Positions 1-64,000 of a stretch of DNA of 64,000 nucleotides are shown piece after piece (positions within the stretch are counted from its first letter, which is position 1; every line of letters begins with the position of its first letter). The notes under the pieces are model-generated. The model had not been told where the DNA came from. It saw nothing but the letters and a program-made list of their open reading frames with translations, and did no database searches. The position numbers and the translations under genes were made by a program. This DNA comes from Massilia alkalitolerans DSM 17462 (GTDB lineage: Bacteria > Pseudomonadota > Gammaproteobacteria > Burkholderiales > Burkholderiaceae_D). The DNA is taken from positions 222,882-286,881 of the forward strand of contig NZ_ATYR01000002.1 of assembly GCF_000427785.1 (NCBI RefSeq), given 5' to 3'.

Positions 1-660
1 GAGCCGCATTTCGGGGTGCATCGGCTTGCCGGCGGAATGCGCACCGTCGCGGCTGCGCGCAATCGTAATTCCGTCCGCATCGAAAATACCGACCAGCCAG
101 GAGGCATCCAGGGTGCCGTTGACGAACACCCGCTCGAAGTAGCGGGTATCGAAAATCTGGCTGACCACGTACTGTGGCCCATTGCCAGACGGCGTCGGAA
201 CGTCGACGGACACGACGGAACGCTGCGAGGTGGGGCCGAGAAAGTAGCCTGACACGCGCGTCTTGTCGCTACCCAGGACTTCATTGGCGAAGGGACGGCG
301 CGTTCCGTTCAGCTGAGTGCCAAACGGCATGAGCGTGTTAAAGATAGGACGGGTCCCCGCGTCCACCAGCGTGGTCCAGGACAGGGCATCGTCGCCGTTG
401 AGGCGCGTGGCCAGCCGATACACGCGCGGGTAGTTCTGTTCGGCAAGGGCTTCGGAATTTGCGATGACGCGCAGCAGCGCTTCCTTGACCGCAATCTCGC
501 GATCCACCAGCAGCGCGGTAGCGCGTGCCGTCTCCTGGACCTGGCGGATGCGCGACTCACGCTCCCAGTCCAGCAGCATGGACACGCCGATCCAGAACGC
601 CAGGGCGACCGGGATCAGGATGGCGGCCGCCATCAGGTACAGATAAGTGCGCGTTTTCAT
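1..660 (-). CDS. N-terminal part of a membrane sensor protein (Cache-type), cut by window edge
   Basis: The frame is open from an ATG at 660 to the left edge without a stop, so only the first 220 residues are visible. Residues 5-30 form one hydrophobic segment. After it come about 190 residues with the look of an extracytoplasmic double-Cache sensor domain, including WTTLVDAGTRPIFNT and GYFLGPTSQRSVVSVDVPTP. Such N-termini sit in front of histidine kinase, diguanylate cyclase or chemoreceptor modules, and the output domain lies outside the window, so the class is undetermined. The start follows directly from the hydrophobic segment and no longer in-frame start is convincing. A perfect 8-bp inverted repeat lies about 40 bp upstream at 701-718. 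Confidence 0.7.
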   Translation of the reverse strand, partial: MKTRTYLYLMAAAILIPVALAFWIGVSMLLDWERESRIRQVQETARATALLVDREIAVKEALLRVIANSEALAEQNYPRVYRLATRLNGDDALSWTTLVDAGTRPIFNTLMPFGTQLNGTRRPFANEVLGSDKTRVSGYFLGPTSQRSVVSVDVPTPSGNGPQYVVSQIFDTRYFERVFVNGTLDASWLVGIFDADGITIARSRDGAHSAGKPMHPEMRL

Positions 661-700
661 GCGGGCATGTGGTCGACGGCGTCGCGAAGATGGCTGCGGG

Positions 701-718
701 CATTGTCAGATGACAATG
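701..718. promoter_or_regulatory. Perfect inverted repeat upstream of the sensor gene (candidate operator)
   Basis: CATTGTCA and TGACAATG arms are separated by GA, giving an 18-bp near-continuous palindrome. It sits about 41 bp before the start of the leftward sensor gene and about 80 bp beyond the stop of the leftward SDR gene. This fits an operator for a dimeric regulator in the sensor promoter. It could also form a short RNA hairpin, but there is no T-run, so a terminator role is less likely. The protein that binds it is unknown. Confidence 0.4.
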
Positions 719-795
719 GCCGCCAGCTTAGCAGAAGCCTACTGGACGCGCTCGGCTTTTCTCTTCCGGAACGAGGCTTGTCGCCACGCGCCCGC

Positions 796-1644
796 TTACA
801 GGATCGGGGTGCCGCCGGTCACCGCGATGCGCGCCCCCGAGATGTAGCTGGCCTGGTTCGACGCCAGCAGCACGTAGACCGGGGCCACTTCGGCCGGCTG
901 GCCGGGCCGCTTCATCGGCACCTGCTGGCCGAAGCTTTCGACCTGGTCGGGCGGCATGGTGGCGGGAATGAGCGGCGTCCAGATCGGACCCGGCGCCACC
1001 GAGTTCACGCGGATGCCTTTCTCGGCCAGCAACTGGGCCAGGCCTGCGCTGAAGTTGGCGATGGCGCCCTTGGTGGCGGCATAGGCCAGCAGGGTCGGTT
1101 TCGGGTTGTCGGAATTGATGGAGGTGGTGTTGATGATAGATGAGCCCGGCTGCATGTGCCGCACCGCCGCCTTGCAGATGTGGAACATCGCGGTGATGTT
1201 GACCTTGAAAGTGTAATCCCATTCGTCGTCAGGGATTTCTTCCAGCGTGTCGTGGCTCATCTGGAAGGCAGCATTATTGACCAGCACGTCGATACGCCCG
1301 AATTCCTGCACCGCCTTGTCGACGATCGCGCGGCAATGGCCCGGGTCGGCCAGGTCGCCCGGCACCAGCACCGCCTTGCGGCCGGCTTCCTCGACCAGGC
1401 GCGCGGTCTCCTGCGCATCCTCGTGTTCGTTCAGGTAAGCAATCAGGACATCCGCTCCCTCGCGCGCAAAGGCCAGGGCGACGGCGCGGCCAATGCCGCT
1501 GTCGCCGCCGGTGATGAGGGTGGCCTTGTCCTTCAGCTTGCCGGAGCCCTGGTAGCTCGACTCGCCGTGGTCGGCCTTTGGTGTAAGCTGCGCCTCGGTG
1601 CCCGGCGGATCCTGCTGCTGCGCTGGCTGTTGCGTCTGGTTCAT
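796..1644 (-). CDS. SDR family NAD(P)-dependent oxidoreductase (YghA / general-stress type)
   Basis: A 282-aa classical short-chain dehydrogenase/reductase. The Rossmann motif TGGDSGIGRAV is near residues 48-58, NNAA near 133-136, and the catalytic YAATK motif follows a Ser-containing segment (TTSINS). The 40-residue N-terminal extension rich in Q and P (MNQTQQPAQQQDPPG) is typical of the stress-induced YghA/GsiB-neighbour SDR group, which reduces aldehydes or sugars with NADPH. The substrate cannot be read from the sequence. The start at 1644 was chosen because GAAGGGA lies just upstream and the domain begins at the usual distance; the frame stays open further upstream inside the neighbouring gene. 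It follows the MscS gene by 16 bp and may be co-transcribed with it. Confidence 0.88.
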   Translation of the reverse strand: MNQTQQPAQQQDPPGTEAQLTPKADHGESSYQGSGKLKDKATLITGGDSGIGRAVALAFAREGADVLIAYLNEHEDAQETARLVEEAGRKAVLVPGDLADPGHCRAIVDKAVQEFGRIDVLVNNAAFQMSHDTLEEIPDDEWDYTFKVNITAMFHICKAAVRHMQPGSSIINTTSINSDNPKPTLLAYAATKGAIANFSAGLAQLLAEKGIRVNSVAPGPIWTPLIPATMPPDQVESFGQQVPMKRPGQPAEVAPVYVLLASNQASYISGARIAVTGGTPIL

Positions 1645-1660
1645 CGCATGTCCCTTCGAT

Positions 1661-2818
1661 TCAGTGATTGAGGTAGCGCGGGCGCGCGGAGGATGCGTCC
1701 GGCCTGTCTTCGTTGGCCGCCGGCTCCTCCTCGCCGCGCAGGTCGCGCGCCTCCGGCGCTTCCTGCAGCAGGACGTGCCGGGGACGCGGCGCGGTCGAGA
1801 TGCCCAGGTCTTCGAACATCTGCATGGCGTCGAGGTTGATGGCCTGCTGGGTGTCCATGTAGAGGTCAAAGCTGGCGTCGAGCATGGTGTAGACAATCTC
1901 GTACTCGATCCAGTTCTGGTCGAGCGTTTTGAGGTGGGCGCGGTCGAAGCGCAGCTTGTCGTGTTTCGCGACGATCTCGCGCAGCATCTCCGGCACCCGC
2001 GCCGCCAGCTCGCGCGGCGTGGCCGGACTGGCGCGCAGCGTGAACACGATCCGGCGCGTGCTCATGCGGCGGTAGTTGTAGACGGTATTGCGCAGCAGTT
2101 CGGCGTTTGCAACGATGATCTGCTCGCCGCCAAGGGCGCGTACCCGGGTCGTCTTCAATCCCACATGCTCGACCGTGCCGCTGAAATTGTTGACCGTAAT
2201 GAAGTCGCCGACCTCGAAGGGCTTGTCCACCGCGATCGACATCGAGGCGAACAGGTCGCCCAGGATGTTCTGCACCGCCAGCGCGATGGCCACGCCGCCG
2301 ATACCGAGGCTGGCGACGAAGGTGGTGACGTTGATGCCGAGGTTGGACAGCATGGCCAGCACGAACACCACCCAGACCGTGGTCTGCAGCAGCCAGATCA
2401 CGACCGTGTGGGCGACTGTGACCTGGTCGTCGACCGCGCCGCGTCCGTGGCTCAGGAAATAGCGGCGCGCGCCGATCTTGACGGCGCGGTGCAGGAAAGC
2501 GGCGATCTGGATGCCGAGCGTGAAGAACCACAGGTGGCCCAGGCGCGTGTTCCAGGGCTCCGGCAGGTCCAGCACCGACAGGCCGATCAGGATCGAGGTG
2601 GCGAGGATGGCGAACACGCCGGTGTGGGCCAGGGTCTTGCCCAGTACCTGGGCGATGGTCCGGTGCTGGTGCTCCTCGCTCAGCTGGCCGAGCCGGCGGC
2701 GGAACAGGATCAGGGCGCCGTGCATCAGCGCGTAGCTGGCGACGGTGGCGGCGATGGCGAACAGGGCGTTCGGCAAAGATATGTCAAGAGATGCAAATAA
2801 TTGGGAAAGATTGTTCAA
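1661..2818 (-). CDS. MscS-family small-conductance mechanosensitive channel
   Basis: A 385-aa inner-membrane protein with about four hydrophobic segments in the first 190 residues. The pore-lining helix signature follows (VASLGIGGVAIALAVQNILG), then the MscS beta domain (PFEVGDFITV, GLKTTRVRALGGEQIIVANAE) and the alpha/beta C-terminal domain. A charged tail (EAPEARDLRGEEEPAANEDR) extends past the conserved core. The family opens on membrane tension to release solutes during hypo-osmotic shock; several members are ion- or ligand-tuned instead. Downstream by 16 bp is the SDR gene, in an apparent two-gene stress operon. A paralogue sits at 11041-12135. Confidence 0.9.
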   Translation of the reverse strand: MNNLSQLFASLDISLPNALFAIAATVASYALMHGALILFRRRLGQLSEEHQHRTIAQVLGKTLAHTGVFAILATSILIGLSVLDLPEPWNTRLGHLWFFTLGIQIAAFLHRAVKIGARRYFLSHGRGAVDDQVTVAHTVVIWLLQTTVWVVFVLAMLSNLGINVTTFVASLGIGGVAIALAVQNILGDLFASMSIAVDKPFEVGDFITVNNFSGTVEHVGLKTTRVRALGGEQIIVANAELLRNTVYNYRRMSTRRIVFTLRASPATPRELAARVPEMLREIVAKHDKLRFDRAHLKTLDQNWIEYEIVYTMLDASFDLYMDTQQAINLDAMQMFEDLGISTAPRPRHVLLQEAPEARDLRGEEEPAANEDRPDASSARPRYLNH

Positions 2819-3005
2819 ACCGGACTCCTAATCGGAAGAGCCGGCGCCGGCCGCGCGTGCCGGAATAGGCGGGGAAGGGCATGCGGCAGCGGCGCACGGC
2901 TGGCAGCGCGCTGCGCGATGGCCAGGCAGGGCCAGGGCAGGCGCGCCGGAACGGCGCCGTGAAGCCGGCGCGGGCAGGGAGCATGCCCCTTGCCCGCGCC
3001 GAGGC

Positions 3006-3185
3006 TCAGTGGCGCTTCAGGTGCTCGCGCACGGCTTCGGCGCTCGGGCCGACCTGTTTCACTGCGCGTTCGAGCTCTTCCTTGCTCACGCCCAGCGCTT
3101 CGGTCCAGTGGCGCACTTCCCATTCCTCGTTGACGTTGATGCGGGCGCGGTCCTGGGCGCCACGGTTTTGCAGGTTGTCGGACAT
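3006..3185 (-). CDS. DUF3606 domain small protein
   Basis: A 59-aa protein that is entirely a DUF3606 domain: RINVNEEWEVRHWTEALGVS, then ELERAVKQVGPSAEAVREHL. The start at 3185 was chosen for the GGAGG-type ribosome site (AAGGAGGCC) just upstream. Such proteins are short, soluble, predicted helical and widespread in proteobacteria, and are often found among stress genes. No molecular function is established. The 187 bp between this gene and the MscS gene (2819-3005) shows only GC-rich sequence without a recognisable gene. Confidence 0.8.
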   Translation of the reverse strand: MSDNLQNRGAQDRARINVNEEWEVRHWTEALGVSKEELERAVKQVGPSAEAVREHLKRH

Positions 3186-3367
3186 GATGGCCTCCTTGTT
3201 CACTTTGCTTGCTGCCAGAGTGCCAGCCACAACCGATGCGTTCCGTACGCTGTTTCACCTTGCGCGCCATTCTCGACCCGGCATCGACCCGCTGGCCGTG
3301 CCAATGGCAACTTTTTGAGGTAGGCTTGCACTATCGATACCAATCGCACCAGAAGGAGGAGACCCGC

Positions 3368-3691
3368 ATGTCCGCACCCTATGAAACCGCCCAGCCCGAA
3401 CGCAGCGCCGTCGACGCCATGCCCGGCACCGTGATGCTCGATTTCGGCGCCAACTGGTGCGGCTACTGCCGCGCCGCCGAGCCCTTGATCGACGAGGCCC
3501 TGGCCGGCAGCCAGGGTGTGCGCCACGTGAAGGTGGAAGACGGGCCCGGCCGCCCGCTGGGGCGCTCGTTCCGCATCAAGCTGTGGCCGACCGTGGTTGT
3601 CCTCAAGGATGGGCAAGAGGTGGCGCGCGTGGTGCGTCCGGTGTCCGCCGACGAAGTACGCGTCGCACTGGCCCAGGCCGGTGCAGCATGA
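3368..3691 (+). CDS. Thioredoxin family protein
   Basis: A 107-aa cytoplasmic thioredoxin-fold protein with no signal peptide. The active site WCGYC (C31, C34) is followed by the cis-Pro segment LWPTVVVLKDG, both diagnostic. It would catalyse thiol-disulfide exchange. A CGYC dithiol differs from the CGPC of housekeeping thioredoxin, so a specialised or stress role is likely. The ATG at 3368 has a strong AAGGAGG site 7-8 bp upstream, although the frame stays open further back. Its TGA overlaps the ATG of the MFS gene (ATGA), so the two are translationally coupled. Confidence 0.88.
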   Translation: MSAPYETAQPERSAVDAMPGTVMLDFGANWCGYCRAAEPLIDEALAGSQGVRHVKVEDGPGRPLGRSFRIKLWPTVVVLKDGQEVARVVRPVSADEVRVALAQAGAA

Positions 3692-4992
3692 GCGAGGCTG
3701 CCGCCGCCCTTCCAGCCAACAAGCCGCGCACCGTCCTGTTCGCGAGCCTGATCGGCACCACCATCGAGTTCTACGACTTCTACATCTACGCCACCGCCGC
3801 GGTGCTGGTCTTCCCGCGCCTGTTCTTCCCGGCCGCCGACCCGGCCGCAGCGACCCTGCAGTCGCTGGCCACCTTCGCCATCGCCTTCTTCGCCCGGCCG
3901 GTGGGTTCGGCCGTCTTCGGCCACTTCGGCGACCGCATCGGCCGCAAGGCGACCCTGGTGGCGGCGCTGCTCACGATGGGCATTTCCACCGTGCTGATCG
4001 GCCTGCTGCCCACCTATGATTCGATCGGCACGCTGGCGCCGCTGCTGCTGGCCCTGTGCCGCTTCGGCCAGGGCCTGGGCCTGGGCGGCGAGTGGGGCGG
4101 AGCGGTGCTGCTGGCAACCGAGAATGCGCCGCCCGGCAAGCGCGCCTGGTACGGCATGTTCCCGCAGCTGGGGGCGCCGATCGGCTTCTTCCTGTCGGGC
4201 GGCACCTTCCTGCTGCTGGGCACCCTGATGGCGGACGAGGAGTTCTTCCGCTGGGGCTGGCGGATTCCCTTCCTGGCCAGCGCACTGCTGGTGCTGGTCG
4301 GGCTGTACGTGCGCCTGAAGATCACCGAGACCCCGGATTTCCAGAAGGTGCTGGATCGTAACGAGCGGGTCAAGGTGCCGGCGCTGGCGGTGCTCAAGGA
4401 CCACACCCGCGCGCTGGTGCTGGGCACCGTCGTCGCGCTGGCGACCTTCGTGGTGTTCTACCTGATGACGGTGTTCGCGCTGAGCTGGGGCACCACCAGG
4501 CTGGGCTTCTCGCGCCAGGCCTTCCTCACCATGCAGCTGGTCGCGGTGGTGTTCTTCGCGCTGACGATCCCGCCGTCGGCAGTGCTGGCCGACCGCCACG
4601 GACGGCGCATGGCGATGATCCTGGTGAGCGCGGCGATCGCCGTGTTCGGGCTGCTGTTCGGACCCCTGTTCGGTTCCGGCACCCTGGTTTCGGTGGGCGC
4701 CTTCATGGTGCTCGGCATGTGCCTGATCGGCTTTACCTACGGGCCGCTGGGCACCTTGCTGGCCGAGCTGTTCCCGGCCGAGGTGCGCTACACCGGCGCC
4801 TCGCTGACCTTCAACTTCGCCGGCATCCTGGGCGCCTCGCTGGCGCCCTACATCGCCACCTGGCTGGCCACCAACTACGGGCTGGCCTGGGTCGGCTACT
4901 ACCTGACGGCTGCGGCACTGCTGAGCCTGTTTGCCCTGCTGGCGGTCGGCGACGGGCACGCCAAGCCTGCGCCGCAGCCGGCGTCCCGCTGA
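3688..4992 (+). CDS. MFS transporter, metabolite:H+ symporter (MHS/ProP-like) family
   Basis: A 434-aa membrane protein with about 12 hydrophobic segments. The MHS-family motif FGDRIGRKAT follows TM2, and GTTIEFYDFYIYAT in TM1 is characteristic of MHS proteins (proline/betaine, shikimate, alpha-ketoglutarate, citrate carriers). GQGLGLGGEWGGA in TM4 is another family mark. The substrate is not determinable from sequence. It overlaps the thioredoxin gene by 4 bp and is followed by a GC-rich hairpin. Pairing of an MHS carrier with a small thioredoxin is common and suggests no obvious pathway. Confidence 0.9.
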   Translation: MSEAAAALPANKPRTVLFASLIGTTIEFYDFYIYATAAVLVFPRLFFPAADPAAATLQSLATFAIAFFARPVGSAVFGHFGDRIGRKATLVAALLTMGISTVLIGLLPTYDSIGTLAPLLLALCRFGQGLGLGGEWGGAVLLATENAPPGKRAWYGMFPQLGAPIGFFLSGGTFLLLGTLMADEEFFRWGWRIPFLASALLVLVGLYVRLKITETPDFQKVLDRNERVKVPALAVLKDHTRALVLGTVVALATFVVFYLMTVFALSWGTTRLGFSRQAFLTMQLVAVVFFALTIPPSAVLADRHGRRMAMILVSAAIAVFGLLFGPLFGSGTLVSVGAFMVLGMCLIGFTYGPLGTLLAELFPAEVRYTGASLTFNFAGILGASLAPYIATWLATNYGLAWVGYYLTAAALLSLFALLAVGDGHAKPAPQPASR

Positions 4993-4998
4993 ATGAGG

Positions 4999-5020
4999 AA
5001 GGGCCCCGAACGGGGCCCTG
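4999..5020. terminator. Stem-loop between convergent MFS and DUF481 genes
   Basis: AGGGCCCC and GGGGCCCT arms around a short loop lie just after the MFS stop and before the stop of the leftward DUF481 gene. The position between convergent genes suggests a bidirectional terminator, although the T-tract is short (TTG). Confidence 0.5.
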
Positions 5021-5045
5021 TTGACGCTCGTCCCGGCCGCCGGCC

Positions 5046-5855
5046 TCAGAACGAATAGACCATCGTCAGCGAAGTCTGGGTATCGGTATTCTTCTTGCCG
5101 TCCGGGACGCTGGAGTCGTTGCGCGCGCTGAAGCCGGCCTTCATCTGCATGGTCGAGTTGATCTTGGTGCTGAGCGAGGTCTCGGCCACCGAACGGGTGT
5201 TCGAGGTGCCCTTCTCGACGCTGACCGTCTGGGCGAAGAAGGCCGAAGGGCTGACGCGCCAGCGCAGCTGGGCCGCGCCGCGCACGGTCAGGCCGCTCTC
5301 GTCCTCGCCGGTGGCGCGCTCGCCGGCAAAATAACCCGGGCCGATCTCGACGTCGAGCGAGGTGTCTGGGGTGTTCAGCCAGCGCGAGCCGTGACCGATT
5401 GCGATCGAGGAATAGCGGTTGTAGGCGCCGAAGCGGTCGGTGACGTGCGAACCGATCACGAAGGCACGCTTGTTTTCGCCGAGCAGCTTGAGCGAGGCCT
5501 TGGCCGAGGCGGCGAAGCGTTCCGCCGACTTGCTGCGCTCGATGTTGCCGTCGTCGTTCTCGTATTCGTCTTCCTTGAAGAAGCCGCTGACGATGAATTC
5601 ATGGCTCCAGTTGGCGGTCTCGTGACGGGCGTCGATCTTGCCCGTGACCGAGGTGCCGGTGGTGTTGCCCGAGGTGGTGATCGCGCCCAGCTCGGCCGAG
5701 GTGAACCAGCCGCCTTCGGGGATCTCGGGCTTGGCCACGGAGATCGGTCCGTGGACGTTGCCGACCGCAGGAAGATCGAAGTCCGCCTGTGCGGCGCCAT
5801 GGAAGGCGCACAGGCCGAGTGCAAGAAGAGATGCAGGGAATTTGAAGTGTTTCAT
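5046..5855 (-). CDS. DUF481 family outer membrane protein (YdiY-like)
   Basis: A 269-aa protein with a signal peptide (hydrophobic residues 7-22, cleavage near AQA-DFD). A DUF481-type beta-barrel follows, with alternating amphipathic strands and a terminal aromatic residue (SLTMVYSF), the usual signal for outer-membrane insertion. Segments such as GAITTSGNTTGTSVTGKIDA near residue 57 match the salt-stress YdiY group. The internal ATG at 5855 was chosen because the signal peptide starts there; the longer frame would put about 37 polar residues before it. It is 121 bp downstream of the purine permease on the same strand. Function of the family is unknown beyond being an outer membrane porin-like barrel. 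Confidence 0.82.
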   Translation of the reverse strand: MKHFKFPASLLALGLCAFHGAAQADFDLPAVGNVHGPISVAKPEIPEGGWFTSAELGAITTSGNTTGTSVTGKIDARHETANWSHEFIVSGFFKEDEYENDDGNIERSKSAERFAASAKASLKLLGENKRAFVIGSHVTDRFGAYNRYSSIAIGHGSRWLNTPDTSLDVEIGPGYFAGERATGEDESGLTVRGAAQLRWRVSPSAFFAQTVSVEKGTSNTRSVAETSLSTKINSTMQMKAGFSARNDSSVPDGKKNTDTQTSLTMVYSF

Positions 5856-5976
5856 AAGCACTGTATTGCCAGCAAGATGCGCGACATTGTATCCCAAAGA
5901 ACGCGCAAAACGGTGCTTTGAGACACATATGGCGCGTTTTAATCGGCTCCCTTGGATGTCTGGCATCAGAGCCGTA

Positions 5977-7269
5977 TTAGGTTCCGATCACGACGATCTT
6001 GAACGTGAACAGGGCGGCAATTACCCACACCACCGGCGCCACCTCGCGGGCCCGGCCGGTCAGCAGCTTGAGCACCGCGTAGCTGATGAAGCCGAAGGCG
6101 ATGCCTTCCGCGATCGAGAAAGTGAAGGGCATGACCAGGGCGGTGACCGCGGCCGGGATGCTCTCGGTGGAATCGCCCCATTCGACCTCGCCCAGGTCGG
6201 ACAGCATCAGGCAGGCGACGAACAGCAGGGCCGGCGCGGTGGCGTAGGCCGGGACCACGCCGGCCAGCGGCGCGATGAACAGGCAGGCCAGGAACAGCAC
6301 CGCCACGGTCAGCGCCGTGAGGCCGGTGCGGCCGCCCGCCTGCACGCCCGAGGCGCTTTCCAGGTAGGCGGTGGTGCTCGAGGTGCCGAGCACGCTGCCG
6401 GCCACGATCGCGCCACTGTCGGCCAGCAGGGCCTTGTTGAGGCGGTCCATCTTGCCCTCGACCAGCAGGCCGGCGCGGCGCGCCACGCCCATCAGGGTGC
6501 CGGTGGCGTCGAACAGCTCGACCAGGAAGAACACCAGCACCACGTTCATGATGCCGACCGACAGGGCGCCGGCGATGTCGAGCTTGAACAGGGTCGGCTC
6601 GATCGAGGGCGGGGCCGAGAAGATCCCGTTATAGGTGTTCCCGCCGAAGAAAAAGGACAGCACGGTCACCAGCACGATGCCGATCAGGATCGCGCCCTTC
6701 ACGCGCAGGCGGTCGAGCGCGACGATGGCGAAGAAGCCGACGATGGCCATGATGGCTTCCGGCTTGTGCAGGTCGCCGGCCTTGACCAGGGTCGCCGGAC
6801 TGGCCACCACGATCCCGGCGTTCTTCAGGGCGATCAGCGCCAGGAACATGCCCAGGCCGACCGTGATCGCGACCCGCATCGACTTGGGGATGCCGTTCAC
6901 GATCATGCCGCGCAGGCCCAGCAGGGAAACCAGGATGAACAGGCAGCCGGACATGAACACCGCGCCCAGCGCCGCCGGCCACGGGATGCCCATGCCGAGC
7001 ACCACCGCATAGGCGAAATAGGCGTTCAGGCCCATCCCCGGGGCCATCGCGATCGGGTAGTTCGCGTACAGGCCCATCACGGCGGTGCCGAGCGCCGCCA
7101 CCAGGCAGGTGGCGACGAATACCGATTCCTTCGGCATGCCGGCGTCGCCCAGGATCGAAGGATTGACGAAGATGATGTACACCATCGTCAGGAAAGTCGT
7201 GAGGCCGGCCAGCAGTTCGGTGCGGACGGTGGTGCCGCTTTGGGTGAGTTTGAAGAATCGGTCGAGCAT
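5977..7269 (-). CDS. NCS2 family purine permease (guanine/hypoxanthine, AzgA-like)
   Basis: A 430-aa inner-membrane carrier with 12-14 hydrophobic segments. AMAPGMGLNAYFAYAVV and GTSSTTAYLESASGVQAGGRTGLTA are the conserved substrate-site regions of the AzgA-like (COG2252) branch, which imports guanine, hypoxanthine or adenine with protons. Length is normal for the family. The ATG at 7269 begins the conserved MLDRFFKL. It is divergent from the DUF2863 gene, with about 150 bp between them that must hold both promoters. I saw no purine riboswitch in that interval. Confidence 0.9.
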   Translation of the reverse strand: MLDRFFKLTQSGTTVRTELLAGLTTFLTMVYIIFVNPSILGDAGMPKESVFVATCLVAALGTAVMGLYANYPIAMAPGMGLNAYFAYAVVLGMGIPWPAALGAVFMSGCLFILVSLLGLRGMIVNGIPKSMRVAITVGLGMFLALIALKNAGIVVASPATLVKAGDLHKPEAIMAIVGFFAIVALDRLRVKGAILIGIVLVTVLSFFFGGNTYNGIFSAPPSIEPTLFKLDIAGALSVGIMNVVLVFFLVELFDATGTLMGVARRAGLLVEGKMDRLNKALLADSGAIVAGSVLGTSSTTAYLESASGVQAGGRTGLTALTVAVLFLACLFIAPLAGVVPAYATAPALLFVACLMLSDLGEVEWGDSTESIPAAVTALVMPFTFSIAEGIAFGFISYAVLKLLTGRAREVAPVVWVIAALFTFKIVVIGT

Positions 7270-7416
7270 TATTATTGGACTCCAGGCGTGTTTTGGCTGA
7301 AGCATAACACTCCGCGGTACTGCCGAGCGAGTATTGGCTGCTCCGACATGCAGCGTGGCCCCGCGCATCGGTGCCAATGCGCTAACATGGCATCTCCATC
7401 ATTACCACCACATGTC

Positions 7417-8637
7417 ATGCCGAAGAATAAGCGTCCGTTGCCCCGTACCTCGAATAATCCGCGCGAGCCCGACAACGCCTCCGTGGCGCAGGAGCTGGCC
7501 GACCTGGCCCTGGCGATCGCCGAAAGGGAGGAGGCGCCCGGCTTCGGCAGTGCCGACGAACGCGAGGAGGAACTCCTGGCCGCGGTGCGCAAGCTGCTGC
7601 GCAAGAAGCGCGACGAGGCGCTGTATGAGGCGATCGAAACGGCGCGCTACACCGATCCCGAGGCCTGCCGCCTGCTGCGCGGCCGCATCGAGGAGGAAGC
7701 CGCCAACCTGCGCCTGCGGCGCGAGGACGGCAACGGCAAGGGCGTGGAATACGAGATCGACGCCTTCCTGATCCCGCTGTTCGTGCGCAGCACCGGGGGC
7801 CTGCAGGCGGCCGACACCTTCCAGGACGAGGAGGCCTTCGAGGCGCTGGCCAACAGTTTCCACCCGGCCGGGCTGGAGAGCGCCGGCGGCAAGCTGGTGC
7901 TGGTCCAGCATGCCTACGACCTGGCCGAGATCGACCACGTGTCCTATTCGAGCCTGCAGGAGATGCTGCGCGAGGCTGCCGGCACGCTGCTGGAAAAGAA
8001 ACTGCAGCCGGCGCCGACCATCGAAGCGAGCATCCGCGGCTGGACCGGCGAGCGCTTCGCGCCCGACGAGTCGGCCCTGGAGCTGCGCTTCCTGCTGGGC
8101 TTTTCGCTCAAGCGTACCGACGATCCGTTCTATGCGGTGCCGCGCGACGAAGCGGGCGCCGACGCCTGGTACGCGGCGCGCGAGGAGCGCTTCCGCGCCT
8201 GGACCGCGCAGGCCGCCCCGCTGGTGCGGCGCCTGCTGGGGCGCGAGCCCGACGGCATCCATGTCGACTTCCTCTACCAGGATCTGTTCTACGGCGCCAA
8301 GGAGCAGGGCGTGAGCGAGCTCACCACCCTCGGCATCCTGTCCGAGATCGCACGCACGCTGTCCGACAAGGACCTGGCGCCGGACCAGGTCCATGCCGCC
8401 GTCGCGCCGCTCGACGCGGGCGAGCACATCGTCCTGCGCATCAACCTGTATGCGCTCGACGGCGGCACGCCCTGGGGCAGCGTCGAGACCCCGGTCGACC
8501 TGGCCGCCGACCTCGGCGCCGAGATCGACAACCTGTGCGATGCGCTGCTGTCGCTCGGCCTGGAGGGCGTGTCGGTCGCCACCGGTTTCAGCGAGGACGG
8601 GCACCCCGAAGGCGCGGAACCCTACCAGCCGGGTTGA
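7417..8637 (+). CDS. DUF2863 family protein
   Basis: A 406-aa soluble protein, acidic and rich in Glu and Arg. It has no signal peptide or membrane segment. The domain spans almost the whole protein (LADLALAIAEREEAPG, IDAFLIPLFVRSTGG, PDGIHVDFLYQDLF). DUF2863 is confined to betaproteobacteria, which supports the assignment of the host; no function is known. The start at 7417 (MPKNKRPLP) is preferred because the conserved basic N-terminus begins there. An in-frame ATG 30 bp upstream would add ten residues (MASPSLPPHV) and cannot be excluded. Confidence 0.8.
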   Translation: MPKNKRPLPRTSNNPREPDNASVAQELADLALAIAEREEAPGFGSADEREEELLAAVRKLLRKKRDEALYEAIETARYTDPEACRLLRGRIEEEAANLRLRREDGNGKGVEYEIDAFLIPLFVRSTGGLQAADTFQDEEAFEALANSFHPAGLESAGGKLVLVQHAYDLAEIDHVSYSSLQEMLREAAGTLLEKKLQPAPTIEASIRGWTGERFAPDESALELRFLLGFSLKRTDDPFYAVPRDEAGADAWYAAREERFRAWTAQAAPLVRRLLGREPDGIHVDFLYQDLFYGAKEQGVSELTTLGILSEIARTLSDKDLAPDQVHAAVAPLDAGEHIVLRINLYALDGGTPWGSVETPVDLAADLGAEIDNLCDALLSLGLEGVSVATGFSEDGHPEGAEPYQPG

Positions 8638-9076
8638 CGGCGGTAAGGCCTTCCGACCGCGCTCTCGCTACCCCTGCGGCCCTTCCGGCGGCCGCATGAA
8701 GCCCTCATTCTTCGTTTTTCCCAAACAAACATCGCCGCCGGTCGTCCCGGCGGCGCCCGTGCACGCCCGGGCACGGTAAAAAGTGCGGTGACTTTTCGTA
8801 GTGGATTTTCTTGTATGGCTGTAGGAGCAGCCCTACATGAGTGCGCTCAGCCGGCAACTCTCTCCTATGAGAGGTCTTTGTAACATCTCGTTGCAACATT
8901 TCTAGTTAGCAATATTGCAATGCATAAATGAAAATAATGGCAATTTTGCATGTTACGATTAGCGGGTCCGGTGTGGGATTGAACCGCAATTGTCCACACC
9001 CGGGGAACTGGCCAACAGAGAGAAAACGCCAGGCTTTGCCAACAAAATAGCGCCACGAAGGCGAAAGGAAATAAAT
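8638..9076. other. Gene-free, AT-rich interval before the glycosyltransferase gene
   Basis: No gene is seen. After the DUF2863 stop there is a GC-rich hairpin at 8733-8755 (CGCCGCCGG/CCGGCGGCG arms), possibly a terminator. From about 8790 the composition turns AT-rich, with short hairpins at 8820-8837 (TGTAGG/CCCTACA) and 8861-8875 (CTCTC/GAGAG) and repeated TTGCAA-like words between 8890 and 8960. This is probably an extended promoter and 5' leader of the glycosyltransferase gene. Confidence 0.5.
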
Positions 9077-10264
9077 ATGCCGACCTTGATCGTGTTTTGC
9101 CACCTGCGCTGGGACTTCGTCTTCCAGCGTCCCCAGCACCTGATGACCCGTCTGGCGGAACACTACGATATCCTGTTTGTCGAGGAACCGGTCTATAGCG
9201 AAGGGCAGGCATACCTGAAGAAGACGGCCGTCGCGCCGAATATCACGGTGTGCCAGCCGCATACCGCCATCCATGCACCAGGCTTCCACGATGACCAGCT
9301 TCCGACCCTGCACACCCTGTTGGCCGACCTCGTGCCGGAAGGCGAGCAGCCGGTCGTCTGGTTCTATACCCCGATGGCGCTGCCGCTGCTGCAGGGCCTG
9401 AACCCGTCCAAGATCGTCTACGATTGCATGGACGAGCTGGCAATGTTCAAGAACGCGCCGAAACAGTTGCTGCAGCGCGAAAGCGCGTTGCTGAACATGG
9501 CCGACGTCGTCTTTACCGGCGGCCCGAGCCTGTACCAGTCCAAGCGTGACCGCCACGCGAACGCGCACTGCTTCTCGAGCAGCGTCGACGCCAAGCACTT
9601 CCGCCAGGCCCAGGACCGCGCGATCTCGCATCCGGACCAGGCCCATATCGCGCACCCGCGCCTGGGCTTCTACGGCGTGATCGACGAACGCCTCGACGTC
9701 GAACTGGTCTCCAAAATGGCCGATGCCCATCCGGAATGGCAGATCGTGATGGTGGGCCCGGTCGTCAAGATCGACCCGGCCACGCTGCCGAAGCAGCCCA
9801 ACGTCCACTATATGGGCCAGCGCAGCTACGACCAGCTGCCGAAGTTCCTGGCGGGCTGGGACGTATGCCTGCTGCCGTTCGCGATGAACGATTCGACCAA
9901 GTTCATCTCGCCGACCAAGGTGCTCGAGTACATGGCGGCGGAGCTGCCGGCGGTGTCGACCCCGATCACCGACGTCAAGGTGCCGTATGGCGACGTGGTG
10001 GCGGTTGCCGCCACCGCGGAAGAGTTCATCGCCGCCTGCGAACGCCAGCTGGCCCTGAGCGAAGGCGAGCGCCTGGCCATGGCCAAGCGCATGCGCGAAG
10101 TGGTGGCGAACACCTCCTGGGACCTGACCGCCAGCCGCATGCACGAGCTGATCGAAAGCGCCGTGCCGGGCCGCCATGCGCGCCTGCCGGCCAATCCGGA
10201 TGTCGCCAAGGCCGACGTGCTGCCCGTGAAGGCAGCCAAGCTGCCGGTGGCGAAGAGCGCCTGA
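9077..10264 (+). CDS. GT-B glycosyltransferase (family 1-like)
   Basis: A 395-aa cytoplasmic protein. The N-terminal segment HLRWDFVFQRPQHLMTRLA is the hallmark of a bacterial glycosyltransferase subgroup often encoded with capsule or exopolysaccharide genes. The C-terminal donor-binding region carries the conserved Glu and helix (SPTKVLEYMAAELPAVSTPI). It would transfer a sugar from an NDP- or UDP-sugar to an unknown acceptor. The ATG at 9077 follows AAAGGAAATAAAT. It is a single-gene unit with a long AT-rich leader and a strong terminator, and no other polysaccharide genes are adjacent. Confidence 0.85.
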   Translation: MPTLIVFCHLRWDFVFQRPQHLMTRLAEHYDILFVEEPVYSEGQAYLKKTAVAPNITVCQPHTAIHAPGFHDDQLPTLHTLLADLVPEGEQPVVWFYTPMALPLLQGLNPSKIVYDCMDELAMFKNAPKQLLQRESALLNMADVVFTGGPSLYQSKRDRHANAHCFSSSVDAKHFRQAQDRAISHPDQAHIAHPRLGFYGVIDERLDVELVSKMADAHPEWQIVMVGPVVKIDPATLPKQPNVHYMGQRSYDQLPKFLAGWDVCLLPFAMNDSTKFISPTKVLEYMAAELPAVSTPITDVKVPYGDVVAVAATAEEFIAACERQLALSEGERLAMAKRMREVVANTSWDLTASRMHELIESAVPGRHARLPANPDVAKADVLPVKAAKLPVAKSA

Positions 10265-10316
10265 CAGGGTAAGCGGCCAGCGCGGCGGGCAAACCGCCAG
10301 CGCTGGCTGGCGACGG

Positions 10317-10358
10317 CACGGCGGCGGACCCTCGCGGGTACCGCCGCCGTGTTTTTTT
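10317..10358 (+). terminator. Rho-independent terminator after the glycosyltransferase gene
   Basis: An 11-bp stem (CACGGCGGCGG pairing with CCGCCGCCGTG) is followed by seven T residues. It lies about 50 bp after the stop codon. Confidence 0.85.
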
Positions 10359-10480
10359 GCGTGGGTGGCCGGCTTCGTCGAGTGGGCGGCTCTACCCGGC
10401 ACTGTGCCCCTCATCGCCGTATGGGCCGCCCACGCGGTGATAGATAGACGCTCCGTTTGCGGGCGTCGAACGAACAAGAA

Positions 10481-10512
10481 CGGCGCGGTGTCCTGGGACA
10501 CCGCGCCGTTTT
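10481..10512. terminator. Bidirectional-looking hairpin between convergent genes
   Basis: A 13-bp perfect stem (CGGCGCGGTGTCC / GGACACCGCGCCG) with a 2-nt loop is followed by TTTT on the plus strand. It sits 30 bp beyond the stop of the leftward KGG-type gene, so it probably ends that transcript and acts as a second stop for the rightward one. Confidence 0.7.
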
Positions 10513-10542
10513 CGGCCATTTTGCGAGGGTCAGGCGACCCGC

Positions 10543-10854
10543 TTAGCGGTTGCCGCCACGTCCGCCGCCATTGCCGCTTTGCGAATTACCGCGGTTGCCG
10601 CTCTGCTGGTTGCCGTCGTTCTTGTGGCTCATGCGTCCGGCCTCGCGCGCCTCTTCCGAGGTGAACTCGTGGGCGTTGCCGGATGCGTGGGCCGCACGGC
10701 CGCCCTGCGAAGCGATTTCGCGCTGGCGCTGCGGGTCCATCGAGGCGAAGCCGCGGCCACCGCCGCCATTGCCGCCGCCGCCGCTTTGCGAGTTCCCGCC
10801 GCGTCCGCTCTGCGAATTGCTGCGCTTGCTGTTGCCCTGGTTGTTCGATGCCAT
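10543..10854 (-). CDS. KGG/con-10-type general stress protein, Gly/Ser/Asn/Arg-rich
   Basis: A 103-aa low-complexity, highly polar protein. The core (GFASMDPQRQREIASQGGRA, then SEEAREAGRMSHKNDG) is the stress-induced KGG/con-10 type motif, here with QGG in place of KGG. Both flanks are disordered repeats of GNSQSG and RGG. Related proteins (GsiB, YciG, con-10) accumulate under starvation, osmotic or sporulation stress. The repeats could drive RNA binding or condensation, which is inference. A GGAG-type ribosome site precedes the ATG at 10854. Confidence 0.78.
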   Translation of the reverse strand: MASNNQGNSKRSNSQSGRGGNSQSGGGGNGGGGRGFASMDPQRQREIASQGGRAAHASGNAHEFTSEEAREAGRMSHKNDGNQQSGNRGNSQSGNGGGRGGNR

Positions 10855-11040
10855 GATGGTCTCCTTTATCGATGACAGGGTTGGTCGGTTCTCTTCCGGC
10901 CGCTGCCGCCGCGTCCTGCGGAGGTGTCCGTTTCCGGAAGAGGTGAGTCCATCTTAGGCCACCGGCCTGGGCCGCGGAATAGGACTGCCCGGCCCAGCGC
11001 TGTAGGACCGTTCCGGCGCATACCGTCGCGCACCCGATGC

Positions 11041-12135
11041 TTAGTGGGGAAGCGCGCCGCCGGGAGTCGGAGCAGCGGGCGGCCAGCCCCCGACCGGATC
11101 GTGGGCGCCAGCTACCCGTACCACCGACAGCGGGTGGGCGAACTGGATGCCTTCGCGCTGGAAGGCGCGGTAGATCTGCAGCAGGATCTGCTCCTGGGTG
11201 TCCATGTGCAGGATGTAGTCGGGGCTCTTGAAGTGGTACACCACCTCGTAGTCGAGCGACCAGTCGCCGTAGCGGAAGAAGTGGGCCCGTTCGAAATTGA
11301 CGTCGGCCCGTGACGAGATGATGTCGCGGATCATGGCCGGGATCGCGGTCACCTGGGCTTCGCTGGTGCCGTAGGCCACCCGCAGGAGGAAGGCGACGCG
11401 GCGCGACTCCATGCGCTTGTGGTTGTGGATCCGGCTCCTGAGCAGCTCGCCGTTCGAGAACACGATCTGCTCGCCGCCGAGGCCGCGCAGGCGCGTGGTC
11501 TTCAGGCCGATGTATTCGACGGCGCCGAGGGCGTCGCCGACGATGATGAAGTCGCCCACCTCGAAGGGCTTGTCGAGCATGATCGAGAGCGAGGCGAACA
11601 GGTCGCCGAGGATGTTCTGGGTAGCCAGGGCCACGGCGATGCCGCCGATACCGAGGCTTGCGACCAGGGTGGTGATGTTGAAGCCGAAGTTATCCAGTGT
11701 CATCAGGAACGCCACGGTCCAGACCACCAGGCGCATCATGAAGAACAGGATGGTGCTCGAGGCCTTGCGCGCGCCGTCGCCGGGCGTGGCGAGCAGCTGG
11801 CTGCGCCAGCCGCGCAGCGCGGTATCGCCCCAGATGCCCAGCTGCAGGATCAGCGAGGCCACGGCGATCCGCGACACCACCAGGCGCCAGCTTTCCGGCA
11901 TCACGAGGAAAATGCTGGCGAGGTAGGCTGCGATGGCCAGCTTGAACACGAGGTAGCTCCGGTTCAGCATCTTGACCACCAGGTCGTCCACCCGCGTCAC
12001 GGTGCGGTTCGCCATATTGCTCAGCCGGCGCAGGAAGAACATGCGCAGCACCACCATCAGGGCGGTCGCGCCGATGAAGACGCCGACCGCCATCATCCAG
12101 TTTTCCAGGTCGTTATTACTCAACAAATATTCCAT
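11041..12135 (-). CDS. MscS-family mechanosensitive channel (second copy)
   Basis: A 364-aa inner-membrane protein. It has four hydrophobic segments, the pore helix VASLGIGGIAVALATQNILG, then the beta domain (PFEVGDFIIVGD, GLKTTRLRGLGGEQIVFSNGE). It aligns through the whole core with the copy at 1661-2818, but its N-terminus starts differently (MEYLLSNNDLENWMM) and the C-terminal tail is shorter and Pro-rich. The start at 12135 was chosen from the first Met before the hydrophobic region; a Met four codons upstream is possible. It lies downstream of the hybrid kinase gene by 145 bp on the same strand, perhaps with its own promoter. Confidence 0.88.
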   Translation of the reverse strand: MEYLLSNNDLENWMMAVGVFIGATALMVVLRMFFLRRLSNMANRTVTRVDDLVVKMLNRSYLVFKLAIAAYLASIFLVMPESWRLVVSRIAVASLILQLGIWGDTALRGWRSQLLATPGDGARKASSTILFFMMRLVVWTVAFLMTLDNFGFNITTLVASLGIGGIAVALATQNILGDLFASLSIMLDKPFEVGDFIIVGDALGAVEYIGLKTTRLRGLGGEQIVFSNGELLRSRIHNHKRMESRRVAFLLRVAYGTSEAQVTAIPAMIRDIISSRADVNFERAHFFRYGDWSLDYEVVYHFKSPDYILHMDTQEQILLQIYRAFQREGIQFAHPLSVVRVAGAHDPVGGWPPAAPTPGGALPH

Positions 12136-12280
12136 CCCTGACCCCATCCCATCGTCACCGCAAAGGGAGTAGTGTGGGGGCCAGCAGGCCTGCGGCGCGC
12201 ACAATTGACGCTGGCCGCGCATGGCCGAGGTCCTGCTGTCGATCCCCTGGTAGTCCGGCGCGCCGCCGCTACCTGGAAGT

Positions 12281-14587
12281 TCAGGCCAGCGCTTGCTCGA
12301 TGGCGGCGGTGGTGGCCGGCTTGGTGAGGTGCCGGTCGAAGCCGGCGCGGGCGCTTCGTTCGCGGTCGGCCTCGCCGCCCCAGCCGGTCAGGGCCACCAG
12401 CCGCACGCCGGCATGGCGCGGTTCGCGCCGGATCGCTTCGGCCACCTCGAAGCCCGACATGCCCGGCATGCCGAGGTCGAGGAACACGACGTCGGGTTCG
12501 AATCCCGCCATCATGCGCAGCGCCTGGTGGCCGTCGTTCGCCACCAGCGCCTGGTGGCCGAGCTGGCCCAGCACGGCCGACAGCGTTTCGGCCGCGTCGC
12601 GGTTGTCGTCCACCACCAGCACGCGCCGGGCCATGCGCGGCGCCGCGGCTGCATCCGCCGGTCCGGCCCCCGGCGCCGGCAGCTCCTCGGGCGCCAGCGG
12701 CAGGCGCACGGTAAACACGCTGCCGGCATTGGTGCCGGCGCTGCTCGCCTGCACGCTGCCGCCATGCAGCTCCACCAGGCTGCGCACCAACGACAGGCCG
12801 ATGCCCAGCCCGCCCGCCGCATGGCGGCGGCCTTCGCCGATCTGGGTGAACATCTTGAACACGTCTTCCAGGCGCCCCGGGTCGATGCCGATGCCGTTGT
12901 CGGAGACGGCGATGACCGCATCATTGCCGTCGCGTTCGGCCGCCAGCACGATGCTGCCCCCGCGCGGCGTGTAGCGCGCCGCGTTGTTGAGCAGGTTGGA
13001 AATCACCTGGGTCAGGCGGGTCGGGTCGGCGTCCACCACCAGGGTTTCCTGCGGCAGGCGCAGGTCGAGGTGGTGGCGCGCCGCCTCGATCAGCGGCATG
13101 CTGGTCTCGACCGCCGCCGACAGCACGCCGGCCAGGTCGATGCGTTCGCACTTGAGCGCGACCTGGCCGCGCGTGATGCGCGCCACGTCGAGCAGGTCGT
13201 CGACCAGGTGGACCAGCTGCCCGAGCTGGCGTTCCATGATCTCGTGGATGCGCGCCACCGCCGCGGGGTCCTCGGGCGCGCGGCGGATGAACTGCAGGCC
13301 GCTGCGCAGCGGCGCCAGCGGGTTGCGCAGCTCGTGGGCGAGGGTGGCCAGGAATTCGGTCTTGATGCGGTTCGCTTCTTCCAGGTCGGCCGCCATCTGG
13401 CGCAGCGCGTCCTCGCCCTTGCGCCGTTCGGTGATGTCGTTGAACACCACCGCGATCCGGTGCTGCTCCGGCGGCCCGATACGGGCAGCATAGACGTCGA
13501 ACCAGCGGCCCAGGTCGCGCGCTTCGCTCACGAAGCGCACCGCCTCGCCGGTCGCGGCAACCCTTCCATACGTCTCGAACCAAGAACGCTCATGCTGTGG
13601 CGCGAACTGGCGGATGCTGCGGCCGATCGCATTGGCCAGGCCGGTATGCTTGACGAAGGCCGGATTGGTCTCCAGGAACAGGTAGTCGCAGGGCTGTCCG
13701 GCACCGTCGTACAAGATTTCGATCACGCACACGCCCTCGTCGATCGAATCGAACAGGGTGCGGTAGCGTTCCTCGCTCAGGCGCAGCTGCTGTTCGGGCT
13801 CGAACTGGCGCGAGGCATCGATCACCACGCCGCGCATGCGCGCTCTGCCGTCCGCCGCCGGCGCCACGCTGCCGCGTGCGATGACCCAGCGCCAGCCGCC
13901 GCCGGCGCGCCGGATGCGGAAGGTCGCGTCGTAGGGCGCGCAGCGCGCCACCGCGTCCGACAGCAGGGCCTGCACGGCCGCCACGTCATCCGGGTGGAGC
14001 GCTTCGAAGTAGCGCGCCACCGGCGCACTGTCTCGCATCGCCTCGGGGATGTCGAACAGGGCGGCCATGCGGGCGTCGCCGGCGACGCGGTCGGGACCGA
14101 TGTCCCAGGTCCACACCCCCAGCTCGGCGGCGGCGATGATGGATTCGAGCCGGGCACTGGCATCGATGAGGTCCGCCTCGGCGCGCCGCCGCTCGGCGGT
14201 GGCCTGGAAGGCGTCGATGTAGAAGCGCAGCTTGGCGCGCAGGATCACCGGGGACAGCGGCTCGCTCAGCACCGCTACCGCACCGGCTTCATACAGGGGT
14301 TCGACCGGGAAGCCGGCGCCGGCCGGCACGCCCAGTGCGACCACCGGCGTGTGGACCGAGCGGCGCGTGGCCCGGACCTGGCGGATGGTGGCGGCCAGCG
14401 CGCCGGCATCGCCCGCATAGCCGACCAGCACCAGCGCGAAGTCATGGTGGCGCGCCTGCTCCAGGCCCGCCGCCACCGAACGGGCATGCAGGACCGTCTC
14501 GCCCAGCTCGTCCGCGACGCGTCCCAGCACCGGGTCGGGAACCGGGCGCTCGCAGATGAACAGCACGCTGGCGGGGCCAGGGGTCAA
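12281..14587 (-). CDS. Hybrid sensor histidine kinase (REC-like, two PAS, HisKA, HATPase, REC)
   Basis: A 768-aa cytoplasmic kinase without membrane segments. Residues 5-125 form a receiver-like fold lacking a clear phospho-acceptor Asp motif. PAS-like domains follow at about 145-260 and 270-390. The HisKA box LATLAHELRNPLAPL has the phosphorylated His at 418. The HATPase_c domain carries N531 (NLLNNAARYT) and SDNGIGID. A C-terminal receiver at 655-768 has acceptor D704 in VVFLDLGMPGMSG. It would autophosphorylate and relay to its own receiver. The start is a TTG at 14587 after GGGGCAGG; it overlaps the TGA of an 11-codon leader frame (14584-14619). No dedicated response regulator is adjacent. 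Confidence 0.87.
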   Translation of the reverse strand: MTPGPASVLFICERPVPDPVLGRVADELGETVLHARSVAAGLEQARHHDFALVLVGYAGDAGALAATIRQVRATRRSVHTPVVALGVPAGAGFPVEPLYEAGAVAVLSEPLSPVILRAKLRFYIDAFQATAERRRAEADLIDASARLESIIAAAELGVWTWDIGPDRVAGDARMAALFDIPEAMRDSAPVARYFEALHPDDVAAVQALLSDAVARCAPYDATFRIRRAGGGWRWVIARGSVAPAADGRARMRGVVIDASRQFEPEQQLRLSEERYRTLFDSIDEGVCVIEILYDGAGQPCDYLFLETNPAFVKHTGLANAIGRSIRQFAPQHERSWFETYGRVAATGEAVRFVSEARDLGRWFDVYAARIGPPEQHRIAVVFNDITERRKGEDALRQMAADLEEANRIKTEFLATLAHELRNPLAPLRSGLQFIRRAPEDPAAVARIHEIMERQLGQLVHLVDDLLDVARITRGQVALKCERIDLAGVLSAAVETSMPLIEAARHHLDLRLPQETLVVDADPTRLTQVISNLLNNAARYTPRGGSIVLAAERDGNDAVIAVSDNGIGIDPGRLEDVFKMFTQIGEGRRHAAGGLGIGLSLVRSLVELHGGSVQASSAGTNAGSVFTVRLPLAPEELPAPGAGPADAAAAPRMARRVLVVDDNRDAAETLSAVLGQLGHQALVANDGHQALRMMAGFEPDVVFLDLGMPGMSGFEVAEAIRREPRHAGVRLVALTGWGGEADRERSARAGFDRHLTKPATTAAIEQALA

Positions 14588-14619
14588 GGCCTGCCCCTGT
14601 GGGCCGGTAGGTGTCTCAT
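14584..14619 (-). CDS. Possible 11-aa leader peptide overlapping the hybrid kinase start
   Basis: ATG at 14619 opens MRHLPAHRGRP and stops at a TGA that overlaps the TTG start of the kinase gene (CTTGAC). An AGGA site lies upstream of the ATG. Because the kinase begins with a rare TTG, coupled translation from this short frame is plausible. It may instead be chance in a GC-rich leader. Confidence 0.3.
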   Translation of the reverse strand: MRHLPAHRGRP

Positions 14620-14795
14620 GGTCGGATCCTGTTGTGGTGGTGGCGACAATCTACGGTCAGGATGCCTCCCTGTCAACGTCCGGAGGCCGCCACGCCGGGC
14701 TTGCGCCGCGGCTTGGCAATTGCCAGTAGTATTTCCCAACGATGGACCACATGTCGGCCGCATGGCCGTCCGCACGCACAAGGGAGGAATGGAGC

Positions 14796-15632
14796 ATGGA
14801 AAGCGGAGCTAGCACCGCACGATACGAAGTGGCCGACATCATGCGCGGCATTTATGGGGACGGCATCATCGCCTGCCGCGGGGCCTTCAGCCGCGAGCTG
14901 ATCGGGGAACTGCGCGCCGACATCGACATGCTGTTCGACGAAGCGCTGGCGCGCGAGGGCGGGGCCCTGAACCGCGGCCCGAACCGTTATTACGTCGAGG
15001 TGCATCCGGAGCGCCTGCGCTCCTTCGTGACCATCGCCAGCCATCCCTGGGTGGCCGCGGTCTGCAGCGCGGTGCTGGGGCCGGAATGGCGCATCGTCGA
15101 AGTGGGCTTCGACGTGCCGGGACCGGGCGCCATGCACCAGCCCTGGCACCGCGACTTCGCCTCGCCGCCGGAAACGGTCCAGGGCCGGCGCCTCAGTTCG
15201 CTGGCCTTCAACCTCACCACGGTCGACGTCACCGAGGACATGGGCCCCTTCGAGATCGCCCCGGGCACCCAGTGGGACCTGTACGACGGCGACCCGATGT
15301 TCCCCGACAAGTCGCTGTATCCGCGCTACGAGGCCCTGGCCCAGCGCAAGCTGCCGCAGGTGGGCGACATCTCGGCCCGTTCGGCCCTGACCATCCACCG
15401 CGGCACCGCCAACCGCTCGCAGGTCTCGCGTCCGGTGCTGGTGGTGGGCGCCGATGCGCCGGATGCGACCAACGCGATCAAGCACGACCTGCAGCTGTCG
15501 CGCGCCTACCATGACAGCTTGCCGGAAGGGGTGCGCAGGCACCTGAACTGCCGCGTCGTCGAGCAGCTTGTGCCGATCCGGCAGGCGCACACGATCGAGG
15601 GCCTGAAGATGGGCGTGACGATGGGCGGGTGA
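14796..15632 (+). CDS. Phytanoyl-CoA dioxygenase (PhyH)-like Fe(II)/2-oxoglutarate oxygenase
   Basis: A 278-aa soluble protein of the PhyH superfamily. The iron-binding triad is visible: H118 and D120 in WHRDF, and H201 in LTIHRGTANRS, with R207 a candidate for anchoring 2-oxoglutarate. Such enzymes hydroxylate small molecules or lipids at the expense of 2-oxoglutarate and oxygen. The substrate is unknown. The start at 14796 has AGGGAGGA 7 bp upstream; an ATG at 14789 is out of frame. It is a single gene, divergent from the hybrid kinase, and ends before a GC-rich stem-loop. Confidence 0.82.
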   Translation: MESGASTARYEVADIMRGIYGDGIIACRGAFSRELIGELRADIDMLFDEALAREGGALNRGPNRYYVEVHPERLRSFVTIASHPWVAAVCSAVLGPEWRIVEVGFDVPGPGAMHQPWHRDFASPPETVQGRRLSSLAFNLTTVDVTEDMGPFEIAPGTQWDLYDGDPMFPDKSLYPRYEALAQRKLPQVGDISARSALTIHRGTANRSQVSRPVLVVGADAPDATNAIKHDLQLSRAYHDSLPEGVRRHLNCRVVEQLVPIRQAHTIEGLKMGVTMGG

Positions 15633-15643
15633 GGGAGAGAGGA

Positions 15644-15664
15644 GGGGCCGCGCGCAGCGGCCCC
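15644..15664. terminator. GC-rich stem-loop between convergent genes
   Basis: GGGGCCGC and GCGGCCCC arms with a 5-nt loop sit between the PhyH-like gene and the leftward gene ending at 15672. There is no T-run, so this is a probable but weak bidirectional terminator. Confidence 0.5.
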
Positions 15665-15671
15665 GAAAGAC

Positions 15672-15944
15672 TTACTCTTTTTCCGGGACGCCCTGCGAGG
15701 GCACCGGTGTCTTCAGTGCGTCGGGCAGCGCGTCGGCGATGCCGTTCTCGGGCATCTGGCCGACCCGGCGCGCCTCGTCGGAATGCTGGTCGAGGCTGAC
15801 TTCCTCGGCGACGTCGAAGCGGCCGTCCTCGGCGCCTTCCTCACCGGGAAGCAGATTGTCGGAACGCTGGTCCTGGCCGCCGCCGGCGACGGGGTTCGCC
15901 TGCGGCCGGGCCTGCTCGTTTTCTGGCTGGGGTGCTGGGGCCAT
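15672..15944 (-). CDS. Small acidic disordered hypothetical protein
   Basis: A 90-aa protein, strongly acidic and rich in Pro, Glu, Gln and Ala (for example QPENEQARPQANPVAGGGQD). It has no signal peptide, membrane segment or Cys. I do not recognise a family. The ATG at 15944 is chosen because AGGAGGA sits 5-6 bp upstream; an in-frame ATG nine codons earlier lacks a ribosome site. It resembles in style the disordered hypothetical protein at 42950-43288, and both lie among stress genes. A role in desiccation or osmotic protection is only a guess. Confidence 0.55.
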   Translation of the reverse strand: MAPAPQPENEQARPQANPVAGGGQDQRSDNLLPGEEGAEDGRFDVAEEVSLDQHSDEARRVGQMPENGIADALPDALKTPVPSQGVPEKE

Positions 15945-16009
15945 GCTGTCCTCCTGTTGACGGTTTTTCATGACCCATTATCGCGCCGCGCCCGCCGGCC
16001 GGGCGCACG

Positions 16010-16279
16010 CTAGTCGCGCCGCTCCTTGCGCGGCAGGTTCTTTTCCACGATCGCCCACACGATCATCCCGTAGGCCAGTACCCGGATCAGGTAGTGCAGC
16101 GGTGAATCCTCGCCGGCCTCGTTCAGCACCGCGGAATAGATGCGGTGCACGCCTTCGATGAAGAAGGACAGGGCGAACCAGAGGAAGAAGCGGTCGCCGG
16201 TATTGCGCCAGAAGCGCAGGAAGAACAGGGCGATGGTGAGCGAAGCCATCGAGATCGCGCCGTACATCATCTGGACCAT
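16010..16279 (-). CDS. DUF5985-like small membrane protein (operon gene 3)
   Basis: An 89-aa protein with three hydrophobic helices (residues about 4-24, 29-45, 64-80) and the segment FWRNTGDRFFLWFALSFFIE, typical of DUF5985. The tail is basic (KNLPRKERRD). It starts 4 bp after the stop of a second, similar membrane protein and is last in a three-gene operon led by an HTH protein. Function is unknown. The paired occurrence of two related three-helix proteins suggests a heteromeric membrane complex, which is inference. Confidence 0.72.
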   Translation of the reverse strand: MVQMMYGAISMASLTIALFFLRFWRNTGDRFFLWFALSFFIEGVHRIYSAVLNEAGEDSPLHYLIRVLAYGMIVWAIVEKNLPRKERRD

Positions 16280-16283
16280 CGGC

Positions 16284-16541
16284 TCACTCCTTCTCGTAGA
16301 TCAGGCCGTACAACAACAGCAGGCATGCCACCAGGGCGCTGATGACCCGCAGCGGCATGAAATCGACATTCGGAAACACGATCTTGTCGAAAATCAGGAA
16401 CAGGTTATTGAAAGTCATCACCGCAAAGCACAGACCGCTCCAGAACAGGAGCCGGTAACGCGTGCGCCGGTAGCTGGCGAACAGGAGCCAGGTACAGGCC
16501 AGCGAGGTCAACATGCACAAGGTGTAGATGAGTTCGCCCAT
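16284..16541 (-). CDS. DUF5985-like small membrane protein (operon gene 2)
   Basis: An 85-aa protein with three hydrophobic helices and the segment RTRYRLLFWSGLCFAVMTFNN. This matches the position of RNTGDRFFLWFALSFF in its downstream neighbour, so the two are likely distant paralogues. Its ATG overlaps the TAA of the HTH gene (TAATG), showing translational coupling, and the third gene starts 4 bp after its stop. No function is known. Confidence 0.72.
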   Translation of the reverse strand: MGELIYTLCMLTSLACTWLLFASYRRTRYRLLFWSGLCFAVMTFNNLFLIFDKIVFPNVDFMPLRVISALVACLLLLYGLIYEKE

Positions 16542-16933
16542 TAGGTATCCTTTCGCAGGCGGAAGGCGTCGGCGAACTGCTGCGCCTTGCGGTCGAGAGT
16601 GGAATGGATGAGGTTGGTGACGTCCACCAGGTGACGCGCGTAGAGCTCGGCCAGGCCGTCGATCCGCTCGCGCAGCGCTTCGGACGCAGGGGAATAGCAA
16701 TAGGAATGCTCGTTCGGCGCAGGGCAGGGCGCGGCCATGCCGGATCGGCACAGCTCGTCGAGGAGTGCCTGGGCGGTACGCTCACTGGTATACAAGCGGC
16801 GCGCCAGCGTCTCTCCGCTCCATTGCTGGCCGGAATTCGCGCGCAGCAGCAGCAGCGCCTCGAGGAAGGGCACGGAGGGAATGCTCGTCAGGACAAAACG
16901 GCGCAAGTCCTCTGGGATTGGCGGACGGTTCAT
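16541..16933 (-). CDS. Winged-helix DNA-binding-like protein (operon gene 1)
   Basis: A 130-aa soluble protein. Residues about 22-75 read as a winged helix (VPFLEALLLLRANSGQQWSG, then TSERTAQALLDEL with a recognition-helix look). A helical C-terminus with YARHLVDVTNLIHSTLDRKA follows and could dimerise. It resembles MarR/PadR-like regulators but is not a clear member of either. As the first gene of an operon with two small membrane proteins it may be a local regulator, perhaps held or released by them. The start at 16933 begins the conserved-looking MNRPPIPEDLRRFVL. Confidence 0.6.
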   Translation of the reverse strand: MNRPPIPEDLRRFVLTSIPSVPFLEALLLLRANSGQQWSGETLARRLYTSERTAQALLDELCRSGMAAPCPAPNEHSYCYSPASEALRERIDGLAELYARHLVDVTNLIHSTLDRKAQQFADAFRLRKDT

Positions 16934-17045
16934 TCGCTTCGGGTATACTTTCCCAAAAGGAATCTTTTGTTAAGAAAGGCGCAAGTTTATCTCATTCTCG
17001 ATGGAAAGGCATTTCCAATCGTGCGCATGCTGGCGTATGGTTTGT

Positions 17046-17076
17046 TTGACCTCCCTCAACTGCGCTCGGCTACAAT
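17046..17076 (+). promoter_or_regulatory. Possible promoter of the endonuclease gene
   Basis: TTGACC and TACAAT are separated by 19 bp, about 40 bp upstream of the endonuclease start. The boxes are good but the spacing is 2 bp longer than optimal. It lies in the AT-richer gap between two divergent genes. Confidence 0.4.
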
Positions 17077-17114
17077 ACGGGCTAACGATTTTCTGGTTCG
17101 TCCCGCACATCCTC

Positions 17115-17900
17115 ATGTTTCGCTCCACCCTGGCCCGGCTTGCCCGCGCCTTCTTCCTCGGCGGCCTGCTGGCCGCCGGCGCGGCCCAGGCCGCAAGCTG
17201 CCCCGACCATTACCTCGACGGCCGTGCGCCCGAGATCCGCAACCCCAAGCTGGCTGCCGCCACCCGTGAGCTGTGCTACAGCGAATTCGGCGTGATGCAT
17301 TCGGGCGTCACCCGCACCGCGCTGTGGTCGGCCGAGCACCTGGCGCCCAGCCAGCTCGAAGCCGCCGAGGGCCTGGACCGCAACAACAAATTCCATCCCG
17401 AGCCGCGCCTGCCGCGCGGCCAGCGCGCCGAGCTGTCCGACTATGCGCGCAGCGGCTTCGACCGCGGCCACCTGGCGCCGAACGGCGACATGCCCGACCG
17501 CCGCGCCCAGCGCGAAAGCTTCTCGCTGGCGAACATGGTCCCCCAGGACCGCGAGCACAACCGCCACATCTGGGCGCCGATCGAAGGCGCGGTGCGCAAG
17601 ATGGCCAAGCGCGAAGGTTCCCTGTACGTGATCACGGGCCCGGCCTTCCTCGGCAGCAACCTGCGCAAGGTCGGTAACGTGATCGTGCCGAGCCACCTGT
17701 ACAAGGTGGTGTACAGTCCGCGCCAGAAGGCTGCCGCCGCCTGGTTCGTCGAGAACCGCGCCGATGCGCCGATCCAGGTGATCCCGGTCGCCGAGCTGGA
17801 GCGTATCGTCGGCATCGAACTGCTGCCCTCCCTGAGCCGCCAGCAGAAGGAGCGCATGCTGGCGCTGCCGAAGATCCGCCAGAAGAAGCAACGCAACTGA
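17115..17900 (+). CDS. Secreted DNA/RNA non-specific endonuclease (NucA/EndoG family)
   Basis: A 261-aa protein with a signal peptide (residues 1-27, cleavage near AQA-ASC). The beta-beta-alpha metal nuclease motif is intact: FDRGHLAPNGD with catalytic H119, followed by NMVPQDREHNRHIW, which supplies the metal-binding Asn. Enzymes of this family cleave DNA and RNA with Mg and act in the periplasm or outside the cell, for nutrient scavenging or defence. No immunity-protein gene is adjacent, which is normal for a periplasmic or exported form. A possible promoter lies at 17046-17076. Confidence 0.88.
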   Translation: MFRSTLARLARAFFLGGLLAAGAAQAASCPDHYLDGRAPEIRNPKLAAATRELCYSEFGVMHSGVTRTALWSAEHLAPSQLEAAEGLDRNNKFHPEPRLPRGQRAELSDYARSGFDRGHLAPNGDMPDRRAQRESFSLANMVPQDREHNRHIWAPIEGAVRKMAKREGSLYVITGPAFLGSNLRKVGNVIVPSHLYKVVYSPRQKAAAAWFVENRADAPIQVIPVAELERIVGIELLPSLSRQQKERMLALPKIRQKKQRN

Positions 17901-17925
17901 CCGCACCGCCCAGGAAGGAAAACCC

Positions 17926-18180
17926 ATGCCGAAGAAACCGTTCAAGCCCTTTGCCAATGAAGCCGACGTCCTCGAGATCGGCAACTTGATGCTGGAGAAC
18001 CGGCTCGACCGCATCACCATCTCCGGCGACGTCGACCTGACCGCCGACAAGGCCGGGCTCGCGCTGGCGCGCCGCCTGCACGCGCAACTGGGCGCGGTGG
18101 TCGAGGCACTCAAGGCGCGCGAGCTGCCCGACCGCCTGCCGCCGCCCGACGTCGATACCGTCGACAATCCCTTCGCCTGA
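17926..18180 (+). CDS. Conserved small hypothetical protein
   Basis: An 84-aa soluble protein with FANEADVLEIGNLMLENRLD and ISGDVDLTADKAGLALARRL. The pattern looks conserved across Burkholderiales in my recollection, but I cannot name the family and no function is known. AAGGAAA lies 9 bp before the ATG. It starts 25 bp after the endonuclease stop and is probably co-transcribed with it. Confidence 0.65.
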   Translation: MPKKPFKPFANEADVLEIGNLMLENRLDRITISGDVDLTADKAGLALARRLHAQLGAVVEALKARELPDRLPPPDVDTVDNPFA

Positions 18181-18330
18181 CTCCCCCAGGTCCTGTCCGG
18201 GTCGCCGGTTCGCATAGCACATGAGGGCGCAACCGGGCCGTACCGTTCCGCACGTCAAAGGTGCGCAGGGGCCCACGGAAAAGGCGTAATCTCGTTCGCT
18301 CCCCAACCGGCGATGCGAGGAGCTTTCCCG

Positions 18331-18768
18331 ATGTCGAGCAATATCCCCGAGAACAAGCAGCAGGAAGGCCTGCGCATACCCGTGATCGAGGAGCAGCTGG
18401 CCGTCGGTACTCGCGTCGTCGAGACCGGCCGCGGCGTACGTGTCCACAAGACGGTCAGCGAACAACCGGTCACCATCGACGAGCGCCTCATGCGCGAAGA
18501 GGTGGATGTCCGGCACGTTCCCGTGGACAGGATCGTCGCGCCGGAAGAAGCACCTGCAAGCCGCTACGAAGGCGACACGCTGGTGGTGCCGGTTCTCGAA
18601 GAAGTGTTGGTGGTCGAACGCCGCCTGCGCATCAAGGAAGAACTGCACATCACCCGGGTCCGGCACGAGGAGCCTTACCGAGAGACCGTTCCGCTCAAGG
18701 CGGAACGGGTCGAGGTGGAGCGCTTCGACGACGCCGGACCGCCGCCCGCATCCGATACCCACCAATGA
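18331..18768 (+). CDS. YsnF/AvaK domain (DUF2382) stress protein
   Basis: A 145-aa soluble protein made almost wholly of a DUF2382 domain: LRIPVIEEQLAVGTRVVETG, VDVRHVPVDRIV, then a second half-repeat LVVPVLEEVLVVERRLRIKE. The alternating charged beta-strand pattern is typical of general stress protein YsnF and cyanobacterial AvaK. GAGGAG precedes the ATG at 18331; an upstream in-frame ATG lacks a ribosome site. The same domain type recurs inside the next gene (18782-19993), 13 bp downstream, so the two are probably in one stress transcript. Confidence 0.82.
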   Translation: MSSNIPENKQQEGLRIPVIEEQLAVGTRVVETGRGVRVHKTVSEQPVTIDERLMREEVDVRHVPVDRIVAPEEAPASRYEGDTLVVPVLEEVLVVERRLRIKEELHITRVRHEEPYRETVPLKAERVEVERFDDAGPPPASDTHQ

Positions 18769-18781
18769 TGGAGGAACGACC

Positions 18782-19993
18782 ATGCAACATACTTTGGTAG
18801 CCGTATTCGATAACAACGCCGACGCGCGCAGCGCGATGGACGAACTGCTCGCCTCGGGCTTCTCGCGCCAGGACGTGCGCATGTCCGGCGACACCGGCGC
18901 CGGCATCACCGGCAGCTCCAGCACCACCACCACGACCACCACGGCCACGTCCACCGACACCGACACGGGCATCGGCAGCAGCATCAAGAATTTCTTCAGC
19001 GACCTGTTCGGCAGTGACGAGGACGACAGCCGCCGCCTCAGCCGCTACGAAGGCGCCGTCTCCGGCGGCAAGTGCGTGATCACCCTGACCGCCGATTCGC
19101 TGCCGGAGGTCGAGCGCGCCGCCGACATCGTCGAGCGCTTCGGTCCGATCGACATCGACGAGCACTCGGACAACGTCGGCAAGATGGCGTCCAGCGGGGC
19201 CATGCTGCAGGGCAGCCAGAGCGGCATGCAGTCGTACTCGACGTCCACCCAGTCGGCCTCGGCCCAGCAGCAGGGCGCCCTGTCCGGCGCCTCGCTGCAG
19301 CGCGACACCGCGATGGAAGCCGGCCGCACCGGCAGCACCCAGTCCATTCCCGTCGTCGAAGAACAGCTGAAGGTCGGCAAGCGCGAAGTCCAGCGTGGCG
19401 GCGTGCGCATCTACTCGCGCGTGGTCGAGACCCCGGTCGACGAGACCGTCGGCCTGCGCGAAGAACACGTCGACGTCCAGCGCCGCGCCGTCGACCAGCC
19501 GATCAGCCCGGCCGACGCGACCGCGTTCAAGGAACAGACCATCGAAATGCGCGAGACCGCTGAAGAAGCGGTGGTCGAGAAATCGGCCCGGATCGTCGAG
19601 GAAGTCACGGTCGGCAAGCAGGTCAATGAACGCCAGGAGCAGATCCACGACACCGTGCGCCATACCGAGGTGGACGTGCAGCGCCTGGACGGCAGCACGG
19701 CGCGCTCCGACCTGCGCGACGACGACAGCTATTTCCGCAACCACTTCACCAGCACCTACGGGGCCACCGGTGCATCGTATGACGATTATGCGCCGGCCTA
19801 CAGCTACGGTTCGCAGATGGCCAGCAGCGGCCGCTATACCGGACGCCAGTGGGACGACGTCGAATCCGACCTGCGTACCGACTGGGAATCGCGCTACAGC
19901 GGCGGCCCCTCGACCTGGGAAAAGATGAAGGCCGCGGTGCGGCACGGCTGGGACCGCATGACCGGCGACACCGGCACCAACCGGACCTACTGA
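18782..19993 (+). CDS. Stress protein A: YflT-like N-terminus, DUF2382, one C-terminal GWDRMT repeat
   Basis: A 403-aa soluble protein with a mosaic layout. Residues 1-120 are a YflT/GSP17M-like heat-stress domain (MQHTLVAVFDNNADARSAMD, FFSDLFGSDEDD, LPEVERAADIVERFGPIDID). A Ser/Thr/Gln-rich linker follows (Thr run near 45-55). A DUF2382 domain lies at about 183-300 (SIPVVEEQLKVGKREVQRGG). One copy of the C-terminal repeat is at about 311-395, ending TWEKMKAAVRHGWDRMTGD. The first 12 residues and ribosome site (GGAGGAACGACC) are nearly identical to those of the next two genes, showing tandem duplication. Function is unknown beyond likely stress induction. Confidence 0.8.
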   Translation: MQHTLVAVFDNNADARSAMDELLASGFSRQDVRMSGDTGAGITGSSSTTTTTTTATSTDTDTGIGSSIKNFFSDLFGSDEDDSRRLSRYEGAVSGGKCVITLTADSLPEVERAADIVERFGPIDIDEHSDNVGKMASSGAMLQGSQSGMQSYSTSTQSASAQQQGALSGASLQRDTAMEAGRTGSTQSIPVVEEQLKVGKREVQRGGVRIYSRVVETPVDETVGLREEHVDVQRRAVDQPISPADATAFKEQTIEMRETAEEAVVEKSARIVEEVTVGKQVNERQEQIHDTVRHTEVDVQRLDGSTARSDLRDDDSYFRNHFTSTYGATGASYDDYAPAYSYGSQMASSGRYTGRQWDDVESDLRTDWESRYSGGPSTWEKMKAAVRHGWDRMTGDTGTNRTY

Positions 19994-20015
19994 GCCCGCT
20001 TATCCGCAGTACCGA

Positions 20016-20037
20016 CGGCGCCTGCGGGCGCCGTTTT
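20016..20037 (+). terminator. Terminator after stress protein A
   Basis: CGGCGCC and GGCGCCG arms around TGCG are followed by TTTT, 23 bp after the stop codon. Confidence 0.7.
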
Positions 20038-20080
20038 CCATCCTTCCTACTGTCCCGTCAGGCGCGCGCGCGTACAGCCG

Positions 20081-20106
20081 GGTTTGGAGTAATCTGGTCC
20101 CGTGCA
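20081..20106 (+). promoter_or_regulatory. Shared upstream motif of stress protein B (candidate promoter element)
   Basis: The segment GGTTTGGAGTAATCTGG followed by GTGCA lies 143 bp before gene B. A near match (TTGGAGTAGGCTGG and GTGCA) lies at 22331-22356, 113 bp before gene C. GGCGTAATCT at 18283-18292 upstream of the DUF2382 gene matches its core at 9 of 10 positions. A shared stress-promoter element is plausible but the sigma factor is not identifiable. Confidence 0.35.
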
Positions 20107-20223
20107 TTTGCGCGCGGCGGGCTGGCGCGCGAGCTGTCTCGACCTCGTCCTACTCACGCGAGCGGTCCGGGGCCGGATTGTTCGGCAGCCACCCCCGTCA
20201 CTCACTTTAAGGGAGGAATGACC

Positions 20224-22227
20224 ATGCAACATACTCTTGTAGCCGTGTTCGACAACCGGACCGACGCACAGAATGCGATGAACGAGCTCATGTCCTCGGG
20301 CTTCTCGCGTGACGAGGTCAAGTTGAGCAATGCCGACCCGACCGGCATGACCGACAGCGTCACCGGCAGCACCGGGGACACCGGCCGCAGCGACACCCTG
20401 GCCGACGGCACCGGGATCGGCATCGGCGCTTCCATCAAGCACTTCTTCACCGACCTGTTCGGCGCTGACAACAGCGAGCATGCCAGCAGGTACGAGGGCG
20501 CGGTCACCCGCGGCCACCACGTGCTCACCGTGCGCGCCCAATCCCTGCCGGAAGTCGAACGCGCCGCCGACATCATCGAACGCTATGGTCCCACCGATAT
20601 CGACGAGCAGGCATCGGGCGTCGGCGCGATGGGCGCCGGCAGCGGTCTGTCGGAGTCGATGCGCATGAGCGGCAGCACGACGGCCGGCAGCGGCAGCCTC
20701 GGAACGGCGGCGGGCACCGGCGCAGCCACGGGCGCCAGCCAGCAGCTCGACAACCCCGGCGACCGCAAGATCTTCCAGCAGCAGTCGCTGCACCAGGCCG
20801 AACCGATGGGAACCACCTACCAGGAACCGATGGGCCAGAGCGGCCTGAGCGCGACTGGCGGCACCTCGCTCCAGGGTTCGACCCTGCAGGAAAACTCGGT
20901 GCAGGCCTCGTCGCTCGAAGGCACGCAGAACGACATGTCGATCCGCAGTTCGGGCGGCCAGGGCGGCACCCTGCAGGGCTCCTCGCTGGAAGGGTCGGCG
21001 ATGCAGGGAGGCGCCGGCTCGATGCAGCGCGATACCGCGATGGGCTCTTCGCCGGGCAGCAGCCGCTTCACCGAGACCCAGCGCGGCAAGTCGCGCATCT
21101 ACTCGCCGGGAGCTACCACGGCAGGGACCGGCAGCGGGCTGGATATCGGCAGCAATTTCTTCCGCGATGATGACGATTACTACCGCAACCACTTCCTGGC
21201 CAACTACAGCGGCGAGGACTACGACCGCATGAAGCCAGCCTACGCCTACGGCTCCGAGATGGCGCGCAACGACAAGTACCGCGGCCGCAAGTGGGACGAG
21301 GTCGAGAACGACCTGCGCAGCGACTGGAGTACCCGCAGCGGCGATACCGCCGGCGACACCTGGGACCGCATGAAGGCCGCCGTGCGCCGCGGCTGGGATC
21401 GCATGACCAGCGACGATGACGACACCATCTACCGCAGCCACTTCAGCAGCACCTATGGAACGGCGGGTGGATCGTACGACGACTACGCGCCGGCCTACAG
21501 CTACGGCGCCGACAGCGCACGCAGCGACAGGTACCGCGGCCGCCGGTGGGACGAGGTCGAGAACGACCTGCACAGCGACTGGGACACCCGTAGCGGCAGC
21601 ACTGCCGGTTCTACCTGGGAAAAGATGAAGTCGGCCGTGCGCCGTGGCTGGGACCGCATGACCCTCGACAAGGACGACGACAGCTATTACCGCAGCCACT
21701 ACGACAGCACGCTGGGAAGCTCGGGCATGGATTACGACAGCGTCAAGCCGGCCTATGCCTACGGATCCGAGATGCGCAAGAGCGAGCTCTACCGTAATCG
21801 TCCGTGGGACGACATCGAGGGCGACCTGGCGCGCGGCTGGGATTCGCGGATCTCGGGCGGCACCGGCTCGGCCACCACGGCCGGCACGGGTACCGGCGTG
21901 GGCGGCGCCTGGGACAGGATGAAGTCTGCCGTACGTCATGGCTGGGACCGCATGACGGACGACGACGACAACGACCGCGAATACCGCAGTCACTGGAACG
22001 CCACCTACAGCACCTCCAGCGACGCCGGCAGCTATGACGACTACAAGCCGGCCTACGCCTATGGTTCGTCGATGGCCCAGGATCCGAAATACCGCGGTCG
22101 CCAGTGGGGCGAAGTCGAGAACGACCTGCGCACCGACTGGGATACCCGCTACGGCAGCGGTGGCCAGTCGACCTGGGAGAAAATGAAGTCGGCTGTGCGC
22201 CATGGCTGGGATCGGATGACCTCCTGA
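20224..22227 (+). CDS. Stress protein B: YflT-like N-terminus plus four GWDRMT repeats
   Basis: A 667-aa soluble protein. Residues 1-125 form the YflT/GSP17M-like domain (TLVAVFDNRTDAQNAMNEL, FFTDLFGADNSEHASRYEG, LPEVERAADIIERYGPTDID). Residues 125-310 are a Gly/Ser/Gln-rich linker with SLEG and LQGS repeats. Four tandem copies of an 82-97-residue module start near residues 314, 396, 481 and 578. Each has acidic DDD, YRxHF or YRSHY, PAYxYG, YRGRxWDEVE, DLRxDW and TWxxMKxAVRxGWDRMT. Unlike protein A it lacks DUF2382. No known family is assigned to the repeat. It resembles GWD/DRMT-rich stress proteins of Oxalobacteraceae only by recollection. Confidence 0.75.
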   Translation: MQHTLVAVFDNRTDAQNAMNELMSSGFSRDEVKLSNADPTGMTDSVTGSTGDTGRSDTLADGTGIGIGASIKHFFTDLFGADNSEHASRYEGAVTRGHHVLTVRAQSLPEVERAADIIERYGPTDIDEQASGVGAMGAGSGLSESMRMSGSTTAGSGSLGTAAGTGAATGASQQLDNPGDRKIFQQQSLHQAEPMGTTYQEPMGQSGLSATGGTSLQGSTLQENSVQASSLEGTQNDMSIRSSGGQGGTLQGSSLEGSAMQGGAGSMQRDTAMGSSPGSSRFTETQRGKSRIYSPGATTAGTGSGLDIGSNFFRDDDDYYRNHFLANYSGEDYDRMKPAYAYGSEMARNDKYRGRKWDEVENDLRSDWSTRSGDTAGDTWDRMKAAVRRGWDRMTSDDDDTIYRSHFSSTYGTAGGSYDDYAPAYSYGADSARSDRYRGRRWDEVENDLHSDWDTRSGSTAGSTWEKMKSAVRRGWDRMTLDKDDDSYYRSHYDSTLGSSGMDYDSVKPAYAYGSEMRKSELYRNRPWDDIEGDLARGWDSRISGGTGSATTAGTGTGVGGAWDRMKSAVRHGWDRMTDDDDNDREYRSHWNATYSTSSDAGSYDDYKPAYAYGSSMAQDPKYRGRQWGEVENDLRTDWDTRYGSGGQSTWEKMKSAVRHGWDRMTS

Positions 22228-22282
22228 TCGAGCGCCATGCTAGGGCGGCCTGGTAAATAGCCAGGAACGCCGCTGACCATCC

Positions 22283-22320
22283 AAAGCCCCCCAGGGTCGA
22301 ACCTGGGGGGCTTTTTCTTT
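22283..22320 (+). terminator. Strong terminator after stress protein B
   Basis: AAAGCCCCCCAGG pairs with CCTGGGGGGCTTT around a 6-nt loop, followed by TTCTTT. It shows that gene C needs its own promoter. Confidence 0.9.
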
Positions 22321-22330
22321 TCGGTGAGCT

Positions 22331-22356
22331 GGTATTGGAGTAGGCTGGATGGTGCA
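22331..22356 (+). promoter_or_regulatory. Shared upstream motif of stress protein C
   Basis: GGTATTGGAGTAGGCTGG followed by GTGCA aligns with the element at 20081-20106 apart from one indel and a few substitutions. It lies directly after the terminator of gene B and 113 bp before gene C, the position expected of a promoter. Confidence 0.35.
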
Positions 22357-22443
22357 ACGGCCAAGCGCCGGAGCGGGACGGGCCGGTCGGTTCGGCAGCC
22401 GGGATTGGCGCGCCCCGGGACTCACCGATTGGGAGGAACGACC

Positions 22444-23787
22444 ATGCAACATACTCTTGTAGCTGTGTTCGGTAACCGGACCGACGCACAGAATGCGATG
22501 ACCGAGCTGATTTCCTCGGGTTTCCCGCGCGAGGACCTCACGCTCTCCAGCGCCGATCCGACCGGCATGACCGACAGCGCAAGCGGCGCCGGCGGCAGCG
22601 CCACCCCGGGAGGCGGCACCGACGCCGGGAATGGCGCCAACCTGAGGCGCGTGTTTACCGACCTGTTCGGCGCCGACAACAGCCCGCGCGCCAGCCGGTA
22701 CGCGGGCGCAGTCACCCGGGGCCACCACGTGCTGGTGGTGCGCGTCGATTCGCTGCCGGAAGCCGAGCGCGCCGCCGACATCGTCGAGCGCTTCGGCCCC
22801 TCGGACGTCGACGAGGAGGCAATGCCTGGCAGACCGCCCGAATCGATGCGCATGGGCGAAGCCGGCAGCATGCAGCAGGCTTCGCCGGCGCCGGCGCAGC
22901 CGCGCGCAGGGAGCAGGCCGCATCTCGACAACCCGGGCGACGGCATGATCTTCCAGCAGCATTCGCTGTACCAGTCCAAGCCGACGGGCGGGACCTACCA
23001 GGAGCCCCTCAGATCGAGCGGCCTCGGCGCGACCGGCAGCACCTCGCTGCACGGCTCGACCTTGCGCGAGAATGCAGCCCACGTCCCCACGTTCGAGGAC
23101 ATCGAGACGGGCGGCGGCGAATCAATGCAGCGCGAATCGGGCCCGGGCGGCGTGCCCGTGGCGAGCCCGCGCCTTGCCGAGACCCAGCGCGGCCGGTCAC
23201 GCATCTATTCGGCGGAACCCGAGTCGCCCGCAGGTGGGGGCAGCGGCCTGGACATCGGCAGCAATTTTTTCGGCGATGATGACGATTACTACCGCAACCA
23301 TTTCCTGTCCAACTACAGCGGCGAGGACTACGACCGAGTCAAGCCGGCCTATGCCTACGGCGCCGACATGGCACGCCACGACAAGTATCACGGCCGCGCT
23401 TGGCATGAGGTCGAGAGCGAGCTGCGCCGGGAGTGGGAGGTCCTCAATGCAGGGGTGGCCGGTTTGACCTGGGAAAGGATGAAGGCCGCCGTACGCCGCG
23501 GCTGGGACCGGATGACGGTGCACCGCGACGCCGACAGCTACTACCGCAGCCACTACGACACCCACCTGGGCGGCTCGGGGATGGAGTACGACAGCGTTAA
23601 GCCAGCGTATTCGTTCGGCGCCGAGATGCGCAGGAGCGAGCTGTACCGCAACCGCCCGTGGGACGACGTCGAGGGCGACCTGGCGCGCGCCTGGGGTGAG
23701 CGTCGCGGCACCAGCGCCGGCAAGGGAAGTGCCTGGGATCGCATCAAGGCGGCGGTGCGGCATGGGTGGGAGCGGATCAAGTCATGA
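22444..23787 (+). CDS. Stress protein C: YflT-like N-terminus plus two GWDRMT-type repeats
   Basis: A 447-aa paralogue of protein B. The YflT-like domain (residues 1-125) starts with the same MQHTLVAVFGNRTDAQNAM and ribosome site GGGAGGAACGACC. The linker at 125-275 keeps the order of B (LDNPGDGMIFQQHSLYQSKP, TYQEP, LHGST), but is shorter. Two repeat modules begin near residues 277 and 361. They are closest to repeats 1 and 3 of protein B (NYSGEDYDRVKPAYAYGADM; LGGSGMEYDSVKPAYSFGAE), so C looks like a B-type gene that lost or never gained two modules. The last module ends AVRHGWERIKS, a diverged version of GWDRMT. Confidence 0.75.
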   Translation: MQHTLVAVFGNRTDAQNAMTELISSGFPREDLTLSSADPTGMTDSASGAGGSATPGGGTDAGNGANLRRVFTDLFGADNSPRASRYAGAVTRGHHVLVVRVDSLPEAERAADIVERFGPSDVDEEAMPGRPPESMRMGEAGSMQQASPAPAQPRAGSRPHLDNPGDGMIFQQHSLYQSKPTGGTYQEPLRSSGLGATGSTSLHGSTLRENAAHVPTFEDIETGGGESMQRESGPGGVPVASPRLAETQRGRSRIYSAEPESPAGGGSGLDIGSNFFGDDDDYYRNHFLSNYSGEDYDRVKPAYAYGADMARHDKYHGRAWHEVESELRREWEVLNAGVAGLTWERMKAAVRRGWDRMTVHRDADSYYRSHYDTHLGGSGMEYDSVKPAYSFGAEMRRSELYRNRPWDDVEGDLARAWGERRGTSAGKGSAWDRIKAAVRHGWERIKS

Positions 23788-23830
23788 TCCGCGCCAGGCC
23801 GTGGCTGCACCGCGCGGCACTGGGCGAAAC

Positions 23831-23858
23831 AAATCGGCGCCCAACGGGGCGCCGATTT
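23831..23858. terminator. Bidirectional terminator between stress protein C and the M16 peptidase
   Basis: AAATCGGCGCC and GGCGCCGATTT are perfect arms around a short loop between two convergent genes. A/T-rich ends on both sides allow termination in both directions. Confidence 0.8.
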
Positions 23859-23886
23859 CATTGTCACAGTTGGGAGAACAGCCGCA

Positions 23887-26763
23887 TCATTGCGAAAACG
23901 CCTGCGCCGCCGGCGTGATCCGCACCGCTTCCGGCCTGATCCCCAGCTTCATCGACCCGATCTGCTGGTCTTCATCGAGCAGCGCCTGGGGCTTCTTCGC
24001 ATCGTAGCTGATCGGCGAGAACGCATCCGTCACCAGCTTGTCTTTCAGGGCGGCCGCGTCCTTGGTGATGATCACCACCGACAGGTTCCTGGCCGACAAA
24101 TGCTTCCTGATCGCCGCATTCACGTCGGCCACGGTGAGCCTGGCCAGGCCGTCGCGCATCATGCGGGTGAACTCGGGCGTGCGGTACCACTGGGCGTCGA
24201 GCGCATAGCCCAGCTGCTGGTCCTGGGTGGCCGTCATCACGAACACGTTCTTTTGAAGATAGCCGCGGGTGGTCTCGAAGTCCTGCTGCGACAGGCCGTT
24301 CTGGATCATCTTATCCAGCTCGAACAGCGCGGCGCGCAGGGCGAAGTGGCCGTTCTGCGGCGCCACCGGGCGGATCCAGACTTCGAACAGCTGCGCCTTG
24401 CGGCCCAGGTTCGGGTTCGGGAAGAACTGGAACATCCCGCGCGGGAAGGCTTCGATGTAGGCGTAGTCGCCGTAGTTCATGCCGCGCTCTTCGCGGATGC
24501 GCTGGTACAGGCGGGCGCTCGAGGCGCGGTGCTCGCCCAGCCAGGTCTTGGCCAGCCACAGGGCCGGGAAGTCCGGATGCGAACGGGTCACCTCGATCGG
24601 CAGGCCGAAGGAGATCGCGGTGGCGCGGGTGTTCTTCTCGATGATCTCGACGTCCAGGCCGTTCGGCATGCGGCCGCGGATGGCCGGGGTCGGGGCCAGG
24701 CCGCCGGCTGCCGGCAGGCGCGCCAGCGCGCCCTTCAGGGAGGCGACCATCGCATCGGAGACATCACCCGAGATGCCGACCCGCACCGCGCCCTGCGTGT
24801 ACGCCTGGCGGTAGAAGTCCTTGACGTCGTCCAGCGTGATCGCTTCGATGCCCTTGACCGTGCCCAGCACTGGATGGCCGTAGGACGTGCCGGCGAAGAC
24901 ATTGGCCTGCAGGCGCTCCTTGCCGAATTCCTCTTCGTTGTTGTCCTTCAGGTCCAGCACCAGGGCATTCTTCTGCGCGTCCTTCAGGCGGCGGAAGTCT
25001 TCCTCGCGGAAGCCCGGGTCCACCAGCAGCGGCAGGGCGATGCCGAGGTACTGGTCCCAGTTGTCCTTGTGGGTCGAGCCGCTGAAGGTGGTCATTTCCT
25101 TGTCGGTCTGCTCGCTGAAGCTGCCGGCCAGCGGGAACAGGGCCTTGGTCACTTCGTCGATCTTGCGCTCGCGCGAGCCGCTCGACGCGACCATGGCCGC
25201 GGTCAGCGCCGCCAGGCCTTCCTTGCCCTTGGGATCATGCGCCGAGCCGGCCGCGAACAGCAGCTTGAAGCGGATCTGCGGCAGGGCCGACTTCTGGACC
25301 AGCACGTCGAATTTGGCCTCGCTCGCCTTCGGTGCGAAGTCGGCCAGCTTGGGCAGGTTCTTGATCTCCGCCGGCAGCGCGTCGTGCGACAGGGTCGTCA
25401 CCACCATCGACTCGTCCACCAGGTACTTGCGCGCGGCCGCCTGCAGGTCGGCCGGCGTGAGGCTGTCGACCACCCGGTAGTAGCGGTTCAGGGTGTCGTA
25501 GGAACGGTTGAAGTGCACGTAGGAGGCGAGGGTGGAGGCGATCGCCTCGGTGTTGTCGAGCGTGCGGATCAGTCCGTATTTATTGGCGGATTTCGCATCC
25601 GCCAGCGCGGCCGCGGTGACCGGCTCGTTGCGCAGCTTCGCCACGGTCTGCAGGATGGCGTCGCGCACATACAGCGCATCGGCCGGCTTCTTCACACGCG
25701 CGCCGATGGTGGCCAGGGTCGGGTCGACCCGGTTCGGCACGAAGTCGAACAGCTGGTCGACCTTCTGCTCATCCTGCACCAGGCGCTTGTACAGCGGCGA
25801 GGTACGGCCGAAGGACAGCGACAGCAGCATCGACAGCGCCGCCTGGTCCTTCTGGGTATCGGAAAAGGCGGGCGCGCGGAAGGCGACCGTCACCAGCGGC
25901 AGGGTCGGGGTCTGCCAGGCCACGTGGCGGTATTGCGCGCCTTGCGGGGCCGGCTCGACCGGCACGTTCGACTTGAAGCTGCCGCGTTTCCACCCGCCCC
26001 AGTATTTTTCGACCATCGCCACCGCCTTGGCCGGCTCGACGTCGCCGGCGATGATCACGGTGGTGCGCTCCGGACGATACCAGCGGTCGAAGAAGACCTT
26101 CGAATACTCGTACTGGTTGGGCATGTCCTCGATGTCCTTCAGGAAGCCCATCGTGGTGTGGCGGTAGGTGTGGGTCGAGAACGCGGCTTCGCGCTGGGTC
26201 TCGAACAGCTTCTGCATCGGGTTCGCGCTGTTCTTGTTGTATTCGCCCAGCACGGCGCGCGATTCGGTCTTGAAGGCCTCGACCGGGTAGGACAGGTGCT
26301 GGAAGCGGTCGGCTTCGACCTTGAGCACGGTGTCCAGGTCTTCCTTGGCGAAGGTGGTGTAGTAATTCGTGAGGTCGTCGCTGGTGTACGCGTTCTGGCG
26401 CGCGCCGGCCTTGGTGATGATCTGCTGGTACTTTTCCGGCGGATACGTTGGCGTACCGCGGAACATCATGTGCTCGAAGAAGTGGGCGAAGCCCGACTTG
26501 CCCGGCTCGACCTCGTTGCGCGAGCCGGTCTGCACCGGGATGTGGACCGAGACCAGGTTCGGGAAGCCGGTCGGCACCACGATGACTTTCAAGCCGTTGG
26601 GCAGGGTTTTCTCTGTTGCCTTGAACGGCAGGACATCGCCACCGGCTGCTGTGGCTGCGGGCGTTTGCGCCTTTGGTGCGGCGCCGCTTGCGGGCGCGAA
26701 TGCCAGCAACGCGACCGGCACGAGGGTCGCCAGGACGCTGCGCGACAGGGTGGTTTTCGACAC
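23887..26763 (-). CDS. M16 family zinc metallopeptidase (two-domain, periplasmic)
   Basis: A 958-aa exported protease of the pitrilysin/insulinase family. A signal peptide spans residues 1-28 (cleavage near GAA). The first M16 domain carries the inverted zinc motif HFFEH at 94-98, with a distal acidic cluster ESRAVLGEYNKN about 75 residues later supplying the third ligand. The second half (from about 510) repeats the fold without the zinc motif (the inactive lobe). It would degrade peptides in the periplasm. The start is a GTG at 26763 preceded by AAGGAGAG; the frame extends 11 codons further without a better site. It is a single-gene unit convergent with the stress array. Confidence 0.9.
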   Translation of the reverse strand: MSKTTLSRSVLATLVPVALLAFAPASGAAPKAQTPAATAAGGDVLPFKATEKTLPNGLKVIVVPTGFPNLVSVHIPVQTGSRNEVEPGKSGFAHFFEHMMFRGTPTYPPEKYQQIITKAGARQNAYTSDDLTNYYTTFAKEDLDTVLKVEADRFQHLSYPVEAFKTESRAVLGEYNKNSANPMQKLFETQREAAFSTHTYRHTTMGFLKDIEDMPNQYEYSKVFFDRWYRPERTTVIIAGDVEPAKAVAMVEKYWGGWKRGSFKSNVPVEPAPQGAQYRHVAWQTPTLPLVTVAFRAPAFSDTQKDQAALSMLLSLSFGRTSPLYKRLVQDEQKVDQLFDFVPNRVDPTLATIGARVKKPADALYVRDAILQTVAKLRNEPVTAAALADAKSANKYGLIRTLDNTEAIASTLASYVHFNRSYDTLNRYYRVVDSLTPADLQAAARKYLVDESMVVTTLSHDALPAEIKNLPKLADFAPKASEAKFDVLVQKSALPQIRFKLLFAAGSAHDPKGKEGLAALTAAMVASSGSRERKIDEVTKALFPLAGSFSEQTDKEMTTFSGSTHKDNWDQYLGIALPLLVDPGFREEDFRRLKDAQKNALVLDLKDNNEEEFGKERLQANVFAGTSYGHPVLGTVKGIEAITLDDVKDFYRQAYTQGAVRVGISGDVSDAMVASLKGALARLPAAGGLAPTPAIRGRMPNGLDVEIIEKNTRATAISFGLPIEVTRSHPDFPALWLAKTWLGEHRASSARLYQRIREERGMNYGDYAYIEAFPRGMFQFFPNPNLGRKAQLFEVWIRPVAPQNGHFALRAALFELDKMIQNGLSQQDFETTRGYLQKNVFVMTATQDQQLGYALDAQWYRTPEFTRMMRDGLARLTVADVNAAIRKHLSARNLSVVIITKDAAALKDKLVTDAFSPISYDAKKPQALLDEDQQIGSMKLGIRPEAVRITPAAQAFSQ

Positions 26764-26860
26764 GTTCTCTCCTTTTGGGAATATTGCTATCCGCAAAGGA
26801 TAGATTATTCGACAAGGAAAGAACAGTGGATTCAGGTATGCATACGTCCCGGACGGGCGG

Positions 26861-27859
26861 CTAGGCGGCCTCGCTCAGCGGCAGGCTGATGCGGTTGCGG
26901 CCCAGGTGCTTGGCCCGGTACAGGGCGGCGTCGGCGGTGGCGACCAGCTGGCTGGCGGTGTTGTCCGGGCTGGCCAGGGCGGTGGCGGCGCCGATCGACA
27001 CCGTCACGTGGCGGGTCGGCGCGGTGCACGGTAGCTGCAGCTGCTCGACCCGGCAACGGATCCGTTCGGCCACGATGGCGGCGCCCTTGAGCGACTGGTT
27101 GGGCAGGATCACCGCGAATTCCTCGCCGCCATAGCGGGCCACCAGGTCGTTGGCGCGCATCTCGCTGGCCACCGCGCGGGCAATGCGCTTCAGGCATTCG
27201 TCCCCGCCGAGGTGGCCATTGGCATCGTTGTAGGCCTTGAAGTTGTCGACATCGACCATCAGGAGCGACAGCGGCTGCTGCTGGCGCAGGGCGCGCGCCC
27301 ATTCGGCGTGCAGGGTATCGTCGAAGCAACGGCGGTTTGCCAGGCCGGTCAGTCCGTCGCGGGTGGCCAGCTGTTCCAGCGCCACCTGGGCCATCTTTTC
27401 GTCGGTCAGGTCGCGCAGGGTCTCGACCACGGCCGCCAGTTCGCCGTCGGAGCCGAAGATCGGGCTGGCGTCGGCCGCCAGGTAGCGCCGGCGACCGGCG
27501 CGCGGCATGTCGAACCAGCTTTCGATGCACAGGCCGGCGGGCGAATTGTCGGAGGCGGAGCGCGGCAGGATCTTGCGCACGTCCTCGCTGCGGTTCTGCA
27601 GCACGAGGTCGGCCAGGGTAGGGCGGCGGTGTTCGTAGAAGCTGCGCCAATGGTCGCCCGTGCCCAGCACTTCGTGGGCCGGCACGCCGGTGAGCTGCTC
27701 GCAGGCGCGGTTCCAGATCATGACCCGCGCCTGGGTGTCGAGGACGAAGACCGGAATCGACAGGGACGCCACCAGCTGGCCGACGAACGCACCATCTTTC
27801 ACGAGAGCTGTCGGGGCGGGCGCGCTGATGCTGATGCTGGAGCTGTGTGGGCTGATCAT
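26861..27859 (-). CDS. PAS-GGDEF diguanylate cyclase
   Basis: A 332-aa cytoplasmic protein. A PAS domain covers about residues 25-150 (IPVFVLDTQARVMIWNRACE, then a PAC-like ASPIFGSDGELAAVVETLRD). The GGDEF domain follows with an intact active site GGEEF at 244-248. The inhibitory I-site RAND at 235-238 is correctly spaced five residues before it. It therefore should make cyclic di-GMP from two GTP and be feedback inhibited. No EAL domain is present. The signal sensed by the PAS domain is unknown. It lies downstream of the NarX-type kinase gene by about 130 bp on the same strand. Confidence 0.9.
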   Translation of the reverse strand: MISPHSSSISISAPAPTALVKDGAFVGQLVASLSIPVFVLDTQARVMIWNRACEQLTGVPAHEVLGTGDHWRSFYEHRRPTLADLVLQNRSEDVRKILPRSASDNSPAGLCIESWFDMPRAGRRRYLAADASPIFGSDGELAAVVETLRDLTDEKMAQVALEQLATRDGLTGLANRRCFDDTLHAEWARALRQQQPLSLLMVDVDNFKAYNDANGHLGGDECLKRIARAVASEMRANDLVARYGGEEFAVILPNQSLKGAAIVAERIRCRVEQLQLPCTAPTRHVTVSIGAATALASPDNTASQLVATADAALYRAKHLGRNRISLPLSEAA

Positions 27860-27986
27860 GGTCGTCCTCTACGGTTCCGGTCCGGCAGCCGAATTGACTG
27901 CCAACAGGAAACGATTCTGCTACTGCGCAGGGACGAACTTATTGATTTTCAGCAAGAACCCTTCCTGCTCGACCTCGCATCGGGCC

Positions 27987-28946
27987 TCACACTGGGGTGG
28001 GCACCCGCGTCAGCGGCAGTGTTGCGCAAACAACCGTTCCGCCGCGCCGGCCTGGTAGCACCGTCAGGGTGCCGCCGAAGGCCTCGGTGCGCTCGCGCAT
28101 CCCGTCGATGCCGCAGCCGCGTCCATCGAGATGGCCGAGGGCGCTCGGGCCGATGCCGTCGTCCTCGATCTTCAGCACTGCCTCGCCGGCCGATTCGACC
28201 AGGGTGACGCAGACCATGGTGGCCTGGGCATGGCGCGCGACGTTCGACAGCGATTCCTGCAGCACGCGGAACAGCACCCCGTCCTGTTCCTGGTCGCGCC
28301 GCTCGTCTTCCTCGGACCCATCCCGCCCCGCATCGAAGCGGTAGTCCAGTCCATGCAGGCGTGCAAAGTCGGTCAGGTGACGCTCGGCTGCCTGGCGCAG
28401 GCTCAGGCCCTTGGCGATCGGGCGCAGGCCGGTCACGATCGCGCGCACCGAACGGATGGCGGTATCGAGGTTGCCGATGGCGGCCGTCAGCTTGTCGTGC
28501 ACGGCGGCAGAAGTGCCGCGTACCGCGGCCTGCTGCAGCGCCAGCTCCACCCGCAGCGACAGCAGGCGGTGCCCGAGCTCGTCGTGCAGGTCGCGCGCGA
28601 TACGGGCACGCTCGGCTTCGCGCACGCTTTCGTGCTGGCGCACCAGGCGGCACAGCACTTCGTGGGTGCCGGCGAGGGCGTCTTCGACGTCGGCGTGGGC
28701 GCCGCGCTCGGCCTCCAGCTGCTGTTCCAGCGCGCGGATTCGTTCCTGGGTAGCGTGGCTGCGCCGCTCCAGCAGCACGGCCAGGGCGATGGCGGCCAGC
28801 GTCACCATGGCGGCGGCCATCATCTCCGGCGGCGCGCCGCGCAGCGGCAGCGGCATGGCGGCATTGGCCGGGGCGCTGAACGCCATGGCGCCGAGCGCTG
28901 AGGCAAAGGCTGAATATCGGACTAGGAATGAGGTGGACTTGTTCAT
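27987..28946 (-). CDS. NarX-type (HisKA_3) sensor histidine kinase, orphan
   Basis: A 319-aa protein with a signal-like N-terminus and one more hydrophobic segment (residues about 42-60), then a coiled coil (RIRALEQQLEAERGAHADVE). The HisKA_3 box RARIARDLHDELGHRL has the phospho-acceptor at H121. The ATPase domain has LQESLSNVARHAQA and DDGIGP. Such kinases pair with NarL/LuxR-type regulators, but none is encoded nearby, so it is an orphan in this window. The ATG at 28946 follows AGAAGGA; the frame is open further upstream without a better site. Confidence 0.85.
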   Translation of the reverse strand: MNKSTSFLVRYSAFASALGAMAFSAPANAAMPLPLRGAPPEMMAAAMVTLAAIALAVLLERRSHATQERIRALEQQLEAERGAHADVEDALAGTHEVLCRLVRQHESVREAERARIARDLHDELGHRLLSLRVELALQQAAVRGTSAAVHDKLTAAIGNLDTAIRSVRAIVTGLRPIAKGLSLRQAAERHLTDFARLHGLDYRFDAGRDGSEEDERRDQEQDGVLFRVLQESLSNVARHAQATMVCVTLVESAGEAVLKIEDDGIGPSALGHLDGRGCGIDGMRERTEAFGGTLTVLPGRRGGTVVCATLPLTRVPTPV

Positions 28947-29063
28947 AGCATCCTTCTGACTAGCATTCGGAAGATTCCGTATGAAGGTACACCTGAGTCC
29001 GTCAGGCAATATTGCTCATCCTCAATGCATGGATGCCTGGCCCACGGGCCGCCGGCCGCGCGT

Positions 29064-29069
29064 TATAAT
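29064..29069 (+). promoter_or_regulatory. -10 box of the queE promoter
   Basis: A consensus TATAAT lies 24 bp before the GTG start of queE. The -35 region is GC-rich and does not match well, so this is a probable but not secure promoter for the queE-queD-tadA operon. Confidence 0.45.
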
Positions 29070-29092
29070 GGAGGGTTGACGAGAGGCTTACC

Positions 29093-29728
29093 GTGACTTA
29101 CAGCATCAAAGAGATCTTCTACACCCTGCAGGGCGAAGGCGCCCATGCGGGGCGCCCGGCCGTATTCTGCCGCTTTTCGGGCTGCAACCTGTGGACCGGC
29201 CGCGAGGCCGACCGCGCCGCGGCCGTCTGCACCTTCTGCGACACCGACTTCGTCGGCACCGACGGCGAGCGCGGCGGCAAGTTCCGCGCGCCCGAGCTGC
29301 TCGCGGCAGAGATCGACGGCCTGTGGCCGGCCGCCCACGCCGCCAGCAAGTACGTGGTCTTCACCGGCGGCGAACCGCTGCTGCAGCTGGACCGGGCGCT
29401 GATCGACGCCATGCACGCGCGCGGCTTCACGATCGCCATCGAGACCAACGGCACGCTGCCGGTCCCGGAAGGCGTGGACTGGATCTGCGTCAGCCCCAAG
29501 ATGGGCGCCGAACTGGTGGTCGCGAAGGGCAACGAGATCAAGGTGGTGATTCCCCAGGCGGGCCAGGACCTGTCCGCCTACGAGGGGCTCGACTTCGAGA
29601 ACTTCTACGTGCAGCCGATGGACGGCCCGCTCGCCGCGCAGAATACGCGCCTGGCGATCGAGACCTGCCGCCGCAACCCCAAGTGGAAGCTGAGCCTGCA
29701 GACCCACAAACTCCTCCAGATCCCCTGA
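29093..29728 (+). CDS. queE: 7-carboxy-7-deazaguanine synthase QueE
   Basis: A 211-aa radical SAM enzyme that converts 6-carboxytetrahydropterin to 7-carboxy-7-deazaguanine in queuosine biosynthesis. It has the extended cluster motif C-x14-C-x2-C (C31, C46, C49) typical of one QueE subgroup, in place of CxxxCxxC. The glycine-rich FTGGEPLLQ SAM-binding segment and the N-terminal IFYTLQGEGAHAGRPAVF are also present. It starts with GTG at 29093 after GAGAGG. queD begins 15 bp after its stop and provides the substrate, forming a queE-queD-tadA operon. Confidence 0.95.
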   Translation: MTYSIKEIFYTLQGEGAHAGRPAVFCRFSGCNLWTGREADRAAAVCTFCDTDFVGTDGERGGKFRAPELLAAEIDGLWPAAHAASKYVVFTGGEPLLQLDRALIDAMHARGFTIAIETNGTLPVPEGVDWICVSPKMGAELVVAKGNEIKVVIPQAGQDLSAYEGLDFENFYVQPMDGPLAAQNTRLAIETCRRNPKWKLSLQTHKLLQIP

Positions 29729-29743
29729 ATCATTGCTGACCCG

Positions 29744-30656
<913 letters not shown>

Positions 30657-30830
30657 GCAAGGGCCGCTTTGCTGTTGGGCGTAAGACAAGTCGTACGCCC
30701 GCACGAGCGCCTGGCCCCCGTTGAAAGTGATATGCTGTTTGCAAGCCGTCCGGGGTTTTTCCTCCATGCGGCGAGCCAACCCCGTCGCTAGAAGAGCCGA
30801 TGCCGCCTTGCGCGGCGCCGGCATGCCGCC

Positions 30831-31757
30831 ATGCCCACGCTGAACGCCAACGGAATCCGCATCGCCTTCGACACCGCAGGCGACCCCAAGGCCCCACCGC
30901 TGCTGCTGGTGCATGGGCTCGGCATGCAGCTGACCGCCTGGCCCGACGAGTTCGTCGAAGGCCTGGTCGAGCTCGGCTTCTACGTGATCCGCTTCGATAA
31001 CCGCGATTGCGGCCTGTCCACCAAGTTCGAGCAGGCCGGCGTCCCCAACCTGATGCTGGCCTCGATCAAATCGAAGCTCGGCTGGCCGCTGCGCGCCGCC
31101 TACCGCCTGGAGGACATGGCCGAAGATGCGATCGGGGTGCTGTCGGCCCTCGGCGTGGCGCGCGCCCACGTGGTCGGGATCTCGATGGGCGGCATGATTG
31201 CGCAGATCCTGGCGGGGCGTTACCCGCAGCGCATCCTGAGCCTGACCTCGATCATGTCGAGCAGCTGCCGCCGCGGCTTGCCCGGCCCCGAGAAAAAGGT
31301 CAGCAGCCTGCTTGCCCGGCGTCCGGCCGCTCCCGGCGACATCGAGAGCATCATCGACCACGGCGTCAGCATCATGCGCGCCATCGGCAGCCCGTCCTAC
31401 CCGACCCCGGACAAGGTCTTGCGCAAGCGCGTCGCCCGCTCGGTGCGCCGCAGCTACTGCCCCGGCGGCGTGGCGCGCCAGATGATGGCGATCGCCGCCT
31501 CGGGCGACCGCTGCGCGCTCCTGCGCGCGATCACCGCACCCACGCTCGTGATCCATGGCGCCAACGACCCGCTGGTGCCGCTCGCCTGCGGCGAAGACAC
31601 GGCCAGCCGCATCCCCGGAGCCCGGCTTGAAGTCATCCAGGGCATGGGCCACGACCTCCCGCCGCAGCTGGTCGAGCGGCTCCTGGCCTTGATCGACGCC
31701 CACGCCAGGGGTAAGATGTTGCCGGACTCAACACCTCGGCTATTTGTCAAACAGTGA
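30831..31757 (+). CDS. Alpha/beta hydrolase
   Basis: A 308-aa soluble enzyme with the alpha/beta-hydrolase fold. The oxyanion region is LLLVHGLGMQLTAW and the nucleophile elbow GISMGG places the Ser at 118. The acid and His would come from GANDPLVPL and GMGHDLP near the C-terminus. The substrate is unknown; it resembles non-haem-peroxidase-like or esterase members. Its TGA overlaps the GTG start of the next gene (GTGA), so they are translationally coupled. The 170 bp upstream has a short inverted repeat (GGGCGTA/TACGCCC, 30677-30700) and no gene. Confidence 0.85.
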   Translation: MPTLNANGIRIAFDTAGDPKAPPLLLVHGLGMQLTAWPDEFVEGLVELGFYVIRFDNRDCGLSTKFEQAGVPNLMLASIKSKLGWPLRAAYRLEDMAEDAIGVLSALGVARAHVVGISMGGMIAQILAGRYPQRILSLTSIMSSSCRRGLPGPEKKVSSLLARRPAAPGDIESIIDHGVSIMRAIGSPSYPTPDKVLRKRVARSVRRSYCPGGVARQMMAIAASGDRCALLRAITAPTLVIHGANDPLVPLACGEDTASRIPGARLEVIQGMGHDLPPQLVERLLALIDAHARGKMLPDSTPRLFVKQ

Positions 31758-32683
31758 TCACCCAACAAATCGGCATCGCCATCGTGGCACCGGCCGGCCA
31801 GGCGCTGGACCCGTGCGCGGTCGACCGCGGCATCGCCCGCCTCGAGCAGCACGGCTGCCTCGTCCATAACTATTACGACCACACCGGCATCCACGAACGC
31901 TTCGGCGGCACCGATCAGGGCCGCCTGGACCAGCTTGCGGCCGCCATTGCCGACCCGGATGTGCAGATCATCATGGCCCTGCGCGGCGGCTATGGGACGA
32001 CCCGCCTGCTGCCGCACATCGATTTCGAGGCGATCGCCGCCAGCGGCAAACTGGTGGTCGGCTTTTCCGACGTCACGGCCATCCACATGGGCCTGATGGC
32101 GCGCACCGGGGCGCTCAGCTATACCGGCCCGATGATCGCGGGCGACTTCGGCGCCAGGGAAGCGGTGCAGTTCACGCTCGACAATTTCTGGCAATGCCTG
32201 GCGGGCCCGGCCCACACCATTACCGAATGTGTGGCAGGCAATCCATGCATCGACGAAGCGGGAACCGTCTGGGGCGGCAACCTGGCGATGATCGTCTCCC
32301 TGCTGGGCACGCCTTACTTCCCGCGCATCGACGGCGGCATCCTGTACCTGGAAGATATCGGAGAACACCCGTACCGGGTCGAACGCATGCTGCTCCAGCT
32401 GCACCAGGCAGGCATACTGGAACGCCAGCGCGCGGTCGTGCTGGGCGACTTTTCCGGCTACAAGCTGGCGCCGAACGACAACGGCTACGATTTCGACACC
32501 ATGCTGGCCCACCTGCGCGCCACGCTGCCGGTCCCGCTCATCCAGGGCCTGAGCTTCGGGCACATCCCGCGCCGGGTGACGATTCCTTTCGGCGCCCAGG
32601 GACGCCTGGTGTCGCACGACGATGGATTCACACTGTCCCTGTCGGATTATCCGACGCTACGCCAGGTCGGCCACTGCGGCTGA
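31754..32683 (+). CDS. ldcA: LD-carboxypeptidase (peptidase S66, LdcA-like)
   Basis: A 309-aa cytoplasmic serine peptidase of the S66 family. It removes the terminal D-Ala from murein tetrapeptides during cell-wall recycling. The nucleophile is S105 in GFSDVTA. ALRGGYGTTRLLPHID is the family signature, YLEDIGEHPYRVERML carries the catalytic Glu, and GLSFGHIP the His. MccF-type self-immunity proteins share the fold, but no microcin genes are present, so LdcA is preferred. It starts at GTG 31754 within the end of the hydrolase gene and ends before a terminator. Confidence 0.88.
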   Translation: MITQQIGIAIVAPAGQALDPCAVDRGIARLEQHGCLVHNYYDHTGIHERFGGTDQGRLDQLAAAIADPDVQIIMALRGGYGTTRLLPHIDFEAIAASGKLVVGFSDVTAIHMGLMARTGALSYTGPMIAGDFGAREAVQFTLDNFWQCLAGPAHTITECVAGNPCIDEAGTVWGGNLAMIVSLLGTPYFPRIDGGILYLEDIGEHPYRVERMLLQLHQAGILERQRAVVLGDFSGYKLAPNDNGYDFDTMLAHLRATLPVPLIQGLSFGHIPRRVTIPFGAQGRLVSHDDGFTLSLSDYPTLRQVGHCG

Positions 32684-32707
32684 GCGGTCCGCGCGCACCT
32701 GTCCTCG

Positions 32708-32732
32708 ACGGCGCACGCGAGTGCGCCGTTTT
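32708..32732 (+). terminator. Rho-independent terminator after ldcA
   Basis: ACGGCGCAC pairs with GTGCGCCGT around GCGA and is followed by TTT, 25 bp after the stop. Confidence 0.75.
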
Positions 32733-32832
32733 GCCTTGTCGGCCGCAGCGATTCGCCCTCCAGGCCCCGCGATGGTAGAATCGCGGGTTATCCGGCAACA
32801 CCGTTGCTAACTCCGCTTCTAAAGGTTTCCTA

Positions 32833-34434
32833 GTGCTATCCACTGCCAATATCACGATGCAATTCGGCGCCAAGCCGCTGTTCGAGAACATCTCCGTCAA
32901 GTTCGGCGAAGGCAACCGTTACGGCCTGATCGGTGCGAACGGTTGCGGCAAGTCGACGTTCATGAAGATCCTCGGCGGCGACCTGGAGCCCTCGGCCGGC
33001 AACGTCAGCCTCGACCCGGGCGAGCGCCTCGGTAAACTCCGCCAGGACCAGTTCGCGTACGAAGACGTGCGCGTGCTGGACGTCGTCATGATGGGCCACA
33101 CCGAACTGTGGAACGCCATCTCCGAGCGCGACGCGATCTACGCGAACCCGGAAGCGACCGACGAAGACTACATGAAAGCCGCCGAGCTCGAAGGCAAGGT
33201 CGCCGAATACGACGGCTACTCGGCCGAAGCGCGCGCCGGCGAGCTGCTGCTCGGCCTGGACATCGCCAGCGACCTGCACCAGGGTCCGATGAGCGCCGTG
33301 GCGCCGGGCTGGAAGCTGCGCGTGCTGCTGGCCCAGGCCCTGTTCTCGAATCCGGACATCCTGCTGCTGGACGAACCGACCAACAACCTGGACATCAACA
33401 CGATCCGCTGGCTGGAAGACATCCTCAACCAGCGCAACTCGACGATGATCATCATCTCGCACGATCGCCACTTCCTGAACCAGGTCTGCACCCACGTGGC
33501 CGACATGGACTACGGCACGCTGAAGATCTACCCGGGCAACTACGACGACTACATGCTGGCCTCGACCCAGGCGCGCAACCAGCAGCTGGCCAACAATGCC
33601 AAGGCCAAGGAAAAGGTCGCCGAACTGCAGGACTTCGTGCGCCGCTTCTCGGCCAACAAGTCCAAGGCGCGCCAGGCGACCTCGCGCGCCAAGATGATCG
33701 ACAAGATCAAGATCGAGGAATTCAAGCCGTCCTCGCGCGCCTATCCCTTCGTCCGCTTCGAAGGCGAGAAGAAGCTGCACCGCCTGGCGGTGGAGACCGA
33801 AGGCCTGTCGAAAGCCTATGACCGCCAGCTGTTCAAGAACTTCTCGATCATGGTCGAGGCAGGCGAGCGCATCGCGATCATCGGCGCCAACGGCGCCGGC
33901 AAGACCACCTTGTTGCGCTGCATCGGCGGCCAGGACATCACCGGCCTGTCGGCCGACCAGGGCCGCGTGAAGTGGGCCGAGAACGCCGACGTCGGCTACA
34001 TGCCGCAGGATCCGACCGAGGAATTCGCCGGCGGCGAGAACCTCACCGACTGGATGGGCCAGTGGACCCAGGAAGGCGACGACGACCAGGCGGTGCGCTC
34101 GATCCTGGGCCGCCTGCTGTTCGGCGGCGACGAAGTCAAGAAGTCGGTCAAGGTGCTCTCCGGCGGCGAGAAGGGCCGCATGATGTACGGCAAGCTGATG
34201 CTGGGCCGCCACAACGTGCTGCTGCTCGACGAACCGACCAACCACATGGACATGGAGTCGATCGAGTCGCTCAACATCGCCCTCGACAAGTACGCCGGCA
34301 CCATGATCTTCGTCTCGCACGACCGCGAGTTCGTGTCCTCGCTGGCCACCCGCGTCCTTGAGATCCGCGAGAACGAGATCATCGACTTCCGCGGCAACTA
34401 CGAAGAGTACCTGACGAGCCAGGGCATCGCCTGA
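32833..34434 (+). CDS. ybiT: ABC-F family ATPase YbiT
   Basis: A 533-aa soluble tandem ATPase of the ribosome-associated ABC-F group, which acts on translation rather than transport. Each half has a Walker A ([22 protein letters not shown]) and Walker B ([27 protein letters not shown]). The linker at about 250-320 is charged and helical ([20 protein letters not shown]). The signature of the first half is VAPGWKLRV in place of LSGG, a known trait of YbiT; the second half has LSGGEKGRM. It starts with GTG at 32833 after AAAGG. It is 16 bp before nadA, perhaps co-transcribed. Confidence 0.92.
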
Positions 34435-34450
34435 TAGGAGACCCGACCGC

Positions 34451-35599
34451 ATGATCACCGCACCGATCAAGACCTACGAATACGACCGGCCGCAGGTCGG
34501 CGAGGCCTGCAGCATCAACCCGGCGACGGCCGAAGCCTGGGCGCGCGTGCCCGCCGTGCCGAGCGCCGCCGAGAAGGTGGAGCTGAAGGAACGCATCAAG
34601 CGCCTCCTCAAGGAACGCAATGCCGTGCTGGTGGCCCACTACTATGTGGACGCCGAGCTGCAGGACCTGGCCGAGGAAACCGGCGGCTGCGTCTCGGATT
34701 CGCTGGAAATGGCGCGCTTCGGTCGTGACCACCCGGCCCAGACCCTGGTCGTGGCCGGCGTGCGCTTCATGGGCGAGTCGGCCAAGATCCTGAGCCCGGA
34801 AAAGACCATCCTGATGCCGGACCTGGACGCGACTTGCTCGCTCGACCTGGGCTGCCCGGCCGACGAATTCGCGGCCTTCTGCGACCAGCATCCGGACCGC
34901 ACCGTGGTGGTGTACGCCAACACCAGCGCCGCCGTGAAGGCGCGCGCCGACTGGATGGTGACCTCGTCGATCGGCCTGGACATCGTCAAGCACCTGCACG
35001 AGCAGGGCAAGAAGATCCTGTGGGCGCCCGACCGTCACCTGGGCTCGTATATCCAGAAGCAGACCGGCGCCGACATGCTGCTGTGGCAGGGCTCCTGCCT
35101 GGTGCACGACGAGTTCAAGGGTGTCGAACTCGATCTGCTCAAGCTTGAATACCCGGATGCGAAAGTGCTGGTGCACCCGGAGTCGCCCGCCTCGGTGGTG
35201 GCCCAGGCCGACGTGGTCGGCTCGACCACCCAGCTGATCAACGCCGCCGTGAACCTGCCGGCGACGACCTTCATCGTCGCCACCGACAACGGCATCCTGC
35301 ACAAGATGCGCGCCGCGGCCCCGGGCAAGCACTTCATCGAAGCGCCCACCGCCGGCAACAGCGCCACCTGCAAGAGCTGCGCCCACTGCCCGTGGATGGC
35401 CATGAACGGCCTGAAAAACCTGGCGGACGCACTGGAAACCGGCGCCAACGAAGTCCACGTCGACCCGGAAATCGGGCGCCAGGCCAAGCGCGCGATCGAC
35501 CGCATGCTCGATTTCGCCGCCGCCAAGAAGGCACAGGCCCTGCCGAGCGGTGCGCTCGAGCAGAACACCAAACTGTTCAACGGAGTCGGCCCCGCATGA
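34451..35599 (+). CDS. nadA: Quinolinate synthase NadA
   Basis: A 382-aa iron-sulfur enzyme that condenses iminoaspartate with dihydroxyacetone phosphate to quinolinate, the second step of NAD synthesis. Cluster cysteines are visible in DATCSLDLG (C129), [11 protein letters not shown] and [36 protein letters not shown] and ADIVGSTTQ-like segments complete the three-domain fold. Its stop overlaps the ATG of nadC (ATGA). AGGAGA lies before its ATG. Confidence 0.96.
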
Positions 35600-36492
35600 C
35601 GACCCTGCGTAATCCTTATATTCCTGACGCCCAATTCGACGAGAAGCTGCAGTCCAGCTTCGAAGCCAACATCCTGGCAGCCCTGCTGGAAGACGTCGGC
35701 ACCGGCGACCTGACCGGCATGCTGGTGCCCAGCGAGCCGCGCGTGCAGGCACGCGTGATCGTGCGCGAAGCGGCCGTGCTGTGCGGTGCGCCCTGGTTCG
35801 AGGGCGTGATGCTGGCCGTCGACCAGGACATCGACATCGACTGGAAATATGCCGAGGGCGACCTGATGGCCAAGGACTCGGTCGTCTGCACCATCGAAGG
35901 CTGCCCGCGCTCGCTGCTCACCGCCGAGCGTGCGGCGCTGAACTTCATGCAGCTGCTCTCGGGCGTGGCGAGCGCCACCCGCAAGTATGTCGACGTAATT
36001 GCCGGCACCAAAGCGGCCATCCTCGACACCCGCAAGACCTTGCCGGGCCTGCGCCTGGCGCAGAAGTACGCGGTGCGTGTCGGCGGCGGCAAGAACCAGC
36101 GCATGGCGCTGTACGACGGCATCCTGATCAAGGAAAACCACATCGCTGCGGCGGGCGGCGTAACCCGCGCCCTGCAGGCGGCCGAGGCGCTGAACTCGGG
36201 CGCGCCCGTGCAGATCGAGGTCGAGACCATCGCCCAGCTGGAAGAAGCGCTGGCTACCGGCGTCAAGTCGGTCCTGCTGGACAACTTCGACCTCGACATG
36301 ATGCGGGAAGCGGTGCGGGTGAACGCCGGCCGTGCGCTGCTGGAAGCCTCCGGCGGCATCAACATGGACACCGTACGGGCGATCGCCGACACCGGCGTCG
36401 ACCGCATCTCGGTCGGCAGCCTGACCAAGGACGTGCGCGCGACCGACTATTCGCTGCGGATCGTCGGCGCAATCAAGGAGGTGGCGGCATGA
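35596..36492 (+). CDS. nadC: Nicotinate-nucleotide pyrophosphorylase (carboxylating) NadC
   Basis: A 298-aa enzyme that converts quinolinate and PRPP to nicotinate mononucleotide, the third step of NAD synthesis. [11 protein letters not shown] at the N-terminus, [16 protein letters not shown], the [10 protein letters not shown] active-site loop and LDNFDLDMM plus LEASGGI are all family hallmarks. It overlaps nadA by 4 bp and the next small membrane gene by 4 bp, so all three are coupled. Confidence 0.96.
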
Positions 36493-36812
36493 TGGACTGG
36501 AGCCGTCTGCGCATCTCGACGGGTGCGCGCATCCTGTGGTTGGTCTTCGGCCTGGTGCTGGGCTTGCCGACGCTGTCCAATGGCCTGAACGCCAATAGCA
36601 CCGCCGACCTGTGCTTCGGCATCGGCATGGTGCTGGTGGGCGTGCGCGGCTTCCTGCGCCCGGTCATGTTCGGCAAGGCCGTGCGCATGGAGATGGACCC
36701 GCGCACCTCGCAGCTATCGATCGGCTCGCCGGCGCTGCACGGCGGCCTCTCGCTGGTGATCTTCGCCGCGCTCATGGCCGGGATTATCATCAAGTACGTG
36801 CTCAAAGCGTAA
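36489..36812 (+). CDS. Small membrane protein downstream of nadC
   Basis: A 107-aa protein with three hydrophobic helices (residues about 14-29, 41-58, 85-103). It starts at ATG 36489, overlapping the nadC stop (ATGA), so it is translated with NadC. I do not recognise the family. The short loop RPVMFGKAVRMEMDPRTSQL faces one side. A link to NAD metabolism is suggested only by its position. Confidence 0.65.
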   Translation: MMDWSRLRISTGARILWLVFGLVLGLPTLSNGLNANSTADLCFGIGMVLVGVRGFLRPVMFGKAVRMEMDPRTSQLSIGSPALHGGLSLVIFAALMAGIIIKYVLKA

Positions 36813-36835
36813 CCGCTTTCGACCACCACACTATG

Positions 36836-36946
36836 ATTCGTCATCCCGGCGCAGGCCGGGATCCAGTTTTCGCTAACCACGCGTCAAATCACGCGTAGCC
36901 GGTCCGCGAGAAAACTTGGATTCCCGCCTACGCGGGAATGACGGAT
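36836..36946. repeat. REP-like inverted doublet
   Basis: Two palindromic units of about 35 bp are arranged head to head. The first, near 36836-36872, contains TCATCCCGGCGCAGGCCGGG. The second, near 36907-36946, contains GGATTCCCGCCTACGCGGGA followed by ATGACGG. Each unit can form a hairpin, and unit two is the reverse complement of unit one with a few differences (both carry GAAAACT.GGAT.CCCG). This pattern is that of extragenic REP/BIME elements found in many copies in such genomes. They sit between the convergent nadC operon and the leftward hydrolase gene, and may terminate or stabilise transcripts. Confidence 0.75.
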
Positions 36947-36994
36947 TGAAGGCCGCAGGCTAAAAACCCGTTTGCCTGGCGGGAGAACTGCTCC

Positions 36995-38041
36995 TTAAAC
37001 CCCACTCTCGCTCGCCCGCGCCAGGGCTTCCGCCTCGGGCGAGCGCAGGTGCGGCGCTTCGCCCACCTGCGTCGCGATCGTGTCGATCGCCGCCATCACC
37101 TTGTCAAGGTTCGCATAGTGCGTCATGTGCCCCACGCCAGGCTCCAGCTCGAGCCGGCTCAGGGCCAGGCGCTCGCTCAGGCGCTCGGAATTGTGACCCG
37201 CATCGACGATCTTGTCCTGGGTGCCGGCCACGATCACCGATGGGACCTTCAGTTCGGCATAGCGCTTCGACAACGAGGCCGCCGCGGGGATCATGACCGC
37301 GGTCTCGGCCGCGGCGGCGCGCAGCTGCTTCGGCCGCAGGGCCATCCAGACCGGGAAGGCGTCGAAGCGCGCATCGACCGACTTGGGCGAGAAGGTACGC
37401 TTGGCCATGCCGGGCCACATTGCCCGCGCGACCAGCGGCAACACCGTATAGCGCAAGACGTCACCGATGACCGGTATGGCCGGCTGGGTCAGCGTGGCCA
37501 CGTCCAGGCGTATGCTCGGGTAGTAGTAGCCCGACAGCAGCACCAGCCCGCGCACGAAGTCGGGCTGCTGCAAGCCCATCGCCAGCGCCACCATCGTGCC
37601 CCAGGAGTGGCCGAGCACGATGGCCGATTCCACGCCGATCTGCTCGAGCGCCCGGTGCAGCAGGGTCGCCTGCTTGTCGGGGGTCCATAGCGTGCTGCGC
37701 GGACGCTCGCTGTAGCCGAAACCGGGCCGGTCGATGGCGATCACACGGTAATGCTCGGCTGCCCGCCGGAGCAGGCCGCTCATTTCGAAATCTTTCGAAT
37801 AGACGCCGTTTCCGTGTAGCAGCACGAGGGTAGGCCCGGAACCGCGTTCCACGTAATGCAGGCGCACCCCGTCGACCTCGACGAACTTGCCTTGCGGTGG
37901 ATTGTCGCGCTCGGCCTGGCTGGTCTTGGCGCGGACATAGAAGAAGGAGGCGGCCAGGCCGATGGTGGCCAGGAAGGCGCCCGTGCGCAGGCCACTCGAA
38001 GCCGTGGTGCTCGTTGTTGTCGTGCGGTAGCTCTTGGTCAC
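36995..38041 (-). CDS. Membrane-anchored alpha/beta hydrolase
   Basis: A 348-aa protein with one N-terminal hydrophobic segment (residues about 20-36), likely an anchor facing the periplasm. The hydrolase domain has LVLLHGNGVYSKDF, the elbow GHSWGTM with S146, and a Asp/His pair in TQDKIVDAG and GVGHMTHY. The substrate is unknown. It starts with GTG at 38041 after AGGGGGA, and this GTG overlaps the TGA of the sirtuin gene (GTGA), so the two form one unit. A longer open frame upstream lies inside the sirtuin gene and is spurious. Confidence 0.82.
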   Translation of the reverse strand: MTKSYRTTTTSTTASSGLRTGAFLATIGLAASFFYVRAKTSQAERDNPPQGKFVEVDGVRLHYVERGSGPTLVLLHGNGVYSKDFEMSGLLRRAAEHYRVIAIDRPGFGYSERPRSTLWTPDKQATLLHRALEQIGVESAIVLGHSWGTMVALAMGLQQPDFVRGLVLLSGYYYPSIRLDVATLTQPAIPVIGDVLRYTVLPLVARAMWPGMAKRTFSPKSVDARFDAFPVWMALRPKQLRAAAAETAVMIPAAASLSKRYAELKVPSVIVAGTQDKIVDAGHNSERLSERLALSRLELEPGVGHMTHYANLDKVMAAIDTIATQVGEAPHLRSPEAEALARASESGV

Positions 38042-38931
38042 AAAATCCCCCTGTGGTCGACTAGTGAATGTGACTCCTCCGGCTCCTCCGCGTGGAGCAG
38101 GTCGGCGACGCGCGGCAACAGCCGCTCGGCCGACTCTTCTATTTTGAGTGCGATCAGGTGGTCCGCCCGGGTACGCCCCAGGTTCACCGCCGCGATCGGC
38201 TTGCCGCTCTCCTGGGCCATGCGGCAGAAGCGGAAACCCGAATACACCATCAGCGACGAGCCGACCACCAGCAAGGCGTCGGCAGCCTCCATCTGCGCCA
38301 GGGCGCAGGCGGTACGCGGTGGCGGGATGCCGTCGCCAAAGAATACGACATCCGGCGCCAGCGCGCCGCCACAATGGAGGCAGAAGGGCAAGTGGAAGTC
38401 CTCGAGGGCGTCCGGCTCGATCGCGGCGTCGCCGTCCGGCAGGGGCGTGGCGAGCACGTTCGCCAGCTCGGGATTGGCCTCGTTCAGCAGGGTCTGCACG
38501 AAGGCGCGCGGGAACTGCGCCTTGCAATGCATGCACACCACGCTGTGCACATTGCCGTGCAGTTCGAGCACGGCGTGGCTGCCCGCCTGCTGGTGCAGGC
38601 CGTCGACGTTCTGCGTCAGCAGGTAGCCGAAGCTTCCGTGCTTTTCCAGGCGCGACAGCGCGCGATGCCCCTCGTTCGGCCGGGCTTTCGACATGATCGG
38701 CCAGCCGACCATGCTGCGCGCCCAGTAGCGGCGCTGGATATCGACCGAACGCCGGAATTCCGGTCCCTGGATCGGTTGGCGGCCGCGGCGGGTGCCGTCG
38801 CGGTCGCGGTAATCGGGAATGCCCGAGGCGGTGGACAGGCCGGCGCCGGTCAGCACCAGCGCGCGCGGATACCGTTCCAGGAATTCCGCCAGCGCCTCAG
38901 CCTGGTCTTGAACGGTAAAAACTGCTGCCAT
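38038..38931 (-). CDS. NAD-dependent protein deacylase, sirtuin family
   Basis: A 297-aa sirtuin that removes acyl groups from lysines using NAD+, releasing nicotinamide. GAGLSTASGIPDYR binds NAD; QNVDGLHQQAG and LHGN carry catalytic residues, with His in LELHGN. Zinc Cys pairs are CMHC and CLHC. The deacetylase-type rather than CobB-type substrate residues cannot be decided. ATG at 38931 follows GGAGGAT. The hydrolase gene overlaps its stop. It lies among several NAD-synthesis genes. Confidence 0.9.
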   Translation of the reverse strand: MAAVFTVQDQAEALAEFLERYPRALVLTGAGLSTASGIPDYRDRDGTRRGRQPIQGPEFRRSVDIQRRYWARSMVGWPIMSKARPNEGHRALSRLEKHGSFGYLLTQNVDGLHQQAGSHAVLELHGNVHSVVCMHCKAQFPRAFVQTLLNEANPELANVLATPLPDGDAAIEPDALEDFHLPFCLHCGGALAPDVVFFGDGIPPPRTACALAQMEAADALLVVGSSLMVYSGFRFCRMAQESGKPIAAVNLGRTRADHLIALKIEESAERLLPRVADLLHAEEPEESHSLVDHRGIL

Positions 38932-39052
38932 GTTGCGTGATCCTCCATTGGCTGGGATCGTAGCATCCGGCTTGCGCGAACAGAAACACGATACCCTGGC
39001 TAAACAATGAAGCCGAGATGGATGCGCCACCCCGGTTTCGCAATAGCGCAGC

Positions 39053-39952
39053 CTAGCGTGCGGAGACCGCGATGCCGCCCACGATCATGCCGAAAGCCAG
39101 CACGTGGTAGAGGTGCGGCGGCTCGCCGAGAAATGCCGAGGACAGCAGGGCCGTGAACAGCGGCGTCAGGTTGATGAAGAATGCGCCGATACTCGGCCCG
39201 GCACGCTGCACGCCTGCACCCCAGCAGCGCATCGCCAGGATCGCCGGGCCGATCGCCACGTACAGCAGGGCCGCCCCCAAGGACCAGCTCCAACTAATGG
39301 CGACGTCGCGCAGCGCCCATTCGCCGCCGGCCAGGGCGGCCGACCACAGCACGCCGTAGCCGACCTGGGCAAGAAGAAATGCCGCCCAGTCGGCGCGCAG
39401 GCCGGGCACGTCCTTCTGCTGCATCAGCATCCAGCTGTAGAAGGACCAGGCGATGGTGGCCAGGATCATGTACAGGTCGCCGATCACGAGCCGCAGCTGC
39501 AGCAGGCCGTGGATGTCGCCGCGGCACAGCACTACCAGCACGCCTGCGATCGACAGGATCGCGCCGACGATCTGCTTGCGCTTGACCGGCACACCGTAGA
39601 ACAGGCGACCGACCAGCAGCATCCAGACCGGCACGCCGGACGCCACCAGGGTCACGTTGATCGGCGTGGAACTCTGCAGGGCCAGGTATTGCAGCGAGTT
39701 GTACAGGCCCACGCCCAGCAGGCCGAGCATGGCGTAGCGGCGCCAGTTGGCCAGCAGGCCGCTCCCGTGCCTGAGCGCCGCCCGTCCGAGCGGCACCAGC
39801 ACCACCAGCGCGATCGTCCAGCGGATCAGGTTGAGCGACATCGGCGGCACCGCGTCGCGCACCAGGCGGCCGACGATGGCATTACCCGCCCACAGCACCG
39901 GGGGCACGGTCAGGAGCAGGATGGTGGAGGGCGTGAGGGCGGGGCGGGACAT
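39053..39952 (-). CDS. DMT superfamily EamA transporter
   Basis: A 299-aa membrane protein with ten hydrophobic segments in two EamA halves (VPPVLWAGNAIVGRLVRD in the first; ATIAWSFYSWMLMQQKD in the second). Such proteins export or import amino acids, metabolites or drugs, and the substrate cannot be inferred. The start at 39952 (MSRPALTPSTIL) precedes TM1. It is 26 bp downstream of nadB on the same strand and may be co-transcribed. Confidence 0.86.
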   Translation of the reverse strand: MSRPALTPSTILLLTVPPVLWAGNAIVGRLVRDAVPPMSLNLIRWTIALVVLVPLGRAALRHGSGLLANWRRYAMLGLLGVGLYNSLQYLALQSSTPINVTLVASGVPVWMLLVGRLFYGVPVKRKQIVGAILSIAGVLVVLCRGDIHGLLQLRLVIGDLYMILATIAWSFYSWMLMQQKDVPGLRADWAAFLLAQVGYGVLWSAALAGGEWALRDVAISWSWSLGAALLYVAIGPAILAMRCWGAGVQRAGPSIGAFFINLTPLFTALLSSAFLGEPPHLYHVLAFGMIVGGIAVSAR

Positions 39953-39978
39953 GGGAAATCCGTGGCCGGCCGGGGAAA

Positions 39979-41607
39979 TCAGCGGCGTTCCGGCGTCAGC
40001 ACGCTCGGCAGGGCCTTCGGCAGGGTGTCCGGGAAGTCGCGCGAATAATGCAGGCCGCGGCTTTCGTGACGCGACAGTGCGCTGTTGACGATCAGCGAGG
40101 CCACCTCGACCAGGTTGCGCAGCTCCAGCAGGTCGTGCGTGATGCGGAAGTTGCGGTAGTACTCGTCGATCTCTTCCTTGAGCAGCTTGATGCGGTGCTG
40201 GGCGCGCTCGAGGCGCTTGGTGGTGCGCACGATACCGACGTAGTTCCACATGAAGCGGCGCAGCTCGTCCCAGTTGTGGGCGATCACCACCTCTTCGTCG
40301 GCGTTGGTCACGCGCGACTCGTCCCAGGGCGGTAGCACCGGGTTCTCGATCTTCGGCGCCGCCGCGATCTGGTGCGCGCAGGCGCGCCCGACCACCACGC
40401 ACTCCAGCAGCGAGTTGCTGGCCAGGCGGTTCGCGCCGTGCAGGCCGGTGCAGGCGGTCTCGCCCACCGCGTACAGGCCGGGGATGTCGGTGCGGCCGGC
40501 CAGGTCGGTGACGATGCCGCCGCAGGTGAAGTGCACCGCCGGCACCACCGGGATCGGCTCCTTGGTGATGTCGATGCCCAGCTCCAGGCAGCGCGCGTAA
40601 ATGGTCGGGAAGTGCTCCTTCAGGAACTCCGGGTCCTGGTGGCTGATGTCGAGGTGGACGTAGTCCAGGCCGCGCTTTTTCATTTCGAAGTCGATCGCGC
40701 GCGCCACCACGTCGCGCGGGGCCAGCTCGCCGCGCTCGTCGTGGGCCGGCATGAAGCGGGTCCCGGCCGCGGCGCCGGCTTCGGGCGGCAGCTTGAGCAG
40801 GCCGCCTTCGCCGCGGATCGCTTCCGTGATCAGGAAGGATTTCGCATACGGGTGGTACAGGCAGGTCGGGTGGAACTGGATGAATTCCATGTTCGACACC
40901 CGGCAGCCGGCGCGCCAGGCCATGGCGATGCCGTCGCCGGTGGCGGTGTCGGGATTCGTCGTGTACAGGTAGACCTTGCCGGCGCCGCCGGTGGCCAGCA
41001 CCGTGTGCTCGGCTTCGAAGGTGAGCACCTTGCCGCTTTGCTCGTCCTGCACGTACAGGCCGTAGCAGCGCGGCTGGCCCACCAGGTGCGGGGCGCCCCC
41101 GTGAACGCCCTTGCCGGTCAGCTTGTCCGAGGTGATGACGTCGATTGCGCAGTGGTGCTCGAACAAGGCGATGTTCGGATGCGCGCGCACTTTCTGCTCC
41201 AGCGTCACCTGCACCGCATGGCCGGTGGCGTCGGCCGCATGGATGATGCGGCGCTGGCTGTGCCCGCCCTCGCGGGTCAGGTGGAAACCGAGTTCCGCCG
41301 ATTCGTCGCGGGTGAAGGGCACGCCTTGCTCGATCAGCCATTCGATCGCCGCGCGGCCGTTCTCGACGATGTAGCGGGTCGCCGCTTCCTCGCACAGGCC
41401 GGCGCCTGCGATCAGGGTATCGGCGATGTGCTGGTCGTGGCTGTCGCTGGAATCGAGCACCGCGGCGATGCCGCCCTGGGCCCAGTTGCTGGCGCCGTCG
41501 AGGAGGGCGCGTTTGGAGATGATCGCAACCTTGCGCGTTTGCGCCAGGTGCAGGGCCACCGACAGGCCGGCCAGACCGCTGCCGACAATAGCGACGTCAA
41601 ATTTCAT
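39979..41607 (-). CDS. nadB: L-aspartate oxidase NadB
   Basis: A 542-aa FAD enzyme that oxidises L-aspartate to iminoaspartate, the first step of NAD synthesis and the substrate for NadA. The FAD-binding [15 protein letters not shown] is at the N-terminus. [23 protein letters not shown]-like segments and [20 protein letters not shown] are characteristic. The start at 41607 (MKFDVAIVG) begins the conserved FAD fold; the frame is open ten codons upstream. Its partners nadA and nadC are encoded 4.5 kb away on the opposite strand. Confidence 0.95.
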
Positions 41608-41766
41608 GGTGATGTCAGGTTTGTACAGAGGCATCACTATAGTCGATTTGGCCAGCTCGCGTCAGGGTGGGACCGCTGGGTCAAGGGCGGGACACTGTAC
41701 GCGCACGCACGGATGGGCCTTTGAAGCGGCGTTAGGATCGCCATTCCACCTACTGAAAGGATTGCC

Positions 41767-42267
41767 ATGTCAGCTCAACACGCCCAGGCGCGCGCGGCCG
41801 CGCTGTCCGAGAAGATCGGCTCGATGCGCTTTGCCATGTTCACGACCCGTGACCAGAACGGCCACCTGGTCAGCCAGCCGATGACCAACCAGCAGGTCGA
41901 CGGCGAAGGCGCCCTGTGGTTCTACACCCGCACTACGACCGAGCTGTGGGACAACATCGCCCACGAGCCGGAGGTGAACGTCAGCTTCGCCGATCCCGAC
42001 AACAGCACCTGGGTCTCGGTCAGCGGCCACGCCGAGCGCGTGGTCGACCGCACGCAGATCCACGCCCTGTGGAATGCCATGGTGCAGGCCTGGTTTCCGG
42101 CCGGACCCGAGGACGAGCACGTCGTGCTGGTGCGGGTGCTGCCGCACGCCGCCGAATACTGGGATGCGAACGACAGCAAGATGGTGCGCATGTTCGCCAT
42201 GGCCAAGGCGGCCGTGACCGGCACTACGCCGGACGTCGACGCCGACCACGGGACCATCCGGATGTAA
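41767..42267 (+). CDS. Pyridoxamine 5'-phosphate oxidase-like protein (general stress protein 26 type)
   Basis: A 166-aa flavin-binding split-barrel protein. LSEKIGSMRFAMFTTRDQNG and SVSGHAERVVDRTQ match the stress protein 26 branch of PNPOx-like proteins, which bind FMN or FAD and are induced by salt or plant-related stress in other bacteria. The reaction is not defined. AAAGGA lies before the ATG. It is followed after about 90 bp by pnuC. The gap holds a GC-rich palindrome (GCCGGC...GCCGGC). Confidence 0.84.
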   Translation: MSAQHAQARAAALSEKIGSMRFAMFTTRDQNGHLVSQPMTNQQVDGEGALWFYTRTTTELWDNIAHEPEVNVSFADPDNSTWVSVSGHAERVVDRTQIHALWNAMVQAWFPAGPEDEHVVLVRVLPHAAEYWDANDSKMVRMFAMAKAAVTGTTPDVDADHGTIRM

Positions 42268-42359
42268 GGACCCTTGCCGGCCGCGGCCGGCTCGCTTACA
42301 GTGCTCTGCATTTCCCGGGAGCCGAGCATGCAGAGACAGGCGCAGTATGGGGCGGGGCG

Positions 42360-42953
42360 TTGAGCCCGCTCGAGATAGGGGCAAATGCCTTCACCGCGCT
42401 GGCGATCGTGCTCGCCGGACGCAACAGCGTGCATACCTGGTGGACCGGGATCATCGGCTGCACGCTGTTCGGTGTCCTGTTTGCGCAGCACAGGCTGTAC
42501 GCCGACGTGGTGCTGCAGGTGTTTTTTGTGGGGACCAGCCTGCTCGGCTGGTGGCGCTGGCTGCGCGGCCGCCAGGGGGCGCCACTGCCGGTGACCCATG
42601 CGGGCATCCGCACGCTGCTGTGGATGGCGCCGACGGGTGTCGCCGCCACCGTCGCCTACGGCGCGCTGCTGCACCACTATACGAACGCCTATGCGCCTTT
42701 CGTCGATTCCGCCGTGCTGGTGTTCAGCGTCATCGCGCAGCTCCTCATGATGGGGCGGCGCATCGAGAACTGGCCGGTCTGGCTGCTGGTGAACACCATC
42801 GCCGTGCCGCTCTACGCCACCCGGGGATTGCACCTGACGGCGCTGCTGTACGCCGGTTTCTGGGTCAATGCGATCGTGTCCTGGATCTGGTGGCGCAAGC
42901 TCGCCGCGCGCGATGCGGCGGCGGCGATGGTGCTGGCAAGGGAAACAGCCTAG
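42360..42953 (+). CDS. pnuC: Nicotinamide riboside/mononucleotide transporter PnuC
   Basis: A 197-aa membrane protein with about seven hydrophobic segments. The family features include LEIGANAFTALAIVLAGRNS, HTWWTGIIG and WWRWLRG. PnuC imports nicotinamide riboside by facilitated diffusion for NAD salvage. The start is a TTG at 42360 (GGGGCGGGG upstream) because the conserved LEIGANAF begins two residues later, and no in-frame ATG fits. Its stop shares CTAG with the stop of the convergent gene. Confidence 0.88.
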   Translation: MSPLEIGANAFTALAIVLAGRNSVHTWWTGIIGCTLFGVLFAQHRLYADVVLQVFFVGTSLLGWWRWLRGRQGAPLPVTHAGIRTLLWMAPTGVAATVAYGALLHHYTNAYAPFVDSAVLVFSVIAQLLMMGRRIENWPVWLLVNTIAVPLYATRGLHLTALLYAGFWVNAIVSWIWWRKLAARDAAAAMVLARETA

Positions 42954-43288
42954 CGCGCGGGCGGCAGGTCGGCCTCGCTCTGGTTGCCGCCGGTTTCCGG
43001 CGTCCCGAGGCCGGTGCCGGTGGGGCTGGCCTGGTTCGGGCGGGTGTCCTGCGGACCCCGGCCGATGTTGGTCATGGCACTGCCTTCGGCCTCGGCGTGC
43101 CGGCTTGCGGCCGGGGCGCCGCCCGGCGCATTGGCGGTCTCGCCGGACTGGTTGCGGCTCAAGCCGTCGCCGCCGCTGCCGCCGGTTTCCTGCTGGGTCT
43201 CGTGGCTGGGCGTCGCGCCTTGCTGGCCGCTGGTCGTGCCGCCGACGCCGAGTGTCGTCGACGGGTCGTTCTGCGGTTGCTTGCTCAT
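42950..43288 (-). CDS. Small disordered hypothetical protein, Gly/Ser/Thr/Gln-rich
   Basis: A 112-aa protein with no hydrophobic segment, no Cys and strong low complexity (TTLGVGGTTSGQQGATPSHE, GDGLSRNQSGETANAPGG). I do not recognise a family. GAGGAG sits before the ATG at 43288. It is convergent with pnuC, sharing CTAG as both stop codons. Like the protein at 15672-15944 it has the composition of dispensable stress or desiccation proteins, but this is a guess. Confidence 0.5.
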   Translation of the reverse strand: MSKQPQNDPSTTLGVGGTTSGQQGATPSHETQQETGGSGGDGLSRNQSGETANAPGGAPAASRHAEAEGSAMTNIGRGPQDTRPNQASPTGTGLGTPETGGNQSEADLPPAR

Positions 43289-43352
43289 ATCGGGCTCCTC
43301 GATGCTGGAAACCCATTATGCCAATGACGCCGCAGGGCCGGCGCGGGCTACG

Positions 43353-43796
43353 TTACTCGTAGCGCTTGTAGACGCTGGTCTTGCCGCCATCCTTCACCAG
43401 CAGCACCTCGTAGGGATCCTTGCGCGCGCCTTCCATGCCAGGTGACCCCATCGGCATGCCTGGCACCGCCAGGCCGCGCGCCTTGGGCTTTTCCGCCAGC
43501 ATGCGCTTGATGTCGGCCGCCGGCACGTGGCCCTCCACCGCATAGCCGCCCACGCGGCCGGTGTGGCAGGAGCCGTATTCGGCCGGGATGCCGAACTTCT
43601 CGCGGTAGTCGGACGGATTGGCGACGTTCTGGGCCTTGACCTGGAAGCCGTTCGCTTCGAGGTGCTTGATCCACTCCTTGCAGCAGCCGCAGTACTCGGT
43701 CTTGTACACCTCGATCACGGGTTGCGCGGCACTGGCGACGAGCGGCAGGGCGAGGAGGGTGGCGGCGCCGGTTTGGCGAATGAAACGCAGGAACAT
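43353..43796 (-). CDS. DUF411 periplasmic metal-binding protein
   Basis: A 147-aa exported protein with a signal peptide (residues 1-23, cleavage near ASA-AQP). The DUF411 domain follows: VYKTEYCGCCKEWIKHLEA near residue 35, then GSCHTGRVGGYAVEGHVPA. The CGCC pair and the Cys and His of SCHT could bind copper; related proteins are linked with copper resistance and CopG/CopK-like functions. GMPMGSPGM adds Met-rich ligands. It is divergent from the recombinase gene, with about 107 bp between their starts. Confidence 0.85.
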   Translation of the reverse strand: MFLRFIRQTGAATLLALPLVASAAQPVIEVYKTEYCGCCKEWIKHLEANGFQVKAQNVANPSDYREKFGIPAEYGSCHTGRVGGYAVEGHVPAADIKRMLAEKPKARGLAVPGMPMGSPGMEGARKDPYEVLLVKDGGKTSVYKRYE

Positions 43797-43848
43797 GGTG
43801 ACTCCAGGATCGAGGGGAACAAACCCGCATTATGCCCCAGCCGCACGC

Positions 43849-43893
43849 TTGGTGGCCCGGCCGCCGGATGCTATACTGTATAAAAACACAGTA
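43849..43893 (+). promoter_or_regulatory. Promoter with overlapping LexA (SOS) box before the recombinase
   Basis: A promoter TTGGTG (43849-43854), 17-bp spacer, TATACT (43872-43877) is overlapped at its -10 by TACTGTATAAAAACACAGTA (43874-43893). This has CTGT-N8-ACAG cores and matches the E. coli SOS consensus at 17 of 20 positions. Bound LexA would block the -10. The box lies 11 bp before the recombinase ATG and about 80 bp from the DUF411 start, so the recombinase is the likely target. Confidence 0.8.
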
Positions 43894-43903
43894 TCAATTC
43901 AAC

Positions 43904-45064
43904 ATGCCCAGCTTCCTCCCGATCGACCTCGACCCGCTTCCCGAAGACTCGCCCCTGCGGCTGGCGGCCAGCGCGCGTGGCGCCGTGTTCCGCGGCGTCG
44001 GCGACGAGCCGGTGACGGATGCGCGCAGCGATGCCGAGCTGGCGCGCGAATACATCGGCCAGGGAGAGCTGAGCCCGAAATCCATCGCCAACACCCAGAA
44101 GGAGCTGTACCGCTTCCTCACCTGGTGCAGGGAAGAGGCGCGCAAGACCTTCCGGCAGCTGACGGTGGCCGACCTGAACGCCTACAAGGAATTCATCCGC
44201 AACCCGCCGCCGGAATGGATCTCCACTACCAAGTGGCCGCGCAACGATCCGCGCTACCGGCCGTTCTCCGGCCCGCTGTCGGATGCCAGCCGTCGCCAGG
44301 CCATGATCGCCGTGAAAGGCCTGCTGGGCTATGCCGAGCAGACCGGCTACCTGCGGCGCAATCCGGCCCGGCTGGTGCGCAACGTGCGCGCCGCCCACGG
44401 CAGCCGCATCACCCGCTACCTGACGCCGCAGGCGATCGCGCATGCGCTGGATGCCGTCGCAGCGCGCGTGGCCGACACGCCGGCCAGCCTGCGTCAGCGC
44501 GAACGCGACCGCTTCCTGCTGGTCGCCTTTGCCCAGACCGGGGCGCGCCTGAACGAGATCGTCGGCGCCCACATGGGCGCCATCTACAGCGAGGGCGACG
44601 GGCGCTGGTGGCTGGACGTGATGGGGAAGGGCGCCAAGCCGCGCCGCCTGCCGGTGCCGCCGGCAATGCTGGCCGCCTACCGCGACTACCGCCAGGCCTT
44701 TGGCCTGCTGCCGCAGGCGAGTCGCGCCGACCGCACGCCGCTGGTGCTGTCCAGCCGCAGGGAAGAAGCGGTGCGCATCACCGACGAAGCGGCCTCCGAA
44801 GCACTGAAAGCCGTGTTCGCGGCAGCCGCCGACCGCGCCCTGGCGCAGGGCGACGCCGACAGCGCGGCCACGCTGCGCCAGGCCTCGACCCACTGGCTGC
44901 GCCACAGCATGCTGACCAACCACGCCAACAGCGGCGTGCAGCTCAAGACGCTGCAGGACACGGCCGGCCATGCCAACATCGCGACCACCGCCGCCTACCT
45001 GCACAAGCGCGACCACGAACGCCACGACGAGATCATCGGTTCGGGCGCCAAGCTGGTCCCCTGA
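43904..45064 (+). CDS. Orphan tyrosine recombinase (site-specific integrase), SOS-regulated
   Basis: A 386-aa tyrosine recombinase. The N-terminal core-binding domain (residues about 45-160; SPKSIANTQKELYRFLTWC) is followed by the catalytic domain with a full set of residues: R215 (TGARLNEI), K245 (GKGAKPRRLPV), H330-x-x-R333 (THWLRHSM), H356 and the nucleophile Y365 (GHANIATTAAYLH). It should cut and rejoin DNA at unknown sites. It is longer than XerC/XerD (about 300 aa), and no transposon or phage genes, att repeats or excisionase lie nearby. A LexA box covers its promoter. Confidence 0.88.
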   Translation: MPSFLPIDLDPLPEDSPLRLAASARGAVFRGVGDEPVTDARSDAELAREYIGQGELSPKSIANTQKELYRFLTWCREEARKTFRQLTVADLNAYKEFIRNPPPEWISTTKWPRNDPRYRPFSGPLSDASRRQAMIAVKGLLGYAEQTGYLRRNPARLVRNVRAAHGSRITRYLTPQAIAHALDAVAARVADTPASLRQRERDRFLLVAFAQTGARLNEIVGAHMGAIYSEGDGRWWLDVMGKGAKPRRLPVPPAMLAAYRDYRQAFGLLPQASRADRTPLVLSSRREEAVRITDEAASEALKAVFAAAADRALAQGDADSAATLRQASTHWLRHSMLTNHANSGVQLKTLQDTAGHANIATTAAYLHKRDHERHDEIIGSGAKLVP

Positions 45065-45086
45065 GCCGCGGCCGGGGAGGGCGGCC

Positions 45087-45365
45087 TTAGATCGGCAGTT
45101 CGGATTCTCCGCCGGCGGAGCTGCCGAAATCCTGCAGGGCGTCAAGCGACAGGCGGCCCTCGTTCAGGGCGGCGACGATCGCCTTCAGCTGCTCCGGGTC
45201 GGGGTGCAGGTAGACGATACGCTGCTCGAGCTCGTTATCCCAGTACTTGGTGTAGGGCACATCGGTCTCCGCCATGACCTTGGCGTCGAAGCTCCCATCC
45301 ATCATTTCGCCGACCAGGGTGACCTTGGCCGTATCCGGCGTCGTATTCTTCACGGTGATGCCCAT
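45087..45365 (-). CDS. Small hypothetical protein
   Basis: A 92-aa acidic soluble protein with MGITVKNTTPDTAKVTLVGE at the N-terminus and LDALQDFGSSAGG at the end. I do not recognise a family. AAAGGA lies before the ATG at 45365, and the gene is convergent with the recombinase 22 bp away. No signal peptide or membrane segment is visible. Confidence 0.5.
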   Translation of the reverse strand: MGITVKNTTPDTAKVTLVGEMMDGSFDAKVMAETDVPYTKYWDNELEQRIVYLHPDPEQLKAIVAALNEGRLSLDALQDFGSSAGGESELPI

Positions 45366-45610
45366 GCCCGTCCTTTCGAGTGATCAGTTCGCATAACTGC
45401 ATTTTTACCCACGTGGGGCAGGGGTGCAAACGGCCACACGCCAGTCGTGCGCAGGCCGGGCCATTGCCTGCAGACTGCAAGTAGCTTGACGCATAGCAAA
45501 ACCATCTCATGCAAGCCATACATGTGGAATGTTCATGCCAAATCTCACTCGACATTAGCATATATAATGTCGAGTTCGGTCCGAATGGCCACTTCAAGCA
45601 GTTTCACACC

Positions 45611-46489
45611 ATGTTCATGCACATCGATTCGATCTCCGACGGCGCAAAGCCAGACCACAACGAGGACTGGGCCGGCAGCTTTCGTACGCCGGCAAGGACC
45701 GAACTCGTCGTCATCGACGGCGGCACCTCGGTCGCCGACCGCGACTACGTCGCGCCGGGCGAAGGCGACGTGGTCTGGTTCGTCACCCGGTTCGCGGCGG
45801 CGCTCGGTCCGGCCATCGATGCCGGGCTCGGGCAGCATGAAGCCGCGCACGCCGCCGTCGAGCAGGTCTACCGGGAGTTCCTTGCACGCTGCGCCGGCAA
45901 GGAAGTGCCGCTGTACGCCTGGCCGATCGCGGCGCTGAGCTGGGTGCGCGCACACGAACATCGCGATCGCCACCGGCTGGAGCTGTTCTGCCTGGGCGAC
46001 TGCAAGATCTTGCTGCGCCGGCCTGGTGGCGAGGTGCTGGACCTGGATCCCTTCGTCAATCCACAGGAAGCCATCCTGCGCGCCGAGATCGAGAAACTCA
46101 GGCGCGAAGGCGTGCATGACGTCGCGGCCAGGCAGGCCCGCTTGACACCAATGCTGCGCGCCCGGCGCGCGTTCCAGAATTCCTTGGCCAACACCAATTC
46201 GCTGTGCCTGCGGCCAAACGGCGCCTTCGGCGCACGCACCTCCACGTACGACGTGCCGGCCGGGTCGGCCATCCTGGTCATGACCGACGGCCTCTACCGC
46301 CTGGTGGACACCTACGCGCTGCACACGCCGGAAAGCCTGTTCCGCCTGTGCATGGAGCACGGCTTGCAGGCCGCGCTCGCGCAATTGCGCGACCACGAAG
46401 CCGCCACGCGGGCGACGGGGCCGGCGGTGGTGAAACAGGCGGACGATGCATCCGCGATCCTCTGGCGCAGCGATCGTCCGCGCGCTTGA
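45611..46489 (+). CDS. PP2C-like protein phosphatase
   Basis: A 292-aa soluble protein with PP2C family metal-site motifs in order: ISDGAKPDHNEDW near residue 8, VVIDGGTSVADRD, CLGDCKILLRR, then VMTDGLYRLVD. PPM-type phosphatases use Mn or Mg to dephosphorylate Ser/Thr-phosphorylated proteins. The start is uncertain: ATG 45611 is chosen because the first motif begins eight residues later, but the ribosome site is weak, and the frame is open back to 45509. No Ser/Thr kinase or anti-sigma factor is encoded next to it, so its partner is unknown. Confidence 0.68.
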   Translation: MFMHIDSISDGAKPDHNEDWAGSFRTPARTELVVIDGGTSVADRDYVAPGEGDVVWFVTRFAAALGPAIDAGLGQHEAAHAAVEQVYREFLARCAGKEVPLYAWPIAALSWVRAHEHRDRHRLELFCLGDCKILLRRPGGEVLDLDPFVNPQEAILRAEIEKLRREGVHDVAARQARLTPMLRARRAFQNSLANTNSLCLRPNGAFGARTSTYDVPAGSAILVMTDGLYRLVDTYALHTPESLFRLCMEHGLQAALAQLRDHEAATRATGPAVVKQADDASAILWRSDRPRA

Positions 46490-46923
46490 GCACGCCGCAT
46501 CCGGGCCTGCGCTGCAGCCTTGTCGGCTGCTTGACCGGCCTGGGCAGCTTCCGCGCCTCTGCCATTGGTAAGAGGCGGCGCACCCGCTCCGCTCGCGGGA
46601 GCCAGTTTAGTTGTGGCCATACAACATCTTTACATATCTGACCAAAAAGTTAATAAGAACACCATTGCTCAACGTGTACGGAAAAGCATCGAACGCGCGC
46701 ATATCTTCCATCCATCTGCCAAACCTTGCCTGAATCGTCCTTCCAGGTATGCATGAATTGGAAAATCTATTTTCCAAGGACATACGTCGCCGTCAAGTAT
46801 TTACTAAATACAATCGTTAAATCTTTCTTAGTCCAAGCAGACCTACCGGCTGCGACTGGCTGAAGGAGGAGTCCAGCCTGTCTCTGACTCGGCGGCAGGT
46901 TCACAAACGATAGGAGAAAGTTC
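46490..46923. other. Long upstream region of the TonB-dependent receptor gene
   Basis: No gene is seen. The first half is moderately GC-rich; from about 46600 it is AT-rich, with a perfect palindrome at 46758-46777 and a ribosome site (AGGAG) only near 46865 and GGAG-like just before the ATG. It is probably a regulated promoter region and 5' leader of the receptor gene. Confidence 0.5.
46758..46777. promoter_or_regulatory. Perfect palindrome upstream of the TonB receptor (candidate operator)
   Basis: TTGGAAAATCTATTTTCCAA has two perfect 9-bp arms and a 2-bp centre. It lies 147 bp before the receptor start in an AT-rich stretch. A dimeric repressor or activator site is plausible, and no matching regulator is known from the window. 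Confidence 0.5.
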
Positions 46924-49900
46924 ATGGCAGTAAAAACGAAACTGGCTCGTTCGCTCGCTCTCGCATTCGGAGCGACCGCACTGACGCTGGGCATGAGTTC
47001 GACGGTACTGGCCCAATCGAACACGACCGGTAATGTGTACGGCGCGGTGGAAAGCCCGGCCGGCGCGACCGTCGTAGTGGAGAACCTCGACACCAAGCTG
47101 CGCCGTAGCGTCTCGGTCGAAGGCAATGGCCGCTTCCTGGCGACCTCGCTGCCGCCGGGCCGCTACTCGGTCCAGCTGGTGCGCAACGGTAGCGTGGTCG
47201 AAAGCCGCGAAGTCGAAGTGCTGATCGGCCAGGGCGCCGAAGCCGTGTTCTCGACCCAGCAGGTGCAGATCGTCGGCCGCCGCCGCGCGATCGACGTGAC
47301 CAATACCAACAACGGCGCTATCTTTACTGCCAGCCAGCTGGAAAAGCTGCCTATCGCGCGTAACGTCGAGTCGATCATCCTGATCGCGCCGAACACTACC
47401 CAGGGCGACAGCCGCTATCCGAACGGCGCCAACAGCTTCGGCGGCGGCGCGGTGTCGGAAAACTCGTACTACGTCAACGGCTTCCCGGTCACCAACCCGC
47501 TGACCCAGCTGGGCTACATGGAACTGCCGTACGGCGCAATCGGCCAGGCGCAGATCCTCACCGGCGGCTTCGGCGCGGAATTCGGCCGCTCGGTCGGCGG
47601 CGTCGCCAACATCACTACCAAGAGCGGTACCAACCGCTGGGAAGTGGGCGGCATCGTCCAGTGGGATCCGAAGAACCTGTCCGCCAGCCAGGACGATATT
47701 TACTACCCGGTCCTCGGTGCGAGCAATACCGCCGCCACGGACGGCACCCTGTACCGCCGCCGCTCGACCAACGAGACTGACCGCAAGCTGGTGGGCGTGA
47801 ACGTCGGTGGTCCGCTGATCCAGGACAAGCTGTTCTTCTTCGGCTCGCTGGAGCAGTCCCGTACCGATTTTTCGGGTACCAATGCCGTTACCGGCTTGCG
47901 CACCAGTACCTCGGCCGCCGGCCGCGGCTGGGAAGAGTCGGAAACCAAGACCACCCGTTACCTGGTCAAGCTCGACTGGAACATCAACGACAACCACCGC
48001 CTCGAGTACACCGGCTTCGGCGACACCTCGAAGAAGGACAAGTACCTGTCCGGCTACGATTACGCCAGCGGCGCACGCAACGGCGTCATCGGTGCGAGCG
48101 AACACTACAAGAACTTCTCGGGCGAAACCCCGGTCGGCGGTATCGTCAACATCGCCAAGTACACCGGCAACATCACCGACAACCTGACGGTGCTGGCCCT
48201 GTACGGCAAGTCGACCACCAAGCACGAGAACACCTACGGCACCTATCCGGGCGTTAATCCGAATGTTTACCAGGTGTCGTCCACGCCGGCGGCCCGCGTG
48301 CCTGGCTTGTCGTATCCGAACCCGAACCCGGTCAGCGGCAACGTGCCGGTCACCGGCGGCCGCGACACGGTCGAATCCGCACGCCTGGACATCGAGTACC
48401 GTCTCGGCAACCACACGCTGCGCGCGGGTATCGACGAAAACAGGCTGAGCTCCGAAGACGCCGGTGTGTTCCGCGCCGGCGGCGGCTTGTGGACCTACTC
48501 GCGCAGCGCGCAGTCGCCGACCACCCCGATCACGCTGCAGAACGTGACGGTGGCGCCGGCCAGCGGGGGAGGTTACGGCCTGCAGGGCTACTACGTGACC
48601 GAGACCAAGTTCACCTCGATCACCGACGCCTACTCGGACCAGTCGGCCCAGTACCTCGAGGACCGCTGGCAGGTCACCAAGGACCTGCTGGTGACCGTCG
48701 GCGTGCGTAACGAGCAGTTCGAGAACCGCAACGGCGACAAGCAGAAGTTCATGGACATCAAGGACCAGATCGCGCCGCGCTTCGCTGCGTCCTGGGACGT
48801 GAACGGCGACTCCTCGTTCAAGGTGTTCGGTACCGCTGGCCGCTACTTCGTGCAGGTGCCGACCAACATCTCGGTGCGCGGCGCCTCGCGTTCGCTGTTC
48901 ACCACGCAGTCCTTCACCTACACCGGTGTCGACCCGGTCACCGGCGCTCCGCAGGGCCTGGTGCCGCTGGCGCCGGCGCCGTTCTCGACCAACAACGAGT
49001 ACTTCCAGTTCAAGCACCCGAATACCGTTGCCGCCACCAGCCTGGAGCCGACCTACCAGGACGAGATCACGCTCGGTTTCGAGCGCGCGCTGTCGCGTGA
49101 CATGACCTTCGGCGCCCGCGCGACCTACCGCACGCTGCGCTCGACCATCGACGACATGTGCGACGACCGTCCGTTCAAGGCCTGGCTGGCGCGCAACCCG
49201 TCCGTCAACACCAGCAAGTGGACCGGTTTCGGCTGCGCAGCCTTCAACCCGGGCGAGGACAACACCTTCCTGGTCGACTTCGCCAATACGGGCACCAACC
49301 TGACCGAGGTGAAGCTGAGCAAGGCGGACCTGGGCTTCGACGACGCCAAGCGCACCTACAAGGCGATCGACCTGTTCCTCGAGCATCCGTTCCGCAATGG
49401 CTGGTACGGCCGCGTGAACTACACCTGGTCGAAGAACGAGGGCAATACCGAAGGCCAGACCCAGTCGGACATCGGCCAGCTGGACGTGTCGCATACCATC
49501 AGCTGGGACAAGCCTGAGCTGATGCGCGGCAAGTACGGCCCGCTGCCGAACGACCGCCGGCACCAGCTGAAGGCCTTCGGCTTCTACCAGGTCACGCCTG
49601 AGTGGATGGTCGGCGGCAACCTGCTGGCGCAGTCGGGCCGTCCGAAGAACTGCCTGGGCGCCGACCCGAGCGTGCCGGCCGCCCACAGCTACGGCTCATA
49701 CTACGCGACGTGCTTCGGCCGCCCGGCGCCGCGCGGCTCGGAAGGCCGTCTGCCATGGACCACGCGCCTGGACGTGAACCTGGCCTACATGCCGGCCTTC
49801 CTGCCGGGCCTGACGGCAAAGGTCGACGTGTTCAACGTCGCCAACCGCCAGACCGTGCAGTCGGTCTCGGAAATGCTGAACAACGGCTCGACCCAGACGC

Positions 49901-49983
49901 TGCTGGACAGCTACGGCCGCGTCCTGTCGACCCAGACGCCGCGTTATGCGCGCTTCACGGTCGAGTACAACCACAAGTTCTAA
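46924..49983 (+). CDS. TonB-dependent receptor, Oar-like (carboxypeptidase-regulatory domain)
   Basis: A 1019-aa outer membrane protein. A signal peptide spans residues 1-30 (cleavage near VLA-QSN). A beta-sandwich CarboxypepD-regulatory-like domain follows (about 35-110, NTTGNVYGAVESPAGATVVVEN). The plug is at about 120-240 (NTNNGAIFTASQLEKLPIAR, GGFGAEFGRSVGGVANITTK), then a large beta-barrel to the terminal Phe (FTVEYNHKF). This Oar-like architecture differs from SusC-type receptors. Ligand is unknown. No SusD partner is encoded beside it. It ends at a strong terminator, so it is a single-gene unit, and a link to the downstream pectin locus is not shown. Confidence 0.88.
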   Translation: MAVKTKLARSLALAFGATALTLGMSSTVLAQSNTTGNVYGAVESPAGATVVVENLDTKLRRSVSVEGNGRFLATSLPPGRYSVQLVRNGSVVESREVEVLIGQGAEAVFSTQQVQIVGRRRAIDVTNTNNGAIFTASQLEKLPIARNVESIILIAPNTTQGDSRYPNGANSFGGGAVSENSYYVNGFPVTNPLTQLGYMELPYGAIGQAQILTGGFGAEFGRSVGGVANITTKSGTNRWEVGGIVQWDPKNLSASQDDIYYPVLGASNTAATDGTLYRRRSTNETDRKLVGVNVGGPLIQDKLFFFGSLEQSRTDFSGTNAVTGLRTSTSAAGRGWEESETKTTRYLVKLDWNINDNHRLEYTGFGDTSKKDKYLSGYDYASGARNGVIGASEHYKNFSGETPVGGIVNIAKYTGNITDNLTVLALYGKSTTKHENTYGTYPGVNPNVYQVSSTPAARVPGLSYPNPNPVSGNVPVTGGRDTVESARLDIEYRLGNHTLRAGIDENRLSSEDAGVFRAGGGLWTYSRSAQSPTTPITLQNVTVAPASGGGYGLQGYYVTETKFTSITDAYSDQSAQYLEDRWQVTKDLLVTVGVRNEQFENRNGDKQKFMDIKDQIAPRFAASWDVNGDSSFKVFGTAGRYFVQVPTNISVRGASRSLFTTQSFTYTGVDPVTGAPQGLVPLAPAPFSTNNEYFQFKHPNTVAATSLEPTYQDEITLGFERALSRDMTFGARATYRTLRSTIDDMCDDRPFKAWLARNPSVNTSKWTGFGCAAFNPGEDNTFLVDFANTGTNLTEVKLSKADLGFDDAKRTYKAIDLFLEHPFRNGWYGRVNYTWSKNEGNTEGQTQSDIGQLDVSHTISWDKPELMRGKYGPLPNDRRHQLKAFGFYQVTPEWMVGGNLLAQSGRPKNCLGADPSVPAAHSYGSYYATCFGRPAPRGSEGRLPWTTRLDVNLAYMPAFLPGLTAKVDVFNVANRQTVQSVSEMLNNGSTQTLLDSYGRVLSTQTPRYARFTVEYNHKF

Positions 49984-50005
49984 GTTCCAGATCGCTTGTG
50001 TGATG

Positions 50006-50037
50006 AAAGCCGCGGGCGCGAGTCCGCGGCTTTTTTT
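50006..50037 (+). terminator. Rho-independent terminator after the TonB receptor
   Basis: AAAGCCGCGG pairs with CCGCGGCTTT around an 8-nt loop and is followed by seven T residues, 22 bp after the stop codon. Confidence 0.88.
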
Positions 50038-50221
50038 CGTCAATGCGCTGGTGGCGGCCTTCAGTGGGTGAGAGCGCTTTCGGCCGTGGATGGCTCTGCT
50101 AAAGGACACACAGATCCTCGTGCACAAAGCGCATTTAACATAATATAGATTATGCGTAGTACGGGACTGACAAAGCACATTGCCTGAAACTTCATCATAG
50201 CGCACGTAGAAGCCAGCTCTT

Positions 50222-50297
50222 GGAAGTAAAACGCTCAGATCTTCGGAAGTAAATTTCTCAGATGCGCCAACTGCATCAATCTGACACATTTACTTCT
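50222..50297. repeat. Three 19-bp repeats, two direct and one inverted (candidate transposon end)
   Basis: Copies are 50222-50240 (GGAAGTAAAACGCTCAGAT), 50245-50263 (GGAAGTAAATTTCTCAGAT) and, inverted, 50279-50297 (AGAAGTAAATGTGTCAGAT). Copies one and three each match copy two at 16 of 19 bases. The two direct copies have a 23-bp period. Multiple short repeats near one end are characteristic of elements such as the IS21 and Tn7 groups, whose transposases bind them, but no transposase gene is present. Confidence 0.5.
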
Positions 50298-50410
50298 ATC
50301 GCAGGCAGGCCTGTATGCCATGGTCCTGCGCCGTTCAAGCTACGCAGTTTTCAACCGTCGATGGTGAAGTCGATCTGGCCCGACGAAGCAATCACGATCC
50401 TGAAACCACT

Positions 50411-50815
50411 TCAGGTTGGATCATTGCAAATGCCAAGCGCACGACAGGTATACCTTCCTTCATCGGCGGACACGACACTGAATTCGTTACCGCGGCACCA
50501 CCACCCGACGTATCGCGGATAGTCGATCGAAACTGGCGGCGGCGTAGAGGGTCCAAAGCGCCTGGTGAACCACGTGGAGTTCCCATCGGCCATTTGAATC
50601 AATGCAATGCCGTGCACTGTCGCGTAATCGACAGCACCCGACTGAAAACATGCACCGGAAAACAGCATTCCCTTTTGTGCGCCGGTCGACATCATTTTTG
50701 CATGCTGCACCTGCACAGCCTGACGCTTCACTTTGCGTTGCTCGTGCTTGCACTCGATCAGCACGAGAAAGCTAGCGCCCATCGCTGACCTGATCGGCTC
50801 AGCGAGAACGCGGTA
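50411..50815 (-). pseudogene. Remnant of an Mrr-type restriction endonuclease domain
   Basis: The frame encodes VLIECKHEQRKVKRQAVQVQ and GAQKGMLFSGACFQSGAVDYA with HGIALIQMADG, a good match to the Mrr_cat (PD-(D/E)xK) nuclease core as I remember it. The ExK (IECK) is present. The acidic residue expected about 15 positions earlier is Glu. An in-frame TGA at 50816 cuts off the expected N-terminus, and the only ATG (50782) lies inside the core. It is therefore probably broken. No methyltransferase is nearby. Alternatively it is a very short nuclease-like protein. Confidence 0.55.
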
Positions 50816-51239
50816 TCAACTTTGCTAGACTTGGCTGCGTTGGGGGAACGGCGTTAGCGCTGCTGTTACCACAGGTACATCTCACGCTCGCTATTCTTCC
50901 GCCATCGTTGCGCGCGCAATTGGAAATGTGCGAAGCCGTGCTGGCTAACCTCATGAAGCCGGTAAAGTGACCAGTGCCGGGAGACGTACGGTAGGCAGTC
51001 GTTCGTAATGCATGAACCGTTGAAGCCTCGCACGGGCACCGCGCACCTTTTCAGATGCTATGGCGCCGCCACAGCGACGCGAAAGATGAGGTGCATCCGC
51101 GATTCCCTTCTTCTGTACTCGCAAGAACCGCCAGATGATCCATTAGGCCAGAAACAAACTGGCCGTTTTGGTGAAGTGAGATGCAAAGCCAGCGACGTCA
51201 ATTCCACTGTCGGCAAACCTGTCTGTTTGATTTCGTCTG

Positions 51240-51270
51240 AACAGTACCGCGCGGGACGCGCGGTACTGTT
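51240..51270 (-). terminator. Stem-loop at the end of the PL26 gene
   Basis: AACAGTACCGCGC and GCGCGGTACTGTT form a perfect 13-bp stem with a 5-nt loop (GGGAC). The arm at 51258-51270 touches the stop codon of the leftward gene. No good T-run follows on that strand, so termination may rely on Rho or the loop may stabilise the transcript. Confidence 0.5.
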
Positions 51271-54008
51271 TAACGCAGGAGGCCAGCGGTACGTGCAGCC
51301 TCGTCCAAGGTGTCCCCAATCAAAGCCATATTCTGTATCGCCGCCAGGCCCCACGTTACTGCGCCATTGGTCGAGTAACCAGTTTCCTCGATGATCGGCC
51401 GCAGTACCGACGGCCCAGCGATATGGGTTGGGGTCCGCATCACGCCTCCGTAGCGCTGTTCACTAAAGAACTCTGACCACGCGCGCAGGGCAAGCTTGCG
51501 GTCGGCCTCATGGTACGCCGCATATGCGGTAATCCTAGAGTGTGAGCCCACCAACGAGCGCCCTTTGGGCTCCGTTCCTAGATGTTTCACCAGCTCGGCT
51601 GCGGGCGCATTGTAGTAGCGACTGTACTCCAGCCACGCCTTCCGGTATTTGGGCGCATCGATCAGCGTCAGCAGTTCGGAATTGAGCTCACCGATGCCGA
51701 ACGCGCCGTTCAGCGAGGAGAAGCGCATGCCGCGTCCGCCATCTGTGAACCGGCCGGTCTTCGGATCGTAGGGCGCCGAGGCGGCAAACCAGCGGTGCGG
51801 TAACGCGGCGATACTGTCCATCCCGGCCAATAAGCGGTCCCGCCAGCGACGGTCGCCGGTGCGCTCCCATTCGGTCAGCCAGGCAGGGGCGATCGAACCC
51901 CATACCATGCCAAACTCGGTGTCGACCATGCCGGCCGGCGTGTTCCCGTCGGGATCCTTCTTTAACTTGCGGGAAATATTGATGCGGGCCAGGTCATGGT
52001 CCACATGCAGCAAGTCGCGCATCAAATCGCCTGCCCGTTCATCGGCTGTCAGGAAGTAATAGATCCGGCGATAGGCGGCGTTCGATACACGCGGCTGCTT
52101 GGACGAGTCGGACCAGTGCGTCACTCCATGGCGCGTGCCAAATCCCTTGAAGCGGCCAAGGTGATAGACGTCGACCTCGCCGGTGTGGCGCGTCATTGCC
52201 TCGGCAAAGCGGAACACATCTGCGCGGCCGGTACGGAGGTAGGAATACCACAGCCACAGGTCAGTCGCCAGTTCTGAATTGTCCCACGCGAATCCGCCGA
52301 TATCGTAGCGCCACATGTGTCGGTCGGCATCGTAGTCATGCATGATGTCGCCGAAGTTCCAGAAACCGTACCAGCGCCGCTGCTCTACTTCACGCATGTA
52401 CTGCTCGAGCTGATAAGTGAGGCGGGTCTCAAGCAGCTTGCGCCCTGGCGTCGACGAATCAGCCACGTCCCAGTCACCGAACACGCCAGCCTGGTGGATC
52501 CGTTCCGGCGCCAGAACCGGCCGCGCAGGTGCGGCAACCTGGGTCGCCATGTCCGAGAACACCTGATTGGTTGGTGTGCTGCCGAGCACCCATAGCGTAA
52601 GCTCGGAGGTGCTGGCGATACCGACCGGAGTATCCCATCCGGGCTCATAGTCCTCATAGGTGATGTTGAGGTTTTCCATCTGGTGCTCGACCGTTTCCAG
52701 GCCCGTGGCGTCCCGGTAGGGACGCAGGTCCATGGGGCCGCCGGCGGGCGACCATAGCCAAGCCGTGAGCTCGGCCTCGGCCGTGTGCGCACCGCGAATG
52801 TCAAGCCCAGTGGGCGTGCGCTGCCAGAAGTCCTTCAGGCCTACCGCGACGCCACCCGCTGCGCCGCCAACGTAGGCGAGTCCTTTGGTACGGTGACCCG
52901 AATTCGAATCAATCCATGGATGACCGGCACCCACGCGCTTCCGGATCGTGAAGCCGTCGGCATTAGCTTGCGAAAGCGAGACATCGCCCCATTGCGGCAC
53001 CCACTTCAGTCCCTCACGTACCGCTTTGGCCATGCCTTCCAGCGGCGGCAAGGCGCGACCCGCAATCTGTGCTTCCCGATAGGGTTTGCCAGGGTCACGC
53101 CGTAGTCCTGTCACCGGAAGCACCGCCTCGGCCCAGACACCGACATCTTCTCCCGACAGCCGGACATGGCGGTCATAGGCAGCGTCGGTGAGTGGCACCT
53201 TCGCCGTTACTCCCAGTGCGCGGATGAAATCCTTGCTTGGATCACCGTCGAACACGAAACTATGCACGATGCGCACGCTTTCTGCACCAGTATGGAAATA
53301 CAGGCGCACGCTGAACGGCAGCCACTCGCGCCCCTCCCCGCTGTGCATCCCTTCCAGCTTGAGGACGGCACGCACTGGACCACGTTGCTCTACAGTGACC
53401 TTATTGAGCTTGCTGGTGAAGCGCTGGCGGCGCAGCCCTCCGGTAGCGTCCAAATCCGGCTGGTCCTGTGTCTCCCCTGCCAAGCGCAGTTCACGCATTG
53501 TGACGCGTCCTGTGCGTGCCGCCGACTCGATGAGGTTGGAACCAGTACGGGGCACGATCCATTCGAGGTCGCCTGATCGGATAATGATGCGCTCAGTCGT
53601 CTCCTGAAGTACGACCGGATGGGCAGGCGTCGCCGGTCGCCCTGGGCGCAGACGCAGCATTTTTGCGCTCACCCCTGCCGGCACCGCATGGGCGCTCCAC
53701 TTCAGCGAGCCATCGGGCCAGTAGGCAGTAGGCCAGGACTGTACCGGCACTGCTCGTTCGCCGTCCAGTAGTTGAAACGCCGTATCGGCCTTGACGGTCC
53801 CACGCGGCCATGGCACCCCGACGGTCGCACCTTCAAAACGGGCGGGCGGCGCACCGTCCAGCCACTGCAGAGCGGTTTCGGACACCGGAATGGCGCGGCC
53901 GCCGCGATTGGCGGTAGCCGCCTGTGCGAGGAAGGGCATTGCCGGCAGCGTGGTCAAGGCAAACGCGCCCTGAATGAGCCGGCGGCGGGTAGGCGAGGAA
54001 ATGGACAT
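51270..54008 (-). CDS. Exo-rhamnogalacturonan lyase, PL26 / YetA-like, Tat-exported
   Basis: A 912-aa exported protein of the PcRGLX/YetA family (PL26). It removes unsaturated rhamnosyl-galacturonate disaccharides from the end of pectin RG-I. The N-terminus RRRLIQGAFALTTLPAMPFLAQA is a twin-arginine signal (residues about 9-32). Family-like segments include YGFWNFGDIMHDYDADRHMW, FAWDNSELATDLWLWYSYL and TGEVDVYHLGRFKGFGTRHG. The catalytic residues are not marked with certainty. The ATG at 54008 follows from the Tat motif. A perfect inverted repeat lies 19-39 bp upstream. It is the last gene of the leftward RG-I block. Confidence 0.82.
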   Translation of the reverse strand: MSISSPTRRRLIQGAFALTTLPAMPFLAQAATANRGGRAIPVSETALQWLDGAPPARFEGATVGVPWPRGTVKADTAFQLLDGERAVPVQSWPTAYWPDGSLKWSAHAVPAGVSAKMLRLRPGRPATPAHPVVLQETTERIIIRSGDLEWIVPRTGSNLIESAARTGRVTMRELRLAGETQDQPDLDATGGLRRQRFTSKLNKVTVEQRGPVRAVLKLEGMHSGEGREWLPFSVRLYFHTGAESVRIVHSFVFDGDPSKDFIRALGVTAKVPLTDAAYDRHVRLSGEDVGVWAEAVLPVTGLRRDPGKPYREAQIAGRALPPLEGMAKAVREGLKWVPQWGDVSLSQANADGFTIRKRVGAGHPWIDSNSGHRTKGLAYVGGAAGGVAVGLKDFWQRTPTGLDIRGAHTAEAELTAWLWSPAGGPMDLRPYRDATGLETVEHQMENLNITYEDYEPGWDTPVGIASTSELTLWVLGSTPTNQVFSDMATQVAAPARPVLAPERIHQAGVFGDWDVADSSTPGRKLLETRLTYQLEQYMREVEQRRWYGFWNFGDIMHDYDADRHMWRYDIGGFAWDNSELATDLWLWYSYLRTGRADVFRFAEAMTRHTGEVDVYHLGRFKGFGTRHGVTHWSDSSKQPRVSNAAYRRIYYFLTADERAGDLMRDLLHVDHDLARINISRKLKKDPDGNTPAGMVDTEFGMVWGSIAPAWLTEWERTGDRRWRDRLLAGMDSIAALPHRWFAASAPYDPKTGRFTDGGRGMRFSSLNGAFGIGELNSELLTLIDAPKYRKAWLEYSRYYNAPAAELVKHLGTEPKGRSLVGSHSRITAYAAYHEADRKLALRAWSEFFSEQRYGGVMRTPTHIAGPSVLRPIIEETGYSTNGAVTWGLAAIQNMALIGDTLDEAARTAGLLR

Positions 54009-54026
54009 GAGTATGCTTCTATAAGA

Positions 54027-54047
54027 ATCCACATGGAGCATGTGGAT
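54027..54047. promoter_or_regulatory. Perfect inverted repeat before the PL26 start (candidate operator)
   Basis: ATCCACATG and CATGTGGAT are perfect 9-bp arms around a GAG spacer, 19-39 bp upstream of the PL26 start. The site is close to the ribosome-binding region and between this gene and the GH2 stop (54132), so a DNA operator or an mRNA hairpin controlling PL26 are both possible. Confidence 0.5.
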
Positions 54048-54131
54048 GAACTATCAAATATGATGACATCAGGATTTGCTGCTCGCGCCATCGGGCACGA
54101 GCAGCTGCATGGCTTCGGCGCATCAATGCGG

Positions 54132-57053
54132 TTATGGCGCAACCGTCACGCTGAACTCTCCGACATACGTCTTTCCTGCTACGGTAGGAAGCATCGGCGC
54201 CGGTGCCTCAGGCGCCCAATGCTTGGTACCGCGTCCGGCCACGTTCGAGAGCAGCCGCACGGTGCCCGCGGTACCGCTGGCTGTATCGAGGTATCCATGG
54301 TGGGCAATTCTGACCATGCCGGGCGCGCCGGCCAGCTCCACCCATCTCGTGCTCTTTACGCCAGTGGTCTGCGACGTACCCAATGCCCCCTCCCATACGC
54401 CAAGGATCGCGGCGGTGGACTCGTTCGGATAAGCATCGAGAGGTCCTAGTCCGAGCCAGCGCAGCCGGTCTAGTCCCGGAGCAGGAGCCATATCGATGCC
54501 GACATGCGGCAGCCAGGGGGCTGCAACTGCTGGCGCAATGACATAACGCACCTGCAGGACGCCGTCGGGTGCTATCCGGTACGTGTACTCCGCGGCGAAG
54601 CGGTTGGCCGCGTCAACTAGGTAGTCGACTTTGGCACGCAGCAGCACGCCGTCCTCGCCAGACGTCACACTCCATGTCTTTGCTACGGCGCGCCACGTAT
54701 TCAGGTCTGGCAAGGCCGCCAGCACGCCCGGCTTTGCCAGCATGGTCTCGTTATCGTTCAGTTTGCGCCACAGGGTCGGCCTGAAGTCGCTCAGCACCCT
54801 TTTTCCGGCATGCGTGATGGAGGCCAGGTGCCCCGACTTCGGGTCGAATACGAAGCTGGTTGGTCCCGCATGCACACGGACCTCAGTGCCTTGCTCGACC
54901 CTTAGCGCCACCGGGGGGCGCTTGACGGAAACCGGTGCGGTTGCAGGCAGCAATTCGACGCTACGGCGTGTGAGCTCGCTGCCATCGGCGCGCACGAAGC
55001 GCAGCTGGACGGAGTACGTAGCGCCCGGTCGAACCGATGTGATCGCGCGCAGCGGCAGCGCGAGTGATGCAGTGGCATGCGGTTCTCCAGCGAGCGTGGC
55101 GTTGCCAGCAGCCAGGCTGCGCGCATCCTCCATCACGCTCCACTCGATCTTGATATTCTTAAGGTCGGTAAAGTCGAAATCGTTCTGGATCGGCAGCACC
55201 ACGCTGTCCTGCCCCGGCGTGAAGCCTGCCTGAGAGATGGTCGGATAAACCGGCGCGTAGACCGCCTTGGTCTCCCAGTAGTCACGGGTGGGCTTGCGAT
55301 ACGAATCGACAATCCCATCCCACCCATCGGGCAAGACCTTCAGCGTTTTCTCCAGTGAGCCATCGGCCTTGCGGTCCTGGAAGCGAAGTCCCTGGTCGGC
55401 CCACATCCAGATTGCCCCCCCGGCGCCGGCCGGGTGGCGCGTCAGCGCTCGCCAACGCTCCGCGAGGCCGCCGAAGCCATCATTGGCGTAGGCATGGGTG
55501 AACTCCGTGGTGATCACCGGACGGGTCGAGCGGGCGGCGAACTCATCGTATTCGCTGGCAGTCCAGTAATGAGGCGCCATGATGTCGATCTCTGCCGGCA
55601 GCCACGATTCCGCGCGCCAAGGCAGCAGGACCGGGCGCGTCGGGTCCCAGCCCTTGACCGCCTGTACCGAACCCATATGCAGTGACGTCAGCGGATCTTC
55701 GTTCCCCACCGCCCAGAAAATCACGGATGGACGGTTGACGTCGCGTGCCACCGTCGCGTAGCTGCGCAACAGTACGGCGGACGTGTAGGCCGGATTGTGC
55801 GCCGCCCCTCCCCCGTAGCCCATGGCGATCTCATTACCGACATACATCCCCATCTCGTCGCACAGCTCGATAAATCCCTTTGCAGACGGATAGTGGGCCA
55901 GGCGGATGAAGTTGATGTTAGCTTCCTTCATCAGCCGGATGTCTTCGATCCAGTGTTCGCGGGTGGTGGCGCGGCCGACGTCGGGATGCTCTTCGTGGCG
56001 GTTCACCCCGCGCAGTTTGACGGCTTGCCCGTTGATGCGGAATACGCCGCCCTCCCATGAAATTTGACGGAAACCGACCCTCTCATGCTTTTCATGGGTG
56101 ACCTTGCCCCCCTCGATCAGCTGCACCCGAAGATTATAAAGATTAGGGGTCTCGGCGGTCCAGTGCAGCGGCCGCTGCACGTGGAGCGTCGCGCTTGTCT
56201 CGCGACTGGTGCCGGCATGCCCCTGGTGCTCGACCTCATGACTTAGCACAGTACGGCCCGCCTGATCGAGGAGCGTCAGACGCACACTGTACGGGTTGCC
56301 AGGGCCAACGTAATTGCCTGGCACAGTGGTCTTACGCACATCGGGCACCATCACGCGGACCTTCAGTTCAGCATCACGAAACTGGGCGTCAAACACCGTT
56401 TGCACGCCAATACTATCGAGCCAGCGCTGCTTGGGACTGGATTCCAGCGTTACGTCACGATATATTCCCCCGAGCGACCAGTCGTCGTTGGTATCGAACT
56501 CATAATCGGCATACACCTGACGTACCCTTACCGCCAGCACGTTTTCAGCTCCCTTCTTGATGTGCGGGGTAATGTCGAATGCGAATTCAGTAAATCCGCT
56601 GTCGTGATTGCCGACATGCTTCCCGTTCAGCCAGACTTCGGCCGCTGCCCACACACCCCCGAAGCGCAACAGAACGCGGGCATCGTTCCATCCCGCCGGC
56701 ATCCTGAACCGCTTCAGGTAGAAACCTTGCGCGCCCTGCTTGCCGGCGAATTTCTTGTATGTCGGCTGCTCGAAACCATGCAGCGCCCAATTGGACGGAA
56801 CCGGCAGTGGCTGAAAAGCTTTGGCATCAAAGCCGGGCTGGTGAAAATCGGCGAGCGCCTGCGCGGCCGCTTCGGTCGGCGCGTGAGCAAACTGCCAGGT
56901 GCCATTGAGCGACACCACGTTCGCTTGCGTGCTTGTGCTGACCGATGCGTTCAGTGCCGAGGCTGTACCAGAGAACAGCAGGCTTGAGCAAGCGACGCAC
57001 AACTGCATCGCCAACATCGCGCCGACCGAATGGGAGAATAATTGCTTGACCAT
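54132..57053 (-). CDS. Beta-galactosidase, glycoside hydrolase family 2 (LacZ-type)
   Basis: A 973-aa exported GH2 enzyme. A signal peptide spans residues 1-33. A sugar-binding jelly-roll domain is at about 45-215 (VPSNWALHGFEQPTYKKFAG, LNGKHVGNHDSGFTEF), followed by an Ig-like domain and a TIM barrel from about 335. The acid/base Glu is in FWAVGNEDP and the nucleophile Glu in ITTEFTHAY. The C-terminal half contains a Bgal small-chain domain (TSFVFDPKSGHLASITHAGK). It should release galactose from beta-linked side chains of RG-I. The start at 57053 precedes the signal peptide; the ribosome site is weak. It is 124 bp upstream of PL26 on the same strand. Confidence 0.88.
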   Translation of the reverse strand: MVKQLFSHSVGAMLAMQLCVACSSLLFSGTASALNASVSTSTQANVVSLNGTWQFAHAPTEAAAQALADFHQPGFDAKAFQPLPVPSNWALHGFEQPTYKKFAGKQGAQGFYLKRFRMPAGWNDARVLLRFGGVWAAAEVWLNGKHVGNHDSGFTEFAFDITPHIKKGAENVLAVRVRQVYADYEFDTNDDWSLGGIYRDVTLESSPKQRWLDSIGVQTVFDAQFRDAELKVRVMVPDVRKTTVPGNYVGPGNPYSVRLTLLDQAGRTVLSHEVEHQGHAGTSRETSATLHVQRPLHWTAETPNLYNLRVQLIEGGKVTHEKHERVGFRQISWEGGVFRINGQAVKLRGVNRHEEHPDVGRATTREHWIEDIRLMKEANINFIRLAHYPSAKGFIELCDEMGMYVGNEIAMGYGGGAAHNPAYTSAVLLRSYATVARDVNRPSVIFWAVGNEDPLTSLHMGSVQAVKGWDPTRPVLLPWRAESWLPAEIDIMAPHYWTASEYDEFAARSTRPVITTEFTHAYANDGFGGLAERWRALTRHPAGAGGAIWMWADQGLRFQDRKADGSLEKTLKVLPDGWDGIVDSYRKPTRDYWETKAVYAPVYPTISQAGFTPGQDSVVLPIQNDFDFTDLKNIKIEWSVMEDARSLAAGNATLAGEPHATASLALPLRAITSVRPGATYSVQLRFVRADGSELTRRSVELLPATAPVSVKRPPVALRVEQGTEVRVHAGPTSFVFDPKSGHLASITHAGKRVLSDFRPTLWRKLNDNETMLAKPGVLAALPDLNTWRAVAKTWSVTSGEDGVLLRAKVDYLVDAANRFAAEYTYRIAPDGVLQVRYVIAPAVAAPWLPHVGIDMAPAPGLDRLRWLGLGPLDAYPNESTAAILGVWEGALGTSQTTGVKSTRWVELAGAPGMVRIAHHGYLDTASGTAGTVRLLSNVAGRGTKHWAPEAPAPMLPTVAGKTYVGEFSVTVAP

Positions 57054-57442
57054 ATACCGTGATATTCCCAAAAGACGAGGTCGCCCCCGGCGGGGACGAA
57101 CGATTCGCATGCGCACAAGGTGGTGGCGTGCGCCCCGATACGACCTGCATCACATGCACCAACCACATTACAAGATGAGTTCGCAGTGCGATAGGTAGCA
57201 GCCCCCAACGATCAACATCGTGCGTATAGCCGGGTTCTCGGTAGCGCAAGACACCGCCGCGACGTGGATAAATGTGTTCCTCTTGACTGGTCTGGGCGTG
57301 AATGCATTGGCGCGCATGAAAAAAAAGCGGTAATCGGCAGGGCCGGAGACAAGTGATTACACGCGTGAATATGCGGCCTCCGCACGCAGCGCAAGCCACA
57401 CCTGGAGTCGATCAGTAATAGCGTGCGTTGCGCGGCAAGGTA
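57054..57442. other. Gene-free interval upstream of the GH2 gene
   Basis: About 390 bp between the leftward GH2 gene and the end of the sensor kinase gene. An A8 tract (57319-57326) and short AT-rich stretches are present, and the rest is GC-rich. It probably carries the GH2 promoter and kinase transcript end, but no specific element was identified. Confidence 0.4.
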
Positions 57443-58807
57443 CTACTGCCAGCCGCTGCTGCCACTGGCTGGAAGTATCAGGGTTGCTTCCATTCCGCCG
57501 CCTGGCAGGTTCGCCAGCGTGACGTTGCCGTTATGCTGGGCGGCTATGTTTCGGGCGATGGTAAGTCCTAGGCCGGTGCCGCCCGATTTACGCGAGCGGG
57601 AAGACTCGACCCGATAGAACGGATCGAATACGCGCTCCAGTTCGGCCTCATCGATTCCTGGCCCACAATCACGAATGCGCACGAACACTTGATTACCGCT
57701 ACGCTCAATCGATACTACGGCTTCTTGCCCGTATTTGACGGCGTTATCGATCAAGTTGTTCAAGCAGCGCCGCAAAGCCTGCGGACGACCGATCAAGGCA
57801 CTGTAAGAATGCCCCTGAACTGTCACTGGCTGCCCAGACTCGCTGGCATCGTGGCAAACGCTGTGCAACAGCGAATCGAGATCCATCGCCTGTGTGGGCT
57901 CGACGGAATCTGTGCTTCGTGCCAGGTCGAGTCCTTCACGCACCATGCTCAAGACAGCCGCGAGGTCACCGAGCAGCTGTTCCTTCAGCTCTTCGTTCTC
58001 GACCTTCTCCAGGCGGAAGCGCATGCGCGTCAACGGTGTCTGCAGGTCGTGGGTGATCGCCGCTAGCATGACCGTGCGCTGGCGGATGTACTCACGAATC
58101 ATGGCCTGCATGGTATTCAAAGCACCGCTGGCCTTGCGTATCTCGGCCGCACCGTTGAGCGGCAGCGGTGCCTGGTTGATATCCTTCCCGAGCCGTAGCG
58201 CCGCATTGGCGAGATCGTCGAGCGGACGCACGGTCATTCTGGCGATCCAGTACGCGAGCACCACGGTGGATATCAGGAACAGCAGGATTCCAAGCAGGTA
58301 GTTGGCGTTCTCTGGGCGCGGCATCCCCGGCGGCACGACGGATATGCGGATGCGGTCTCCATCCGGCATGATGACACTGAGGTTTTCGCATATGCCCTCC
58401 CAGCGCAAGTTGTAGCGGCCGAAGATGGTCGGCTGCAGCAACTTCCGGTCACACTCCGGCGCCCGCGACGCCAGCGCACGTACCTTGAAGCCCTCCCCCA
58501 TGCGCGCCTGCAACGTGCGCGCGTAAGCTGTCGGCTCGACTGGCGGTTCGCTGACTTTCTCGAGGCTGAGCCTGGCGCCCTGCTTGTTGGTCGCGGCAAG
58601 GAAGGCCTCGCGCTGATCCGGCGGGATATCCTTCACCTCGTTCAGCACCTGGACCGAGCGATTAAGCACCAGTACGTTGCGGGCTTCCTCAGCGGCGCGG
58701 AGCCGTTCGGCCTCGGCGATCACCTGAGTCACGGTTGCTGAGGCGACGACGCCGGCCACCAGCAAAGCCGTGACGCGGCCGACCATCGTATCGAACGTGA
58801 ATCCCAT
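57443..58807 (-). CDS. EnvZ-type sensor histidine kinase
   Basis: A 454-aa inner-membrane kinase. TM1 is at residues 12-31 and TM2 at 169-187, enclosing a 135-residue periplasmic sensor domain with two Cys (C119, C140) that could form a disulfide. A HAMP domain follows (ARMTVRPLDDLANAALRLGK). The HisKA box ITHDLQTPLTRMRF has the phosphorylated H253. The ATPase domain has LNNLIDNAVKYG, DCGPGI and GGTGLGLTIA. Its ATG overlaps the TGA of the response regulator (TGATG), so both are one unit. Position inside the RG-I locus suggests that it senses pectin breakdown products, as inference. Confidence 0.9.
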   Translation of the reverse strand: MGFTFDTMVGRVTALLVAGVVASATVTQVIAEAERLRAAEEARNVLVLNRSVQVLNEVKDIPPDQREAFLAATNKQGARLSLEKVSEPPVEPTAYARTLQARMGEGFKVRALASRAPECDRKLLQPTIFGRYNLRWEGICENLSVIMPDGDRIRISVVPPGMPRPENANYLLGILLFLISTVVLAYWIARMTVRPLDDLANAALRLGKDINQAPLPLNGAAEIRKASGALNTMQAMIREYIRQRTVMLAAITHDLQTPLTRMRFRLEKVENEELKEQLLGDLAAVLSMVREGLDLARSTDSVEPTQAMDLDSLLHSVCHDASESGQPVTVQGHSYSALIGRPQALRRCLNNLIDNAVKYGQEAVVSIERSGNQVFVRIRDCGPGIDEAELERVFDPFYRVESSRSRKSGGTGLGLTIARNIAAQHNGNVTLANLPGGGMEATLILPASGSSGWQ

Positions 58808-59532
58808 CAGCCAACTTCGATCTGCACGTTCGCGGCGAGCACATACCCGCCGTTGCGTACCGTCTTAATGATCTTCGGCGCGCGGGTTTCTTCGCCCAGC
58901 TTGGTGCGCAGGCGGCTGATCTGGAGGTCAACCGAACGGTCGAGCGTGTCGGCGCCGCGTCCGTGCGCAAGGTTGATCAGCTGGTCGCGGTTGAGCACCT
59001 CGTTCGCATGCTCGAGGAAGACCCGTAGCAAGCGGAATTCCGCGGCCGACAGCATTACCAGCATCCCGTCCGGTCGAACGAGGTGGCGAGCAATCAGGTC
59101 GAAGGTCCAGCCTAGAAAAAGTATGCGCTGGGCCTTTTCGATTGGACTGCGCTCGGTCTGCAACGAACTCCTGCGCAACACACTGCGGATTCGCGCCAGC
59201 AGTTCGCGCGGTTCGCACGGCTTGGGCAAATAGTCGTCCGCGCCCATTTCCAAGCCCAGGATGCGGTCGAGCGCCTCGCCCTTCGCGGTCAGCATCACGA
59301 CCGGAATGACGGATTGACTGCGCAGTTTTCGACACAGGCTGAGGCCATCCTCGCCCGGCAGATTCAGGTCCAGCACCACCAGGTCGATGTGGTTCTGATC
59401 AAGCACACGCCACATCGCGCGCCCATCCTCCGCGTGCAGGGTGTGGTAGCCATTGTCGTTCAGGTAGTCGACCAGCAACTTGCAGATATCTGGGTCGTCA
59501 TCAACGACAAGAATGGTGGGAACGGAATCCAT
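58807..59532 (-). CDS. OmpR-family response regulator
   Basis: A 241-aa two-domain regulator. The receiver has the acidic pair DDDPD, phospho-acceptor D55 (VVLDLNLPG) and MLTAKGE; the C-terminal winged helix has SAAEFRLLRVFLEHANEVLN and ISRLRTKLGEE with KTVRNGGYVLA. It would be phosphorylated by the adjacent kinase and activate or repress target promoters. The ATG at 59532 was chosen; TTG two codons earlier is possible. Likely targets are the neighbouring lyase and GH2 genes, but no repeated binding site is obvious. Confidence 0.9.
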   Translation of the reverse strand: MDSVPTILVVDDDPDICKLLVDYLNDNGYHTLHAEDGRAMWRVLDQNHIDLVVLDLNLPGEDGLSLCRKLRSQSVIPVVMLTAKGEALDRILGLEMGADDYLPKPCEPRELLARIRSVLRRSSLQTERSPIEKAQRILFLGWTFDLIARHLVRPDGMLVMLSAAEFRLLRVFLEHANEVLNRDQLINLAHGRGADTLDRSVDLQISRLRTKLGEETRAPKIIKTVRNGGYVLAANVQIEVG

Positions 59533-59646
59533 TATCAATTAGTAGCGGCAAAGCCTTGTCTTGGAATGCACTACGTCACCCCTTCGAGGTGACGGATCGA
59601 AATAGAACCCTGCTGGGCTCGTCGCTCGCAGAATAATATAAAAGTA

Positions 59647-59671
59647 CCGGTCGGAAAACCCTCTCGACCGG
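59647..59671 (-). terminator. Terminator after the PEP-CTERM gene
   Basis: CCGGTCG and CGACCGG arms flank an 11-nt loop. On the minus strand a TACTTTTATATT tract follows. It separates the PEP-CTERM gene from the response regulator gene. Confidence 0.55.
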
Positions 59672-59687
59672 CACTACCCTGTCGTCG

Positions 59688-60212
59688 TTATGACGAACGC
59701 CGCCGCCTAACCAGTGCGCATGCGCCGATCGCCATCAGCGACAGCACGCCCGGTTCCGGTACGTCTTGCACGGCCGTGATAGTGAATGCAAGCAGCGGCG
59801 AGCCCGCCAACTGCTCCGGCGTATAGTACGCGTAATCCTGTGAGAAATCGTACAGACCGTTGTCGGCGCTGAGATCCAGTGAAAGCGTTGCGTCAAGATC
59901 CAGCAGATTCAAATAGAAACCCGCGTCATGCATGCCATCGGCGCCGGGAGTATTGCTCACAAAGATGCCGGTTTGAGGTGGCTCGACTCCCCCGGTCCAG
60001 ACCGTTGTGATCGCGGTAGTCTGAGCGATATCCGTCAGCAGGCCTTCAATTTGGATAATGGGTGTCGCTGCGCTGCTATCGTAAAAAAACTTGCCCTCGA
60101 AATTGCCATCCCTCCACGCCGCGTTCAGTTCATACCAACCGATCGGCGCGGCGAACACGGAGTTCCCCAGCATACCGATCACCAGTCCAAGCATCAGTAA
60201 ACATCTCTTCAT
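59688..60212 (-). CDS. PEP-CTERM sorting domain protein
   Basis: A 174-aa secreted protein. A signal peptide spans residues 1-22 (cleavage near VFA-API). The body is about 130 residues with no Cys and no known fold. The C-terminus has VPEPG (151-155), a hydrophobic helix (VLSLMAIGACALV) and an RRRR tail, the full PEP-CTERM signal. These are cleaved by exosortase EpsH/XrtA-type enzymes and anchor or secrete proteins together with exopolysaccharide. No exosortase gene lies in the window. GAGAGGAGC precedes the ATG. It follows the PL11 gene by 28 bp and is probably co-transcribed with it. Confidence 0.85.
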   Translation of the reverse strand: MKRCLLMLGLVIGMLGNSVFAAPIGWYELNAAWRDGNFEGKFFYDSSAATPIIQIEGLLTDIAQTTAITTVWTGGVEPPQTGIFVSNTPGADGMHDAGFYLNLLDLDATLSLDLSADNGLYDFSQDYAYYTPEQLAGSPLLAFTITAVQDVPEPGVLSLMAIGACALVRRRRSS

Positions 60213-60240
60213 TGCATTTGCTCCTCTCTCGTTGTAAAAC

Positions 60241-62109
60241 CTAGTCCCGAGTTGCCGCGCGGGCGGGCACGTGCACCGGCGCCTGCACGACCGGCGACAT
60301 GCCATATCCAAGATAGAAGCTCGGGTGCGGCGGCTGGTTGTAGCCCATGTTCTGACCGGCCACTTGGGCACGATATTGGGGGTCGTGCATCAGGGTCGGC
60401 ATGCGTACATCGGTCGGATCAGTCGTGCTGAAGATCATCAGCGCGTCGTGATTCAGGCTGCGCCAGACGATCTCTTCGCGCCAGTCCCCGTACAGGTCGG
60501 CCGAGACGACCGGGGTGGCCTTGGTGCCATTGATGCCATAAGCGCCATACGTCGCGCCGGTCAATAGCCGGTCAAGCGCATTCCTGGCTGGGCTCCATTT
60601 TTCAACCTTGTCAGCATCGAGGGATTCGCGCAGAAGATCGCCATCCCACCACACGCCGAAATTCACTCGCTGCGGCCTGATGGCCGAGATCTGCATGCCG
60701 GTTGCGCTGCGCAGGCCCCCTGCGGTGGCCCAGCATTCAGCCCCGGCGTGAGAAGGATCGACATCCATGCAAGTGCCGCGCCCGACGTCCTTGCCCATGC
60801 CATCCACGCTCCAAAAGATGGCACCGGTAGCGGCATCGTGCATCTCGGCTCCCTTGTTGCCGTAACATGCGGGCGTTTCGTGCACCATATACACCTGTTG
60901 CCCCCGCCGGCCTGGATCGAACCTGCCGACGTGAAGTGCGTCGCCGTGGCACAGGCCTGTGCTGTACATCAGGGTGCCGTCGCTGGCGATCGTGGCAGCC
61001 CCGTACACGATGTCGTCTTTCCCGTCGTTGTCCACGTCGGCGACGGCAAACGAGTGTGCGCCCTGGTGTTCGGCCGCCTTGCCGGCGACCTGCGTGTCGA
61101 ATACCCAGCGCCGGGTCAGGCGGCCTTCGCGCCAGTCCCAGGCTGCAATGACGGCGCGTGTGTAGTAGCCGCGCGAAAATACGGCGCTGGGGCGGTGTCC
61201 ATCAAGGTTGGCCACGCCAGCCAGGAAGCGATCGACCCGGTTTCCATAGCTGTCGCCCCAGGAAGAAACATCCCCGCGCACGGGAATGAAGTCCACGCTC
61301 TGCATCGCCGCGCCGGTAAGGCCATCGAAAACCGTCAGGTATTCCGGCCCGGCCAGGATGCGGCCGTCTGCGTTGCGATGGTCAGCCGTCTCCGAGCCGA
61401 TGACCCGGCCCAGGCCATCCCGGGTTCCATCGGCTGTGCGCATCATGACCTCGCCGCGCCCGTCGCCATCCAGGTCGTAGGCGACGAACGGGACGTAGTG
61501 GGAGTTGGAACGGATGTTCTTGCCCAGATCGATGCGCCAGAGACGCGTCCCGTCGAGCCGATAGGCATCGAGGTAGGTATTCCCGGTGTAGCCTGACTGC
61601 GAGGGATCCTTCCAGTTGGTCGGCTGCCAGCGGAACACGATTTCGTAGCTGCCATCGCCATCCAGGTCTACTGGTGCGCCGTCGCCGACTTCATACGTGA
61701 ATTCCAAGCCTGCCGATGTGGTGCCGCCTTCAGGCTTCTGCAGCGGTATGAGCTTCCACTGGACGGCTGCCGGCGATATCCCGCCTTCTGCTTTTTGCTC
61801 GCGTCCATTGACGACAGCGCGCACGTAGTAACGGTCCTGGCCCGTGCCTGTGCTATCGGTGAAGTTGGTCACATCGAGGGGCGCGGCATTGAGCTTTTTG
61901 TTGTTACGGTAGACATTGAATCTAGTGCCAGCCGGATCCGTGGCCAGCGCGCGCCATCCGATAAACTGCGCTCCGGCCGGGGTTTTCATCGCAACGGCGC
62001 CGCGGTCCAGGCGTTCGATCTGTTTTCCGACCAGGGGGGCCGGCTGCGATGCGTTCGTGCCGGACGCCACCAGCACGCACGCTCCCAGTGCGTATCGAAT
62101 GAACTGCAT
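60241..62109 (-). CDS. Rhamnogalacturonan lyase, PL11 (YesW-like)
   Basis: A 622-aa exported lyase. A signal peptide spans residues 1-20. The protein is an eight-bladed beta-propeller typical of PL11, with Ca-binding Asp-rich loops (DLDGDGSYEIVFRWQPTNWK, DLDGDGRGEVMMRTADGT, DVDNDGKDDIVYGAA). It cleaves rhamnosyl-galacturonosyl bonds in RG-I by beta-elimination. AAGGAAA lies before the ATG at 62109; the longer frame upstream adds ten residues without a better site. It is the upstream-most lyase of the leftward block and is followed by the PEP-CTERM gene. Confidence 0.88.
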   Translation of the reverse strand: MQFIRYALGACVLVASGTNASQPAPLVGKQIERLDRGAVAMKTPAGAQFIGWRALATDPAGTRFNVYRNNKKLNAAPLDVTNFTDSTGTGQDRYYVRAVVNGREQKAEGGISPAAVQWKLIPLQKPEGGTTSAGLEFTYEVGDGAPVDLDGDGSYEIVFRWQPTNWKDPSQSGYTGNTYLDAYRLDGTRLWRIDLGKNIRSNSHYVPFVAYDLDGDGRGEVMMRTADGTRDGLGRVIGSETADHRNADGRILAGPEYLTVFDGLTGAAMQSVDFIPVRGDVSSWGDSYGNRVDRFLAGVANLDGHRPSAVFSRGYYTRAVIAAWDWREGRLTRRWVFDTQVAGKAAEHQGAHSFAVADVDNDGKDDIVYGAATIASDGTLMYSTGLCHGDALHVGRFDPGRRGQQVYMVHETPACYGNKGAEMHDAATGAIFWSVDGMGKDVGRGTCMDVDPSHAGAECWATAGGLRSATGMQISAIRPQRVNFGVWWDGDLLRESLDADKVEKWSPARNALDRLLTGATYGAYGINGTKATPVVSADLYGDWREEIVWRSLNHDALMIFSTTDPTDVRMPTLMHDPQYRAQVAGQNMGYNQPPHPSFYLGYGMSPVVQAPVHVPARAATRD

Positions 62110-62135
62110 GATTTCCTTCGAGGCGAGTGTGTCGT

Positions 62136-62543
62136 TCAATCCACTCGTTCGGCAATCGTCAAGGAGCCGGCACTGCGACCTTCATTGAACAGCGACAGCT
62201 GAAATCCGGAGTTTCGTCCACTCAACTCCTCGAAGATCCAGCGCCGGCCGCGCCATCCGAGTGACCAGCCGGATGGAGTAGCGGCTACTTCCCTCTGCCC
62301 TACCCGGTCGTATTTGCAGACCAGCTTGAGATACTCGATCACGAACGGCACACGATAGACATCGAAAATGCTCCGCAAGTGCCGCTCATTGAAAGCCCGA
62401 TGTCCGGTAGTAATGAACCAGTGCGGGCAAGGCACCTCGTCGAGGTATGACGTCAAGTGGGTCCCGCATAATGCACAGTGGCGACCTATCGGCTCACCAG
62501 AGAGCGAATTGATCAGCTCATTTCTTAGAGAGGGTGGAAACAT
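62136..62543 (-). CDS. Hypothetical protein with a CxxC and Cys-His motif
   Basis: A 135-aa soluble protein with CALCGTHL near residue 23 and CPHWFITTGH near 39, a possible zinc site. A segment HLRSIFDVYRVPFVIEYLKL is amphipathic. I recognise no family. Its start at 62543 has no clear ribosome site (possible GGGTGG). It is 26 bp upstream of the PL11 gene on the same strand and may be the first gene of that transcript. It could also be a spurious frame, but the codon use is more ordinary than that of the upstream sequence. Confidence 0.45.
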   Translation of the reverse strand: MFPPSLRNELINSLSGEPIGRHCALCGTHLTSYLDEVPCPHWFITTGHRAFNERHLRSIFDVYRVPFVIEYLKLVCKYDRVGQREVAATPSGWSLGWRGRRWIFEELSGRNSGFQLSLFNEGRSAGSLTIAERVD

Positions 62544-63048
62544 TGAAAGCTCCAGCGTTAATAATTATCTAAGTACATGAACCGGATAGATCCGATCGGC
62601 GACTAAATCCTGTGTTGCCCGCTTTTGGCTTGACGAATTTAGCAAAGCAATTATGCGATCAAGACGCGCTGGAAACCCCTGGAATTTTGTAGTTTTTAAA
62701 GTCCGTTTATGTAGAAGTTTTTCATCGATACATGCAGCGAAATATTTAAAAATGATTTGACATATTGTGAAATATTCGAGGGTGGTACAGCCGGCGTGCA
62801 CCATTCGGTGCGGACTGTTCGACAGAACAATCTTTATGTCGAAGTGTGTCGGGATGAGGAAAAATGAAATAAATCCGCCGTAGCACGCATTAAATGCGGA
62901 TGCTAGACTTTTAGATCCTTGGTGATGCGGTAACCGCACTCCCGCGACCTTCGGCGAACTACATTGCAACTGGTTTTACTGGATTCGGCCCAGAGCAAGC
63001 GCTGTCCGAGGTTCCGCATCATCGCATCGCGCTATTCATCCGGGAGCC
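62544..63048. other. AT-rich divergent promoter region
   Basis: About 505 bp, markedly AT-rich (for example 62690-62780) compared with the flanks. It must contain promoters for the leftward PL11 unit and the rightward GH2 gene. I saw no clear palindrome. A leftward 134-codon open frame at 62565-62969 has no ribosome site or family match and is not annotated. Confidence 0.45.
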
Positions 63049-64000
63049 GTGTTGAACCGATTTCTGCTTTCCTTCGCGCTATTGGTGCTTGCCCCGGCCT
63101 GTGTCCCGGCCCAAGCACAGCGTGCGGTATATAACTTCAACCCTGGCTGGAAGCTGACCGTGGGCGATCCCGAGAGCGCATCCGCTCCCGGCTTCGACGA
63201 CGCGTCCTGGAAGGCCGTTACCCTTCCGCGCGCCTGGAACGAGGATGACGCATTCTCCCGTGACATCGTCGACCATGCGACCGGGATCGCGTGGTATCGC
63301 AAGCGTTTCACGCTGCCGGGATCGCCTGTCGGTCAGAAGGTATTCATCGAATTCGAAGGAGCACGCCAGGCAGCGGAGGTGTATGTCAACGGCACGGCGG
63401 TCGGCCTGCACGAGAACGGCGTCACCGCATTCGGCTTCGATCTCACGCCGCATCTTCATCGCGGAGAGAACGTGATAGCGGTTCGCACCGATAACCGCTG
63501 GGACTACAAGGAAAAATCCACCGGCAGCCGTTATCAGTGGGCCGACAAGAACTTCAATGCGAACTACGGCGGCCTGCCGAAGAATGTACGCCTGCATGTC
63601 ACGGACAAGCTGTACCAGACCCTCCCCCTGTACAGCAACCTTGCCACCACGGGCGTCTATGTGTATGCGCGCGAGTTCGATCTGGCTGGCCGCCGCGCGA
63701 CGGTGCACGCCGAATCCGAAGTGCGCAATGAGTACCTCGAGCCACGCACATTCAGCTATGAAGTCACCGTCAAGGACAAGGATGGGCGTCGGGTGGCGAG
63801 TTTCGGCACGCCCGGTCAGACCATTGGACCAGGCGAGACCCGCGTGGTCAGGGCCAGCGCCCGCATCTCCAGGCTCAACTTCTGGAGCTGGGGCTATGGT
63901 TACCTGTACGACGTCGTCACCACACTGAAGATCGATGGCAAGCCTGTCGACAGCGTCGTCACGCGTACCGGATTCAGGCAGACCGCGTTTGTGGGCGGCG
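63049..64000 (+). CDS. GH2 family glycoside hydrolase, cut by window end
   Basis: The first 317 residues of a second GH2 protein. A signal peptide covers about residues 1-24 (ALLVLAPACVPAQA). The jelly-roll domain has DASWKAVTLPRAWNEDDAF, WYRKRFTLPG, FIEFEGARQAAEVYVNGTAVG and HENGVTAFGFDLTPHLHRG. An Ig-like domain follows. The catalytic barrel lies beyond the window, so the substrate class is uncertain, but this N-terminus is of the beta-galactosidase/DUF4982-containing group that often sits in pectin loci. It starts with GTG at 63049 after GGGAG; the sequence continues without a stop. Confidence 0.82.
   Translation, partial: MLNRFLLSFALLVLAPACVPAQAQRAVYNFNPGWKLTVGDPESASAPGFDDASWKAVTLPRAWNEDDAFSRDIVDHATGIAWYRKRFTLPGSPVGQKVFIEFEGARQAAEVYVNGTAVGLHENGVTAFGFDLTPHLHRGENVIAVRTDNRWDYKEKSTGSRYQWADKNFNANYGGLPKNVRLHVTDKLYQTLPLYSNLATTGVYVYAREFDLAGRRATVHAESEVRNEYLEPRTFSYEVTVKDKDGRRVASFGTPGQTIGPGETRVVRASARISRLNFWSWGYGYLYDVVTTLKIDGKPVDSVVTRTGFRQTAFVGG

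Follow-up and report, generated by a model that had tools for sequence, protein, structure and literature searches.

A predicted helical module absent from Pfam and NCBIfam occurs once, four times, and twice in three stress-type genes of Massilia alkalitolerans

The analyzed window, a 64,000-nucleotide stretch of the genome of Massilia alkalitolerans DSM 17462, contains three neighboring intact open reading frames on the + strand, termed genes A, B, and C. They follow a gene of the DUF2382 (YsnF-type) family (18331..18768, + strand), which matches the Pfam model PF09557 with 58.5 bits at a cut-off of 23. Gene A (18782..19993, 403 aa) encodes a YflT-like N-terminus, a DUF2382 domain, and one copy of the module that is the subject of this study, while in gene B (20224..22227, 667 aa) a YflT-like N-terminus is followed by a Gly/Ser/Thr-rich linker (20.1% Gly, 47.3% Gly+Ser+Thr) and four modules. 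Gene C (22444..23787, 447 aa) combines a YflT-like N-terminus and a linker with two modules, one of the B1 and one of the B3 type. The initial annotation described the N-termini as almost identical, which applies to the very start (MQHTLVAVF in all three proteins) but not to the N-terminal ~125-130 residues, where protein identity amounts to 59% (A-B), 54% (A-C), and 70% (B-C). Pfam YflT (PF11181) aligns with ~40-90 N-terminal residues of A, B, and C at 24.6, 24.2, and 16.8 bits, all below the curated cut-off of 26.2, and the proteins are therefore termed YflT-like only. The DUF2382 domain of A (residues 189-299, 86.2 bits, same curated cut-off of 23 bits) has no counterpart in B or C according to the Pfam search. 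Hence, the proposed link between one paralogue and the adjacent DUF2382 gene was confirmed, and filing the three genes under stress proteins is sound on account of their YflT-like and DUF2382 parts. Judged by the gap of 13 nt, the DUF2382 gene and A are probably co-transcribed. A weak terminator-like hairpin after A (20016..20037, + strand; CGGCGCC stem followed by four T) was recognized by eye only and is missing from the terminator scan, which returned an intrinsic-terminator-like hairpin of 13 pairs after B (22283..22314, + strand). No membrane family, including Gly-zipper, exceeded its Pfam cut-off in A, B, or C, and no signal peptide was evident by eye.

The module comprises 82-98 residues, and its seven aligned copies share 24 invariant columns. 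All copies lie on the + strand and were defined by alignment, complemented by the predicted structure for A1 (19715..19963), by a tree and the predicted structure for B1 (21163..21408), B2 (21409..21660), B3 (21664..21954, in which the loop from helix 3 to helix 4 is longer), and B4 (21961..22224), and by the tree for C1 (23272..23517, B1 type) and C2 (23521..23784, B3 type). Motif and alignment both returned the copy numbers of one, four, and two that had been counted originally. The alignment of A1 with B3 scored 243 compared with a maximum of 22 among 200 shuffles, so that the likeness between modules is not due to chance. The closest pairs by protein identity are C1-B1 (73%) and C2-B3 (72%), in agreement with the earlier observation that gene C best matches repeats 1 and 3 of gene B. 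Tandem Repeats Finder detected no DNA-level array in the locus because the copies have diverged to 67-83% DNA identity. The module is under purifying selection, with dN/dS values (NG86) of 0.11-0.20 for modules versus 0.30-0.57 for linkers in four comparisons; within gene B the contrast is mild (modules 0.16-0.20, linker 0.30-0.34, YflT-like part 0.24-0.28). Trp occurs four or five times and Tyr 6-8 times per module, and helices 3 and 4 display conserved hydrophobic faces. The motif order is fixed across arrays, single-copy, fusion, and stand-alone proteins (the latter being open frames of 108-150 residues and one annotated gene of 105), with two relatives (L246 and L248) matching only partly.

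In order to place the module among described domains, A-C proteins and diverse relatives were compared with Pfam and NCBIfam, and no significant model was found for it. The profile search proposed with the initial annotation, which could not assign the module, thus yielded no match to a characterized family in either collection. Weak matches to DUF6842 (Pfam), MutT (NCBIfam), and the sll1863 family, as well as PRC-barrel proteins with W-repeat tails (L084-L086), were dismissed as chance or low complexity. A sequence search of solved structures gave no credible match (best E 1.2 and 0.084), and text searches of the literature, none of them by sequence, retrieved no paper describing the module and no report on expression, phenotype, or binding of the proteins concerned. 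Among Pfam, NCBIfam, and PHROGs, the only counterpart is the PHROGs family phrog_18476 (209 aa), whose positions ~119-206 match the module and which was matched by 15 out of 21 diverse module members (best E 5.6e-12). From these comparisons, the module appears as a new domain family that is absent from Pfam and NCBIfam and lies inside an unnamed PHROGs family.

Structure prediction supports a folded unit. AlphaFold2 modeled A1 from a 71-row alignment with a pLDDT of 88.1 and a pTM of 0.79, placing helices at residues 3-21, 25-40, 49-63, and 71-86, of which helices 3 and 4 are amphipathic. The model of the B array shows 16 helices, four per copy, at an overall pLDDT of 71.0. Its pTM is 0.36 and the packing between copies is not confident, leaving self-assembly without direct support. 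Disorder had been named as an outcome that would speak against a common fold; helices were predicted instead, four in A1 and in each of B1-B4, the five copies modeled. Foldseek returned no row up to E 10 for the single module against the PDB, a result that neither establishes a new fold nor excludes the CsbD fold, and 14 rows for the array model, none at E 0.001. Against viral models, nine rows were obtained for the module (best E 2.3), none of them significant. VIA-align, with four chains compared, gave a best Z of 2.3 to an alpha-hemoglobin stabilizing protein, which is meaningless for a helical bundle. Overall, we regard it as very likely that the module is a real folded domain.

Extension of the search to other genomes recovered the module in 90 of 195 genomes of the family, 21 of 300 of the order, 8 of 369 of the class, and 17 of 398 of the phylum, three of the phylum-level matches being taken as chance. 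By sequence comparison, it thus occurs in several families of Pseudomonadota, mostly at the C-terminus and together with stress-type partners. These partners are YflT-like and DUF2382 domains as well as DUF2383 and Gly-zipper, the latter two exceeding Pfam cut-offs. The YflT-like-DUF2382-module architecture recurs in three proteins (L243-L245) belonging to two further families of the class. Fusion of Gly-zipper to the module is found in the relative L094 (four stretches, 36.4 bits) and furthermore in L047 of the present genome (by eye) and L249 of Acinetobacter (below the cut-off). Viral contigs gave 21 pattern matches, none being a relative, and module A1 had no match in phage records. A divergent module matched four phage records, all named “Acinetobacter phage MD-2021a” with contigs of 18.7 to 379 kb. 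Phage carriage is not claimed, as an MFS transporter, katE, and LysR in stretches of two of the “MD-2021a” records look bacterial. Among plasmids, four Caballeronia and Paraburkholderia records with sizes of 0.85-1.83 Mb were matched.

A two-part promoter-like element, GTCAANGGTGYGC-N20-TARYCT, accompanies these genes. At one mismatch, it is present in 47 of 61 genomes of the genus (56 matches in total, 0 in the control) and missing from 14. Thirty-one sites were inspected, and at 29 of them a DUF2382 or YflT-like match first begins at most 160 nt from the element start; the module is visible within 1.5 kb in 21 of those 29. The order of a DUF2382 gene followed by a YflT-like gene is repeated behind the element in several related genomes. 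Within the genus, the element therefore seems nearly confined to DUF2382/YflT-like/module genes, which points to a findable regulator. At the locus, the DUF2382-A unit is preceded by GTCAAAGGTGCGC-N20-TAATCT (18254..18292, + strand; 0 mismatches to the consensus). The consensus scan placed a variant in front of B (20057..20095, + strand) with the upstream box GTCAGGCGCGCGC (3 mismatches) and the downstream box TTGGAGTAATCT. Only a half-element, TTGGAGTAGGCT (22335..22346, + strand), precedes C, its upstream GTCAANGGTGYGC box not being recognizable. At three mismatches, three further matches were found in this genome and one in the control; the former were rejected as chance, preceding phage-tail-like, transposase-like, and response-regulator-like genes (by eye). 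Likewise, TTGGAGTARBCT matched twice here, before B and C, and also twice in the control. Considered alone, the B element is no better than such chance matches, so that the case for B rests on its position and on the related genes; co-regulation of A and B is regarded as likely. A scan for the sigma-70 consensus revealed no promoter upstream of A, B, or C.

Among 89 genes, the number of module copies varies from one to six, and copies cluster in the tree by array position across species. This supports gain and loss of copies, as suggested initially with recombination as the cause, but not free shuffling; varying numbers in combination with grouping by position point to slow internal gain and loss. 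Proteins with DUF2382 mostly carry one or two modules, whereas those without it mostly carry three or more: at least three copies were counted in 5 of 57 genes with DUF2382 versus 24 of 31 without (Fisher p 7e-11, with related genes treated as independent). Gene C reads as a B-type gene holding the B1 and B3 types. Since its upstream box is missing and its modules sit on long tree branches (0.27 and 0.36), it may be decaying or differently regulated.

Published work provides some context for the partner domains. According to excerpts of the source, YflT (BC0998) and CsbD (BC0999) of Bacillus cereus are SigB-dependent heat-shock proteins (PMC9912610). Excerpts of a second study call AvaK an akinete marker, report its induction in a Nostoc strain that overproduces alkanes, and describe the role of the CsbD protein as largely obscure (PMC7660261). 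On an Acinetobacter contig, a 105-aa stand-alone module follows a Q/N-rich hydrophilic open reading frame and is located ~1.4 kb from a Haem_oxygenas_2 protein, which itself lies directly upstream of katE. Based on the Pfam match and gene order, this protein may be dtpC-like. In A. baumannii, as far as excerpts of the source state, far fewer cells survive drying when dtpC and katE are lost together, and the two genes are clustered with the hydrophilins dtpA and dtpB (PMC13232832). The Acinetobacter link is one of neighborhood only, on a contig deposited as phage. Considering these contexts, a role of the module genes in stress or desiccation appears reasonably likely. Together with the shared element and the domain spread, the Acinetobacter desiccation context is new beyond the initial annotation.

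The explanation that we consider best, with about an even chance of being correct as a whole, is that of co-regulated stress proteins in which a new helical module serves as a multivalent scaffold. A, B, and C would be general-stress proteins of the cytoplasm, composed of a YflT-like N-terminus, DUF2382 in the case of A, and one, four, or two module copies, and their genes would be induced jointly by drying, osmotic, or oxidative stress. The module would act as a folded helical adaptor binding either a partner protein or other modules of the same kind, which is the weakest step; multivalent protein binding by the module is possible, though we lean against it. One copy beside DUF2382, as in A, would provide a low-valency version of a protective scaffold; in B and C, several copies flexibly strung along a Gly/Ser/Thr-rich tether would provide a high-valency one, and the scaffold would organize cell components while water is lost. 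A broader claim, which we rate as rather unlikely, would be that the module founds an undescribed helical family, core to the desiccation and general-stress response of many Pseudomonadota, with Massilia setting the dose of multivalent scaffolds by array length (1 to 6) under a dedicated regulator acting on these genes alone via GTCAANGGTGYGC-N20-TARYCT.

Other readings have to be weighed against this scaffold. The module could be envelope-associated, a soluble part paired with membrane-inserting Gly-zipper segments that in A-C attaches to the membrane or binds partners of this type. The Gly-zipper fusions of L094, L047, and L249 and the amphipathic helices 3 and 4 would suit this, but A, B, and C lack a membrane family match above cut-off and an evident signal peptide, and YflT and DUF2382 proteins are generally regarded as cytoplasmic, which also counts against it; we consider it unlikely. 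The hydrophilicity of the B modules (GRAVY -1.40, 10.2% Gly), the composition of the B linker, and the Q/N-rich neighbor in Acinetobacter would fit mainly disordered, hydrophilin- or LEA-like protectants in which copy number only adds bulk. Against this quite improbable reading stand the Trp and Tyr content, the conserved hydrophobic faces, the single-module pLDDT of 88, which argues for a folded module, and position-specific conservation across species, a pattern that disordered protectants are not expected to preserve. Binding of nucleic acid, which had been suggested initially and would compact or protect DNA or RNA under stress, could draw on the conserved R/K/W positions. It lost ground as the net charge is negative in six of the seven copies (-2 to -5) and +2 in the remaining one, the conserved Trp would be more in keeping with a helix core than with a surface patch, and no such family was matched in Pfam or NCBIfam, so that its prospects are slim indeed.

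Furthermore, the last helix of the module (W..MK.AVR.GWDRMT) resembles the first helix of CsbD (W..KG.vKe.WGkLT), raising the idea that the module is a CsbD-like domain, either diverged or circularly permuted, and that the genes encode CsbD-type stress proteins. B has a weak NCBIfam match (E 0.015, residues 559-581) to NF007748, which we take to be a CsbD/YjbJ-type model, and hhalign against 12 CsbD proteins gave probabilities of 16% for the natural-order profile A4 and 20% for an array-internal profile starting at the last helix (P about 1e-3), with reversed and column-shuffled controls at 0.5% or less. Two profiles of greater diversity, A6 and A2, however, reached only 4% and 2%, and the alignment stays within one helix (17-19 columns), the permuted profile included. 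Neither A-C nor 21 diverse modules matched Pfam CsbD (PF05532) in a search with an E limit of 10, in which HMMER filters drop most matches of E >0.1. The motif order does not change in single-copy and stand-alone proteins, and two ordinary CsbD genes exist elsewhere in the genome. With a single helix matching in natural and array-internal profiles alike, tested against these controls, membership by circular permutation was not adopted, and we consider a CsbD-type identity very unlikely.

Stress proteins of the YflT and DUF2382 kind, like those of the CsbD kind, are common, and their roles are mostly obscure. A third recurrent domain joins such parts in one polypeptide, and natural versions with one to six copies offer an experimental handle, array length being variable in genes and in purified proteins. 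If the role in drying survival is true, it bears on bacterial persistence in dry places.

Among known systems, phrog_18476 covers the module under a label without assigned function, and the “phage” records inspected resemble bacterial contigs. CsbD/YjbJ, a short stress protein, shares a W..K..V/A...W stretch with the last helix of the module, but the likeness ends there. The Acinetobacter dtpA/dtpB/dtpC-katE cluster is comparable in that, on an Acinetobacter contig, a stand-alone module gene has a dtpC-like gene and katE in its vicinity; the cluster's proteins are different ones, and excerpts of the source contain no mention of the module protein (PMC13232832). DUF2382, known from YsnF-AvaK (PF09557, TIGR02271), is shared by A and its upstream gene, while B and C do without it. 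YflT, or general stress protein 17M (PF11181), corresponds to the N-terminal ~40-90 residues of all three proteins, which differ from it by continuing into linkers, DUF2382, and/or module arrays.

Genes A (18782-19993, 403 aa), B (20224-22227, 667 aa) and C (22444-23787, 447 aa) are intact neighbors on the + strand, and the deduced proteins share the start MQHTLVAVF. Pfam YflT aligned to their N-termini with 24.6, 24.2, and 16.8 bits, respectively, all under the curated cut-off of 26.2. A additionally carries a DUF2382 domain (residues 189-299, Pfam) and is directly preceded by a DUF2382 protein gene (18331-18768, Pfam). At the C-termini, one (A1), four (B1-B4), and two (C1, C2) copies of a module of ~80 residues are found. 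This confirmed the initial annotation, which had described three adjacent paralogs with these copy numbers: 24 columns are invariant in all seven copies, and alignment scores lie far above shuffles (A1-B3 243, compared with at most 22 in 200 shuffles). Its statement that C best matches repeats 1 and 3 of B also holds, C1 being nearest to B1 and C2 to B3. Overall, its observations stood, while its interpretation was supported in part only. Farther upstream on the - strand, two adjacent DUF5985 proteins form a tandem paralogous pair (16010-16279 and 16284-16751; 99.0 and 103.7 bits); Pfam scans of two small ORFs, 15672-15971 (-, 99 aa) and 17926-18177 (+, 84 aa), gave no match at E 0.001.

Both the status of the module as a real domain, uncatalogued in Pfam and NCBIfam, and its predicted fold are well supported. 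Scanning whole proteins or 21 diverse modules against these two collections gave no significant module match, in line with the earlier failure to assign it to a known domain. In PHROGs, it corresponds to the C-terminal part of the unnamed family phrog_18476 (15 of the 21 diverse members match, best E 5.6e-12). Besides arrays, a single module ends YflT-like-DUF2382 proteins, follows Gly-zipper segments, precedes DUF2383, or stands alone in open frames of 108-150 residues; motif order is constant across array, single-copy, fusion, and stand-alone modules, with Y, Y, P-A-Y, G, E, W, W, A, and W kept in nearly all of the 21 diverse rows. NG86 counts of the window versus two Massilia relatives resulted in dN/dS values of 0.11-0.20 for modules, 0.30-0.57 for linkers, 0.24-0.51 for YflT-like parts, and 0.04-0.07 for DUF2382 of A. 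AlphaFold2 predicted four helices for A1 with 70 relatives (pLDDT 88.1, pTM 0.79; five models spanning 84-88) and sixteen for the B array, four per copy (pLDDT 71, pTM 0.36), a four-helix prediction shared by A1 and B1-B4; the low pTM leaves the arrangement of the B copies not confident.

The distribution was surveyed by profile searches. Scoring was limited to at most 13 to 27 candidates in each genome, so weak members may have been missed, and each tally counts the window's own genome. The module was found in at least 90 of 195 genomes (24 of 44 genera) on family level, at least 21 of 300 on order level, and at least 8 of 369 on class level (profile A6, E 1e-4). At least 17 of 398 genomes match on phylum level, three of them through PRC-barrel-like proteins with W-rich amphipathic tails (L084, L085, L086), whose weak matches (E ~3e-4 to 7e-4) probably reflect composition and were discounted as chance. 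A scan of named genomes yielded 365 relatives from 427 candidate stretches. The best 80 of these represent 77 loci, mostly of Massilia, plus Telluria, Janthinobacterium, Noviherbaspirillum, and a few others, including one MAG named Acidobacteriaceae. Among 117 compared modules, that of Massilia sp. 9I is closest to A1 (92% identical), which points to a Massilia-like origin of the window. Outside the window, the own genome hosts two further module genes: L009 (C1, locus 3427-4770), with two to three degenerate modules (74.7, 37.2, and 9.5 bits), and L047 (C9, locus 1060-2634), with repeated glycine-rich, by eye zipper-like segments followed by one divergent module. In the similar protein L094, Pfam detects four Gly-zipper stretches. 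In L055, L056, and L063, from genomes of ~1.4 to 2.5 Mb, long amphipathic repeats precede the module (the latter two judged by eye); an apolipoprotein-like match of L055 reached 22 bits, far under the cut-off of 90.

The 89 module genes within the 77 loci of the best 80 relatives contain one (45), two (15), three (14), four (7), five (7), or six (1) copies, counted by the PAYxYG motif; the profile count is higher in three genes owing to copies split by the profile, e.g., L119 (PAYxYG motif 3, W motif 4). Genes with DUF2382 have one (39), two (13), three (4), or four (1) copies, compared with one (5), two (2), three (10), four (6), five (7), or six (1) in genes with the YflT-like part alone; one short ORF has neither. 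Three or more copies thus occur in 5 of 57 genes with versus 24 of 31 without DUF2382 (Fisher p 7e-11, taking related genes as independent). Two architectures emerge from this split: a YflT-like part with DUF2382 and few modules, or a YflT-like part with a linker and a module string. A tree of the 117 modules was built from few columns, left 56 of its 114 inner branches open, and has SH-aLRT values as its only support; in it, copies of several species group by type: B1 (9 rows, SH-aLRT 99), B2 (4 rows, 95), B3 (13 rows, 92), and B4 (6 rows, 89). The B2 type is absent from some three-copy arrays (L101), and gene C has only B1 and B3 types, both on long branches. Consequently, the proposed gain and loss of copies inside arrays can be retained, but without homogenization, as copies group by type between species.

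A two-part promoter-like element, absent from the initial annotation, is on sequence grounds strikingly specific. The 77 loci and the window together contain 31 matches to the pattern TTGGAGTA[AG].CT, always on the module-gene strand, and alignment of 21 non-redundant sites revealed a second conserved box 14 nt upstream of the TTGGAGTA box. With at most one mismatch, GTCAANGGTGYGC-N20-TARYCT gave 56 matches (backward control 0), spread over 47 of 61 genus genomes. Of these 56 sites, 31 were examined; in 29, no more than 160 nt separate the start of the element from the beginning of the first DUF2382 or YflT-like match. The module is visible within 1.5 kb in 21 of the 29, the 1.5-kb stretch ending before it in the other eight. 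The exceptions are L211 (own genome) and L228. Since the element was derived from such genes, its presence before them is expected; the telling result is that it appears hardly anywhere else in the genus, suggesting near-confinement to YflT-like-module and DUF2382 genes (window; L100-L176, L213-L241). It precedes the DUF2382-A gene pair as a perfect match (18254-18292) and B with three mismatches (20057-20095); before C, the downstream half alone remains (22335-22346). Seven related loci (L100, L101, L102, L104, L105, L115, L122), read off pattern matches, also have the B-form upstream box, [GT]CAG-N-CGCGCGC, at an unchanged spacing from TTGGAGTA. TARYCT could be a -10 hexamer, which would place the upstream box near -39, a possible binding position for an activator or an unusual sigma factor. 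Downstream of B, a strong terminator-like hairpin is present. Taken from these sequence features, co-regulation of A and B appears fairly supported. Three further 3-mismatch matches in the own genome (control 1) look like chance; this probably includes L212 (C42), 86 nt upstream of a response-regulator-like gene, a neighbor that would be of interest if the match were real.

We propose that A, B, and C are soluble general-stress proteins, a role suggested by context, in which the module would act as a folded helical adaptor binding a protein partner or itself. A would represent the low-valency and B the high-valency form, and, induced jointly, the two may build or organize an assembly that protects cells under stress or during drying. 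A CsbD-like domain is a rival reading; the own genome also has two ordinary CsbD genes, and the module scans gave no significant Pfam or NCBIfam match. A mainly disordered protectant would have to be reconciled with the predicted four-helix fold. Nucleic-acid binding, previously suggested by the W/R/K-rich motif, was not borne out: conserved and hydrophobic residues of helices 3 and 4 face roughly one side, which fits a helix core, and net charge is negative in six of seven copies, so that the motif is explicable without nucleic acid. The most serious rival is an envelope-associated unit, because Gly-zipper fusions of the module recur.

The module represents a new domain variant, of putative function, inside a known kind of stress protein. 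SigB-dependent heat-shock proteins of Bacillus cereus include YflT (BC0998) and CsbD (BC0999) (PMC9912610). The DUF2382-type NCBIfam model takes its name from AvaK, which is described as an akinete marker and as induced in an alkane-overproducing Nostoc (PMC7660261). The name Acinetobacter phage MD-2021a was given on deposition to the contigs L249 and L250 (208 and 379 kb); their opened stretches carry MFS, LysR, and katE genes, and despite this name both resemble bacterial contigs. On L250, the one opened of two contigs with such a match, a 105-aa stand-alone module protein directly follows a Q/N-rich hydrophilic 73-aa ORF (2617-2838), and ~1.4 kb away a Haem_oxygenas_2 protein, by domain and gene order readable as DtpC, lies directly upstream of katE. 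The consulted text of PMC13232832, which names no module protein, describes heme-oxygenase-like DtpC and KatE of A. baumannii as one operon, either alone sufficing for drying survival, within a BfmR-dependent cluster together with the hydrophilins dtpA and dtpB.
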